NCBI GenBank assembly: GCA_006384855.1
Contig: VCJN01001409.1
Coordinates: 124,001 to 188,000 of the forward strand
Length of the DNA stretch: 64,000 nucleotides
Source of the DNA: Tetraselmis striata
Taxonomy: Eukaryota > Chlorophyta > Chlorodendrophyceae > Chlorodendrales > Chlorodendraceae
Reading direction: 5' to 3'
Of the stretch, positions 1 to 64,000 are shown one piece after another. Positions within the stretch are counted from its first letter, which is position 1, and the number at the start of each line of letters is the position of its first letter. A program made the translations under genes and the position numbers. The notes below the pieces were generated by a model that saw only the letters and a program-made list of their open reading frames with translations, searched no databases and was not told where the DNA came from.

Positions 1-167
1 GGATACATAACGAGATTTGAGAACATTCGCTAGCACGCACCCCCCAGTTCTGAAGCCAAAAAATTGGGCGCGGTTTTTGCGGCACGTAGTCGGGTCGGCA
101 ACTCAGCACCCGTATGCTGGAGAATTTATTATATCCCGTATCCCCATACTGCCCCTATAATCGCGGT

Positions 168-660
168 AGTAAAGGCGGGGCGGTCGTGTAGGAGTGTATA
201 TTGTATCATCACGAGACTATGGAGAACATTCTCAGTCTGATAAATATCTTATGATCCACGTATTACGGGTTGCTAACTTATATGGACGGAGTTCGAGCCC
301 TATCACACTGCAGTTGCTTGTTATCGGGCGGCGCGTCGCTGCAAAACAGTCAACCGTGCAAGTTTCAACTAAGGATTACTTGACTAGTAGCACACGAGTG
401 TGACCTCCTAGTAATAAAGGCGGGCCGGACGAGCAGGAGTGTATATTGTATCATCACGAGACTATGGAGAACATTCTCAGTCTGATCATAAATATCTTAT
501 GATCCACGTATTACGGGTTGCTAACTATATATAGGCGGAGTTCGAGCCCTATCATACTGCAGTTGTTATCGCTCGGCGCGTCGCTGCAAAACAGTCAACC
601 GTGCAAGTTTCAACTAAGGATTACTTGACTAGTAGCACACGAGTGTGACCTCCTAGTAAT
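168..660. repeat. Tandem duplication, two units of about 245 bp
   Basis: Two adjacent copies (about 168-410 and 411-660) share the same order of landmarks: AAAGGCGGG, AGGAGTGTATATTGTATCAT, a stretch containing TTATGATCCACGTATTACGG, and AACTAAGGATTACTTGAC before CACACGAGTGTGACCTCC. They differ by small indels, for example an extra ATCA in unit 2 and a shorter TTGTTATCG stretch. No convincing protein is encoded. The GGATTACT core recurs around 7690-7930. Confidence 0.9.
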
Positions 661-3600
661 AATATGGTACGACATGATGAATGATGATTTGCAGATGAAT
701 CGCGAACATTATCCAGCATTTTACACTACGTTCTGTATGTCCCAACCTCCCAATATCAATACATGTACGTCAGCTCACCGACATGCCTGACACAACGAAT
801 GCGGCCTAGTCTCTCAAATCCGCCCAAACAAACCCAGCGGAGGTCACCGTACTTCTTAAATGTATGCATATCGACGCGGTGCACTGGCTACACATACTCA
901 TCAAAGTCCTCAAAATGATGTAACACCGCTCACACGCCAGCGGCAAAGGAAAAACCATCAAGCCAAACATACCAAGAAATGAAAAGCGCCGGGAAAAATC
1001 TTGTTGAGGGCGACTTTGCGAGAAAAACACACACCTACACCGCCACCCAGACGGACGGGGTACGGGGCACGGGGTAGGGGGTAGGGGGTAGGAGCCGGGG
1101 GGGGGGGGGGGGGGGGGGGCGACCGATGACACAACTCTCTTATTAGGCATCTGTAGGGACATGTTTTCAATGAAAGGATTGCAAATGCTAAGGGTACAGC
1201 CGACCATATGCTGGTTCATGTAGTCGGGCCGTAGTATCAAGCCAGCTACCGTGGTTGGCCCATGCCCAGCCCTAGGAAGAAGTTGTAACAAATTTCAAAT
1301 TAGGTTACAGTAGGTCATAAGGTTGAGTTATTTGTGTATATGTCTCCCGTCAGCACTGAAGCTTGACCTCTTATTATTGTCCTTTCTACCTCTGTCCACC
1401 CATGCACCCATTCCGCTTCCTATACTATATATGTGTTGATACGTAGCAAGCCGTCTTTGAAAGTCTATGCTGATGTATCATGATTTGCTTTGCACCATGC
1501 TTCAATATTTATACATACTTGCTACTGTGGCACAGACTGCCGCTATTTTGTCCCCCGCGCGTCTCCCTCCTTCCCTCCCTATCCACCATTCCATCACAGC
1601 TTGACCGACTGTTGCGAGTAGTCTCACATTACTGTTCTGATTGTTTTGCGTACTTACCCAAGGCATATTTTCGTGTCCGTTTCGAACTTCCTGCGTGCTC
1701 ATTCCGCCCAAGGTCCGCGCAACGATGTCCGCGACCTCGCCGCGGGTTCGTCAACGTCTTGCGCGCGCACTCGCCGGGTGTCGCACTTGCCGGGTGCCGG
1801 GTGTCCGGGTGGATGATGGCGCGCAGGTGACTCGGGTGGCTGCTTCTTCTTTAGCTGGCGCATCCCCCTCTTCTTTTGATGCCCACTTGCAGTTGGAGTA
1901 TAGGGCTCATCTGATTTGGCGCTTAGTATAGGTGATTTATATATTAGCTCTTACCTCTTGCAGCCATCTCTTGTTTCGAATTATGCTGCTCGGATATACT
2001 GCTACTCAAATTATTATATACCCGTAATTAAATAGACGCAAATGAGCGTGAAATCTGAATCGCGGACTGGCACAAGACATAAACCATCGTCGGAATTCGT
2101 ACCTGTTGGGTCAGAGTGTCCGACTGATTATGTGCAGGTACTCCAAAGTACACATGCTGCAGCTCGTAATGAACCACAATTCAAGATGCAGGCCAAATAA
2201 TCATCGGCGGTTCGCTTTATACTACGCAATAAGTACGCTTATCAGCGTGTATGTCAGTGTGTATGTCATATATGTAGTTCAGATGCGTTTATATAATAGG
2301 GTAATAAATGATCACTGGGCAATATCGGCATTTGGCTCCGCTGATGAAGCGGATGATGCAGCTCCCCATTCACGTGCGGAGGCAGTGGTCATGGTGGCGA
2401 GCCCTACAGCCCTCAACAAGCCAGCGGGCGGCCAGCATACGAACGGGAGCTCCCAGGATGCTGCACGCATGTAGCACGCATACTGCGCCACGTCGACAGG
2501 GAATCCTTGATCAACAAAGACCTGCGCGATGAGTGCACTGCGGAGCCTCTGGACCAACTGGAGACAGCAGAGACTGGCGAGGCCCCGCAGCTGCACGCAG
2601 AGATTAAATACTTGCTCAGCGGGGGTCTGCCAGACCCTGGTAAGCAAAAGCGTAGAGCAGCAGCGCCATCGCCGGTGCCCGCCCTGGCCGCCAGCACCCT
2701 GATGCGGGAGGAGGCACCCCCAGCGCAGTCCACGGGTCCAACCCCATACCCACCCCTGACATGGCACCGAGCGCCCGCATATATAGCGGCCAGGGCAGCG
2801 ACCTCAGCCCCAGTGGAGGCGTAGGTCAGCAGGCGTCCCCTCCCTCCGCAGCCCCCTATTCAGCGCTTGCGCATCGGGTGGGACGCCAAGGCTGCCTTAG
2901 CCTGGACACAGATGCTTGGAGCGGGAAAGATGGGAGGACAGAGGGAATGCGCAACGAGCGGTGCTACTCTAGCCTAGACACCCACATGGCAGCGGAATGT
3001 AGCTGTGAGAGCGTACTTAGACCAGAAGAGGCTCTGTTGTGGTAGTGATGGGCTTTAGACGGGCTTGCGCAGGAAACCCGGGTGTTGCTAGGCAGAGATA
3101 GGGGGGGGGTGGACACATAGGAGGCATCGGCTGGCAGTCAGCGGTACGTAAGACATTAAGTGCAGCCAATGGCGGGCCTTAGAACAACACGGCTTGGGAA
3201 GCGGAGAGCATCAAGCTGGCAGTTGTCATCAATTTCAGTTATCATAGTCATGCTGCCATGCTGCATAACCAAAGAGTAGCGGCGCGCAGCGTCAGCGGCT
3301 CAGTGTTCGGAGGGATGAGTTAAGTCCATCAATTAGGGGCGCTCGCGTGGCAACGAAGAGTGCATGGGTGCATGCCACTGCATGCACGCCCCTTGCATGT
3401 CGGTGCAATAGGGGCTTTCGACTATTCATCCGTTGGTCGATCTTGACTGCGACTTCATCACGACCAACGAATTAGGAAAATTCCAAATGGGGACTACTAA
3501 GCCTCACTACATATTGCAATTACCCGCTGCTTGGCTGCAGCTATTAAACTATACATACTGCGCTTAGCATGATGCGAACAGCTTATGAGATCTGCAGCGG

Positions 3601-5186
3601 GAAAACCAGAGTTTCTTGCCATGATGAGCAGCCATGGAAATGCAACGGGGTCTCTCGTGGTCGGAGGGTAGATCGGTGTTGTCAGCCCTGCCAGCCGCCC
3701 AAGACGCCAAACTGCCATCGATGACATGAACAGTGGAAGACATCCCTCTTAAGCATATCGTAAAAAACCTCCAAATATTATATGCAATGGTGTGCACACT
3801 TGTAAATGTGCAACAGCATCCGTCTGTTGAATGAGGGTCTTGCTCTAGGCACTTTGCCATTTAGAATACCTGTTGACATATCATGTAGCATAAGAGGAAA
3901 GACTTCACTGTATGTGTTTTGGCTGGACCTCCGTGCGTGTATGGTGTGGTCAAGTAGCTTGTGGATGCATTGTCTTACTGGCATGATCTGAGCTTGCAAA
4001 GCACCCATGTTCCTAACATCAAACATGTACGTTGCATGTCTTGCGCTCAGGGAAAGAGGGCAGCAAGAGCAACGCATCAATAGATAGGGACTATCAACAG
4101 CCGGCTTGGTGAACACTGAGAGAAATATTACCCGTACGTCAGGTGTATCAAATTGGTGGAAACACAGGGTGCAACCGTCTGATAGTGCCCAGTGGCAAAT
4201 ACTTACAGCGGAGCCTGGAAAAATCACAGAGTGGCCACGGGTGGCGTAGACAACTCAGCTTGCCTCTAACCCGCTGGCCTCCTCATAATACTTCTGTCAT
4301 ACCCTGATGCAGCCCAGAGCGGTTAGGTATCGCATCATCAAGGTATGAGGTTCACTGCTGGAGCAGTGTGAGGGGATAGTATGCCAGCTGGAAGTGCATA
4401 ACGATACCTGTGTTGCACCCCTGTTGCGCTCATCCACCAGCTTGACTTCACGCGGCAATTCCGCTAACTACTGGCCGCATTCCACATGTAGCCCCAGGCA
4501 ACGCGGCGTATACGGTAACCCAGTGCTGGTATTGAGCAGTGTTATGTGGGATGCACGCTCAGCCTTGACATTGCACAGAGCATATTCGCATTTGTTGCTT
4601 GCCCTCCCATGGCGCAACTAGCCACAATCCATCATGAGCAAGACAGCCCACCCGTTGAAAGCAGGGCTAGCTAGTTCAGACTGAACTTCCGCTCGTCAGT
4701 GTCTCACACCAGCATCCCAGGCACCTTCCTTGGCAGGCTCAGTCTCTTTTTCCCGGTCAAGCCACCGTCCTGCCATGCGCCCTGAAATCACGCGTGGTCT
4801 CGTGCCGATCTCGCTTGTGCTAGCGATTGCGTATGGCGCTACGCAACACTGATATGTGTGCGCACTCTGATACACTGATATGTGAGTGCAGAGCAACGCC
4901 TGAGCAGTTGGGCATGCCGGTCACAACCGAGGCGCAGAATCCTCCAAATGTTGCGCAACAGTGCCAGCTGGAATTCAGAGGCAGGGAATGGGTCTACCTG
5001 TATGAACTGTTTTACATGCCTGTAATATATCTAGGGAGTTTGCAGTCCATGTTGGTACAGGTATCTATCATCACGCACAGTAACCCTGTGTATTAACTTA
5101 AACACACCCAATCACTGTTCTATGTCCGCTGACGGTCTTTGCGAGTTTGTTTCGCGGATCTGCTACTAAAGAATCTCATTTGTTTT
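661..5186. other. No supportable gene; simple G-rich tracts
   Basis: Most open frames here are short, compositionally odd and overlap one another on both strands. A run of 23 G at 1097-1119, preceded by GTAGGGGGTAGGGGGTAGG, generates the proline-rich frames on the minus strand between 806 and 1291. The only stretch that reads somewhat like coding sequence is the minus strand of 3564-4227, listed separately. A plus-strand frame at 2507-2824 (105 codons) has mixed composition but no recognisable motif. Confidence 0.5.
3564..4227 (-). CDS. Possible exon(s) of an unrecognised minus-strand gene
   Basis: Two overlapping minus-strand frames, 3778-4227 (149 codons) and 3564-3860 (98 codons), have a fairly protein-like composition and are not made of simple repeats. 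I do not recognise a domain in either. No clear splice pair joins them, and there is no neighbouring gene of known type. This could equally be a chance frame or the eroded remains of a repeat. Confidence 0.18.
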
Positions 5187-6518
5187 TCAATGACCCGCTG
5201 CAGTCTCTGTGGTCGTGCGTGGGCGGCCTCTGTTCATGCGCCCATCGACTTTATTGTGCTTGCGGAGTTCCTCGCGCTTAGAAATGTCCCGCACCTGCTG
5301 CAACAACTCCGGTGGGCAGGTGGCCTCCCTCTTCTTGTCAAGCTTGACTTGCTCAGCTGGCAGCATAGCGATGCGAATGAGATTACGCCACTTGTCTTTC
5401 AAGTCCACCGCACTCCTCTTGTCAATTGCGGAAAAGCTGAGCTTCTTAATGTCAGCCCACTTGCCTCCACCGCATTTGTCGACACCATCAACCAGAGCCT
5501 GGGTCTCCTCCAGAGTCCAGAATCGGTACCAGGGGTTATGGTTCTTTCCCTTGCTCTTGCCTTCGTCATCAACAACCTCATCATCTGCATCAGATGCTGG
5601 TCCATCTGTGCCTGCAGAGGTGGCGGCTTCAGGGGCGGCAGAGACATACATCAGCTGTCCATATGTCCGGGACTTCTTCAGAGGCGAGCTTGTTTTCGAG
5701 CTGGTTCCCAGCTTGATCCCGCTGGCAGCTCTTGCTTGCTTGCTTGGAGTGGTTGGCTCTGGGGTTTTGGCTTTCCTCTTCTTGCTGCAGGACTTGCCCT
5801 TGGACTCCGTGCTGGCCACCACCTTGATCTTCGGGACGGAGGGGGGCGGTGCCACTGAAAAGTTGATAGGTGATGTATCCGCTGGGGCTGGGACTGGAGG
5901 TGGGGTGGAAGTATAGGTGGGAGAAGGGGCGGGGACAGGGGCAATACTAGTGGCGATGGAGGGGGCTGGTGCTGGGGCACAAGCTGCGATGGGAGCTGCA
6001 GCAGGTGGAAGCGGCATCTGCGCCCGAAGAACGGAGCAGATGCGCTGTTGGAGCCAGTGCACATTGGTCGAGTTGGTGCTGCGACCAAAGAGAGTTCTGA
6101 ACTGGTGCTGCAGCGAAGCCAAGCCGGGATTGAAAGCGGAGACTGTCGCGTGAGCGTCCGCGGGTACCTGCGTGCCTGTTTGCGGGAGCTCTGCCTGAGG
6201 CAACTGGCCGCCGATGGTCAGTCGCCCGTTCGGGGACGGCGCACATTGCCCTTGTTGGGAGTCCCGTTCGACTGGCGGGTCTGGGACCGGCTGCTGCAAG
6301 CGGCTCGCCAGGGAAAAGTTGCAGTGGCTGGAGACCTCGTTTTTCGCGTTGTGAGTCGATGAGGAAACGTTCGAACAGCCGTCGGCGCTCGAGCCATCAG
6401 AGTACCACCCCGATTGTTTCACCGTTTCGAAGCCTAGCACGCCCAACGGCTCTTCAGCGTGCGACAGCTGTGACATCAGCGCCTGGCCGTGGCCCAACTC
6501 GAACGCGAGCGCCTGCAT
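5187..6518 (-). CDS. Telobox Myb/SANT DNA-binding protein
   Basis: An uninterrupted 443-codon minus-strand frame. The C-terminal third carries a Myb/SANT domain (about residues 330-395). It starts at WTLEETQALVDGV, continues with GGGKWADIK, and contains VDLKDKWRNL, which is the telobox signature (VDLKDKWRN) of plant and animal telomere-repeat-binding Myb proteins. Such proteins bind double-stranded TTAGGG-type DNA, or telobox promoter sites, in the nucleus. A basic KKRKAK stretch could be a nuclear localisation signal. The middle is rich in Pro and Ala, and an acidic SDADDEVVDDE stretch precedes the Myb domain. Near residues 150-170 lies an FGRSTNSTNVHWLQQRI motif. The frame stays open upstream of the chosen ATG for about 18 codons (LYVDFGKSIA before the Met), so a 5' exon may exist and the true start is uncertain. 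Telomeric function is inferred from the telobox only. Confidence 0.85.
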   Translation of the reverse strand: MQALAFELGHGQALMSQLSHAEEPLGVLGFETVKQSGWYSDGSSADGCSNVSSSTHNAKNEVSSHCNFSLASRLQQPVPDPPVERDSQQGQCAPSPNGRLTIGGQLPQAELPQTGTQVPADAHATVSAFNPGLASLQHQFRTLFGRSTNSTNVHWLQQRICSVLRAQMPLPPAAAPIAACAPAPAPSIATSIAPVPAPSPTYTSTPPPVPAPADTSPINFSVAPPPSVPKIKVVASTESKGKSCSKKRKAKTPEPTTPSKQARAASGIKLGTSSKTSSPLKKSRTYGQLMYVSAAPEAATSAGTDGPASDADDEVVDDEGKSKGKNHNPWYRFWTLEETQALVDGVDKCGGGKWADIKKLSFSAIDKRSAVDLKDKWRNLIRIAMLPAEQVKLDKKREATCPPELLQQVRDISKREELRKHNKVDGRMNRGRPRTTTETAAGH

Positions 6519-8071
6519 CGCAATCGACTTACCAAAGTCAACATACAGCTCTTGACAAGGCGTGTGACGATCTCACGAGACGTGCTGCAAGTAATCTGTG
6601 CGATATGGGCAGCACCAAGGGCTATGTGACAGGTCGGGAGATATGTGTTCGACTGTATGCAGGTGGCAGCCACTACAACGACATCGACCAAAAAAAGCAC
6701 GGCGGAGAGCCCGGCAGCTCACCTCATCAACCTCGAGGACAGAGCTAGCTGGGGGGGCAATTGAAGTCGGAGGCGGCTTAGAGTCCTCTAACCATCCTGG
6801 CGGATCTGCCCACCAAGGAGCGGAGACTTTCAGTGAGGCTGTGAGTTGGCGTGAGCAAGCCACCGTGATGTACCACGTGACGAAACACGCCGCCTCATCG
6901 CCGAAACTCGTGGCGAGCTACGTGCTGCCGACAGCGAATAGTCGCTCAGCGCGGCAGGGACAGCGGAGGTGGCTAAAAGGACCAAATCAGGGAAACATGC
7001 ACCTGAAACCTCTCTCCGCGCGTGGGAGCCTTCCGCTGGTGCGTTCGGCGACCACGGCAACGTCCCGACGGCGGTCGACGAGCAGCAGCGCGGAAGGATG
7101 GCAACAGCAGATGATCGGCTCTCGGCAAAGCTGTGGAACGCGTCCCCGGAAGTCTCGATGTCGTTCTCCGAGCCTGATGAGAACGTTTCGAAAGCGGCCT
7201 CCTGCATATGGTCCACAAATGCGCAATAGAGAGGGCAAAGCAGGTCAAAGCGATGCGCGTGATCTCTGATGGGCGCAACAGGCGGGGAGCAAGACGGGTT
7301 GTCTCCAGCTGACGAGATGATGAGCGAGTACAACGAGTACAACAGCACGGGACAAATACTCAAAAATGACGATAGATCGAGCCGCGCACAGCAACTACAC
7401 GCCCATGCAGCGGGCGCTGATCCCGGGACGCACCAAGTGTTCAGCGCAGGGCATAAACTCCATATCCAGAGGAGGGCAGTCTGCAGGAATACCGCAGCCT
7501 ACGACAGTGGCCATCTGGACCCGCGATGTGCGTGCGACGTGCTGTCGGAAGCCTTTTCTTGCTACTGCTGATTTGAGGAGAGATAATGATTAGTGCTATT
7601 GAGCAGCAGCGCAGGTGAGGGGTGTGCGCGCTTTGTAGCGACTACGGGTACTGGTGTGAATACCACTGGTACCTGCTCCCGTGATCGCTGTAAGGATTAT
7701 ATATATTGTTTTTTTCAAGGATTAGTTATTTAAGGACCAGCATATATTGGCGGCTGTGGTAACACCCGAGCAGGACTGCCACTCTGCCAGTCGTAATCCT
7801 TCAGGGTCAGGCACTGGTACCGGGTAGCGACGCTACCGGTACCCCGGGCGTTTGTGTTGATCTCCTGGAGGAAGGATTACTACCCTGTAAGGATTAAGGA
7901 TTACTGCTACGAAAAAGATTATTAAGGATTACTGCTCTCCTGGCGGTGGATTTGTTGCTACTGTTGACTTGTTTATAATGATTACATGAGCTGGACGCAA
8001 CATTCAAGAAATCCACACAGAAATCCATAAGGAAATCCAGAACTTGTTGTTCCACCGCGCAATTGCTGTAT
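6519..8071. other. Intergenic stretch with no confident gene
   Basis: Frames on both strands overlap between about 6360 and 7590 (for example minus 6830-7363, plus 6598-7269), but none shows a recognisable domain or a consistent splice structure. Some may be 5' exons or the leader of the telobox Myb gene, which is transcribed leftwards from about 6.5 kb. From about 7690 to 7930 the motif AAGGATTA(C) recurs several times in an AT-richer stretch just upstream of YR-1. Confidence 0.4.
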
Positions 8072-8257
8072 TGATCTAAACTAGTTTATGGGGTTTCCAT
8101 CCTTGACCTAACCGCTTTTCAGCTACAAGTGCTGCGCAGTGGTACGGGAACTAGTAACTGTTGTTGCGCCCTTGTTGGGTGCAGCACGAGTAGACATAAA
8201 AGCAGCCAGAACAGCTGAGCCTGCCATCTTCCAGTTTTCGCTGCGTTCCACGCAGCG
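8072..8257 (+). repeat. YR-1 left direct repeat A1
   Basis: Begins TGATCTAAACTAGTTTATGG and ends TTCCACGCAGCG. It appears identical in sequence and length to A2 at 10988-11173, which suggests a young insertion. It contains AGACATAAAAGCAG, a possible TATA-like promoter element upstream of the gag-like ORF. Confidence 0.92.
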
Positions 8258-8370
8258 ATGTAAAAACTGTCTCGTAACCCGTTGCGAGCAAGGTCACCCC
8301 AGGTTGTTCAAGACCACACCCGGCTCGCCACCCGAGTGTGATATTCTCGTCCGTACGTCCGTGCGTTACT

Positions 8371-9246
8371 ATGTCAGATGGAGAAGAACCCGTCGCTGAG
8401 CCGACGCTGCAGTCGCTAAACGCAGATATGAGGGCCCAGTCTTCATTACTGCGAGAGCTGGCTACAGCTGTGGCACAATTGACGGCTCGTGATCGCGTTG
8501 TTGATGGAGAAGGGGCACATGGCTCCGGCTCAGGGCAGCGCTTCGCGAGACAGCCGACAAGCAGCGGGGGAGCCGCAGAGCGCCCCGACTTGCTAGAGCT
8601 AGCCCAGAGCGGCCGTGTCGGAGCAAAATCCGTGAGTGCCGAGGATGATTACCTCGCGGTGCCAGAGCTACTGCAGAGAGCAGAGTCTGGTTACGAGGCC
8701 GTTCGACCGGTCAGCCGAGTGCCTGGACTTTTCCCTTTGAGCACCGACCTAACGAACGAGTACCTCAAGCAGGATGACCGGCGTCTGCCGGCCCAGGAGG
8801 AGTACTTGTGGATGTCGTGTTTCGGTGCCCACATGGCCGCCCTTTTCGTGGCGCTCGACGAGCTACTGCCCTACGTCCCTTCCAGCAACCAGGACTTCAC
8901 CCCCTACCTCGCGAGAGCCCGGAACCACGCCGAGGCCATCGACAAGGCGTTTCGCTTTCGTTTGGCCTTCCTACGGAAGCTCAATGAGATCAAGCGTGTG
9001 CACGGTGACCAAGGTGTTCTGGATGTGCTGCGAGCTCAGCATTTTCAGCCTGCTTCGGAGCATCTGGGTTCCGCGATCTTTGGGGACCTCATGCGGGACT
9101 ACGAGCGTCGTATTTTCGAGGCGACCGTTGCCAGCAGCGCCAAGGCGACCGCTACTTCTCGAGTGGCGGCTGCAGCTGCAGGTCGCGGGCGTGGGCGAGG
9201 ACGTGGCGGCGGACGTGGACGTGGCCGCGAAGGTGAGCACGAGTGA
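8371..9246 (+). CDS. Gag-like ORF1 of YR-1
   Basis: An intact frame of about 291 codons starting MSDGEEPVAEP. An upstream in-frame ATG at 8338 exists, but the YR-2 copy has the corresponding MPDGEEPV start with good protein similarity only from here on. The N-terminus has a heptad-like stretch (SLNADMRAQSSLLRELATAV), consistent with a coiled coil. The C-terminus is Gly/Arg-rich (RGRGRGRGGGRGRGREG), typical of nucleic-acid-binding tails. No CCHC zinc knuckle is seen. Position before the recombinase and the RG-rich tail suggest a Gag-type RNA- or DNA-packaging role. That is inference: I recognise no named Gag domain. Confidence 0.75.
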   Translation: MSDGEEPVAEPTLQSLNADMRAQSSLLRELATAVAQLTARDRVVDGEGAHGSGSGQRFARQPTSSGGAAERPDLLELAQSGRVGAKSVSAEDDYLAVPELLQRAESGYEAVRPVSRVPGLFPLSTDLTNEYLKQDDRRLPAQEEYLWMSCFGAHMAALFVALDELLPYVPSSNQDFTPYLARARNHAEAIDKAFRFRLAFLRKLNEIKRVHGDQGVLDVLRAQHFQPASEHLGSAIFGDLMRDYERRIFEATVASSAKATATSRVAAAAAGRGRGRGRGGGRGRGREGEHE

Positions 9247-9282
9247 CGGTGTGGGGCGCCGTTCGTCGGAGCTGCAGGAGCC

Positions 9283-10908
9283 TTGCGAGGCCACCTTTCG
9301 GTGACCGCCGCAAGGCGCACCCTTGCAGCTCAACGACGGGATGAGCGCCCTGTGTCAGGACCTGACCCCCCCACCTTACAGACTTCATTTAGACCTTCCT
9401 CGGTGCGGCGCTTCTTACAGCTACAGCCGAGTGCGGCTCAACCATCCGCACACCTGCACATGGCGGCTCAACCATCCGCCTTTCTTACAACCCCATCTCT
9501 GCGTTCGTCGGTTGTTACACTACGAGTTACAACCGGTTCGCAACGACCAAGTTTCGCGCGTGTACGTTACGCACGGGACAGGCGCTATGAGCGCGAAGGG
9601 CGCGCGGGGCGGCCCTCCTACCTGAACCTAGCCCCGCAAACCCGTACTGGAGCTACTGCAAACCCGTCCAGCAACTACCGGCCAACCGCCGGGAACCTAA
9701 CCGCTGCTGCCGAGTACTTTGCGAACAGTAGCCGTCCCGGTGGCACTCTGTCAGTAAAACGACGCACTTACGTAATCGACGAGCCCGCAGCTATCGCTCC
9801 GTGGGCTGCGTCACTGCGATCCCGACTACAGGACGCGTTCGGCTCAGACGAGCTAGGCCAGCGGACGCTCGACCTGCTCTCCAGCTCCCTCAGCGCTCAG
9901 ACCCTCAAGAGCTACGCCGGCAGGTTGGCTCAGTTCGCTGAGTTCTGCCACGACTCCGAGAACATCAGCCCGCTAGAGGCGACTACTGCTACTGTTGTTC
10001 GGTACGTTGCCTGGATCGGGGAGCGAGGGCATATCGCAGCTAAGTCGCTGCAGCCCTATCTGTCTGCCATCAACACCTTCTTCGAGCTGCACAACCTCGT
10101 CCCGATCGCCAAGGACAGCCTACACCTCACTTCGGCAAGACGTGGGTTAATGTTACGTCAGCGTCGACTGGACGCTGCCCCTTTGCGTGTCCCTCTGCCT
10201 GCGGATGTAGCTTACCGCTTCGTCTCAAAGGCCGAGCTAATTGTGTCTGCTCCTTACCCAGAGTCCCACCTCGACTACCGAGCCCTCTTGGCCTCGGTTG
10301 TCAACTTCCTGTTCTTTGCCAGGGGCCTTACTGGCGTCTCCTGTCGAGTGCAAGATGTGCATGTCGACACCTACAACATCACCTTGCAGATCTACCGCGA
10401 GAAGGGTCGCGCCGGCCGGCGGGGACCTGACGACCTGCGCGTATTTCTCCTTCCAGTGTCCGAGCACCCTCGAGTGGCACGTCTCTTGCGCTACTTCATC
10501 GACAACGTCCAGTCTGTCCCCCTGGTTACTGTTGGCTTGGCTACCTCCAACTTCTGGGCTGTCAATGTGGCTGAGCAGTCGAAACCTTGGACTGCTACTA
10601 CGATGTCAGACTGGTTGTCTACAGCAGTCAACCTAGTCAACGCTGCCCCCCCTGCTGGCACTTCCTGGACTTCACACAGTCTACGCAAGGGCGCAGCCTC
10701 TGCAGCAAACGCCATTGGAGCGCCACTGTCCCACATCCGCTACCAGGGCGGTTGGGTCACTAACTCTGATGTCGTTCTGGACTACATCGACCCCAACGTT
10801 CTTCCTTCTCCTGGCGCGTGGTTCTTCTTTGGACACATCGCCCCTCTCCGCCACTTCCAGGTCCAACAGGACTCCGCAGCGGTGGCCTTCCCAGTGCCTC
10901 CTTCATGA
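9283..10908 (+). CDS. Tyrosine recombinase ORF2 of YR-1
   Basis: A 541-codon frame starting 36 bp after ORF1. The C-terminal half is a lambda-integrase-fold recombinase. A candidate first Arg is in the ARGLTGVSCRVQDV region, the H-x-x-R box is SHSLRKGAASAAN, a GGW follows, and the nucleophile is probably the Tyr in VLDYIDP. A core-binding segment (about residues 195-290) includes SLSAQTLKSYAGRLAQFAEF and SLQPYLSAINTFFEL. These are hallmarks of DIRS/Ngaro/Crypton-type recombinases, which integrate a circular DNA intermediate without target duplication. The N-terminal 150 residues are low complexity (PSAAQPSAHLHMAAQPSA). The frame is intact, so the enzyme may be active. The family level (YR) is secure; the subfamily is not. 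Confidence 0.88.
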   Translation: MRGHLSVTAARRTLAAQRRDERPVSGPDPPTLQTSFRPSSVRRFLQLQPSAAQPSAHLHMAAQPSAFLTTPSLRSSVVTLRVTTGSQRPSFARVRYARDRRYEREGRAGRPSYLNLAPQTRTGATANPSSNYRPTAGNLTAAAEYFANSSRPGGTLSVKRRTYVIDEPAAIAPWAASLRSRLQDAFGSDELGQRTLDLLSSSLSAQTLKSYAGRLAQFAEFCHDSENISPLEATTATVVRYVAWIGERGHIAAKSLQPYLSAINTFFELHNLVPIAKDSLHLTSARRGLMLRQRRLDAAPLRVPLPADVAYRFVSKAELIVSAPYPESHLDYRALLASVVNFLFFARGLTGVSCRVQDVHVDTYNITLQIYREKGRAGRRGPDDLRVFLLPVSEHPRVARLLRYFIDNVQSVPLVTVGLATSNFWAVNVAEQSKPWTATTMSDWLSTAVNLVNAAPPAGTSWTSHSLRKGAASAANAIGAPLSHIRYQGGWVTNSDVVLDYIDPNVLPSPGAWFFFGHIAPLRHFQVQQDSAAVAFPVPPS

Positions 10909-10962
10909 CTTGGCGCTACCCCTTCTCCGTCAATCCACCGCTCTCTCCGTTCGCTCAAGACT

Positions 10963-10987
10963 GGCAAAACCAGACTCAACTTTGAAA
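10963..10987 (+). repeat. YR-1 internal short repeat B1
   Basis: GGCAAAACCAGACTCAACTT plus TGAAA lies directly before A2 and is repeated as B2 at 11268-11292, the proposed 3' end of the element. Confidence 0.85.
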
Positions 10988-11173
10988 TGATCTAAACTAG
11001 TTTATGGGGTTTCCATCCTTGACCTAACCGCTTTTCAGCTACAAGTGCTGCGCAGTGGTACGGGAACTAGTAACTGTTGTTGCGCCCTTGTTGGGTGCAG
11101 CACGAGTAGACATAAAAGCAGCCAGAACAGCTGAGCCTGCCATCTTCCAGTTTTCGCTGCGTTCCACGCAGCG
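10988..11173 (+). repeat. YR-1 right direct repeat A2
   Basis: Second copy of A1 (8072-8257). After it the sequence diverges (GCCCCCCCTGACTCC against GATGTAAAAACTG after A1), which sets the boundary of the repeat. About 95 bp separate it from B2. Confidence 0.92.
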
Positions 11174-11292
11174 CCCCCCCTGACTCCGTTTTCCCTCCAC
11201 GCTTTTCGCTAAACCTTCCTGCCAATTTCGGCTCTTGACCGTGTAAAACAGCCTGCGCGACCTTTTTGGCAAAACCAGACTCAACTTTGAAA

Positions 11293-11659
11293 CCCCATAG
11301 TGGACGTTTCCTATTGCCTTTTCGGGTGGTTTCCTGATCGCCTTTTGCAGCTAGCTCATGTACGGGTAACTATATGTTGCTGGCGGCCATTTGCAATTCA
11401 CACCGGTACAGGGACGGTAATGGCGTGAATTACAAAAGGGCAGTAACAAATCCACCTACTACTAAAAGTAGTACTTATTGCCTTCTGCTGCTAGCTCATG
11501 TAATTGTATAGTCACTAAAAGTAGTACTAAAAAGTCAACACAGCAAGCCGCCTAAAAGCGGCCCGCATCCCGCATGAGGCGGGATGGATGAGTGATGCAC
11601 ACACGGTTCAGAGTCCGAGCCACGCGTGCACGTGTGTGTGTGGGTGATCCTCGGACGTG
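11293..11659. other. Spacer between YR-1 and the RT element
   Basis: No gene is visible. The stretch holds small direct repeats (CTAGCTCATGTA at about 11351 and 11492; CTAAAAGTAGTACT at about 11462 and 11514) and a GCATCCCGCATGAGGCGGGATG hairpin-like segment near 11565-11588. Confidence 0.4.
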
Positions 11660-12235
11660 CTATGCAGCTTCAGCAACTACAGGATGGCAGACGAACCTCC
11701 GCCGTCTGATGAGGCAGCGAGCGCGCTCTCGAGCGGCCACCAAGCTCAGAACCCCGAGGAAATCTCTTGCGAGCAAGGCCTCATGGTGAGCCCGGGTGGT
11801 GCACCGAGTGCCCCGCGATGAGAGGGCACCCTGAACCGCAGCCAGGCATGCGATACCGCGCACTGTGCGGCGCACCCCCATGCTCACCTCACCCACGCAC
11901 TGCGCCGAAGACCATGCACGTGTACTCGACATATCCATGATGTCTCGAAAAGGACCCTTCTGTCCGGGCTCCGTGTTGTGCCACGCCGCATCCCGCGCTG
12001 CCAACCCCCGTTATATGTCGCCCAACAGGGAGCGCTCAAACCGATCCACAGCCATGGCCCGGGGCACTGCGGTGTACGTGACCATGCGCCGCATAGTCTT
12101 GAATTCCAGCAGCGTGGACTTCAAGCTCCGGGGATCATAGCTGCCGGTCACGATGTTGAACGCCGGAAGGGAGAGCTCTGCGTCCGGCACTAGGTCCTTG
12201 AGTTCATCCATGGGTACGGTGTTGCCGAGAGGCAC
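11660..12235 (-). pseudogene. RT-element C-terminal region, possible PD-(D/E)xK endonuclease
   Basis: Two minus-strand frames (12011-12235 and 11660-12004) follow the RT core. The first contains LPAFNIVTGSYDPRS followed by LLEFKTMRR. The spacing of an acidic residue and an E-x-K motif is reminiscent of restriction-like endonuclease domains at the C-terminus of some non-LTR retrotransposons. The second has WHNTEPGQKGPFRDIMD. The order matches that of algal and protist RT proteins I know only in outline, so the endonuclease call is tentative. Confidence 0.35.
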
Positions 12236-12241
12236 TGCCTG

Positions 12242-14535
12242 CTAGAACAAGTCATCTACCTCCCGCCGTACCGCGCTACCTAGGTCGTGAACACAATGAT
12301 CGCGGAAGGCATCTGCGATAGCGTCGTGCTGTACACGCCAGTGAGCGTCTCCAGGCGCCGGGAGGTTCATGAGCGCGTCGCCGTATAGGTCAACAGTGAC
12401 GGGGTTGTGCTCCGTCGAGGGCAGAATGATCTGGCTCCCAACCACCGGGGCCAAGCACGGGCTAGGCAGAAAGAAGTACCCGGCAGCGACCTCCCGCAGC
12501 TCATGAACCTCCCGGCGCTTGTTCATGAGGTCGCCGGAGCATGGAAGGGTAGATGGCCACTGTCCACATGCCCGACGCCGCGTCGAGCTTGTTGAACAAG
12601 ATCCGTTCCCTACATGTGACAGCAGGGAGAGCGCATACCTCATTTCGAAGCCGAGAGTTGTTGGCCTGGTCTAGAAATGCCGTCAGTTCCTTTTGCGAGC
12701 CCGACGCAGCCTCCACTCCCCGCTCCATCACGCACGCAACTGCGTCGCTGAGATGGCCAGCAGTAGCCGCTTGGAGGCGGCCCCACGCATCGCGCATCTC
12801 CGTGGCGTAGCTCTCCGACCCATGAGCATCGTTGAGGAAGTGGTCATACCGGCGGGCGGAAGAAGTTGCGTTGAAGCTGTCTCGGCCAAGTACGGACCCG
12901 AGCTCTGGGTCAAAGAAACCAGGGGTGGGGGCGTTGGTGCCGGAGTTCCAAGTCAGGAACAGTGGGAGGATGGCATTCATGCAGCCGATAAAGGCGGCAT
13001 CACGAACGGTAGCCATGTGGCGAATGCCAGCGCCCTTCAACCGAGTGGGGAGGTGAAGCCTGCTGCGCGCCCTGGCCACTGCATCCTCGCTCAAGGTAGC
13101 CACCTCCGCTGCCATGGGGTCCTCCAAGAAAGCGGTGACCACCGGATTGGTGTCGGTGCCGTACGTGGAGGGATCAAAAGAGACCCCTAGCACCCGTTCG
13201 ACCGCCGTGAGGACGGTGGCATTTTGCCCTCCGCAAAGGCCTCCACCTCGGACGGAAGGCAATTGCGGAGCCAATACCCCGCCTTGTGTTGCATGCAATG
13301 CTTAAGCAGGGCCCATGCGTGGTGATGCAGGGCGTGGGAGTACCGACGGTTGGGCTTGGCAGATAGGAGCTTGCTCAGGCTAGCGTCCACCTCCTCTCGT
13401 AGCTCCTCCGCCCTGCCGCGCATGTATGCCTGCACATACTCGGGCGATCCGAGCGGCACGTTGAGGACCGCGATGCCGTGATGGCCATCTAGCTCGGGCC
13501 ACTCGATGTCGGCCGGAGCCTCACGCCGCGCGGCCTCCATGTCTGCGTTGTACGCATGCACCTTGTCGAAGCGCACCTCAAGCCCCACGGACGCCTTGAT
13601 GGACGTGCGGAAGGCGTGAAGAGCCGGCCAAACGTGCTCCGGGGGGCCCACCAAAAATCCATCGTCGGCGTTGAAGCGCACCGCCCCGTCATTGACCTCC
13701 AACGTGGTATCACACTGTTGTACCTCGGGGTGGATCGCGACGCAAAAGGAAGTCGAGGCCAACGGTGCGCCCTGCAGCACACCGTCCTCCGACCGCAGAG
13801 GGGCGGACCGGTCGTCCACGACCAGATGCGAATCCGTAGAGAGGGAGGCTAGGAGCGCAGGGATGACAAGGTGTAGTGGAGAGCAATCGATGTGGCGTTG
13901 GATGATGGTGCGGCGCCATGCCTCATTGTAAGCGTTGCGAAGGTCGGTGTGAACGATGACGGCACGTGGGCTAAGTTTCTCGGCGATGAGCCGGACGCCG
14001 TGGATGAGCATAGAGTCGCCCGTGGGAATGCCAACGCTAAGCTGAGATGGAGCAAGCACCGACACATAAGCCTCTTTCATGTTGTCCACCACTGCCCGCT
14101 CCGCTGCGATCCGCTCCGCCTCCCCGACTGCCGCACGTCCGGGGCCCTCCCCTCGCCTAGCTTCTTGACAGGTGCCACGAGCCTAGCATAGGCGAAGAGC
14201 CGGTTGAACCACCCGGGCAGGCGACCTTGGAGGTACATGTCGGAGACATGGCGCGGACCGCCGCAGGCCCGGACGCCGGGGCGTATTCGCCCACCAAGCA
14301 GCGGAGGTACTTGTTGCGCATGGCTGAGGGCCCCGCCGCCACCTGTTGCTTGAGTTGTTGGTACGGCACGCGCATGTCCACCGTTAGGGCGGCCTCGTCG
14401 ACGGGAATGTCATAAGCGGCGTCTGGGATCGGGTGGCTACGGGACGGGTGCTTGTCGCGCAGCTGAGCGAGGATATCAGGATCGGATAGGTCGCCCATAC
14501 CCTTAGAAGATAGTCGGCCCGCCGCTCGGGAGAGC
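12242..14535 (-). pseudogene. Reverse transcriptase core, frameshifted
   Basis: The reading passes through frames at 14157-14535, 13187-14092, 12501-13298 and 12242-12643. The RT palm is recognisable. VHTDLRNAYNEAW carries the first catalytic Asp, GVLQGAPLAS is the motif-4 QG(x)PLS-type box, and FNADDGFLVG carries the catalytic DD pair. Downstream, LPTRLKGAGIRHMATVRDAA resembles the LPxRxGGLGLR region of non-LTR-like RTs in algae and protists. Upstream, GRLSSKGMGDLSDPDILAQL precedes KHP, another conserved landmark. At least three frame changes are needed to read it through, so it is inactive. The gene is on the strand opposite to YR-1. Confidence 0.72.
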
Positions 14536-14581
14536 TCTCCGTCCTCCACCAACGGCAGAGCTCTCCGTCCTCCACCGACGC

Positions 14582-16143
14582 TTGTATCCGGCGGGGCGCC
14601 GCGCGATGTCTGCGCCTTCCGCCGATGGTGCGGCAGAACGCGCCGTTGACCCCGAGTCGCCGCCGCCCCCCAGTACATCGTCCAGTACGTCGGGCAGCCC
14701 CGGCGCATCGCGGGCGGCGGGAGCGTCGCCCGCGGCAACACCGTCCAACGGCAGTGCACCCAACGCCACCCAGCCAAGGCCAAGCCCGCCCGCAGGTGCC
14801 CCCTCGCCGGCTCCCACGTACGCCCAGGCGATGAGCCGGCTGTTGAATCCCGAGTCCGCGACGGGCGCGGCAGGTACGACCGGGGCGCGCGCTACCTCGC
14901 CTGCGTCGTCGCCTCGCCGCAATACTTTCAGCATTATTTCGGGGCCCCGCGCGTCGCAGCGCGGTCACGACGGCGTTCCGACCGGCCAGGGACTCTCCGA
15001 GCGGCCCCAGCCGCGGCCGCGCGGTGGCAACCGTGGCTTGGCGCTCACCGGCCTCGATGCTCTCGCCCGCCTGCATCCCAGGCTACACGACAGCGGGCCG
15101 GCGCGGCGGGGCGTAGCGCCTGCTGCGGCTTGGACAGTCGCCGACGCGCTTTCAGTCGCTGGCGTCGCCGCGGGCGCCGCCTGGGCGCCGAGGATTGACG
15201 CCGCAGCCAGGTCGCTCCAACCCGCCCGTGTCATGCACCACCCGGCCGACGTGGTGGCTTTCGCTGAGGTCGCCGCCGCGTGGCTAGCCAAGGCGCGCGC
15301 CGTGCTGGCCGAGCGGCACCGCCGTCGGAGGGCGCGCCGCGACGGTGGAGCGGGACAATCGTCGTGCTGCCGTCGCCCGCATTGCCGCCCGTCGCTGCGT
15401 TCCGGGGCGTCGCAGCGCCCCCGGTTGCTGCTCCCGCGCCGCCAGAGGTGGGTGCACCGGCCGGCCACCCCGGTAGCCAAGCCTCACGGGCTCGGTATTC
15501 GCCCCCCCCCCCCCCCCCTACTCGCTTATCTCCACCCGGCGACGGGGTGGGGGGGGGGGGGGGGGGGGGTGCGGTGGAACACCTCTCCGACGTGGACATG
15601 GTGCACATGCCGGCGGAGATGTCCATGGAGACGGCGGTGCCTATTGAGTTTCAAGAAGCGTGGGCGGAGGCACAACGCTGCGTGAATGAGCGGGTGGTAG
15701 CGGCGGTGGAGGCCGATGAACCCGTGGTGTTGGATAGGGCGTTGAAGTGGAAGTTCCTTCGGCCGCAATTGTTGCTTAGGGCCCCGAGCCGAGGCGGGCG
15801 GCGGCGGCAACAAGCCTTGGCGTGGCGATTCCGCGCTTTCGCGGAGAGGCGCATGACCGAACTCGTGCGCTCATGGGACGACGCGCGCACTGAGGCGTTC
15901 TACGCCAGACATGCCCGCCAGCGTCGAACGGACGCCGATCTCTTTGCGGCGCTGTTCGTGGGCATCGCGGACACCGAGCTCTCCACCTCCACCAACCGTC
16001 CTCCTCCACAGCCCGGGCATAATAACGGTGACGTCGCGTGGGAGGGGGTTGAGGGCAGCTACGCGGTCTGGGCGGCGAGGCATGGCAACACACGGCCCCG
16101 GGGCGCCTCCGGGGCCGCTGGGTGGGTGGTGGTCTCCTATTAA
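14582..16143 (+). pseudogene. Inverted N-terminal part of the RT-element protein
   Basis: Two overlapping plus-strand frames, 14582-15685 and 15280-16143, join near the C/G homopolymers at 15502-15570. The first starts with a Ser/Pro/Ala-rich region (SAPSADGAAERAVDPES). The second contains ALKWKFLRPQLLLRAPSRGG followed by a tryptophan- and arginine-rich stretch, which resembles the region preceding the RT palm in the same protein class. The protein stops around the VVVSY end at 16143. It lies in the orientation opposite to the RT core. The homopolymer runs are a likely source of frameshift, or of sequencing slippage. Confidence 0.5.
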
Positions 16144-16617
16144 GTCTACATGTACTGGTGCGGTACAGGTCGTAGCGACCACCTTGCGCAGAGCATGTCG
16201 TCAAGCAGCTGGATTTCAAGAGCAAGGGAGTTTAGCCGAAAATTGCGCGGGCTGTGTTATACAGAAACGGCGGGGGACTGGCTGCAAAGATCCACTACAA
16301 GAGGGAGGGAGGGCGGGTTGTGCGGGCATGAGGCCAGCAAAACACAAAGAAAGTGGTCTCCCGTCTATAGGATGATGATGGTTTTCTCATGTTCGACGGG
16401 TACCGGGGTGACCGATGTTTTCGCCGAGAGCTTCACGCAAAGTGCCGTACTTCAGCGAATAAGACAAGAATAAGAATGCCCGGCGAGCGTGCATTGCATT
16501 GCTCTATGGCCGCCACGTCAAATTGCGGGCGGCCGGTGTCGACATCCGCATACCATGGGATTAAGGGAGGAAAGGAAAATAGCTCTAAACATTTCAAAGG
16601 GAGGTGGGCAAGGGAGA
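16144..16617. other. Spacer between RT element and YR-C
   Basis: No supported gene. It must contain the 3' end of YR-C (minus strand), but I could not find split repeats equivalent to A2/B2 of YR-1. Confidence 0.35.
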
Positions 16618-17732
16618 TTAGCGACCTTTATCTTCATGCAGAGAGGGCACGGCGGCGCCCGACGGAGCTGCTGGGGCGCTGCCGAGAAGGCTGCGAAGAA
16701 CAACCGTGGGAGCGAGCCAGCCGAACAGAAGCGCGGTGGCGCGGGTAGGAAGCGTAGTCGGGTCGATGTAGTCGCTGCTTACCGCAGAATTGCAACCCCA
16801 TCCGCCCCAATGGCGGATTTTGTCAAGGGGCACGCCAACTCCGTTTGCGCCCGACTCCACGCCCTTCCGTAAGGAGTGCGTGCGTGGTCCACACAAAGCC
16901 TTCGAGCGGAGGGGAAGGGGTCGATTGATGCGGCCGATGGCCCGCTTGAGCCAGTCGCCGAGGGTAGCGGCGTTCCGCGTAAGGGATGGGGTAGCACCGC
17001 ATCGCCAGGGAGCGCCCAGAATCGGTCGGGTCGCGTATTGGCGGAGGGGGGTGCCCGGAACGCCGCGTCGCGGTAGATGATGAAGCGGCGGCAGCAGGAT
17101 TGTCCAAGTGGGCACGGCGGTGGCAGGGATTTAAAATAGGGGCTTAAATCCGTCTCGACGCTTGCGATGTTCTGCCTTCTCGCGGTTGACGAAGATGTTG
17201 ATGTTGTGGGCGTCGACGGCCAGGTCGCGGATGAGTCGGCAGGAGACGTTGGAGTCACCACGGGAGTAAAACATAAACGTCCAACACACCGCTGCGCCGT
17301 CGCGAACCATGTTGCCGTAGTCGGTGGTGGTCGCGGGAGCAAGGTCGTCGAGGATGTCGAGGATGACGTCGCACGGCAAGGGGACGACGCGCCGAAGCTC
17401 CTCGTTGGTATTGAGCTAGCGGATTTGAAGCGCGCGCTTCATATCAATGATGGTTGGACCTTAGCCGGGGCGTCATCCCGACCGGTGTGACGCAAGAAGG
17501 TGTTGATGGCGGAGAGGTAGGGTTGCAGAGAGCCGGCCCCGATGGTGCCGCGCTCTGCAATCCAATCGAGGTAGCAGGCGCGAGTTGCCTCGGTGCAGTT
17601 CAGAGTGGAGATGCCTTCCTCGTCGATGCAGAACTCGACGAAGAGGCAGATCATTATGCTTGCCCTCGTAGTTCGAATACGTGATGGCCGTGAGCGATGT
17701 AGTCAGGAGGTCGAGCACCTTGGCTCCCCAAT
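16618..17732 (-). pseudogene. YR-C recombinase, C-terminal part, frameshifted
   Basis: Minus-strand frames at 17439-17732, 17131-17379 and 16618-17115 together cover the recombinase. Core-binding landmarks include ITYSNYEGK and GSLQPYLSAINTF, against LKSYAGR and SLQPYLSAINTFF in YR-1. The catalytic part holds THSLRKGVESGANGVGVPLD, then HWGGW, then SDYIDPT. It is diverged from YR-1 and belongs to a separate subfamily. The reading is broken by at least two frameshifts. It ends abruptly at 17732, where LTR-1 starts; the missing N-terminal part lies at 34124-34402 on the far side of the composite insertion. Confidence 0.8.
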
Positions 17733-18117
17733 TGTAAGTACTCGTAACAATACTTGGTGATACATGGGTCTACTCGTTTAGCGTTTGGCGAATTGAGTTG
17801 ATTGCAGAATGTATTCTCTTACAATATGTCGGTGGCATTGCATATCTATCATGCATGTAGCGGTCCGACTCGGCACCGCGGATAGGCAGCTAGTATCCTG
17901 ATAATTAAGGAGTTTGTAGCGCGTACGTACTGTATGTTACAAGGAATATTACTGGCGTCTGGTTGTGGCCGTACCAGTAATAATACGCGTACGCGTGAAA
18001 TATCGGTACAACAGTATGACTGTACGAGTACATGTATATTTACGACTTGGCCATAATATCGACGTCGCAGGCGTTTCTGTGGTGGTACTAGGGTAGTCGC
18101 TAGGCGTAACCCTAACA
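17733..18117 (-). repeat. LTR-1 (3' LTR of the composite)
   Basis: On the plus strand it starts TGTAAGTACTCG and ends AACCCTAACA, so it has TG...CA ends on either strand. Next to it (18118 onwards) is TTCCCACCCCT, which on the coding strand is the polypurine tract AGGGGTGGGAA. That confirms this is the 3' LTR of a minus-strand element. Left flank CCAAT. Confidence 0.9.
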
Positions 18118-21100
18118 TTCCCACCCCTATGAGAAAATGACGAACTGGAAAGTGTCTGTTCGCGTCGCCGAAGGCCTGGCGCAGATGTCGGTTGGCGGTG
18201 GAAGCGTGATATAGCAGCAGCAACAGCAGCAACAGGTGTCAACGTTCCGGGATGGACGCCGGAAAACGGGACGGGTGGCGTGCTCGCAGGTTGGCGTAGT
18301 TCTTTGAGCCTAGTGTGTCATGCAGATGTCGGCTCGCCGTCGCGAAGTCGTATCGCCTCGACACGTCGCAGCGCGCTGTATGGCTCCCAGCTGTCGTGAC
18401 TTGAGTCATAGTTCAGCCAGCGCACTAGAAAGACGAGGCAGAGTGCCTCTATTGAACATGTCCTCGCGGTGCTCGAGAAGTCGAGCACACGTTCAACGAC
18501 GAACTCCTCGACATGGGGCTCCACACTGGACGGAATTGTATCGGGCTGTGCGTTTGGGTTGACGCACCGGCGCAGTCTACTGATGTGAAACACATTGTGG
18601 CAGTCCAATGTTGGCGGCAGGCGCAAACGATACGCCTGCCTGGAGATCTTGGCCGTGACAGGGTAGGGGCCGATGTAGCGCTGTCGGAATTTGCGTGTTG
18701 GCGGGTTGCGCAGGTGCTCCGTCAAGAGCCATACTTTCATTGTCTCCTTCTGCGAACTCAACAAGGCTGGTTTTGCGGTCGGCATAGACCGTTTAATATT
18801 CATTAGCAAGCTTCAATTGCTCAGAAATCAGCGTGTGAACATTCATAATATTTGCAACTGTGTTGTGTGCATCTTGGTTGGCAGTAGCAATCAGGTCAGG
18901 TGGTGTTAGTGGCATCATGCCATACATTGCCTCAAAAGGGGCATAATGTGTTGCTGAATGGGCTGAATTGTTGTAAGAAAATTCAGCAAGAGCCAAAAGA
19001 CTTAACCAAGAGTCAGGTTGCTTGTGGACAAACGCACGTAATATTTGCTCAATAGTTCTGTGGGTGCGTTCAGTTTGACCGTCCATCTGCGGGTGGTAAG
19101 CGTTGGAAATACTTAGCGTAGTTTGTTGAGTTGTAAACAATGATTATCAGAACACTGAAGTGAACCTGGGATCTCTGTCAGAGATTATACATCTGCTGAG
19201 ACCATGGTGTCTGCAAATATTGTCCAGATATAATCTGGCCAACTGTGTCGCATCAATCTTAATATTGCATGGCACAAAATGAAACTGTTTGGTGAATGTA
19301 TCAACGAACGTAGCAATAGCATCGTAGCCATCCACCTCAGGCAAGTTGGTTATAAAATCCATAGAGATTATCTCCCAAGGCTTGGTTGCCTTTGGCAAGG
19401 GAAATAAAGAACCATGAGGCTTGGTGGTAGCTGCTTTGATTCTAACGCAAGTATCACATTGTTTGCAGTAATGCTTGACTGTGTTATTCATGCGTGGCCA
19501 CCAAAACATACGCAGTATGTTGGCAAGAGTGCGGGTATGGTTGGGGTGTCCATTACCAACATGATACTAACTCCTCAATGATGAGTTTTCTCAGTTCAGA
19601 ATCACTGGGTATACAGACCTTATCGCCATGTAGTAGAGACCATCAGTCTCATCTTGTCGCACACCGTTAGGGGTACGTCCATGGCTGCAGGCAACATCAG
19701 TTATGTAGGCAGCTTTGATCTTGTTGACCAGCTTGCTGTCAATATGCAAGGCGGACATTGCTGACCAATAGTCCTGCATTTGTTCGAGGTCAGCTTCTTC
19801 CAACTGGTTTCCACATTAAGTCAATGCATAATGCAAGTCAGGGCGGCGGGAGAGGGCATCAGCCTTAATGTTTGCGCCTTTGCGATATAATAACAACACA
19901 GCAACACAGGTTCATTAGTCTGTGGGTTGACTGCCATGTATGGTGAAATTTCATGTAACCATAGGGCATGGCGTCTGCCTATTTCTTCATGTGTGGGCAA
20001 TGCCTCAATGTGGCATGGTCAGCTATAACTGTAATACGGCGACTGCCTTCCAAATAGCAGCGCCATTCTTTCAAAGCACATACCACACCCAAGAGCTCTT
20101 GACCATAAGTGGGATAATTTGTCAGTGCAGCCTGCAATGTCTTTGCATAATAGCTGCATGGGTGTAAGTGTTTGCATGGGTGTAAGTGGCCATCAACATC
20201 AGCCTGGAGCAGAACTGCACATGTAAGACATATTTGCTGGCATTTATAGCCACTATAAACTCAGCATCTTTGCCGGTGACAGGGCTTGCCAGCACTGGGG
20301 ACTGGCACAAGGCTTGTTTCAGTTTTATAAATGCAGCCTGGCATTCAACTATCCAATCAAATATTTTATCCTTTCTTGTGAGGGCATATAACGGTGCTGC
20401 AATAGCGGAATACTTTCGCACATAGCGTCGGTAGAAATTGCAGAAACCAAGATATTGTTGGACATTCTGAACGGTCTTAGGCCTGGGCCAATCCTGAACA
20501 GCCTTGATTTTATTAGGCGGGGGTCTTAGGCCAGCGGGAGACACCGTATGTCCGAGGTATTCGAGTTCATTCTTGGCAAGCCAGCATTTCTGTAATCGTA
20601 GTCTAATGTCATTAGACTCGAGCATAGTAAGAGCTGTGTCCAAATGTTGCAAATGTTCCTCAAGCGAGTTGCTAAAAATCAAGACATCATCCAGGTATAC
20701 AAGTATAAAGGTGTGCTTGTGTGTGGCTGGAGTATAGATGTCATTAGGAGTTGAAAAGAAGAGGGAGCACTGGTGAGTCCAGATGACATTACTATCCACT
20801 CAAATCGACCACAGACAGTTCTGAGCGCCGTCTTAGGAACATCAGGTGGATTAATCCGGAGTTGGTGATAACCCAAGGCGAGATCAAGAGCTGAATAGAC
20901 AATAGCACCAGATAGCATATCAAGTAATGCATCAGCAGATGGAACAGGGAACTCAACCTTTTTGGTGTATTTATTCAATTGACGGAAGTCAATGCACATG
21001 CGCAGACCGCCATTGGCCTTGCGGGCGAAGAGAACATGAGCTGCATAGGGAGAGAAGGACTCCTGTATAAATTGTTTCTCAAGAAAAGAATTCAGTTGTA

Positions 21101-21598
21101 TTCTTAGTTCCTCTAATTTTGCAGGTGATAATATGTATATTTTTCCTGTAGGAACTTGAGCATCAAGAACAAGAGGGATCTCATGATCAACACCAGGGCG
21201 TAACTGTGGAAGGCTGTCAAGTGGAGAGCATATTGGTTTATGCTTCCGCCATAAGTCTCTGATCTGAGCTGTATAAGCTGCAAATTGGTCAGTGTCAACT
21301 GCACTTATTTCATCATCAATATCGAGCTCATCACTATCTTTGGTGGCATTGTATTGTTTATCAATGGCGCAGAAATAAATTGTGTCAGGGTCATGCTTGG
21401 CAATCTCTCGGGCCATGGCATTAGCATGAACCACTCTGACATTGGCATGGCGGGGCTCCGTTTGGCATTGGACTTTTAGTCATGTGGGAAATGTCGTCAG
21501 ACCAGATTCCCAGTCAACATGTGTGTTGTGTTGTTTTAGGAATTGCATCCCTAAAACCAGATCCAAACTATGAAGTAACTTGACAGTTGAATCAGCGA
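18118..21598 (-). pseudogene. Chromovirus pol, copy A (RT, RNase H, integrase, chromodomain)
   Basis: Read leftwards, the RT part is at 20679-21434 ([29 protein letters not shown]). It is followed by the YLDDVLIFSNS region and RNase H remains at 20122-20799. Integrase lies at 18793-19803, with a CKQCDTC zinc-finger half, SMDFITNLPEV and ISDRDPR core motifs and TDGQTERTHRTIEQ carrying the catalytic Glu. A chromodomain follows at 18318-18520 (VERVLDF, FLVRWLNYDSSHDSWEPYS). Chromodomains of this kind direct integration to marked chromatin. Several frame breaks make it inactive. Its protease end is interrupted at about 21599 by a small insertion and at 22223 by LTR-2. Confidence 0.85.
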
Positions 21599-22184
21599 TG
21601 CGTCGATTTTTCAGAAAAATTTAAAAGAATGGGTTCTATATCACTGGCCTACAGTTCCATGAATTGCATTGCCAGCGCTTTGAAGTACCAGCAGCGAGCG
21701 CTTGCATGGCCAGCGCTTCGAAGTACCAGAGTTTCTTTTCCATTAATACCAGCAGCGAGTAGCGAGTACTAGTACCAATACCACCAGCTCTAGGGAACTG
21801 CCCTTTTTGTAATTCACACCAGTACCAGCAGTACCGGTAGCGAGTAGCGAGTACCAGTAAGGAATACCAGCAGCGAGCGTTCGCATTGCCAGCGCTTTGA
21901 AGTAGTCGCTACCAGAGTTTTTTTCCATTGACAGCAGCGAGCAGCGAGTACCAGTACCAGTACCTCCCAGCCGTGAGATCGTAATCGGACGGCTGTGTAA
22001 TTAAGGACCGTGGGCGGGCGGGTGGGTGGGCGGGTGGCCGGGTGGCCGGGTGGTCGGGTGGATTATAGTACTTAGTAGTACATGCCAGTAGATAAGCGCT
22101 TTAGTCATGCACCTGTAGGGCCGATCCGCTGCACTATACGGGTACCCGTACGGCAATAAAGCTCACCGCCGAAAAATCGACGTT
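21599..22184. mobile_element. Small insertion with 12-13 bp terminal inverted repeats
   Basis: CGTCGATTTTTC at 21601-21612 is matched in inverted orientation by GAAAAATCGACG at 22171-22182. Flanking retroelement sequence resumes after it (GTAACGGTGTGACAGTGAAG, also present in copy B at about 26020). Inside are imperfect tandem AGCGAGTA/ACCAGTACC repeats (21740-21965) and a G-rich GGGTGG/GGGCGG array (22012-22066). It encodes no protein and is MITE-like. The target duplication is not clear. Confidence 0.55.
22012..22066 (+). repeat. G-rich array with quadruplex potential
   Basis: Successive GGGCGGGCGGGTGGGTGGGC units followed by GGCCGGGTGG repeats. There are more than four closely spaced G3 runs on the plus strand, enough for intramolecular G-quadruplex formation. 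Confidence 0.75.
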
Positions 22185-22222
22185 GCGCTGGATTATGTAA
22201 CGGTGTGACAGTGAAGTCAATG

Positions 22223-22583
22223 TGTACGTACTCGTGGCAGTACTTAGTGAAACATTGTTCTTACTCGTAGTATTTTGGCGAATTGAGTTGGTTGCAGAAT
22301 GTAATCTCTTACAACATGCTGGTGGCATTGGGTACTTATCCTATAGCGGTCCGACTCGGCACCGCGGACAGGCAACTAGTAGCGCTATCCTGATGATTTA
22401 GGAGTTCTAGCGCGTACTGTATTTATGTTACAAGGAATATTACTGGCGTCTGGTTGTGGCCGTACAAGTAAATAATACGCATGCTGAAATGTCAGCAGTA
22501 CAACAGTACGGTATGATTACTCGGCCATAAAACGTCGCATGTTTGTGGTGTTATTAGGGTAGTCGCTAGGCGCAACCCTAACA
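22223..22583 (-). repeat. LTR-2 (3' LTR of the nested sibling copy)
   Basis: Homologous to LTR-1 and LTR-3 throughout but visibly more diverged (start TGTACGTACTCG, end CAACCCTAACA). It too is followed by TTCCCACCCCT, the polypurine tract, so it is a 3' LTR and not a solo LTR. Its left flank is protease-region sequence of copy A. Confidence 0.88.
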
Positions 22584-25500
22584 TTCCCACCCCTCTGATA
22601 AATGACGAATTGGAAAGTGTCTGTTCGCGTCACCGAAGGCCTGGCGCAGATGTCGGTTGGCGGTGGAAGCGTGACATAGCAGCAGCAACAGCAGCAACAG
22701 GTGTCAACCCTCCGGGATGGACGCCGGAAAACGCGACGGGTGGCGCGCTCGCAGGTCGGCGTATTCCTTTGAGCGTAGCGTGTCTTGCAGATGTCGGCTC
22801 GTCCTTGCGAAATCGTGTAGCGCCTCGACACGTCGCAGCGCGCTGTATGGCTCCCAGCTGTCGTGACTTGAGTCATAGTTCAGCTAACGCACCAGAAAGA
22901 CGAGGCAGAGTCCTCGCTTGAACAGATTCTCGCGGCGCTCGATAGAGAAGTCGAGCACGCGTTCGACGACGAACTCCTCGACATGGGGCTCCACACTGGA
23001 CGGAATTGTATCGGGCTGTGCATCTGGGTTGACGTACTGGCGCAGTCTACTGATGTGAAACACATTGTGGCAGTCCAATGTTGGCGGCAGGCGCAGACGA
23101 TACGCATGGCTGGAGATCTTGGCCGTGACCGGGTAGGGGCCGATGTAGCGCTGTCGGAACTTGCGCGCCGGCTGGTTGCGTATAAGCAAGTGCTCCGTTG
23201 AGAGCCAGACTTTGTCTCCTTCTGCGAACTTAACATGGCTGGTTTTGCGGTCGGCATAGACCTTTTGATATTCATCAGCAAGCTTCAGTTGCTCAGTAAT
23301 CAACATGTGAATATTTTGAATATTTGCAATTGTGTTGCGTGCATCTTGGTTGGCAATAGCAATGAGATCAGGTGGTGTCAGTGGCATCATGCCATAAATT
23401 GTCTCAAAAGGGGCATAATGTGTTGCTGAATGGACTGAATTATTGTAAGAAAATTCAGCAAGAGCCAAATGACTTAACCAAGAGTGATGTTGCTTGTGTA
23501 CAAACGCACGTAATATTTGCTCAATAGTTCTGTGGGTGCGTTCAGTTTGACCGTCAGTTTGCGGGTGATAAGCGCTGGAAATATTTAGCTTAGTTTGCAG
23601 AGCTGTAAACAATGATTTTCAGAACACTGAAGTGATTCTGGGATCTCTGCCAGAGATGATATATCTGCTGAGACCATGGTGTCTGTAAATATTGTCCAAA
23701 TATAATCTGGCCAACTGTGTCGCATCAATCTTAATATTGCATGGCACAAAATGTGACTGTTTGGTGAATGTATCAACAAACGTAGCAATAGCATCGTAGC
23801 CATCCACCTCAGGCAAGTTGGTTATAAAATCCATAGAGATTATATCCCAAGGCTTGGTTGCCTTTGGCAAGGGAAATAAAGAACCATGAGGCTTGGTGGT
23901 AGCTGCTTTGATTCTAACGCAATTATCACATTGTTTGCAGTAATGCTTGACTGTGGTATTCATGCGTGGCCACAAAAACATACGCAGTATGTTGGCAAGA
24001 GTGCGGGTATGGTTGGGGTGTCCATTACCAACATGATACTCCTCAATGATGAGTTTTCTCAGTTCAGAATCATTGGGTATACAGACCTTATCTGCCATAT
24101 AGTAGAGACCATCAGTCTCATCTTGTCGCACACCGTTGGGGGTGCGTCCATGACTGTAGGCAACATCAGTGATGTAGGCAGCTTTGATCTTGTTTATTAA
24201 CTTGCTGTCAATCTGCAAGGCGGACATTGCTGACAAATGGTCCTGCATTTGTTCAAGTTCAGCTTCGACCAACTGGTTTTCAAGTTCAGTCAATGCATAA
24301 TGCAAGTCAGGGCGGCGAGAGAGAGAGAGCATCAGCCTCATTGTCAGCGCCTTTGCGATATAATATCTGCAACACAGGTTCATTAGTCTGTGGGTTGACT
24401 GCCATGTATGGTGAAATTTCATGTAACCATAGGGCATGGCGTCTGCCTAGTCCTTCTTGTGTAGGCAAATGCCTCAATGTGGCATGGTCAATTATAACTG
24501 TAATACGGCGACTGCCTTCCAAATAGCAGCGCCATTCTTTCAGAGCACATATCACACCCAAGAGCTCTTGGTCACAGGTGGGATAATTTGTTTGTGCAGC
24601 CTGCAATGTCTTTGCATAATAGCTGCATGGGTGTAAGTGGCCATCGGCATTAGCCTGGAGCCGAACTGCACCTAAGGCATATTTGCTGGCGTCAGTAGCC
24701 ACTACAAACTCAGCATCTTTGCCGGTGACAGGGCTTGCCAGCACTGGGGACTGGCACAAGGCTTGTTTTAGTTTTACAGATGCAGCTTGGCATTCAATTG
24801 TCCAATCAAATATTTTATCCTTTCTTGTGAGGGCATATAACGGTGCTGCAATAGCAGAATAATTGCGCACACAGCGTCGGTAGAAATTGCAGAAACCAAG
24901 ATATTGTTGGACATTCTGAACGGTCTTAGGCCTGGGCCAATCCTGAACAGCCTTGATTTTATTAGGCGGGGGTCTTAGGCCAGCGTGTGATACCATATGT
25001 CCGAGGTATTCGAGTTCATTCTTGGCAAGCCAGCATTTCTGTAATCGTAGTCTAATGTCATTAGACTCGAGCATAGTAAGAGCTGTGCCCAAATGTTGCA
25101 AATGTTCCTCAAGAGAGTTGCTAAAAATCAAGACATCATCCAGGTATACAAGTATAAAGGTATGCTTGTGTGGCTGGAGTATAGATGTCATCATGCGTTG
25201 AAAAGAGGAGGGAGCACTAGAATGGCATTACTAGCCACTCGAATTGGCCATAGACAGTTCTGAACGCTGTCTTAGGAACATCAGGTGGATTAATCCGGAG
25301 TTGGTGATAACCTAAGGCGAGATCAAGAGCTGAATCGACAGTAGCACCAGATAGCATATCAAGTAATGCATCAGCAGGTGGAACAGGGAACTCAGCCTTT
25401 TTGGTGTTAATACTTATTCAATTGACGGTAGTCAATGCACATGCGCAGACCGCCATTGGCCTTGCGGGCGAAGAGAACATGAGCTGCATATGGAGAGAAG

Positions 25501-26461
25501 GACTCCTGTATAAACTGTTTCTCAAGAAAAGAATTCAGTTGTATTCTTAGTTCCTCTAATTTTGCAGGTGATAATATGTATATTTTTCCTGCAGGAACTT
25601 GATCATCAGGAACAAGAGGGATCTCATGATCAACACCAGGGCGTAACTGTGGAAGGCTGTCAAGCGGAGAGCATATTGCTTTGCGCTTTATGCTTTATGC
25701 TCTCTGATCTGAGCTGTATAAGCTGCAAATTGGTCAGTGTCAATTGTATTTATCTCATCATCAATATCGAGCTCATCGCTCTCTTTGGTGGCATTGTATT
25801 GTTTATCAATGGCGCAGAAATAAATTGTGTCAGGGTCATGCTTGGCAATTTCTCTGGCCATGGCATCAGCATGAACCATTCTGACATTAGCCTGGCGGGG
25901 CTCTGTTTGGCATTGGACTTTTAGTCCTGTGGGAAATGTCATCAGACCAGATTCCCAATCAACATGTGGGTTGTGTTGTTTCAGGAATTGCATCCCCAAA
26001 ACCAGATTGAAATTATGTTGTAACGGTGTGACTGTGAAGTCAATGGGTATTGTGTAATGGTTGACATTTAATTCAAGGGTGATTTTTGTGAAGCGAGAAC
26101 CATTCTACCATCAGTAAGAATAACTCTTACTTTATTTTGAAGTGGTGTAGTTGGTATTTTTTTTTCTTTGACATACTTGGTGATGGCAAAGTTCAAAGTA
26201 GCACCGCTGTCAACCAGTACGGAAGGTGTTATATTAAATTCAGCACATGTGGGGTGTAACAACAATAAGTCATGATCAGACTTGCTGGTAACAAAACATT
26301 TTTCTGTCATCATACGTGACTGGTGGAACTTCTTGGCTTTTGGTTTTACTCCTTACCTTGCTGCTCAGCCAACATGGTTTTGAGTTCCTCAGTGGTAACG
26401 ACGTCATTAACTGCCTGGGCTGAACGTTCCTCAACAGTATAGTCAGCCAGGTAGACATCAA
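22584..26461 (-). pseudogene. Chromovirus pol, copy B (protease, RT, RNase H, integrase, chromodomain)
   Basis: The protease is at 26068-26313 with the aspartic DSGA motif (VLVDSGATLNFA). A linker at 25688-25999 has GMQFLKQHNPHVDWESG, typical of gypsy pol before the RT. RT with YLDDVLIFSNS and RNase H (VVATDASKYALGA) runs through 24307-25194. Integrase is at 22884-24437: GNGHPNHTRTLANI and CKQCDNC form the zinc finger, followed by SMDFITNLPEV and TDGQTERTHRTIEQ. Copy B has a TAG in place of the Trp codon of the chromodomain LVRWLNYD motif (22884-22886), plus frame breaks in the RT near 25200-25420. It is longer than copy A because it keeps the protease. Confidence 0.87.
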
Positions 26462-27337
26462 TATACCACGCAGTGGGTCCCATAGGTTCAGTATCAGTCG
26501 CTTAACTGGGTGTGTGAAACAAACATGTTCCAGGCGGACAGCTATGAATTTTCTTAAATCTTGAAAGCAGTGGAATCCAGGATTGTCCTAATTGTGAGGA
26601 CCATCTGGGCATAACAATAATACCTCTTGTGTCAAAAGGTGACTCTTGTCTTTGCATCTAAAAATGCTGCAAGATGGGCAGGACTGTGTCATCTTACACC
26701 GGATTGATGAACACAGTTTTACCTTTGATATCTCGTTGCTGGAATGGTTTTTCAGCACTGCAATAATCTGAACATACAGCATCATATGCTGAGGCACATG
26801 CATCAAAAGTGACTGGACCATAGGCATAGTTCAGTCTGTTGAATTCTGCTTGGTCAAACACAACAGAGTCAGTTGGACATGCATTTGGTTTTGCTTTTTT
26901 GTCTATTTAAGTGTCATTCTTGCGACTATATATTGTTTTTGGTACGCATTCTGCGCACTCAAGATCTCTTTTGGATGACAGTCACTTTGGAATGCAGTCT
27001 AGCCTGCGTCTTTTTGTTTTTGACATTTTTGTTGACATTTTTCTGCACCCTGTCTCGTCCTCGATGTCGGCAACGAGGTGTGAATAAGCACATGAGCACC
27101 CATGAGCTTCATGATCAGGTTGCGAGTCGGGGGGGTTCAGTGTCGCGGGAGCGCAATGCTCAACCATATCGAGATCCGTATCCTCGACCTCATGCAGGGG
27201 CTGAGCAGGCAGTTTAGCAGTGCATGCATGTTTGCATGGACTTTATCTGAGTCGATTTTCCGACTTGCTTGGCTAGCTTGTTAGCTGCCACTTTGGCTTT
27301 GAACTGTTCTTTGTCCTGTTCGGACGCATGGCGGCAT
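26462..27337 (-). other. Gag-protease linker region of the chromovirus, frames broken
   Basis: This lies between gag and protease of the same minus-strand element. Frames are short (for example minus 26588-26827), and the expected continuous gag-pol frame is lost. A C-rich and T-rich segment near 26880-27060 gives an artefactual plus-strand frame. No independent gene. Confidence 0.5.
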
Positions 27338-28272
27338 TCATAAATTGAGGGCCTTTTTGCCGCATTTGGCGCACTCACTAGAGAAGCGACTTGGTGGGCG
27401 ACTGGGCAAGCTGTCCGGAGCAGTAGGGCGACTCGGGGCAGAGCTGGTCGACGCTCCGTTGTTGCGCGACCACAGGTTGGGGAAGGTCGGCATGTGACGA
27501 CGACCCGAATACACCTCGTAGTGACGCTTTGTGGGCCTTGATGTTGGCGTGCATAGCGCTCTCGACAGCGAGGCGGTGCTCCTCGTCGATAGCCGAGAGA
27601 TGTCTGAAAAGCTCTTCATGAGTCGAGACAACCTCGTTGGCGTGGTTAGCTATCTTCTGTACCTCGGCTCTCTCGTGCTTGGGAATCGCCTGCAAAATAC
27701 GCTGCACTTGCAAGTACTCAGGCACAACGAAAGGTTCATGCAACAAGGCAAATGCAGCTTGTAGCTTGCGCTGCAAGTCGCCACAACAGGTAGCCATCTT
27801 GGGGTCGCTCGGCTTGACGCAGATGTCACGCGCGTAGTCTTCGACGGTTGTATGAGTGCCGTTGGGGAAGGCGGCCTTGAAGAAAGCTTGTTTCCAGTTG
27901 TGATAACTGACGAAATGAGTCAGGACCTCGCAGCCCATGACGATGTGATCCTGAAGCTCATGGTTGTTGAGCACCAACTGATGGGTGTGAGCCGCGGTAG
28001 AATCGGGCTTGAACTGTCGACCGAGCCATGCCTCCGTCTCAGGAACCCAAAGCTTGTTTCGGTCGGAAATCTCTATGTCCACGTTCTCCAGAAAGGCCTT
28101 GACTGCCGGGAAGTCGTGAACGTCGGCGAGCTTTGAGAGATGTTTTAGGTTGATGCTACAACGCGGACTTCCTGCATCTTCTTCTCGACAATTTGACGCA
28201 TAGATTGTTCGGCGGGTGGACCACCGGGAGGGCAACCGGCTTGACGGGCGCTCCGGCGAGATGCCATGTCGA
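27338..28272 (-). pseudogene. Chromovirus gag with zinc-knuckle-like end
   Basis: The reading starts MASRRSARQAGCPPGGPP at 28272 and continues, after a frame change near 28150, into the long frame 27378-28150 (KHLSKLADVHDFPAVKAFL ... WLGRQFKPDS ... FVSYHNWKQAFFKAAFP). It ends with SSECAKCGKKAL (about 27340-27390), half of a CCHC-type knuckle. This layout matches capsid/nucleocapsid of chromoviral Gag. The ATG lies within the 9-bp duplication made by the MULE at 28266-28274, so the 5' leader is now 5.3 kb away, at 33593-33748. Confidence 0.7.
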
Positions 28273-28274
28273 CA

Positions 28275-28359
28275 GGGAAAAGGGCAATATTATAGCGTAA
28301 ACGGTGCAGGCCACTATGCTTCACTTTTGACTCACTGAAAATGGGACAATTTACTAGCT
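28275..28359 (+). repeat. MULE left terminal inverted repeat
   Basis: Starts GGGAAAAGGGCAATATTATA and ends TTTACTAGC. It pairs with 33509-33592 in inverted orientation with only scattered mismatches. Confidence 0.88.
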
Positions 28360-28940
28360 CGCGTACCAAACAATGTTCTACAGACATATATATACAGCGC
28401 AAAGTACTGTATACTCGCCGTCGCCGCCGCCATCCCTTATCCCGCCCACTCGAGTGGAGGGGGGCTGCGCAGTAGTACTAGTCGCTACTGGCATACCTTT
28501 CCACCACCGCCAAGGCTGCCCATAACCCAAACCGGGCCGTGGCAGACAGTTATTCATAGGAAAGGATCCCACGCGACACATGCATGCATGGTCTTAACTT
28601 ACACAAAATGGCGCGAACGCCCGGATCCGTGACATGAATGGACTCCGCCTACCTTCGGCGTAGGTGTGCACGGCTGGTGAGTAGGCATGCTGCCGCCTCT
28701 TACGTCCCTGCGTCCCTATGCCTTACTTGCCCTGCATTCCCTGCCATGTCGCGAGACTTGCAGCTCACGCTATCGGTTACTGCCATGCAGGCTGGGGTAG
28801 GTCCCATCGCGATGGAGGTGCCTAGCAACCCCCCCCCCTTCCCCCCCGCACGCGGCCACCCTCTCGAGAGTCTGCCAGCCGGTCCGCCCGACCCGCTCGA
28901 CCAAGGGCTGCGCCTGCTCGACGTGCCCCCACCCAACGCT

Positions 28941-29252
28941 CTCGTCGCGTGGCGGCCCTTGCCGTTGGACCTAGCCGGGCCGATACGCAGTCAGTGGCGG
29001 GTCAGGGGCACGGCCCGCCAGCGGCAGACATGTCGCCGAGCTCGGCTGTCGCTGGCGATGCGGCCGAGGGCTGGCCTACGCATAGCGATAGCCAGGCTGG
29101 GGAGAGCGGCGGGCGCGCAGAAGCCGGCGCGTCGGCAGCCACACCATGTGGACTTGCGCTCGCATTAGGCGGGGGTGGGGGCGTGCCGGATGCCAGCGGC
29201 TCGGAGGCTAAAGGCGCGACAACCACCATGCCCACGGTAAGAGCTGTGGAAT
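28941..29252 (+). repeat. GC-rich segment duplicated at 31089-31401
   Basis: Both copies contain GTCAGTGGCGGGTCAGGGGC, ACATGTCGCCGAGCT and GCTGGCCTACGCATAGCGAT in the same order. The frame at 28949-29254 is open for 101 codons (PPAADMSPSSAVAGDAAEGW) and the second copy preserves part of it. A captured gene fragment is possible, but no domain is recognised. Confidence 0.7.
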
Positions 29253-29329
29253 AGGCGGGATTGAGGCCGGGGGGGGGGGGGGGGGGGGAGGTTGTGGCCG
29301 TGCTGTGGTGTAATGTTGTGGTAGTGTGG

Positions 29330-30180
29330 TGCACCTTTGCATTTTTATACGGCTTCTAATTATGTCGCCATTACACGTTCGACTGACAGCCCCCGACTCC
29401 AAAAACTAGCACGAGCAACGCACTCCCTACCCCCGCTGCCGACGAGTTGCAGCCGGCCTCAAAAGAAGCAACGCCAGTCGCCAAGGTGGGCGGCCTTGCT
29501 GCGATGTAATGTTGTCCTGGGCTTCTGTTGTTTTCGGCTTGCTAATTATGTCGCCATCGCGCGTTCGACCCACAGCCCCCGATTGCAAAGCACGATCGAC
29601 GCACCCCCCTTGCCTTGCTGCCGACGAGTCGCAGCCGGCCTCAAATGAAGCGACGCCAGTCGCCACGGTGGGCGGCCTTGCTTCGATGTAAGGCTATGCT
29701 AGGCTTTTGCAGTTTCCGGCTTGCTAATTATGCCGCCATCGCACGTTCCACCGGTAGCCCCCGAGTGCCAAACCTTGCACGAGCGACGCATCCCCTCGCC
29801 CGATGCTGACGAGTCGAGTCTTGCACGAGTTCAACCGAGGCGACTCACGTCGCCAAGGCGGGCGGCCGTGCTGCGACATAATGTTGTTATCCACCTTTGC
29901 ATTTTTATGGCTTGCGAAATATGTCGCCATCGCGCGTTCGACCTACCCCCCCCCCCCCCCCGACTGCTAGCTGCACGAGCGACGCACCCCCTCGCCTTGC
30001 TGTCGGCGAGTCGCAACCGGCATCAAAAGAAGCGACGCCAGTCGCAAGGTGGGCGGCCTTGCTGCGATGTAAGGCTATGTTGGGTTTTTTTAGTTTCCGA
30101 CTTGCTGATTATGTAGTCGCCATCGCACATTCGACCCATACCTCCCGACTACATAATCTGGCACGAGCGACGCACCCGCT
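29330..30180 (+). repeat. Tandem array of a roughly 180-bp unit, block 1
   Basis: About five units. Each contains GGCTTGCTAATTATGTCGCC, a CGTTCGACC(C/G)ACAGCCCC stretch, GCACGAGCGACGCACCCC, GACGAGTCGCAGCCGGCCTC, and CGCCAGTCGCCAAGGTGGGC followed by GGCCTTGCTGCGATGTAA. The short plus- and minus-strand frames throughout (60-130 codons) are by-products of the repeats. Confidence 0.85.
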
Positions 30181-30360
30181 GCCCCCGCTGCAAAAGGCCC
30201 GAACGACCCTCACAGTTTGCTCACAGTGCGGCAATCCTTTGGTGACGCTTGTGCAGGCCGGGAGAAGCAAACAGGGGGGAAAAGGCAAGGGCAAACGCGG
30301 GCAGGGTGGTGCTGGCTCCAAGCGCGGCCGTGAGGAAGAGGGCGGAGCGCAGGATGGCTA
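30150..30360 (+). other. Possible captured gene fragment in the MULE interior
   Basis: The only non-repeat frame in the element. It reads LTVCSQCGNPLVTLVQAG followed by a Lys/Gly-rich SKQGGKGKGKRGQGG and an acidic EEEGGAQDG end at 30360. A CxxC pair suggests half of a zinc ribbon. Mutator-like elements are known to capture host gene pieces. No start codon or partner CxxC was found, so this is a fragment at best. Confidence 0.25.
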
Positions 30361-31088
30361 GCTCTACTATGGGGTGGGCACCGCTGAAGTGGTGCCGGGC
30401 GCAGCGGAGCCTGAGACCCTGGTGATGTATGCAAAAGTGCCCGCCATAGATAAAGGTGGCTGCAGTGCCGGCACCTTGTGGACTCGTTGCAGTCGCAGGA
30501 AACCCCATTGTCGCCCGCATAAACGAACTTCAGTCGACAACAAACCCTGTGGACGGCTTGCAAGGAGCGACAAGGTTGGGGCAGCAATCCTCGCCTACTA
30601 TTGGTATACGCGACAATGCGCGCCTGGGTGACCTGGTACTCGGAGTGGCAGTCATGTTGTATGGCAGTCGTGTTGATGCACCCCTCGCGTGCCTGCTGCC
30701 GAGCCGCAGCCGGCCTCGACATGGGCGCCGCGAGTCGTCAAGGTGGGTTGGCCCCGCTGCACGTGTTGCCATTGCGCACCTATTACTTTTACGGCTCGCT
30801 AATAGAGTCGAAATCGCACGTTGGCCCCGCATACCCCGAGCGCAGAGGCTTGCCCGAGCGACGCACCCCCTCGAAGCGCTGCTCCCGAGTCGCAGCCGGC
30901 CTCGACAGGGGCGCCTCATGTCGCCAAGGTGGGTTGGACCCGCTGCACCTTTGTTGCCGTTGCGCACTTGTTACTTTTATGGCATGCAAATTGAGTCGCC
31001 ATCGCACGTTGGCCCCCGCAGACCCCAAGCGCAGAAGCTAGCCCGAGACGAACTTCCTCGCGGCGCTGCTCCTGACCCGCATGCCAAA

Positions 31089-31401
31089 CGCCCTCGTCGC
31101 GTGGCGGCCCTGGCCATTGGAGCTAGCTGGGCGGATACGCAGTCAGTGGCGGGTCAGGGGCAGGGCCCGCCAACGGCAGACATGTCGCCGAGCTTGGCTG
31201 TCGCTAGCGATGCGGCCGAGGGCTGGCCTACGCATAGCGATAGCCAGGCTGGGGAGAGCGGCGGGCAGGGAGCCGGCGCGTCGGCAGCCACACCCTGTGG
31301 ACTTGCGCTCGCATGAGGCGGGGGTGAGGGCGTGCCGGATGCCAGCGGCTCGGAGGCTAAAGGCGCGACAACCACCATGCCCATTGTAAGAGATGCGGAA
31401 T
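31089..31401 (+). repeat. Second copy of the GC-rich segment
   Basis: Copy of 28941-29252, with small changes (GGGCAGGGCCCGCC against GGGCACGGCCCGCC). It is followed, as the first copy is, by a G-rich run and then the 180-bp array, so the array and this segment were duplicated together. Confidence 0.8.
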
Positions 31402-31479
31402 AGGCGGGATGGGTGGCAGGGTGGAGGGGGGGGGGCGGTGTTGGCCGTGCTGCGATATAATGTTGTGGGGCACCTCTGT

Positions 31480-32735
31480 ATTTTTACGGCTTGCTAATTA
31501 TGTCGCCATAGCATGTTCGACCGACAGCATCCTACTGCAAAAGCTGGCACGAGCAACGCACTCCATGCCCCCGCTGCCGACGAGTTGCAGCCGGCCTTAA
31601 TAGAAGCAACGCCAGTCGCCAAAGTGGGCGGCCGTAGTGCTGCGATGTAAGGTTATCCTTGGCTTCTGTGGTTTTCGGCTTGCTAATTATGTCGCCATCG
31701 CACGTTCGACCCACAGCCCCCAATTGCAAAAGCTGGCACGAGCGATGCACTCCCTTGCCTTGCTGCCGACGAGTCGCAGCCGGCCTCAAATGAAGCGACG
31801 CCAGTCGCCAAGGTGGACGGCCTTGCTGTGGTGTAAGGCTATGGGTTATGGGCTCATGTAGTTTCCGGCTTGCTAATTTTGTCGCCATCGCACGTTCGAC
31901 CCACAGCCCCCGAGCGACGCACCCCCTTGCCTTCCTGCCGACGAGTCGCAGCCGGCCTCAAATGAAGCGACGCCAGTCGCCAAGGTGGACGGCCTTGCTG
32001 TGGTGTAAGGCTATGGGTTATGGGCTCCTGTAGTTTACGGCTTGCTAATCATGTCGCCATCGCACGTTCCACCCACAGCCCCCGAGCGACGCACCCCCTC
32101 GCCTTGCTGCCGACGAGTCGCAGCCGGCTCGCAAGAGGCGCCGGGAGTCGCCAAGGTGGGTGACCTTACTGCGATGCTGTAAGGCTATGCTAGGTTGTTT
32201 TAGTTAGTTTCCGACTTGCTAATTATGTCGCCATCGCACGTTCGTCCGACAGCCCCCGAGTGCAAAAGCTGGCACGAGCGACGCACCCCCTCGCCTTGCT
32301 ACCGACGAGTGGCAGCCGGCTTGCAAGAGGCGCAGCAAGTCGCCAAGGTGGGCGGCCTTTCTGCGAGGTAAGGCTATGCTGGGCTGCTTCAGTTTTTGGC
32401 TTGCTAATTATAATGTCGCCATCGCACATTCGACCCACAGCCCCGAGTGCAAAAGCGACGCATCTCCTCGCTCGCCGCCAACGAGTCGCAACCGCCCTCA
32501 AAAGAAGCGACGCACATCGCCAAGGTGGTCGGCCTTGCTGCGACATAATGATGTTGTCCACCTTTGCATTTTTATGGCTTGCTAATTATGTCGCCATCGC
32601 GCGATCAACCTACCCACATCCCCCGACTGCTAGCTGCACGAGCGACGTACCCCCTCGGCTTGCTGCCGCATAGTCGCAACCGGCATCAAAAGAAGCGACG
32701 CCAATCGCAAGGTGGGCGGCCTTGCTGCAATGTAT
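31480..32735 (+). repeat. Tandem array of the roughly 180-bp unit, block 2
   Basis: About seven units of the block-1 repeat. Units 3 and 4 (around 31800-32030) share GTGGACGGCCTTGCTGTGGT and the GGCTATGGGTTATGGGCTC variant, which points to local unit duplication. Confidence 0.85.
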
Positions 32736-33508
32736 CCGTTGGTTCAACCGCAGGTGACTGCTACCTGCACGCGGAAATAATTTGACGAGGGGCAGCATAC
32801 CTTAGCCGCCGAGTCATACAAGAACCGCCAATTAGTAGGGAGGCCTGAGATTACCGACTTGACCGCTTTGTAGTCGGCATTTTCAGTGTGGCCGTCTTCG
32901 GCAGGAAGCCAGTGAGTCAGTGACCGATATGGTGTGGTTGTACCTCAGCCCCAGCCGGGGTGGGCCGTGTGGCCCCTGCAACTGCCGTGTCGGAACGCTT
33001 AGCGCTGCCTTGCATACCGGGGCTGCCTGCGGCACCCTCTCCAGACGCCACTACTTCGGCCAAAGACGCAGGGGGGCGCTGGCCACCCCCCCTTTAACGA
33101 CTCTTCCAAGGTCGCAACATCACGCAAGGCTGCCCCACGCGAGGAGACGGGCCGCCCGACGGCAGACCTGATACAACTTGTTGCCATCTCGAGAAGAACT
33201 TCCCTACTTAACATTCCCTTATGATCTTGAAGGAGTTCCCGCACCTCCCCAAGTGCAGCGCGAAGTTCGTGTATAGCCCGCAAGGGGGAACCCATACCGA
33301 CCCCACAGCCCTACTTCCTACTTGTTTCAGCGAGAACGGTTAGACAGGTGTGGGAGGCGGAGAACTGCCTCGACTTCGCGGCAACCTACCTATTTACCTT
33401 CGGAGAACCTGCCTCGACCCGCCGCCTTTGCCTCGTTCCGCCTACACCAAGTGATCATGTACTTTGCGCTATTACACGCGAACCCTAAAAACCTGCACAG
33501 GGTTAAAA
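32736..33508. other. MULE right interior, no supported gene
   Basis: A minus-strand frame at 32999-33295 (98 codons, IHELRAALGEVRELLQDHKG) has a heptad-like start, but no start context or known domain. Nothing else is visible before the right inverted repeat. Confidence 0.4.
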
Positions 33509-33592
33509 GCTAGTAAGTTGTCCCATTTTCAGTGAGTCATAAGTGAAGCATAGTGGCCTGTACCGTTTACGCTATAATCTTGTCCCAGTCCC
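33509..33592 (-). repeat. MULE right terminal inverted repeat
   Basis: Inverted partner of 28275-28359. Its outer end reads CAGTCCC next to the ATGTCGACA duplication at 33593-33601. Confidence 0.88.
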
Positions 33593-33748
33593 ATGTCGAC
33601 ACGCGGCCCGGATAAAGGTCCAAGGGTTCAGAATCGCTACCGGGGTTCGGCAGGACCAGCGAAACCGCGAATGTATCGTCGTGCGTGCGAGAGCAGGTCG
33701 CCGTGGGTCAGCAGGTGGGACTGGACCGTAACAATAAGCTGAAACCAT
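33593..33748 (-). other. Chromovirus 5' leader with putative primer-binding site
   Basis: Directly downstream of LTR-3 on the minus strand the sequence reads ATGGTTTCAGC. TGGTxxCAGxGC-type sequences are primer-binding sites for initiator tRNA-Met in many gypsy elements, so TGGTTTCAGC is a plausible variant. The leader runs to the MULE target duplication, which once contained the gag ATG. Confidence 0.45.
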
Positions 33749-34123
33749 TGTAAGTACTTGCAGCTATACTTGGTGAAATAGGGCTCTACTCATAGCGTTT
33801 GGCGAATTGAGTTGCTTGCACAATGTAATCTCTTACAATATGTCCATGGCATTGCATATCTATCATGCATGTAGCGGTCCGACTCGGCACCGCGGATAGG
33901 CAGCTAGTATTCTGATAATTAAGGAGTTGCAGCGCGTACTATATGTTACAAGGAATATTACTGGCGTCTGGTTGTGGCCGTACCAGTAATAATACGCGTA
34001 CGCGTGAAACATCGGTACAACAATATGACTGTACGAGTACGGGTACATTTACTTGGCCATAATATCGACGTCGCACGCGGTTCTGTGGTGGTACTAGGGC
34101 AGTCGCTAGGCGTAACCCTAACA
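33749..34123 (-). repeat. LTR-3 (5' LTR of the composite)
   Basis: Starts TGTAAGTACTTG and ends AACCCTAACA on the plus strand. It is closer to LTR-1 than to LTR-2: they share GGATAGGCAGCTAGTAT and AATAATACGCGTACGCGTGAAA. Right flank CCAAT equals the left flank of LTR-1. Confidence 0.9.
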
Positions 34124-34402
34124 CCAATCGTCCGTGCCGTAAATATCTTCGATGCTGTCTCGCATGATCTCGCTATGGGGGGGGGGGCTTCGCTTGGCGG
34201 CCGCGATGAAGTACGTAGGCGTCTTCGTGGTGCGACGAACGCGCCGAAACGCGTCGAATGCCGCTGCATAGTGTGACGATGGCACTCGTTGGTTGGTGAC
34301 GACGGGCCCAGGATTAGCACGAAAGTGATGCCAGGAAGGTAGAGCGTTGTAGCCGCTGATCTCGTATCGGGCGTCTAGCGAGTACGTGGCCCATCGGGCC
34401 AC
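34124..34402 (-). pseudogene. YR-C recombinase, N-terminal part
   Basis: This minus-strand frame ends at IEDIYGTDDW next to the CCAAT duplication. It continues at 17732 with GAKVLDLLTTSLTAITYSN. The equivalent stretch of YR-1 (LQDAFGSDELGQRTLDLLSS) aligns across the junction without a gap, which shows that the two parts were one ORF. Confidence 0.82.
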
Positions 34403-34952
34403 CCACGAGAGGCCGTTGTGCGAGCGACGGGCGGCAAAGAGGGTTCGCGCTGCAAGTTGGGATGGGCGCGACAGAAAGGGGGAGTCGGTGTAGACTCATG
34501 ATGTAGAAGGAAAGAATGAAGCCGGAGGGGTTGACTTAGGCGAGGGCGGTAGGGGGAGGACGATGACCCGGCGGACAAGTGGGTCAATAGTGAGGGAGTC
34601 CCGCTCAAGCCGCCGACTACAAGTGCGGCGTTGCTTGGAAGGCAAGCCCAAAGGCGTGTCCTCGAAACGCAGCTTCCGGGGGCCGGCACGGCGGAGCACC
34701 CCATCAATCAGCCTTGCCGGCCGTCTAGGCCTCAACCTTAGCTTTGCTCTTACCAGATAGAGTCCTTGGTGACGTCCTTGGGGGCGCGCGCCGCGATACA
34801 CCGGCCCACCAGGAGCGGAGGATCATGGGCGGCGCGGCAGGCCCGGCGGCACCACCCCCACGTCCACGTGACGGGCGATGGTAACCCCTCAGACGGTTGG
34901 GTGCGGCAGGGGGCTCAGCGGGGTGGCCGGTTGTGGCGGGTCTTTGGATCAT
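34403..34952 (-). pseudogene. YR-C upstream region with gag-like remnant
   Basis: Minus-strand frames at 34725-34952 (HRPSRGRGGGAAGPAAPP) and 34496-34801 lie upstream of the recombinase. An Arg/Gly-rich end before the recombinase is what the gag-like ORF of YR-1 shows. No RT is present between the two, as in YR-1 and YR-2. It is short and frame-broken, so the call rests on position and composition. Confidence 0.35.
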
Positions 34953-36906
34953 GCAACGACCGGGGAGCCCTACGGGGGCTTTTCAAATAATACTTGTAGT
35001 CCGGGTAGCGCCTGTTGGCGCCGCCGGGCAGCAGCCTTGTACGGGGACTGCTGAAAATAACCTCTTTGCGACCTCGGCCTTGCGTCAGCCACTCCGAGAT
35101 CCGCCTACGGGTGGGGAGGGGGTGTGTACGACCCGGTCGGGGGCGGCCTATCTACTCGCGAGGGTTGTTCGAAATAAAAACGTGTTCTGGTACCTCGGTA
35201 CGGCCCGCGGCCGAACCTGCAAAAGATCTGGGGTATCCCCGCCCTACCCGCGTATGTGTTTGACGTCGCACACCCGGTTGGGGTCAGCATCACACATCAA
35301 CAGAGATGGCGGGTAGCGCGCGTCACATGGGGGTCAACAGTGCGGGCGTACCTGTAGCGCAACTTCAAAATCCTGACACATATACGTATCATGACACGTC
35401 CTTACATTATGTAGCGACTAATTGTCATATCATTAAGGCGTGGAAATAGGCGCGTGGAATTAAGCGATCGGATAATTTGGATAGCGTACCTATAGCGCAA
35501 AAGGTACGCTATCCACAGCTGCACCATGCAATGCCGGTCAAAAAGGCATCTGTAATGATAACAAGCTTTCCAAAAAAAAACAAGTGTCTCCGCTGATTTA
35601 TCATCCGCGGGACCGTGCATTGATCCGCATGTCATCATCATACGGGTGCGGTACCACGCGGCAGAGCTTGTGATGGCCTCGCATCGGGACGAGGCGCCAC
35701 CATGCCGGCCGTGGCGCCCTCCGCCGGCTCAGACCACGACTATGCCACGCAGTCGTGCACCATCGATGTCTACGACACCAAGAGCCGCGCCGGCAGGCGT
35801 AGGGCGGCGTGAAGCAGGCGGCCAGCCGCAACGGCGTCGTCAGTCCGGGAGGTCGGCTCCGTGTACAACACAATACATGTATCCAACTGGCTAACACGTA
35901 CTTACGGCTGTACTGCTTAACACCGTCATGATGCCCCCGGAAACCCATCTCACAATACATAACGCCTCACATCTATCAAACTTCAGTAAACCGTACTATA
36001 AGGACACACATAGTACATCATGTTTAATACCCGCCCCCCTTTTATTTTACTTTTACTTTTACCCGCCCCCCGGGCAGTTTAATTGCAAGTTTAGGACCCC
36101 CATGATCGACGCGCTACCGTTGATAGCGGGTCTTTGATACCATTTGTTTTTCCCGCCCCGCGACAGGAGTGGCACTAGTGAAATCGTTGCAGCGTCCCTG
36201 CGACGGCTGTGAAGGTGCAGGTAGCGATCCCTCGGAAAGCCTTGTGTACGGGTAGGCGACGCTCCGTTATGGTCAACGAGCAAATTGCCGACGAAGCATT
36301 ATTGTGAAAAAAATACAGGCATCCCCATACTGGTATAGGTACCTGTAGTTGAAGGCCAAAGACGGAATTTCCAACACCAATGCAGATCACCGTCTATAAA
36401 ACACTGCCATCAGAATACCCGGCAATGACCACGAAAGGTCCGCCCTGCCCGTTTAGACTGAAGTTGGTAAACATTTCCAGAGGGTGGGGCGCGATGTCAG
36501 CGATACGCACCACAACAACCGCGTAACCGCGTCTCGGCCAACCATGCCGCCGAGTGTGGGAGATACTGCGAGAGAGACGCGAGGGGTAGCAGGGTTGGGG
36601 CAGTGGGGGAGCCGAACTGGTGGGGTTGGCGAGTACACCTGAAATGATGCGGCGCCAAATGATGCGGCCGCCGCGCTCCGTGTCCGCCGCATCTCAGGAT
36701 TTGGGGCTTTCAGAGCGAGTTTTGGGGTTAGCAACTTCGCGGCGGGCGGACACCGGCGGATGAGGATTTTGACCCGGGCGAATTTGGGGACGATTCGTGG
36801 TCAAAAAATGATATCCAATCTTTACCAACTTCGGTTTTAGGCGTCGGCCCATTCGAGTTGGGGCACGCCCCATCCCGCGGAGCAAAGCATTTCGCGAGTG
36901 CGAGAC
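34953..36906. other. Stretch with no supported gene; one strong stem-loop
   Basis: No domain-bearing frame was seen on either strand. It probably contains the 5' end of YR-C (minus strand), but no A1-like repeat was identified. A notable hairpin lies at 35479-35514. The rest is unassigned. Confidence 0.4.
35479..35514. other. Perfect 13-bp stem-loop
   Basis: GGATAGCGTACCT at 35479-35491 is followed after 10 bases by its exact reverse complement AGGTACGCTATCC at 35502-35514. There is no T-run after it, so it does not look like a terminator. It may be the footprint or core of a small palindromic repeat. Confidence 0.8.
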
Positions 36907-37092
36907 GATCTAAACTAGTTTATGGGGTTTCCTCCCTTTACCTAACCGCTTTTCAGCTACAAGTGCTGCTCAGTGGTACGGGAACTAGGCACCTGTCGTT
37001 ACGCCCTTTTTGGGTGCAGCACGAGTAGACATAAAAGCAGCCATAACGGCTGAGCCTGCCATCTTCCAGTTTTCGCTGCGTTACACGCAGCG
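36907..37092 (+). repeat. YR-2 left direct repeat A1
   Basis: GATCTAAACTAGTTTATGGG to TTACACGCAGCG. Homologous to YR-1 A1 with several substitutions, and closer to its own A2 at 54952-55134 (shared GGCACCTGTCGT and CCCTTTTTGGGTGC). Confidence 0.9.
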
Positions 37093-37205
37093 ATGTTAAA
37101 ACTGTCTCGTAATCTGTTGCGAGCAAGGTCTCCCCAGGTTGTTCAAGACCACACCCGGCTCACCACCCGTGTGTGATATTATCATCCGTACGTCCGTGCG
37201 TTACC

Positions 37206-38063
37206 ATGCCAGATGGAGAAGAACCCGTCGTTGAGCCGACGCTCGAGTCGCTACACGCAGACGTGAAGGCCCACTCCACATTACTGCGCGAGCTTGCAAC
37301 AGCGTTGGCCCAATTGACGGCCCGTGAGCGCGTTGTTGATGGTTCCGGTTCCGGGCAGCGCATCGCGGGAACGCCGACAAGCCGCGGGGGAGCCGCGGAG
37401 CGCCCCGACTTGCTAGAGCTAGCCCAGAGCGGCCGTGTCGGAGCAAAATCCGTGAGTGACGAGGATAACTACATTGCGGTGCCAGAGCTACTGCAGCGAG
37501 CAGAGTCTGGTTACGAGGCCGTTCGACCGGTCAGCCGGGTGCCTGGACTCTTCCCCTTGAGCACCGACCTAACGAACGAGTACCTCAAGCAACATGACCG
37601 GCATCTGCCGGCTCAGGAGGAGTATCTATGGATGTCGTGTTTCGGGGCCCACATGGCCGCACTTTTCGTGGCTCTCGACGAGTTGCCGCCCTACGTCCCT
37701 GCTGCAAGTAAGGACTTCACCCCTTACCTCGCGAAGCTCGGAACCACGCCGAAGCCATCGACAAGGCGTTTCGCTTTCGTTTGGCCTTCCTGCGGAGGCT
37801 TAATGAAGTGAAGCGTGTGCGCGGTGACCAAGGTGTTCTTGACGCGCTGCGAGCCTAGTACTTTCAGCCTGCTTCTGAGCATATGGTTCCGCGATTTTTG
37901 GGGACCTCATGAGGGACTACCAACGTCGCGTCTTCGAGGCGACCGTGGCCAGCAGCGCCAAAGCAACTGCTACTGCTCGGGTAGCGGCAGCAGTTCCAGG
38001 GCGCGGGCGTGGACGAGGACGTGGCGGTGGACGCGGGCGGGGCCGCGAAGGAGAGCACGAGTG
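37206..38063 (+). pseudogene. Gag-like ORF1 of YR-2, frameshifted
   Basis: Starts MPDGEEPVVEP and follows YR-1 ORF1 closely (shared GLFPLSTDLTNEYLKQ). One base is missing near 37735 (CTCGCGAAGCTCGG against CTCGCGAGAGCCCGG), which shifts the frame. In the corrected frame a TAG appears at about 37857. The Gly/Arg-rich tail is still recognisable at 38000-38063. Confidence 0.82.
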
Positions 38064-38100
38064 ACGGTGTGGGGCGCCTTTCGTCGGAGCTGCTGAAGCT

Positions 38101-39412
38101 TTGTGAGGCCACCTTTCGGTGACCGCCGCAAAGCGCACCCTTGCAGCTCAACGGCGAGATGAGCGCCATGTATCAGGACCTGAACCCCCACCTTACAGAC
38201 TTCATTTAGACCTTCCTTGGTGCGGCGCTTCTTATAGCTACAGCCGAGTGCGGCTCAACCATCCGCACACCTGCACTTGGCGGTTCAACCAACCGCCTCC
38301 CGTACCATTTCATCACTGCGTCCGTCGGTTGTCACACTGTGTGTTACAACTGGTTCGCAACGACCAAGCTTCGCGCGTGTACGTTACGCGCGTGACATAC
38401 GCTACGAGCGCGAAGGGCGCGCGGGGCGGCCCTCGTACCTGAACCTAGCCCCGCAAACCCTGACTGGTGCTACATACTGCAACCCCGTCCAGCAACTACC
38501 GGCCAACCGCCGGGAACCTAACCGTTGCTGCCGAGTACTTTGCAAACCGTAGTCGCCCCCCTGGTACTTTGTCGGTAAAACGACACACTTACGTAATTGA
38601 CGAGCCCGAGGCTGTCGCTCCCTGGGCTGCTTCACTGCGATCTCGACTGCAGGATGCTTTCGGCTCGGACGAGTTGGGACAGCGGACGCTCGACATGCTC
38701 TCCAGCTCCCTCACCGCTCAGATACTCAAAAGCTACGTCGGCAGACTGTCTCAGTTCGGGGAGTTCTGCCACGACTCCCAGAACATTAGCCCGCTGGAGG
38801 CGACCACTGCTACTGTCGTCCGGTACTTTGCCTGGATTGGTGAGCGGGGGCACATTGGAGCTAGGTCACTGCAAGCCTACCTGTCTGCAATCAACACGTT
38901 CTTCGAGCTGCACAACCTCGACCCAATCGCCAAGGACAGCCTACACCTTACTGCAGCTAGGCGTGGGCTGATGCTGCGGCAACGCCGTCTGGAAGCCGCC
39001 CCTTTGCGAGTTCCTTTGCCTGCTGATGTAGCGCACAGTTTCGTCGAGAAGGCCGAGTTGATTGTGTCTTCTTCCACCACCGAGTTCCAGCGCAACTTCC
39101 GAGCCCTCGTGGCCTTGTGGCCAACTTCATGTTCTTTGCCATGGGACTGACTAGCGTCTCCTGCCGAGTGCGGGAGTGTCGGATTATAACATTACCCTGC
39201 AGGTGTACCGCGAGAAGGGCCGCGCTTGCCGACGGGGACCCGACGACTTACGCGTGCTTCTCCTTCCGGTGTCAGAACACCCCCGAGTTGCACGTCTCCT
39301 GCACCATTTCATCGACAACGTACAATATGTCCCCCTGGTTACTGTTGCCTTGGCTGAAACAAGCTTCTGGCGGTCACCTCAAGCGAGCAGGCAAAACCTT
39401 GGACCGCCGCTA
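38101..39412 (+). pseudogene. YR-2 recombinase, N-terminal and middle part
   Basis: The frame at 38467-39150 matches YR-1 ORF2 (AYLSAINTFFELHNLDPIAK against PYLSAINTFFELHNLVPIAK). Frame changes occur at about 39110-39150 (deletion in the FFARGLT region) and before 38467. The homology stops at CCGCTA (39412), where the 15.1 kb insertion begins. Confidence 0.85.
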
Positions 39413-40023
39413 ACATTGGTTCAAAATAAATGTTAGGTGCGTCAAAAGTTTCATGGTTGCGGTGTTAAGCAATGTTGGCCTCAAAACCCTTGTTTTTAGG
39501 GGACCAGACACACGCCACAAAATAATCTAAGTGCCGACGTCTTGCCCCCGGGCTAGCATGGATGGCTCGCGGGTCAACGTGATGATCACGGATACAGCTT
39601 GGTACAAATGATGATAACGGAGATAACTTGGTACTGTATTGCCAAGTAACGTGGGCCGCGCTGAGGTGTTAGTATGGCTAACTAAGTCTGTAATCGAAAT
39701 GGTCTATCATCCTCTGAAACCATAACATTGCCATTGATATTTTCATGTATAATCAAAGCTAGCATGCAGCAAAACATGGATGATAATAAAAGCAATGCAA
39801 GAGTAAAGTTCCATAACATAGACAAGCTCCGAAACCATCATGTTTGTCATGCAGCCGAAAGGCATGAAGTGAGGACATGAATAATATGCAGATGATTGCT
39901 CCGAAACTAATTGCGGTGACACATTGTTACACATGTATTCATGGCCGGCTCTCAATTGGAAAGTAGGCCCGGCCGCCCAAGTGCCTACGCGCACACATGA
40001 GGCCGCTTGCGGCAGGAAGCGGC
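39413..40023. other. Left subterminal region of the 15.1 kb element
   Basis: No gene. It contains the left terminus and the 3' flank of the methyltransferase gene. AT-rich stretches with ATGATAATAAAAGC-like motifs near 39780 could include the polyadenylation region of the minus-strand gene. Confidence 0.4.
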
Positions 40024-40674
40024 TTAGTCACCCAGCGCATCACCATCAGCATCGCTGGAAGCATCATTATCGACATCGTCATCACTCTCCGAATCCGCGG
40101 CCTCGGAGGAGTGGCCACCCTCCTCCTCCTCCTCCTCCTCCTCCTCCTCCTCCTCGGTTTCCTCCTCGTCATCATCATATTCATCCTCCTCGCTACCGGT
40201 ATTGTCTTCACCGGTGCCCTCCTCCTCCCCCTCCTCCTCCTCCTCCTCCTCCTCCTCCTCCTCCTCCTCCTCCTCCTCCTCATCATCATCATCATCCTCG
40301 CCAACGGGATTGGCGACATCCTCATTGGCCTCGGCTTGCTCGTTCTCCTCAGTGGCGTGGCCATCATCTTGGCATGCAGCAATACTCTTGCCCACATGTG
40401 CCAGCGAACAGAGTTCTTGCGCCAGAGGCTCTTCAGCCTCCTCCTCCTCCTCGCCATCCTCAGCATCACCGCCAGCTTTCCTCGGAAAAGTTCCGAGTTT
40501 GCGATCCTCCAGCGCGTCGGCTTCATCTTTGCTCATAGCCAACCACTCTTTGATCCTCGTCACGGCGCCTTCGTGCTGGGTGTCGTCTTTCTCCACCAAG
40601 ATGACGGAGTCGGGGGTTTGAATGCGGGCCTTGCGGCTAATAGCCCGGTCTTGCATTCTGACGATGGAAGCAAG
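40024..40674 (-). CDS. Acidic C-terminal exon of the methyltransferase protein
   Basis: Follows an AG acceptor (TTTTTCGCAG before CTTGCTTCC) and closes with TAA at 40024. The first part (VRMQDRAISRKARIQTPDSV) completes the methyltransferase fold. The last 100 residues are almost pure Glu/Asp, encoded by GAG/GAC runs (plus-strand CTC repeats at 40116-40155 and 40218-40281). Polyacidic tails of this length are common in histone-binding nuclear proteins; such a role is inference. Confidence 0.65.
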   Translation of the reverse strand, partial: LASIVRMQDRAISRKARIQTPDSVILVEKDDTQHEGAVTRIKEWLAMSKDEADALEDRKLGTFPRKAGGDAEDGEEEEEAEEPLAQELCSLAHVGKSIAACQDDGHATEENEQAEANEDVANPVGEDDDDDEEEEEEEEEEEEEEEEEGEEEGTGEDNTGSEEDEYDDDEEETEEEEEEEEEEEEGGHSSEAADSESDDDVDNDASSDADGDALGD

Positions 40675-43600
40675 CTGCGAAAAATCACATGCACAAAGTA
40701 ACCGGACGGCCACACTATTTTGATGACAGAAAATATAAATTTTGGTTGTTCACTTTTGGTTGTATTACTTGTGATATAGACATTGATGCCGGGGCCACGG
40801 ATCACTTACCGTTGTAGTGCCTGTGCCGCAAGTCGCATCCAAAATGACACTTCCCGGTTCCGTGGCAAAGTCCAGGATCCTCCGAATGAGCGCAATTGGT
40901 TTTTGCGCGCTGTTGGTGGGCTTGCTCACATCGGTTGACTCCAGCCGGAATATGTTGGAGGATGGTATGCGGGCGCAATAGGGGTTGGTAGTGTACCGCT
41001 CGGGCTCAGTGGGATCCTTGAAGATGTCCAGTTGGTGGCCGGGTGGCCAACACATCAAGAATATCTCACCGTCGGATGTGAAACGGTCACCGGCGCAGTT
41101 CCCGCGATTCTTGCTCCAATAGAACAGCTTGAATTGCATGTCGCGCTCGGAGATGGCGGCCATGGCATGGGGAAGTGCCTGGTCCGCAAGGAACCAGATG
41201 AACTTGCAATTCTGCAGGCCATCGTTGCAATGATCCACCAAGCTCAGTGTGTTCTTGAATTCCGAAGTCCATGCCACATCCCAGGGGCCCAAGTTGAGCC
41301 CGTAGTTGCTGTCTGCGAGGAGAAGAGATACGGGCTTTGCTGTGGATGCCACCAACTGCTTGATGTTGTCCCTGTGATTGTCGAAATCACCCTTGATGGT
41401 AATGTGCCTATAAACAAAAAACAATTCTCTCTTATTTTAGGGACCGCGTTGCGATTGCCTGCATGACACCGCCAGCCGTGGGGAGGTGGGGGGGGGGGGG
41501 GCTACTTTGAAATGAGATCACGGTGATGATGAATCAAATTCCATTGCTGGGCATCTTTTGTCAACGGCGCAGCCTGAGCGCGCTTGCTGAAATTGCCGCT
41601 CTTGACTTTCCTAATCCAATCGTGCCACTTCAGGAAGAGTTTTTGCCGGACCGGAGTGAGCTGGCGCTGTTGCCTCGCAGTGGTGTACGTCGTTGTAGCA
41701 AAGAAAGTCCTCATGGACGACTCCCATTGAAGAGGGTCCTTAGGCGGTGTCCTGCATATGCGAGTGTGTGAAGAGATACCATCTTAATTAGCTAAAGGAA
41801 TGTCAAATGCGAATTTCTATATCAAGCCCCACCGGAATTTGGGGAAAATACGCACCAGTTCTCTGCCGGAATGGGCTGTAGATACGCCTGGACTTGATCC
41901 TCCTTTGACCGGATTACGGGGTGGAGCAGGATAGCAAATCCTTGAGCATCGGATTTCTCAAGGTCCGAGGAAATTGCTTTGGTCCAGGTTCCGGTCGAGC
42001 GCACAAAGGTGTCCCAATCCGCGTCTGGATTGTAGACACGCACAAGAAACGTCAGTTTGCGATAGACAAAGCGCCAATAGAGCTACGAGGTACGGTTATT
42101 TCCTTGGCGCAACCTACCGAATTCATGGCCACAGTGGGTGAGGACGACCCCCCAGAGATACTCCACGTTCTACAGGTGAGTAATGGCGGGAGTGCAAGTG
42201 TTGCCGTTTGGAAACAGAGACAGATTGTCGCTGGGATTCATCAGCCGGTCGACCACCTACCGAATCTAAGCACCACATGACAAAGTTTCTTCAGTAATGA
42301 TTCATACCATGGTTGAGGCAGATGGGATGTATGAATATGAGAATGGCACGATTTACCTCTAGATATCCCCACCGTGAATGTGATGTAGCAGTAAGCTCCT
42401 TCATGACTTGCTCGGGGAAATGCGGCTTGAGGGATTGATCAGCTTCCTCCGAATTTGGGCGGTAGCAATCGATGCCAGCCTGCAATGCCAACTTCTTGGT
42501 GAAGTGCATGTAGTCCCTATCAAGACACCTAGACTTGAAGATCTCGTTGCACTCCCTGATGATGAAGTCATCCTTTTTGCGAGCTGGCTTGGTGGCAGAC
42601 TTATTTTTCAATCCTTCGAGCAGCTTGAGAATAGACCCTTGCTCCGGCAATTCCAGACTTCCGCTTTGAAACGCTTCCATGAGCTCCTCGATTGCCTTCC
42701 AAATGTCATATTTCCTCATGACAGTAGCCTTGAAAAGAGCGGCGTAAGATGGCGGACCCAATTGACCCTGAGAAGTAGAGAATGCCAACTGTTAGGATAT
42801 ACAACTGTATTTGTTGTCTTTTTATGTATCTTATCCAACGTGGCCCGATGCCCCCATCCACAGCATGGACGCATGCTTCCATCCACAGCATGGACACAAG
42901 CGAAGATGTTCTTCATGTATGACACAGCGACTTGTGAGATGTTTCCTAATCTACAGTGTAAATCCATGTCAACCTTAAACTAAAACCTAAATAAATTATT
43001 ATGTAGAGTCGATAATATATGCTCATATGTTTCAGGATATAAATGTAATTTTAGAAGTTATATGTACTGACTGACACATATCTACATATGTTTGGGGAGG
43101 GACACTCACGTTTTCTGGATTCCGCTTAAGAGCGAATCCGCAACTCTTCCATAGGTAGCTGAACCTCGAGTACTTCTCCTTCATAACCGGATCTGTGACC
43201 AGATCGTCCTTGCTCTCGCTACTCCAGCGCTTGTAGGAGAACTCTTCTTCGTCACCCTCACCCTCGAGTCGCTTGTCATCAATCTCGCGCAGCATCTCGT
43301 ATTCTTTGCGAAGAAGGCGGAAGTTGTCAAGCTGGGTGTTGACTATGGTGTTGGCATTGGTGACATTTTGATGATTGCCGATGTATCTCGCAACCTGCTC
43401 ATTCAATGCGCAGAGAACGAGGCACTCCCACTTGGATAGCTCCTGCTTGATGGCTTCGATCTCGGTTCGGGAAATCACGACCTTTGAAGCCGCCCTTCGG
43501 TGATTACCGACGATGACATAGAAGTTGAATTCCTGATTCATCCTTCCGATCCACTCTTGTCATGTGTAAATAAAAACTTTGTTAGCAAACAATTTGTGAG

Positions 43601-46600
43601 ATGGCAAAACGTTGGGAAACTTTGCAGCAATCTTGATCGAGAGTTTCGGGTTGAACCAAGCAACAATAGCCGGGGTAATCATACCTTGGACCCGAAATCA
43701 TCTGTTTTCAACATCTGGCCAACCTCCTTTGGCTTCAAGGTCTTAGAACTCGTCTTGTTGGTCACCAAAACAATAAAATTGCCTTTGGACTGATCCTTGC
43801 CGTTGGCATGTGCACGTTGTCGATTCTTAGATTGAGAGATCAATAACCGGTTTGCGGTATTCATATTTCCAGCTTTAATCCAAATTTGCAATACGGCGTT
43901 AAGGTGGCTTATTTACCTCGAACTCATAAGCCAGGTCGTGGACATGAGGCATGTGGAGCGTACGCGCGGCGAGATCGTCTGTTGGAGGAGAAAGGACTTC
44001 GATTGGTAGCTCGAAAGTGCCAGCCGACCCAGAGCCACCCGGCACCTGAGTGGAGAACAAGAATCAGTTACATAGAAACTACGTTAGCAGCAGACAGGAC
44101 AACTAATAAGATAGTTGAAATTTTCATGAGCGATGAATGGGCCGATCGCGCACCCTGGCGTTTAGTGTCACGAGGCTTAAAATCTTGACCCCGGAGCTCG
44201 GATCGACAAGATGTTGCGATCCATGCGTTGCAAACAAGCCAAGGTAACCATTCAGGAAGATGTTGCAGAGGTTTGTCTTGGCGTTCTTCCTCATGAAAGG
44301 GACTTTTTTCTTCGCGTGTAGGTTCACAGCTTTTGAAGTCAGGACGTCCTGAATCGTGTCTCTTGCGTACCCGGGGTTGAAAAGCCACGCAGGGATGTAG
44401 CCCCATGTACTTGATAATAACGAAGCAGGGGTTGGGTTCATGGATATCGGAACTAGGCCAGAGATGGCGAGGACACCCTGCGTTGAATCACCGCTGTCCT
44501 TCTTGAATCTGAACAACAAACTATCTGTCCCGCTTATCTCGACTGATGCAACATCACCAAGCTTGATGGGGGAATAACATGGATATACTCCCCTTGGACC
44601 GGCAACAGTGCCAGCTTTGTCACATCTCTCCTCCTTGTCTGCGAAGATAGTCATAATTAGTAAAATGAATAATTAAATGAAGACTATATGCATAATATAA
44701 TTATATCATAAGAATCCACTTTTGTCCAACATAGACAATGGTAACCCTGTACATGATTGACGCATGCGTCCATCCACAGCATGGACGCACGCGTCCATCC
44801 ACAGCATGGACGCATGCTTCCATCCACAGCATGGACGCATGAGTCCATCCACAGCTGGCCGCATGAGTCGTTCCATGGGATCGCAATATTCCGCTCAAGT
44901 ACTTACTACTTGTACACATGTGTAACACAAAGAAACCTACCTACGCGAAACATAAATATAGCGGCAATAAATGTGTTAATATAGTTGCACATTTCAATAC
45001 GTGCAAAACGTGTATATATGCAATATGTGTGAAATGTACGGGACTCACCCATGAAAATATATTCGATGGTTCAAGGGCATATGAAAGCTGTGATAAGCTA
45101 CCTTCATACAAGAACACTTGAATAGTGCCGTTGTCAATGTACTTCAGTCACCAGTCGTGGTTTGGCTGTGAAGGAGTCCAGTCCAGTGGGCGCCTGTACT
45201 TCAATAGAGCTGGAGCGGTTGATATCTTGAAATAATGCAAAAAATAGCTTAGTAGATGAACGAACTTAAAATAAAAATGGAAATTAAACATTTTTAATTA
45301 GCACGAAATGATGTGGCTTGAGTGGTTACCTGAGCTCTTGTGTGTTTGTACCCTGCTTGGATGCGGTCTTTGCCTTTGATGTAGCCTTTGCCGGCTGTTT
45401 TTCGCCGCGTTCTTTGAGAGCCTATGACAACCAACAGCGCCGTTGTAAGTGAATGAATCGATGAATCCATGCGCGTCAAGATTCATTCGAAGAATTAACT
45501 TCACTGACAGTTCAAACGTACCCGACTTGAGCCGCTGCTGATGCATCATGTGTCGCCTTCCCTTGCGACGACTCACCGAGTGCCCTGCAATTTAAACACA
45601 AAGCAGCACATAATTATTAGATGTGTGGTCTATGTTATAAGCAATTTTTATGTATGTCGATGTCACTCTTCTACTTACGTTGCAGTTGATGGGGCGGCGG
45701 GCGGCGCTGCCAGCGAGCCGCATGCGGCAGCCTCTTTTGGAGTTTTTGGCACGGCAGAAGACCTCGAAAATGCATCCGTGTATAACTGTCAGAAGGATAG
45801 CTCATTGCCGCGCGTGCTTTGATTGACACCGACTCGGACAACAAAATGACTATGAAGCATTCCTTAACGGCATATAGGGACTTACCCCACGGGAGCCCGG
45901 GCAGATGACTTGTTCGTAGCCTTCTCCTTTGCCGTCTTCGGCTCTTCGGCCGGTAACTTTGAGCCTTGCTTTGCGGCTTTAGACTTCTTGGGGGACTTTG
46001 AAGGCCTACATGACACAGAGCATCATTTTAGCCACATAGTGATTTACTGTATATGAGCCGGTGGTGTAAGTTATCAAGGTGTTATCAACCCGAGCATGTA
46101 GTCTTCCCGAATGGAGCAAACAATCATACCCGGCCGCGGTATGAGTTGGAGTCGCCTTTTCGGCCTTCTCCGCGGGCTTCTCGGCAACCCTATCATAAGC
46201 GCATAGCATTGTATTAGAGGGCCAGGCAGTCATATGAACATTAAAAAACTACTTTGCTATTAAAATACAAGTGATAAATAGAAGCAGAACAGAGTTAGTA
46301 ATGGTGGTCGAAGGCCGGTACTTACGGTGAGTCTCCTGCGATGAACCAAGGCTGCCAAAAATGAAGCAGCTCGGCATGTGTAGGCTTCTCTGGAACAACC
46401 TCGCACGGCTTTGGCACCTCCCTGAGTGTCATGCGGAAATATAGGTACGTACGATCTCATCTCTGAAACGATGAAAGCAACTACGCGACGGCATATAAAT
46501 CAAACGATTGTTAAGTTAGTCAGAGAGTGTCTCCTACATACCTCTGCCTTGCGAAGCATGCCGCTTGGTACCTTGCAACGGCGATGATTTCGTCACTTTG

Positions 46601-48060
46601 TCGCCACACGGAGGTGATAACATCGAAAGGTGCCCCGGTGTCATTGAACTTCGTCATCGCACCACCCGATACTATTTCGATGAGCTCTTTGATATGGACA
46701 CCGACCGCTGGCGTGCCGTATATCGGTCGCATGTGTTCCCCATTAGAGTAGGTTAGAAGAAGAAACTCGCCGATTTTCCTGTAGAGGCACCAACATCATG
46801 ACTCAGTTTCTACTATTCGGTATAAAAGCATAGGTCGGAAGGCACGCGAAAATGTAAAATCAATGGGCAAATAATGGGCAGGCACTTACGGATCACAATC
46901 ATCGCGACATGCGGGGCCCTCAACATCGCTTGCCTCCTTGCGGCACTTGCGGAGGAGAGTAGTGGCTTGAGGTTTTGACAAGCAGCCATCCTCGACTGCC
47001 GCGTCAAGGTTCTCCCATTTGCCGTTTGTTATGTGACGCACGGCCCGTTTGACATTGTCGTGCAACAAGTGCGTCCCCATGAAGACGCCCGCGTGAGCGT
47101 ATGGAAATTCTTGCTCGATAAAGGGCGGGCCCGGGTCGCAGTATGCCTGGTTCCTATAGGAAATTTATGACATGGTTATCACACCTCAGTTATCACACCC
47201 AAGGGATATTGTGTCCCCGAATTGAAGGTGCATGCTGGCGGTACTTGGGGAGCACTTACCAGGGAATCTCACGGTGATGCGTTCCATACCGAACTGCCGG
47301 ATTGTCTTTTCTACCCATTTTGAGGTCGGCATCGAAGTACGCCTCCCGGCCCTCCCTTTCATATAGCCTTTTGAACCGGGTTAGGAGTTTCATCCACCTG
47401 CAAACACAAATTTATACCAATTATTTAGTAAGATGACGCCGGGAAAGGCACTTGGGCGAATGAATCCCGCTTAGATCGTAAGTAAGGAGGCACTCGAGAA
47501 AATCACTTACTCTTCAAGTTTGACGGTGTCGTCAACCTCAGGCGTACTGACTGTGGGTGAAGTTGCCTCTGCCACAGTCGGTTCAGCTGCCGTTGGTGGC
47601 TCGGGTAGCTGTGTGTCGTGCTCGTCCTCATCCTCGGCTGTGTCAGCCCTCGCGGATCCCGGAATGGATTCCCTGCCGAATGGGTAGGTAGCCTTAGTTC
47701 CCAAATCGAAAGCAGCATGAGAAATCAACAACCCGGCGAGAATGGTTAATATAAGAAAACAATGAGCGATTTCAACTTACATTGGCTTGGTCTTGCGCCG
47801 CTTATTGGTCCAGTCATGAGGAAGGTTATCGATGACATCTCTTCCCGCTGACTGTACGCTTTGCGGCTCTCTCTTCGGCCGACAAGTTTTTTTCTCCCGG
47901 ATCTCCTCGGGTAGGCCGTGAACGTGATGTGCCCTCCGCGGCCAACATTTTGGCGGAGAGATTTTCCCCTTTGCCCCCTTTCGATCTCGAGGCAGCCGCT
48001 CGGAGCGCCTCCAGGTCTGTGCTATCTGGAGACACGATGGGCTGGTCCAGAGCATAGTAC
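40024..48060 (-). CDS. ParB-like / amino-DNA-methyltransferase fusion gene, multi-exon
   Basis: A minus-strand gene read from about 20 segments, most with good GT/AG borders. Approximate exons from 5' to 3': 47781-48040, 47511-47693, 47270-47397, 46889-47160, 46548-46778, 46327-46436, 46127-46198, 45886-46016, 45684-45772, 45525-45593, 45334-45423, 45092-45225, 44185-44638, 43917-44045, 43685-43872, 43110-43555, 42357-42767, 42118-42169, 41833-42024, 41506-41752, 40810-41407, 40024-40674. Order of parts: unknown N-terminal domain, Lys/Pro-rich linkers (EKPAEKAEKATP, SKSPKKSKAAKQG), ParB-like domain, methyltransferase, acidic tail. Likely a nuclear protein. An in-frame TGA at 45148-45150 (after PNHDW) and a possible frame change near 47850 suggest this copy is damaged; alternatively it is two genes. 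Confidence 0.62.
40116..40290. repeat. CTC/GAG triplet repeats
   Basis: Two long CTC tracts separated by about 60 bases give poly-Glu on the minus strand and spurious poly-Leu or poly-Ser frames on the plus strand. Confidence 0.9.
40810..41407 (-). CDS. Beta-type N4/N6 DNA methyltransferase catalytic exon
   Basis: The motif order IV - X - I is that of beta-class amino-methyltransferases. PVSLLLADSNYGLNLGPWDV sits where the catalytic (D/N/S)PP(Y/F/W) is expected; KPIALIRRILDFATEPGS is motif X-like; VILDATCGTGTTT is the AdoMet-binding motif I. A segment FLMCWPPGHQLDI lies between them. The catalytic box reads DSNY instead of DPPY, so either substrate specificity differs or activity is impaired. 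The exon ends at a GTAAGT donor right after motif I, and the next exon continues LASIVRMQDRAI. Confidence 0.72.
42846..42900. repeat. Hairpin minisatellite, 2 units, in an intron
   Basis: Two copies of the CATCCACAGCATGGACgCAt-type unit within the intron between the exons ending at 43110 and starting at 42767 of the methyltransferase gene. Same family as the arrays at 44757 and 48441. Confidence 0.8.
43110..44045 (-). CDS. ParB-like domain exons
   Basis: Exon 43917-44045 contains LAARTLHMPHVHDLAYEFE, which has the R...hv..La..f pattern of the ParB N-terminal domain. Exon 43110-43555 contains FNFYVIVGNHRRAASKVVIS, the ParB signature VxGxHRxxA. It is followed by a helix-rich part (AIKQELSKWECLVLCALNEQ) and an acidic KRLEGEGDEEEFSYKRW segment. 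In bacteria and phages ParB-like domains are CTP-binding or nuclease-like modules and are often fused to, or encoded next to, DNA amino-methyltransferases. That pairing is what makes this call credible here. Confidence 0.6.
44757..44875. repeat. Hairpin minisatellite, about 5 units
   Basis: Tandem 25-30 bp units with the core CCATCCACAGCATGGACGCA, located in the intron just upstream of the exon that begins at 44638. TCCATcCACagCATGGA is nearly self-complementary. Confidence 0.85.
45092..48060 (-). CDS. N-terminal exons of the fusion gene, unknown domain
   Basis: Exon 47270-47397 reads WMKLLTRFKRLYEREGREAY and FDADLKMGRKDNPAV and ends at a GTAAGT donor. Exon 46889-47160 has PPFIEQEFPYAHAGVFMGTH and a Cys-containing end (CRKEASDVEGPACRDDC). 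Exon 46548-46778 has EHMRPIYGTPAVGVHIKELI and ends CFARQR before GTATGT. Later exons are short and Lys/Ala/Pro-rich. I recognise no family. Because 45092-45225 contains a stop, this block could be a separate upstream gene rather than the N-terminus of the methyltransferase protein. Confidence 0.45.
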
Positions 48061-48440
48061 ATGACATAAGCATATTGACAAAATAGTAACAATAAAGCAT
48101 GTCGCACTGTTTCTAAAATTTCAATATTGCTTCCATGCTGTGACTGACCGCATGGTCCACACGAAACATAATGGGATATCATGCCTCAGAAACACCACAC
48201 CAGAATATGCTCCCGAAAAGTTTCATAATCGATCACCATATAAGGGCGTTTTGACTAGACAATTCGCCGACATGTAAATTTATCCAGAATTACGCTTATT
48301 TCTACAGTATTTGAACATTACATGGGTTCAATAGTCCCATAATTCAGTAATTGCAAAATCAGGTAAAATAGACACTTTCTTTCATTCATACAAAAGAGCT
48401 TAGGTAATCCAAAGCTTAAGGTTGGTTTCCTTTGGAAGTA

Positions 48441-48840
48441 TATCGATCCACGACACGGACGCTTGCTTCCATCCACAGCATGGACGCATGTTTCCATCCA
48501 CAGCATGGAAGCATGTGTCCATCCACAGCATGGACGCATGCTTCCATCCACAGCATGGACGCATGTGTCCATCCACAGCATGGACGCGTGCGTCCATCCA
48601 CAGCATGGACGCATGCGTCCATCCACAGCATGGACGCGGGCGTCCATCCACAGCATGGCCACATATGTCCAGCTAATGAATGGAAGAATGCTTGTATACA
48701 AAGGATTGATAAATGTATCCATGCTCAGCATGGACACATGTATCGATGCTCAGCATGGACACATGCTTCCATCCACAGCATGGACACTTGCTCCCATCCA
48801 CAGCATGGACACTTGCTCCAATCCACAAGATGGACGCAGT
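48441..48840. repeat. Hairpin minisatellite, main array, 25-bp period
   Basis: From 48471 the core ATCCACAGCATGGACGCATG recurs every 25 bp for about eight units, then continues less regularly to about 48840 with the variants GCTCAGCATGGACACATG and CACTTGCTCCCATCCACAG. Because 25 is not a multiple of 3 and the unit lacks stops, every frame stays open on both strands; the Cys/Trp/His-rich frames there are not genes. The array lies 5' of the methyltransferase gene, between the two divergent genes. Confidence 0.92.
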
Positions 48841-49917
48841 CAAACACACTACTGTTTAACCAACATCGTCTACGACCACCTAATTACGAGCTATAACGAA
48901 AGTCCATTTATAATATGAAACCCGGCAACCCACAATAATTAAGGGCTCAGGAAAATTTTATTAAGAAAGGCACGATGGACGAGGCCTCTCTCACCTGTCG
49001 CGTTTCACTTTCAGGTGGTTCCGTACTCCCGCTCTCACCAGGCTTTGTCTGCTGTTGCCCGGGGAAAGCTATCCTTGGCGAATTCCAGATCGCCGATATC
49101 CACGCACTCATGAGGCCGAGCGGCCGAGTGGCCGCCGCCTGCAGGCGCGCAGCATCGCCATCGGCACATATCAGTCAGTACAGATAAACGCGGGGACACA
49201 GAGAACCCGAGGTTGAGAGAGCAGGCTAGCGGCGCAGGACTCGACACTCAGTAACAGAGGTGGGCGGGGATGGGCGAAGTGCGAAGTTGTGGGTCCATGG
49301 GCGTTACCTAGCGGTTGACCGGTAGGGGCGTGGGGCAGATGGGGTGACCTGATCCAGCGCTTGACCTGCTCGGTCGCGAACCATACCGCATCCAGCCACA
49401 GTTTAGTTTAGGGCAAAGGAAATGGCAAAGGCTCGGCTTCGTGAAAGCGGCGGACCTGTCTGGGCGGGCTCGCAAGGAAGTGGATGGTGGTGTTGCGGTT
49501 GTGGAGAAGTGAGTTATGAGCTCTCGTCAGCAGCCCTTGGTCAGCAGTTGGGTTACAGGGTTACAGCACAAAGTACTGGCACCGCGCATATATGACGATA
49601 AATACTACACCGAATAATACCGTTCGAAGTGTTACGGAATGTACTGTATATCATCAATTTCTGTAGTTTTACAGTAGTACTGGTTAGTGAAATAAATCCA
49701 TACTGTACGATGTATTGCGATGATCGGTATGTGAAACGCGTTGACCGGGTGCTCGCAACCACAGATATGGAGGGCAACCTTTGACCGACGAGTCAACATG
49801 CAATCCGAAATACTACGCAAGGTTTGACTGAGGTCGATCGTGGGGCGGTCCACCATCAAACTTCTTCTCATTTCACACTCTCTCGCCCACGCTCATCCCC
49901 AACCCCCGTCCTATCCG
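48841..49917. other. Intergenic region between the divergent genes
   Basis: Probably contains the promoters of both genes of the 15.1 kb element. No domain-bearing frame. No distinctive promoter motif could be assigned. Confidence 0.4.
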
Positions 49918-52900
49918 ATGGCGCTCACTTCATCTTCCAAGCCGATTCACGGCACTTGTGTCGTGCCAAATAAATCTCGCAATTCCGGTAAGCTCGGCCA
50001 AGCCGAGTATCGCTTTATTAAGCGCGATGGCGCCATTGGTGGAGGAAAGACCACCGGTTTGAGCTTTCGTCGCGATACCCAAGAGGGCATCCTCTCGTGC
50101 GCGTTTGTTGTTGACTCGCGCGGCCGCAAGGCCGTTCACCCGTGTTGCAAAGGCAGCAAGTGCCTCTTTCGACTCATTGGCTCGCCTCTTGACCCATCGG
50201 CACCTACTGCGGTAGAAGCCCGTTGCCGCGACGAATTCCTATTTGACGTTCGCGAGACCCGAAAGGAGGTGCATGCGGAGGGACAAAATCGCTCACGCGA
50301 TATCCTCGCTTCCCGACTCAAGCTCGCGTTCCAACCGGAGGAGTCTTCGCCATCCTTCGTTGAATGTTATTCCTACATTGAGACCCGCGACGACTCGGAG
50401 TCGAAGCAGCAATGGTGATGGAAGAGGCCCAACGGAACCTTCATCCGGGTGAGTGCCTTTCCGGTACTTTAGCCTTCGATTACTTCCGTCGAGTGTGCTC
50501 CAACTGTGTATCGACGCAAGTGTCCTTTCTAACAATCGACTAGCCAGGACTCCACATACCGATCATGAGTAATTATAAAGTTTTGTCTTGGTCTGTCTAA
50601 TGCTGCACTAAATTCCTTTGCTGCTTTCAAGCATTCCTAATACTGCCTAGCTCGAATATATTTGTGTCCATCCAGTGGCGCGCGCATGTGTCCATGCTAG
50701 AAACCGACGATTGTTAACATGTCGAGCTTAAGTAATAATACCGTTTTCCTTTGATCGCACATGTACTGTTGCATTGAATTCATTGCTTGGTTTCAAGCAA
50801 GGCCATTATTCTATATAGCTGTAATATGTTTGCGTCCATCCTGTGGATGGACGCATGGCGCTGGGAGAAACAACTGAGTACATCAATTAGTATATTCGAG
50901 TTGAGGTAAAGATCTACTATCGCATCGAACCTTAAATGGATTTGGTTTTCGTTTTCCCTCTAGAGTCGCCATGCGTCCATCCACAGGATGGACGCACTGT
51001 GCGTCCATCCTGAAGATGGACGCAAGGTGCGTCCATCTTGAGGATGGACGCAAGGTGCGTCCATGCTATGGATGGACGCAAGGCGTGTCCATCCTATGGA
51101 GGGACCCGTGGTGACTCGAGGGGATTGTGTCGGACACCACACCACACGACCTACGCAATAATCTCAAAATGTTTTCTTTTATGTGTCCTATTTTGCAGAC
51201 CTGCCGCGAGGCGTGGAAGTTCATCCACCACGTTTCGGAGCGTAGGCTCTCAGAGATTCAGCGCGATGTTCTGAATGATGCGATTCCATTCAAGCGGGCC
51301 AAGGCTCCCAAGGTTTCTCCCCTACGCAGCCATGCAAGAGCATGGCTTCACCTCTACTTGTCCGACGCTAGCGGTAGGCTTGAGCATATTCCCAACCCCT
51401 CTGGCGGACAAGCGCAAAGCCATCTACCATGTTGGATGAGGAAGTCTCGGGTCTACAAGTTGTATGTGGCCGACTGGAATGATCAGAACAATGAGTGCTC
51501 GGTTCTATCATTCCCTCCCTGCCTCTCCCGGCCAATGGGCTTGCAACTCGTAGTACATGGTCTTTTGGCAACGTACTAACAAGATTCCCAAATTGATTTA
51601 GGGAAGCCCGCATCTATTTCCCCCTTCCACCGAGCGTGGTTGCAGTTCTTTCCGCATGTGAAGGTACCGAAGACCAAGCGCTTCACCAAATGCAGCGTGT
51701 GTGCCAGTTCCGCCAATATTTTGCGGTGCGGCCACAAACCCACCATGAGTCGTAATGGATACTAAGTGTGTTGCATGAGCAAACGCCCGGTCGTTCTAGC
51801 GAGAAATAACTGCGATTTTGAATGCGGTACTAACTAACCTGTCAATGGCATTGTTGCCGCAAACGTTATTCTAGGTACAACAAGACCCTGTCGATAGAGC
51901 TGTCGCTCGGCGCGTGCAAGAGCAACATCTGGAGAGGGTACTGCACGAGAGGCATTTCTTGGAAGTGGCCTTGCAGTACTCCCGCCAAAAAAGGGACCTC
52001 TTTGTTTGCGAGATCGATGGCATGGATCAAGACAAGACCCGTGTTCCTCATCTTGTGCCATGGGACAAGGAGGTGGAGAAGAAGAACCTCCTGCAATGTC
52101 ACTTGACATGCGTCAAGTACAACGGGAGCGAGCCGGACGACGTGTTATACTTTTTCGACTGCTTCCCTCACGACAGTAGCAACACCATCACCGTCATGTA
52201 CAAGACTATCAAGAAGGAGATCGAGAGGCGTGGCGAGGCATTGGACACTGTGTGGTTCCAGCTCGACAATGCTTGCCGGGAGAACAAGAACAAGTACGTC
52301 ATGTGCTTTTGCCAATGGCTCGTGCACATGGGTTTTTGCAAGTAAGTCCGTCTCTCTTTCCTTCCAGTAGGGTAAGCCCCCCCCCCCCCCCCCCCCGAAA
52401 AAAAAATCCGCACCATCCACTGACTTACATTATTTATGTTAACGGGTCCACCAGTCGCCAAGTTGGGGCCTTACTGACTTTTACTATATTGTATACCTTC
52501 CAGGCACACCCACGAGCGCGTGCACCAAGTCTTCTCGAAATTCTCCGTGTGGCTTGACGACCACGCCGCATTCACCAAGGCTCAGCTTTTGCACGAGCTT
52601 CGTCAGGCCTTCACCCCGACATGCAACTTCATGGAGCTCGAGGGAGTCCTCGACATCAAGACTTGGCTTGGCAATTGTCTTCCACGACAAGGCCAGGTGC
52701 TTACCACGGTGACTTCTAACCAGTTCGTCATCAGGCAATCGGAGGCTGTGGTCGGTGGTGTACGCAGCAACCTGTATTGCAGTCGTTGGTCCGATACCGC
52801 AGAGCATGGGCCAGAGTTCTTCCTTCGCGGAGTCCCCGACGGCACCCCTGCGTACCTTGCTTCTCGCCCTCTCTACCACTCCAAGGCTGACCCGGGCAAG

Positions 52901-54026
52901 GCTTTTGCTGAGATGGAGAAGGAGATTTGGAAGGCTGCGGATAGGTTGCACTTCTCCGCGGATGAGAGGCGAGAATGGGAGGAGGAATTCGCTTCGCTCC
53001 TGGAACTGGAGACGAGGGATCGAACTCCCATCCTGGCGTTTTGGCCCGAGTCTACCACGGAGCTTGACACTTGGCTAGGCGCCTTGCTATCTGGCAGAAA
53101 TCTTGACGCCGATGATCCCATGTCTGCACGTATGCGTTCCCAGCCTAGGCTTGACCAAACATGCCAAGGCATGGCGCGCAGGTACGCCGACCTTCAAAAG
53201 GAGCTTCGGGTCTTGACGTACAACCCCATCACCATCAACACCTCCACTCAACGCCGGAAGCGCCGGCGGGGGGCGCAAGCGGCTACAACAGCGGTTAAGC
53301 ACTCGAACGAGGCCGATAGCGAGGCCGACCGTCAGGAGGGGGGTCAGGACGTCGCGATCCCGTTGGAGAATGAGGGCACTACCCGTCGCGAGTTTGACGC
53401 CCGTCCCGGCAATTTGGTCGTCATGGACAACACCGCCGACAACCCCGACGCGTACCCCGAGGACAACCCCGTACCGCGAGGAGGGTCTTCTCGGCGATTG
53501 GGAGAACAAGTACCTTGTGGCCTACGTAAGGTACCGGTATGACGTCCAGGATTTGGATGGCTTGCCCGAGGACCACACCGAAGTTGACGAGTTGGACGTC
53601 ACCATGTGCGAGCCTTGGTTGTCGACGCCGCATGGGAAGCCCGACATCCCGCTCACCTTTGCCATCGCGGCGGCCCGACAGAGTCGCGACCCAGAACCGG
53701 ACTCATCTTGGGAGGCTGCGAAGAAGATGAAATGGTTGCCTATCACCACTATGCCTCTATCGCTCTTCAGCTTGCGTTTCCCGAACGTTCGCCGGACCGC
53801 CCGCCAGTGCCAGCACGACTTCCGTGGCACCAAGCTAACTGCCGTGACAAGCATGAAGGGCGTCTCGGAGATCAAGGACTCCAGACACAAGAACCTTGTT
53901 GTGCGCCGGCCCTTGGCAAAGCTTCGCTACACCATGCAATTGCAGGAAGAGGCGAATAGGGAGTGCGGTGCTTCGTTGCCCCTCGACGGCATTAGGCACA
54001 TGGAGATCACTTACGAGCTTGCATGA
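49918..54026 (+). CDS. DUF7869-type RNase-H-like transposase-like gene, multi-exon
   Basis: Segments: about 49918-50414, 51199 to about 51540, 51602 to about 51750, 51875-52341, 52504-54026. The catalytic exon 51875-52341 carries CEIDGMDQDKTRVPHLVPWD and WFQLDNACRENKNKYVMCF; the next starts HTHERVHQVFSKFSVWL. D(GMDQDKT) ... LDN ... HTHE is the acidic triad pattern I know from DUF7869 proteins, found in many repeat-rich eukaryotes and RNase-H-like. A putative Cys pair (FTKCSVCASS) precedes it, as is usual. A basic RRKRRRG run may direct it to the nucleus. The reading shifts frame at about 53466-53490, and exon 1 does not join exon 2 in a clean phase, so this copy is probably inactive. The upstream ATG at 49840 is possible, but MALTSSSKPIHG at 49918 fits better. 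Confidence 0.68.
50836..50860. repeat. Isolated perfect hairpin of the minisatellite family
   Basis: GCGTCCATCC-TGT-GGATGGACGC is a perfect 10-bp inverted repeat with a 3-base loop, within the first intron of the DUF7869-type gene. Confidence 0.85.
50970..51112. repeat. Hairpin minisatellite, 28-bp variant, in an intron
   Basis: Five units of the form GCGTCCATC-loop-GATGGACGC followed by AAGGT or ACTGT. Each unit is an inverted repeat whose loop varies (CTGAA, TTGAG, CTATG). It lies in the intron before the exon starting at 51199. The family core (GTCCATCC / GGATGGAC) is the same as in the arrays on the other gene. Confidence 0.88.
53466..54026 (+). pseudogene. C-terminal part of the DUF7869-type protein after a frameshift
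   Basis: The upstream frame ends in a low-complexity tail at 53542, while the overlapping frame (53370-54026) takes over with EGLLGDWENKYLVAYVRYRY and ends MEITYELA at 54026. The continuity of protein-like sequence across two frames around the CCCCGTACCGCG stretch (53466-53480) shows a one-base indel or a sequencing error. The C-terminal piece has KDSRHKNLVVRRPLAKLRYT and no recognised domain. Confidence 0.6.
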
Positions 54027-54561
54027 CTCCGTGCCGCGCTCAACGTCCACAAACTCGGTGTCGACAACAAACGCAGGTGGTTCAACGACCACGGCTTCAA
54101 TGCAGACGAGAAGAAGTGCGTTTTGGACATGTTGACAATATAATGATAGACAGTGGTGTAAGTTGTACGTACGTATCTGTAAGGGCCTTTGTGGGGGGCG
54201 GGGAGGGGGGGGATGCGAGTGTTGGCTGCTCGTGCCCAATAGACAATGCGATTTGAGCACTATAACAATTAGACACTTAAAGTATTTGCCCTCGCACGCT
54301 TGCCCCACGATCATACGACGTCAAACACAATGAATTGATGGGGTGGCGCGCGTCCTGACTTAGGTTTTTCCTCGCATCCGCTCTGCGCATGCCCAATTTT
54401 GCACGTTTTGCGCGGGCAAACAATGAAAATGAGCGCAACCAAGGGGATTTTGTGCATGTGTGCCTCCAAAACATGCGTTTTGAGAATTTCGTGCAAAATG
54501 GCTCAAAAAAGGGAACTTTCACAAGTGAATAACATAACACTTTAAGTGAACGCCTGTTCGA
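54027..54561. other. Right subterminal region of the 15.1 kb element
   Basis: No gene. It contains several TTTTGCAC/GTGCAAAA and CAAAACATGCGTTTTGAG-type motifs and a G-run (54193-54210). The terminal 20 bases before the TA are CTTTAAGTGAACGCCTGTTC followed by GA. Confidence 0.5.
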
Positions 54562-54871
54562 TACGATGTCGGACTGGCTGTCTACATCCGTCCGTCTTGT
54601 CGGTGCTTCCCCTCCCGCCGTCACTTCCTGGACCTCACACAGCCTTCGCAAGAGAGCAGCGTCTGCCGCCAACGCCATCGGAGTTCCATTGTCCCACATT
54701 CGCTACCAAGGCGGCTGGGCCACTAACTCCGACGTCGTTCTGGACTACATCGACCCCAACGTTCTTCCTTCACCTGGCGCATGGTTCTTCTTTGGCCACA
54801 TTGCCCCCCTCCGCCACTTCCAAGTCCAACAGGACTCCGCAGCGGTGACCTTCCCGGTGCCTCCTTCATGA
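54562..54871 (+). pseudogene. YR-2 recombinase, C-terminal catalytic part
   Basis: Starts TACGATGTCGG directly at the right end of the 15.1 kb insertion and reads MSDWLSTSVRLVGASPPA, TSHSLRKRAASAANAIGVPL, then GGWATNSDVVLDYIDP. The H-x-x-R box and the nucleophilic Tyr are kept. It is the continuation of 38101-39412. B1 and A2 follow. Confidence 0.88.
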
Positions 54872-54951
54872 CCTGGCGCTACCCCTTCTCCGTCAATCCA
54901 CCGCTCTCTCCGTTTGCTCAAGACTGGCAAAACCAGACTCAACTTGAAATT

Positions 54952-55134
54952 ATCTAAACTAGTTTATGGGGTTTCCCCCCTTGACCTAACCGCTTTTCAT
55001 CTACAAGTGTTGCTTAGTGGTACGGGAACTAGGCACCTGTCGTGGCGCCCTTTTTGGGTGCAGCACGAGTAGACATAAAAGCAGCCATAACAGCTGAGCC
55101 TGCCATCTTCCAGTTTTCGCTGCGTTACACGCAG
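54952..55134 (+). repeat. YR-2 right direct repeat A2
   Basis: Copy of 36907-37092, with GCAGGGCCCTCC instead of GCAGCGATG at its end. B1 (54926-54949) precedes it and B2 (55229-55253, one C/T change and one insertion against B1) closes the element. Confidence 0.88.
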
Positions 55135-55490
55135 GGCCCTCCCTGACTCCGTTTTCCCTCCACGCTTTCACTTTACCTTCCTGCCAATTTCGGCTCTTGA
55201 CTGTGTAAAATAGCCTGCGCAATCTTTTGGCAAAACCTTACTCAACCTTGAAACATATATATGCAACAAAAAACCGCGACGGTACGGGTAGCGACTACCA
55301 CCAGCGCTACCTAGTCGCTATACATCCAGGTATAGGAGATTTCAATCATGCATTCGAGTCTGGTTTTGCCAAAAGGGTGCGGAGGCTGTTTTACACGGAA
55401 AAGCGCCATTTTATGGCTAGGAAGGTTCAGCGAAAGGGGAGGGAATGTCGGAGGAGGAGCCCGCAGGGCGGAGGCGGAAAACGGGAGGGC

Positions 55491-55699
55491 GCTGCCGAAG
55501 GCAGCGAGCTGGAAGATGGCAGACGAGCTGCTGGTGGCTGTCCTAAGTAGCTCCCCGGCCGGGAGCGCAGGGCTCGCGGGCGATGGGGTAGCCCGTACCA
55601 AACCCCGATGGTAACGGCTTCAAACCACTACAGACCGTACGGGTCGCACTAGGACAGCTATAGTCCGTTAGGAAACCCCATAAACATGTTTAGATCATT
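55491..55699 (-). repeat. YR-3 direct repeat A2' (209 bp)
   Basis: GCTGCCGAAGGCAGCGAGCT through CCATAAACATGTTTAGATCAT. Only one difference was seen from 57581-57789 (ACATGTTTAG against ACACGTTTAG), so the insertion is young. Confidence 0.93.
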
Positions 55700-55730
55700 T
55701 CAATCATGCATTCGAGTCTGGTTTTGCCAG

Positions 55731-57580
55731 TTTACACGCGGTTCGTTTACGACTGCGAGCGTGGGCAGTCGGCAGGCGTGCCGACCAGACGAAGGCGGAA
55801 GATGTCTTGAGTTGTAGAGGGGTCTCGCGCCAAGAGGACCTCGATCGAGGCGCAGGCGCATCAGACGCGGGCGGGAGATGTTGACGCCGGCATGACATAG
55901 GCCGGACGTGTCGCGGAATTAAGGCGCCGTCTCCCGACGGCGCCCTATAGCATTGGTTGCGCGCCTTGGTGGCGTGCGGCACGAGCCGGAACTGCAGGCC
56001 AGTAGAAGCAGCAGGGGTAGCAAAGCCCGAGTTGGCGACGAGCGCCCAGCAAAGCAGCGGCACAGGCACGAGTAGGACGAGTACAGCTGCGCGCACGAGC
56101 GCGCGAGCGCGCCGAGTACAGTCAGGTGAAGTACTGGTGCACTGTACCCGACGCGATGATAACTCGTACCCTGTACCTGTACTGGCGATGCACGTTACGA
56201 GGGGTGGACACGCAACAACTCGCGATGACAGCGATGTACTGCTGCCGTCATCACCAGCGGTGGTTGTTTCGCCCCCTTGCGCGAAGAGCGGCGGGTGAAA
56301 CGCACAACGCTGAGGGCGCGGAAATGTGTGGTCGTGCCGTACCGGTTCAGGTGTGTCGGGGTCGGTTGTCGGCGACGTCGCAGAAGACCCGCCGACTCGG
56401 TTAGCTGTCGCCGTGGGTCTTTCTTCGCGGAGAGCGATGAGCCGACCGCCGTTGCTGCACCAACGACGGCAGCTGACCAACCCACAAAGCGTAGGCTTAG
56501 GATGATGCCACGAAACGCACAAGTCACGTTAGGTGGCGGAGCTGTCCCCCGGCGGGCAGCTCGTGTTGTCACAGATGCGTTGCCGTGACGTTGGAAGCGG
56601 GTTGGCCGGCGTAGAGGCCCTTGTAGCCTATGCCGGCCCGTAACGATGCCAATGACGTCGGAGCGAGGGTGACGACGAGGCGGCCGCTGCTGCTGCACCA
56701 GCGACGGCCGCCGAAGTCCCAAACCCAGAGTTGGCCAAGGGTAGTTACGTACACCACGAGACGCCAGGCACGCCAGGTGGTAGATAGAGCTGCCCCCCGG
56801 CGGGCAGCTGCAGGTTGTCGTGGTCCTTGTGACGACGACGTTGGAGTAGGAGACGTCGGAGACGCATCGGCACGGGCCGCACAAAACGCCTCCCACTGCG
56901 ACCACAGCAAACGTTGCTGAAGCTTCAATGGGGCGAGGGCAACGAGCCCTCTCAAAACACCGGCGCGTGAGCGGCGCCACCCATGTAACAGGCCAATTAC
57001 GCGAGTAGTTCCGGAAAACCACAGCATGTAACGACCGTTGATGCCACGGCGCCCTGCTGCGAGGACACGGGGACTGGGTTGTAGTGTCTTGCGGGACAAC
57101 AAGTGGTCGCCCCGACGACACGGACGTTCTCCTCCGTCCGCGCCGATTTGTTGCGGTGGGCGTAGTTGTCGTCGTTGACAACCGTGACGAGCAGCGGCCA
57201 TGGTGCCGAGCGCGTCCACCTCACCTAAACCTCAAGAGTTGACTACTGCGAGAGGGCGCTCCACTGCGGGAGCCCCGAAGGCCTGTATTGCGACTCGACT
57301 TCGGGTGTTGAGGTTTAAACCCCCCCAACGGGGACCCCCCAGCTCCAATTCCTTGCCGTGCGCATCGCCATCCGAAAACGTCCCAGCTGCAAAGCCAGGG
57401 CAAAAACGAAAAACGACCTCGGGCGCACGAGTAGGGAAAACCACACTACCGAGGGGCTGTCTGTCGCTGCCTGATGTTGTAACGCATGTGCGCGGCACGA
57501 CGACTCACTACCGGGTGGATGAACCTCGGTGCGGACTTGTTCAGCCTCAGTGACCCTCGCGCGCACAAGTACGCGAAGCC
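55731..57580 (-). other. Interior of YR-3, probably non-coding
   Basis: Long minus-strand frames (55704-56522 and 56195-57181) are rich in Thr/Arg/Ser without any recognisable motif. A segment with CGGCGGGCAGCT and GAGCTGCCCCCCGGC occurs twice (about 56539 and 56790), so the interior includes an imperfect duplication of about 250 bp (GCCGGCGTAGAGGCCC / ACGACGAGGCGGCCGCTG surroundings). Confidence 0.5.
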
Positions 57581-57789
57581 GCTGCCGAAGGCAGCGAGCT
57601 GGAAGATGGCAGACGAGCTGCTGGTGGCTGTCCTAAGTAGCTCCCCGGCCGGGAGCGCAGGGCTCGCGGGCGATGGGGTAGCCCGTACCAAACCCCGATG
57701 GTAACGGCTTCAAACCACTACAGACCGTACGGGTCGCACTAGGACAGCTATAGTCCGTTAGGAAACCCCATAAACACGTTTAGATCATA
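57581..57789 (-). repeat. YR-3 direct repeat A1'
   Basis: Second copy of 55491-55699. It marks the 5' end of the minus-strand element. To the right, non-repeat sequence begins at ATCTGTACTG. Confidence 0.93.
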
Positions 57790-58439
57790 TCTGTACTGTA
57801 AATGCTATGGGACGTCGTCATTTCGCATATGTTTGACGGTGATCCGCAATAGCGTTGCTGGAAATTTTATCACTGGCATCGAATTAGTCTTGCGGAATCC
57901 TCCGGCGATTTGATTGATAGTCGCTAGCCATAACGGATCGTCGCCTACCCAGAGCTTTCCCTGACTCGATCGCTGCCTACAAATGGCCGTCGTAGACACG
58001 CTGCGAGGGTTTCATCACTGGTGCCAATCCTGTCCTGGGAGTGGAAAAACAACACCAAACCCAACCCACCATCGTTACGATCTCGACCTGGCAACACGGC
58101 GAGCCACCCCGCCAACAAACTCGGCACCGCGAAGCTGCACACCGACGGTCCACTTCACTAACCTTCCTGCTTGTCTGGCACAGAGCGCGCGCGCAAAGCT
58201 GTGTCCATGGCAGGCGACGGTCCAGGGGCGGCCGGCTCTGCGCGCCTGTCGGATCACTTCCTCCCCTCGCTGCTCTCCTGCTCCACCCAATACGCAGGCG
58301 CAGGTAGTAGGACAGGCCGCGCCCAGCACCGCCGACTGTTTTGACACCTTGTGTGCCTGTTGCGCGGAGGATTGGGGGATTTCTTGCTGCGAACTGCTTG
58401 AGAATTGCGTCTGTGTGGCCTGCGTCTCCGCTGTACAGT
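57790..58439. other. Upstream region of the right-hand host gene
   Basis: It may contain the promoter and first exon(s) of the following gene. A plus-strand frame at 57983-58504 is open but Cys-rich and unlike the exons downstream. No start codon could be fixed. Confidence 0.35.
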
Positions 58440-59237
58440 CGAGCTCCTGCGGGGCGCCGTGGAGGGCGATGTGGAAGAGGCGATCGCGTCATGCTGGGTG
58501 GTGACTGAGCAGGAGGAGCAGGTGAGAAAGCCCCCGCCCCCCGCCCCGTCGGGGCGTGGCTAGCGCGATGGAGCGGCACGGGGCTGGCTGTGCTGTGTGC
58601 GACCGGGCGCACTGAGCACTGGCTTTTTTGTGCCTGCGGGAACTCCGCCACGGGCAGGTGGAGACGCAGATAGACGGCAAAAAGTTCAAGCTGCAGGTCC
58701 CCAAGCCCGTGGCGCAGCTGCATGCGCAGGGGAATTCCTTGCTGGAGGCGGCTATCGGCCAGTGGCAGGTATGTCAGCGCCGGCCGAACTGCGCGGCCCC
58801 CGCCCTCGGCAACATCAAGCTGACCAGGCTCGTCCTTCACCTGCAGTGCGCTGTAGAGGGCAGGGTGGCATCCGCAGCTCTGGAGGTCCGCTGCGCAGAG
58901 CGCCACCTTGCCGCATGCTTCCTCCGGTGTGATCCCTCCCGCGCCCCACTCCAGCCAGATCGACCCTGTTGTCCACAAATGTCAGCCATCGTCTTGGATT
59001 GACAGAACTGCGGTGTCAAATGGGTTTCAGGACCACTCCGGATGGCAGTTTCCCGGCAGGCAGGCAGCTACCGGTTTTAGAAAGCTTGCTGGCGGGCGCC
59101 AGCCAGGCCGCGACGGAGTGCCCCACCACCTTCCGCCTGCTCAAGACCATGGCAGCTTTTATCGGAGGTAAGTGCGGGCTTAGTCTGGTGGTGCCATGTG
59201 AGCGCGCGCCCCCCCCCCCCCCCCCCCCCCCGCCTCG

Positions 59238-59292
<55 letters not shown>

Positions 59293-62200
59293 GCACACAA
59301 GCACCTGTCCACCCGCCCAATCTACTGCTACCAGCAGTAAACCTGACCGGGCTCGCTCTATCCCCGCCCCAGCATCATACGTGGACTCTGTGGAAGACGA
59401 CCGCGGCGAGCTGCTAGCAATCTTGCAGCGCCACCACAAGTGCCTGCCCTGGAGCTGTGCCCTATTCCAGCCTGGTGCTACGGCTTTGGTCTCACAGCTG
59501 CAGATGCTGGCAGAGTCCCACCGCGCCATGTATGAGGCCAGCAGCGCTGACATTGTGATGGCTGCTACCGAGCCTTGCAGTGCCACCCCCACAGAGGTTA
59601 GGGACTCCTCCGCCCCAGACAGCCAGGAAGCTAGTCATTGCATGATAGTGCCTGTGGTCTCATGGCGTGCCTCTCCATCGCTAAGTCGCCCTCCCGCAGG
59701 CGCCCAGTGCTGACCCGCGCCATGCCGCCCCAGGACGAGGCGCCCCTCCTGGTTGAGGACCACTCTCAGTCGCTGGAAACCTTGCTGCTGCAGCTGCCGT
59801 GGGATGCGTTGGACAGCATAAGCGCCGATAGCGTGCAGCAGCAGCTGCTGCCAGCTGTAGCCAACATGCTGGACGTGCTGCTCGCCCACTCACAGGAACC
59901 CATGGGTGTGCCTTCCGCGCTGCTCACCATTGTGCGCATTCTAGCAATGGTGGCCAATCGGTGCGCGCCTCTCGGCCGTTGCAAGGAATGGTTGCGGGAC
60001 AGGGGGTTGTTCAGCCTGCAGCACAGGCAGGGGGGTTGGGTTGCGTGAGGGTTGGGCAGAACTCTCACGCCTTCCCCCGTCGGTTGGCTTGCTCACGTGC
60101 AGTGGAGCGCAGGGCCAGCTGCTACTGCCAGTGACCGACGTGCTTCTGGATGCACGCTGGCCTGCACCTGTCTTCGTCCCGCTGCTGCTGCCAATAACAC
60201 CCCTTGACAAAGCCGAGGCACCCACACTCCAGCACATGCTGCACCGCCTACTAAGGCTTCAGGAGAAGGATGTGCTTGCGTATGCGCAGACCCCCGCGGC
60301 CAGCCGCTCCGTTGTGCGGCGCATGTTCCAGGTGGGATGGCCATCGAGGGCAGTGCTCTGTGGCTGGCGGTACAGGGAGGGGCAGCCGCCTGCGCTGGCA
60401 TGCGCCAAGCCCTTGCATCGTCATAATCATAACTCACAAGTCATGGTGTGTGTCATGCTCATAGAGCGCAGCTGTGGAGGGCCGCGCTGTGGTAGCTGCC
60501 GTCTACCAGCAACCGCTATATGCAGACTTGCAAGCCCTGCCGGCGCCCCGGCAGGCACCACGAGGCATGCAAGCCAGGCCTTCCATCACTGGGCCGTGCA
60601 GCTTTCCAGTGCTGGCTGCCATCCGACAGGTGACCGACCCATCCTGCACGTCATGTTTGAGGAGGTGGCTGCAGGATTGGGCATGGTCCCGCAGTTGCAC
60701 TTGCTCAGACTTGCAGCTGGCTGACACCCAGCATGGCCAGCCTTGCTTGGCGCCCCATTGCGCCCTGCACATGCAGCCGCCCTCTCCCCCGTCTTAACGT
60801 ACGACATGTCCAACATTTCACACCACATGCTGCTGCACCTACAGGTGGCTGCTTACAGTGCATTGACAGCACCAGATGTTAGCAACCTCCAGGTGTGTGC
60901 CACATGTCGAGCTGGCGGTGCTTCATGCACATTTCTTCATGCATACCTGCACGATGTTTGAGGTGCGATTTTCGCCCTGTTAGAATGCATGGTGCGGAGG
61001 TGAATGGGCGTCCCTTGCTGCGCCAGGAGTTACAGCTGGTGGCGGAGGAGCTGGTATATCATGCCACCATGGGTGATGCTGCGGTCATGCTGACTGGGGC
61101 AGCCACGCGCCCAGAGGGCGATCGGTCAGAGAACGCCTCGGCAACCGCCCGGAGGTTCTGTGATGAGGCAGTCCTGCAGGTGTGACCGGTTCTTCAAGGA
61201 ATGCCTGGCACCTGCTGTGCATGCTTTGCATCCCGGCAGCATGCGCGAGCTTTGACGACCCTGTTGGTGCCCCCAAACTCTATGCCGCACCACAACAGCT
61301 GGGCGCCCTGTGCGGCCTCATGCCCGGCGCATGGATACTTGCTGTCGAGGCTGTCATCACCAATAACGCACTCCTCCACAGTGCCGAGGCAGACGCAAGC
61401 GAGGCTCTTCCCTGCAGCCAGGTATGAGGCCCCGCCCCCTCAGAGGCACTCAAATGCAAGCCCCTGAGGGCGTTTCGTTGAATAGCCATGTTGATTACAG
61501 ATGGGGTATCTTTTCTCGGCCATGTTAAACTAGAGGCTGCAAGAGACCCTCGATTGACTATGCCCTGTTGTTGCATCATTCGCAGGCATTTGCCAGTCGC
61601 CTGGGGTCGCTAATGGCGGCCGTTCTTCCCTATACTTCTGACACAGAGTGGATGATGAGCTGCCGGGAGGCTAGAGGGCCGGCAGGTCAAGTGCCAGGCA
61701 GCGCTCTGACTGTTGAGCGCGCCATGCAGGCCCTCGTGAAGCTCACCTGGGGGGTCGAGCTGGAGGCCCTCGTGGCAGGGCCGCAACCCAGTGAACTAGC
61801 ATCAGAGACCGGGGAGGAGCAGCCGGAGCATCCAGTCCCTGAGCCCACCGTGTTCGATGAGGCAGCCAAGGAGATTGTGCCCTGGTTGACAGCTGTCTGG
61901 GCGGATGCCGGGCGGCATAACTCCGACAGGCCTGCCGCGCTGCCCGCATGTTGCGGCTCCGCTGGCGAGCGCTGCGCCGTGGGCGCAGGGCGCCGCATCG
62001 CTGCCCCCCACCCTACGTCTGCGCTGCCTGCTGACGGTGTTGGCGGCGCACTGCCACTTGGTTTCTGGACAGCCTACGGAGGGCGGGCTGTGGCTGTGGC
62101 GCTTCATGTCCGGGCCAGGTGGACAGCAGCTTACCGCACTGACACCGAGGGACTCCGGCGATGACCAGTCGGTTATCCAACAGGTGACCACCCCTGCCTG

Positions 62201-63868
62201 CCCCTCTGCTCTTCTTGACTGTGCTGCCGGTCATGGGAACCGCTGCCTGAGGAGCCCCGGCTGTCTGGCACCATTCCACTGCGCTCTCAGGCTGCCGCGG
62301 AGTTCCGACATGTCTGCATGTTTGAGCCGCCGGCTAGTGGCGCACTGGAGCTCCAGATGCTGTGGGGAATTGTCCGGCTTCAACTGGCAGCAGGACTGGT
62401 TGAGCACTCGGCAGCCGAACCTAGGTGGGTCACAGCCAAGCACATGACTAAGATGTCCATGCATGCGAAGTGACTGCCGCCTGCCTCTGACTAATCTGAT
62501 TGCTTATGTAGCAGCACGGGCGAGTCGGCTGATTGTGGACAGCACTGCAAGGACCTGCTAGAGGTGGGTCGTTGTGTTGTACAAGGGAAGCAACCACCCT
62601 TCTGTTCAATGGCACGTACCATTCTCAATGGAGCTAGCCACTGACCTCTCCTCATTCTCGACCTGATTTGCAGGCCGTGAGCTGGTGGACCCGCGCTTCC
62701 CAGCTCATTGACGCCGGGCTTGGCGAAGGCCTGGTGCCTCTCGTTGGCCGTATGATTGCGGGGTTGGCGGGTCTGCCGCTTCTGGATCACACCTGGGCTG
62801 CCACCTCTGCTGGCCGCCTCCTGGCGGCAATGATGGCCACGGTGCACAGCTCTACACCTTCTGCGGTGCTGCCCTGACCCCCCCCCCCCCCCCCCAACAC
62901 CCCACCCCACCCTTGACCGCCACACAGTGCCAATTGCCGTGGATGCATGTGTATTGCAAGGGCAATAGGTCAAAGGGGCTACACTGTACATTGGCTGTGA
63001 ATCCATGCTGGTGCAAGGGTGCTGACTGACGTGGATGCATGGCTGTGTCAGATTGCGGAAGTCGTAAGTGCACTCATCAGCAAGCTGAGGAAAGAGCCAG
63101 CTGATCCCAAGGCACAGCGTGCCATCGAGCTCTGGCTGCAAGCGCTCTGCTATGCGTTGGTTCAAGGGAATGAGGCCGCTGAGGCGGCCGTGTGTGCCAT
63201 CCTGGCGGAGGTTGTGAGCAGTGCCTGGGTTGCGTCACAGGGAGCTGCTGCCATGTGGCAATGCTGGGCGCAGCTAGTGGAGGCCCTCAATGAGGTCGAG
63301 GTACATCCATCACTGCGCTGCCATTGCCATCGCCATCAACCATGTCCGCTCTGTCTTTGGTGGGACCTGGACTTATGCTAATGCGCGTGCTGACTGCTCT
63401 ATCTCACCCCTGCTGGTGTCCGCTTCACTCCATCAGCTGGCTCAGATGACCGCGCAACTCCATGCAGCATCTGAGCGCCTGGGGAGCCGAAATGCTGGCT
63501 GGCTGGCTCTGCTGCGGACATGGGTGCTGCAGGCGAAGGCGCGCCAAGGGAAGCGGCTAGAGGTTGGCGACGATGAAGCCGCTGCAGAAGGGCAGGCGTC
63601 GCAAGCAATGGAGGTACGCGTCCCCTGTGGAGGTCATACAATTCACGCAGCAGCAGCTCTAACGGTTTCCACTGCTACCTTTGATTCAGCGGCCATGCCG
63701 TTTGGCCCATTGCCGAATCTCCTCACTCTGGTCAGTTTGAGTGGCTGCGAGCAGGTGCAAGTTGAGGGCATCCTCCAGTCGCTGGAGGCAGCGCAAGCAG
63801 TCCTGCCCGACATGCCCGTCTGCCTGCCCCTGTGGCTGGCCTTTGCCTCGGAGTATTGCCGACTGCAG
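58440..63868 (+). CDS. Multi-exon gene for a large helical protein of unknown function
   Basis: Exons with good acceptors (CAG) and donors (GT): 58440-58521, 58659-58768, 59006-59167, 59373-59596, 59700-60044, 60103-60331, 60472-60629, about 60846-60891, about 60970-61182, 61234-61421, 61586-62180, about 62250-62426, 62512-62562, 62674-62876, about 63055-63300, about 63438-63612, about 63666-63868. Protein-like segments include VPKPVAQLHAQGNSLLEAAI, LPWDALDSISADSVQQQLLP, LLTIVRILAMVANRC, RAMQALVKLTWGVELEALVA and LVPLVGRMIAGLAGLPLLDH. Hydrophobic, Leu/Ala-rich helical repeats dominate, as in HEAT/ARM-type scaffolds. No catalytic motif was recognised. The frame changes inside 61586-62180 near 61950, so a small intron there is missed. 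Both ends of the gene are open; it probably continues past 64000. Confidence 0.6.
59205..59292. repeat. Intronic poly-C and (AC)n microsatellite
   Basis: A run of C at about 59208-59231 is followed by an (AC)n tract at 59240-59290 in the intron between the exons ending at 59167 and starting at 59373. It causes the proline/histidine-rich frames there. Confidence 0.92.
62877..62895. repeat. Intronic poly-C run
   Basis: CCTGACC followed by a long C-run directly after the exon 62674-62876. It is one of about ten such C/G homopolymers in the window. Confidence 0.85.
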
Positions 63869-64000
63869 GTTTGGGCCCTCCTGGAAGTGGCTGCCCCGAG
63901 CCGGGCCTCTGGCCCCACGGCTCGCCCCTGCCCCAGCATGGGCCTGCCGCTTATGCTGGCTCTCGATCTCTCATGCAACATGTCTCCTGCACTTGTGTAG

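Follow-up and report, generated by a model that had tools for sequence, protein, structure and literature searches.

The window analysed here is a 64,000-nucleotide stretch of the genome of the chlorophyte Tetraselmis striata (C1134:124001-188000, in a 224-Mb assembly of 2903 contigs), and it contains an insert of about 15 kb with two genes, one for a DUF7869 protein and one for a methyltransferase-like protein. A first-pass annotation had proposed that this insert is a large DNA transposon that brings its own DNA-modifying enzyme. We asked whether the two genes do belong to one mobile element, to which kind of element they belong, and whether the methyltransferase-like protein is likely to modify DNA at all.

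Ends, copies and target of the insert

The insert proved to be a genuine DNA transposon, present in many copies in T. striata. It had been recognised as discrete and sharp-ended, with borders at 39413 and 54561; comparison with its relatives, here called family A, retains the sharp ends and moves them to 39412 and 54558 (AACATT...TGTT). In a search with the left end (best 40 of 1548 candidates), 36 of the 39 matches outside the window start at window positions 39404-39413, and in a search with the right end (41 matches; best 40 of 1652 candidates), 38 of the 40 non-window matches stop at 54558-54563. The termini form an imperfect inverted repeat, AACATTGGTTCAAAATAAATGTTAGG on the left (39412 to 39437, plus strand) and on the right (54533 to 54558, minus strand) a sequence whose reverse complement starts AACAGGCGTTCACTTAAAGTGTT. 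All 11 family A copies that were read at both ends have AACA...TGTT termini, apart from one with AATA at the left.

The target duplication had been described as TA only. This is ruled out, since other copies finish at TGTT and duplicate 4 bp. The duplication is perfect in seven of the 11 copies (C1735, C1479, C1400, C2762, C2311, C1658 and C2620), and in the window copy it reads CGCT (39408 to 39411) and CGAT (54559 to 54562), with one mismatch in four bases. In three copies (C2351, C458 and C2897) the flanking 4-mers do not match. One left flank is shared by C458 and C2620 and another by C2351 and C536, so some family A copies may be recombined.

Uninterrupted versions of the target exist elsewhere. 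With the joined flanks as query (best 40 of 1893 candidates), all 40 matches listed cross the junction without a break, and the six empty sites that we fetched all read ...GACCGCCGCT|ACAATG, with CGCT at the insertion point. The interrupted open reading frame had been described earlier as that of a YR-2 recombinase, and its identity as a recombinase is likely: the left-flank frame matches Phage_int_SAM_1 just over the cut-off (E=1.5e-4), one empty-site frame gives a weak match to Phage_integrase (E=0.24), and the right-flank piece gave no domain match in the profile search. From these matches, the target is likely to be a repeated tyrosine-recombinase gene. The predicted protein P0014 (JGI T. 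striata TSEL_016165) matches the window locus exactly over 559 of its 560 residues, in six pieces that include flank outside the insert.

Five further copies hold both genes inside identical ends. C2351 is colinear with the window copy over its length, C1735, C1400 and C2762 contain duplications or nested insertions, and C1479 is without 44163-45963. Internal deletions mark C2311, C1658, C458, C2620 and C2897, the first two of which have lost most of the methyltransferase gene and kept most of the DUF7869 gene. In seven copies, divergence from the window copy ranges from about 1% to about 16% in blocks of 200 bp, and family A looks young because most blocks differ by 2-8%. The methyltransferase-gene model P0001 gave at least 115 matches over its exons in the assembly (best 74 of 915 candidates). 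The first-pass annotation had proposed a search for further copies and empty sites, and both were found. The outcomes that would have refuted it, a single copy or two genes lying apart, were not what the search gave: there are many copies, five others that were read have both genes, and a second family has the same layout.

Two divergent genes

The two divergent intron-containing genes described earlier were both read. On the plus strand, the gene for the DUF7869 protein, a probable transposase, extends from 49918 to 54143. Pfam DUF7869 matches two of its window exons (1.9e-17 and 8.4e-12) and the protein model P0004 (1.2e-25). The first part of the core (51881 to 52342, plus strand) contains the acidic motifs DGMD and QLDN, and the second (52505 to 52816, plus strand) contains HTHERVxQVF, in which x is H in the window copy and D in seven of seven other copies. 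In the window copy, exon 1 is interrupted by a stop, a further stop lies close to the end of the gene, and the reading frame is broken in places; a 28-bp minisatellite occupies part of intron 1 (50831 to 51114). AlphaFold2 models of the DUF7869 and methyltransferase proteins reached mean pLDDT values of 36.5 and 34.6 and gave no usable fold, and no mention of DUF7869 was found in the literature searched. The DUF7869 protein is most likely the transposase, because its acidic motifs (DGMD, QLDN and HTHERVD) are conserved among copies and because every gene-bearing copy that was read contains it. Two JGI models that adjoin by number, TSEL_020997 and TSEL_020998, correspond to the DUF7869 and methyltransferase proteins.

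The minus-strand gene (40024 to 49111) has about 23 exons by eye, with borders that are mostly GT/AG; the acceptor at 42058 and the donor at 44155 are provisional. In the window copy two exons contain in-frame stops and another a frame break, and a 25-bp minisatellite (48441 to 48838) lies in an intron. Read in the direction of the gene, N-terminal exons with no recognised domain (46542 to 47672) are followed by ParB-like exons with the motif VGNHRRAA (43110 to 44045), a methyltransferase exon that encodes DSNYG as motif IV and DATCGTGTT as motif I (40810 to 41407), and a last exon with an ILVEKD motif and then an acidic tail (40024 to 40674).

Of the ParB and amino-methyltransferase pairing that had been proposed for this gene, the second half is borne out by profile: Pfam N6_N4_Mtase matches the exon at E=2.8e-9 and the joined exons at 6e-10. 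For ParB there was no Pfam match at E<=5 and no relevant NCBIfam match, and the ParB-like call rests on a G-N/S-H-R-R-x-A motif that is present in two families. A bacterial protein, Bce_0392, is described as a ParB domain fused to an adenine methylase, with nicking activity in the ParB part (PMC5512222).

The nearest NCBIfam and PDB matches of the methyltransferase exons are to CcrM (5.3e-7 and 2e-5), and the motif order, IV then I, is that of CcrM and the beta-class adenine methyltransferases. In the PDB alignment, motif I pairs ILDPFFGVGTT of CcrM with ILDATCGTGTT (20.0 bits), and motif IV pairs ADPPYNLQLG with ADSNYGLNLG, a piece that alone scores only 5.1 bits. Active beta-class amino-methyltransferases have (D/N/S)PP(Y/F/W) at motif IV. 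CcrM has DPPY there, whereas all six family A copies read have DSNY and the one family B copy read has DALF, in each case in a protein that is also fused to a ParB-like part. Seven T. striata protein models were found, and of the four that hold the motif three have DSNY and one DSNF. Motif I is skipped in four predicted proteins. Although the prolines are absent, both families keep the aspartate, the aromatic residue and, mostly, the glycine that follows, as well as motif I and the acidic SAM-binding motif after it (C1735 has GTCTT in motif I). In other words, the SAM-binding features of an active beta-class enzyme persist and its motif IV consensus is absent, and DNA modification may therefore have been lost. 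The element carries a methyltransferase-like gene as proposed; the claim that its product is a DNA-modifying enzyme is weakened.

A second family and the place of the element among known transposons

A distant family in the same genome provides an opportunity to consider how long the two genes have travelled together. On C363, a family B element of 12,455 bp has inserted into a family A copy, within its DUF7869 gene, and on C1400 a second family B copy is nested in a different family A copy. Family B starts AACAGTAATGCAACC and finishes GGTTAAATTACTGTT, termini of the same AACA..TGTT type, and both copies have 4-bp duplications by eye, CTAC on C1400 and ATGT on C363. It carries the DUF7869 and methyltransferase genes in the same order as family A, with protein identities to A of about 26% on the methyltransferase side and, by segment, 27-53% on the DUF7869 side. 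The copy that was read has IADALFGAG at motif IV, IVDVTAGTGTT at motif I, MILIDN, and the ParB-type motif DGSHRREA.

Profile searches of the assembly gave at least 150 matches to PF25273 (best 150 of 548 candidates) and at least 104 to PF01555 (best 150 of 259 candidates). When the 150 DUF7869 matches listed were paired with the 150 listed matches to the family B motif-IV exon, 81 of 150 DUF7869 matches have such a methyltransferase exon within 16 kb and 80 of 150 methyltransferase exons have a DUF7869 neighbour; the pairs lie a median of 9.2 kb apart, and 79 of 81 are divergent in one order. Contig ends and the restriction to the best 150 are one cause of unpaired matches. At the five best PF01555 loci (C1010, C2009, two on C1597, and C803), reading by eye gives DPPY, DVPY or DLPY; these seem to be other genes, and some may come from bacteria or viruses. 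P0020 represents a third lineage of DUF7869, with many decayed copies, and is 45% identical to P0004 and about 30-47% identical to B; by eye, no PF01555 neighbour lies near its best matches among those listed.

Nested insertions do occur in these elements, and the two genes might in principle have come together by the chance nesting of unrelated elements. This explanation is refuted by the five other family A copies with both genes inside the same ends and by the single layout of the 79 pairs. Judged by sequence comparison, the DUF7869 and methyltransferase genes are an old pair and probably old partners, since the distant family B shares the type of termini, the 4-bp duplications and the gene order, and since nearly all neighbouring pairs are divergent.

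Such a partnership has a published counterpart. PMC12477816 describes Sola1-1_Ec32 of Ectocarpus, a giant DNA transposon of 21.5 kb as against 15 kb here, in which a gene for a ParB-like plus N4/N6 methyltransferase protein runs opposite to the transposase gene. For comparable proteins of green and red algae, the paper refers to a 2011 book chapter (Elsevier) and to Petroll et al. 2025; going by the words of PMC12477816, these are proteins of the same type in algal transposons. As a concept, the pairing of a transposase with a ParB-methyltransferase is already published for Ectocarpus Sola1 (PMC12477816). The T. striata element has the same arrangement, with the ParB part identified by motif only. 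The 2011 chapter on such algal proteins is said to be that of Iyer et al.

In Sola elements the duplication is 4 bp long and the transposase is of the DDD type, and a 4-bp target duplication in the Sola superfamily was reportedly described by Bao et al. in 2009. Duplications of this length are perfect in seven of the 11 family A copies and were seen by eye in both family B copies; they are also reported for Sola2 (PMC3627910). Because the layout is that of Sola1-1_Ec32 and the duplications are those of Sola, the element is probably of the Sola (Sola1-like) kind, an assignment made by duplication and layout.

Other groups were considered. EnSpm/CMCT termini are given as mostly 5'-CA..TG-3', with C(2)C and H(3-4)H between the second and last catalytic residues, and KDZ duplications as 7-8 bp (PMC12730594). 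We set aside EnSpm/CMCT, as the AACA..TGTT termini lie directly beside the 4-bp duplications, and KDZ, as the duplication is 4 bp and not 7-8 bp. By eye there is no CxxC between QLDN and HTHERVD, with the last catalytic residue of DUF7869 taken provisionally.

Genes for DNA modification on mobile elements are known in other settings. Fungal DNA transposons carry TET/JBP genes (Kojima 2025, PMC12730594), which likewise encode DNA-modification enzymes, but these are dioxygenases that act on methyl groups, and the transposases are of other lineages. Virus-borne Mariner elements combine a DNA transposon with methyltransferase genes (Bao and Jurka 2013, PMC3627910), but with a Mariner transposase and an endonuclease and in a viral setting. 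Retrotransposons have also captured DNA methyltransferases (de Mendoza et al. 2018, PMC5890265), in that case of the C5-cytosine type.

Wider searches returned relatives from T. striata. Among 5.8 billion proteins there were three matches for the methyltransferase side, six for profile A3 and 17 for the DUF7869 side (best 7999 candidates by common words scored), all from T. striata. The published Ectocarpus and red algal relatives were missed, so these protein searches give no evidence of absence elsewhere. The family B methyltransferase part had no match in phage records (tblastn, E<=1), and in IMG/VR none was confirmed for profile A3 (two short peptide patterns against contigs; 104 stretches matched) or for P0020 (3 stretches).

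Possible roles of the methyltransferase-like protein

Selection was assessed in six family A copies by comparing changes from the majority base with 1000 neutral redraws. The DUF7869 gene is under constraint among copies, with an omega of 0.60 that only 2 of the 1000 neutral draws equalled or undercut. Constraint on the methyltransferase exons is weak (0.63; 62 draws as low), and the values rise through exons E20-E21 (0.68; 121), the ParB-like exons (0.80; 228) and the linker exon E18 (0.87; 377) to the N-terminal exons (1.20; 823), where no constraint was seen.

These values bear on whether the methyltransferase gene is a captured passenger that has no role in transposition and is carried along as it decays. 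The weak constraint within family A would fit such a passenger, as would the internally deleted copies, which lack most of this gene. Omega among recent copies is a weak test, however, because recent copies mostly decay neutrally, and retention across families is the stronger argument. In two families whose proteins are about 26% identical, the gene still sits at the same position and in the same orientation, and of the family B motif-IV exons scored (best 150 of 338 candidates), 139 of 150 contain no stop. We consider a passenger role unlikely.

Two other roles were considered. In the first, the protein would be catalytically active, methylating adenine at N6 or cytosine at N4 and thereby labelling the DNA of its own element, either for recognition by the transposase or for escape from silencing. 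The similarity to CcrM and the retention of the SAM-binding motifs in both families, C1735 with its GTCTT apart, are consistent with this, and the Ectocarpus authors put forward the same idea, with such proteins binding and modifying the transposon that encodes them (PMC12477816). Motif IV lacks both of its catalytic prolines in A and B, however, and that the protein methylates DNA is possible but, in our judgement, doubtful.

Alternatively, the methyltransferase fold may have no catalytic activity and serve as a module that binds SAM or DNA within a ParB-like DNA-binding factor, which helps to assemble the transposon ends; in En/Spm-type elements, a second protein has this function. Two distant families each have a degenerate motif IV, yet its aspartate, its aromatic residue, mostly the next glycine, and motif I have been kept, which argues for such a module, while the retained SAM site argues that the cofactor still matters. 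We regard this reading as quite plausible, if somewhat short of an even call.

Taking the evidence together, we favour with reasonable confidence a large cut-and-paste, Sola-like transposon whose DUF7869 transposase is accompanied by a dedicated ParB-methyltransferase accessory protein that acts with it on element DNA. The plus-strand protein would be a transposase of the RNase-H type, cleaving at the AACA...TGTT ends and integrating the element with a 4-bp stagger. In the minus-strand accessory protein, the ParB-like part would act on DNA and the beta-class amino-methyltransferase fold joined to it may still bind SAM, and this protein and the transposase would work jointly on the DNA of their own element. 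A more specific scenario, which we offer tentatively and lean against, is that this algal transposon lineage captured a bacterial-type ParB-methylase and turned it into a SAM-sensing DNA-binding partner, keeping the methyltransferase fold and the SAM pocket without the catalytic prolines, and that DUF7869 is a transposase domain across eukaryotes.

These findings link DUF7869, an unnamed Pfam domain, to transposons whose ends are defined and whose target duplications are 4 bp long, and they indicate that the pairing of this candidate transposase with a ParB-methyltransferase is old, with two distant families in one genome, each of dozens or more copies. The role of transposon-encoded methyltransferase-like proteins thereby becomes testable in a microalga by long-read methylation mapping. 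If the enzyme is dead, the published self-marking idea needs revision for this lineage; if the protein is indeed a SAM-sensing partner, DUF7869 would be a transposase domain hidden under the label of unknown function.

Sequence variation and gene models

Among copies of family A (the window element and its relatives), the end of the DUF7869 gene, at window 53412-54011, diverges by about 1%, compared with about 3-5% in the adjoining blocks. Tandem minisatellites lie in the introns of both the DUF7869 and the methyltransferase (MTase) genes, in family A (window 42849-42904, 44751-44877, 48441-48838 and 50831-51114) and likewise in family B, the distant second family with the same gene pair (introns at L051/L052), with repeat units that are unlike between the two families.

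In four T. striata predicted MTase proteins (P0002, P0021, P0022 and P0023), a splice that starts within the MTase exon skips motif I and so takes out the SAM-binding loop, whereas P0001 retains it. This skipping is either genuine alternative splicing or an artefact of prediction.

Other PF01555 genes in the assembly

Further proteins matching the PF01555 (N6_N4_Mtase) profile are encoded at L047, L048 and L049 (contigs C1597 and C803), where motif IV reads DLPYG. By eye, a second methylase-like ORF adjoins two of these three loci, possibly an integrated virus-like element. The PF01555 genes at L045 and L046 (C1010 and C2009) appear bacterial or phage-like on inspection, and contamination of the assembly is a possible source.

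Nested and rearranged family A copies

Family B has inserted twice, independently, into family A elements (L051/L052 on C363 and L028/L029 on C1400), both times within their DUF7869 gene and at points about 340 bp apart in family A coordinates. An inverted or end-to-end copy lies at L037 (C1986:5000-7000), where a pair of right ends of family A point towards one another across about 190 bp; one shares 95% identity with the window and the other 86%. In the T. striata models P0012 and P0014, DUF7869 exons are fused to recombinase-like sequence resembling that of the window flank, and thus another family A copy, besides that in the window, may likewise sit inside a recombinase-like gene.
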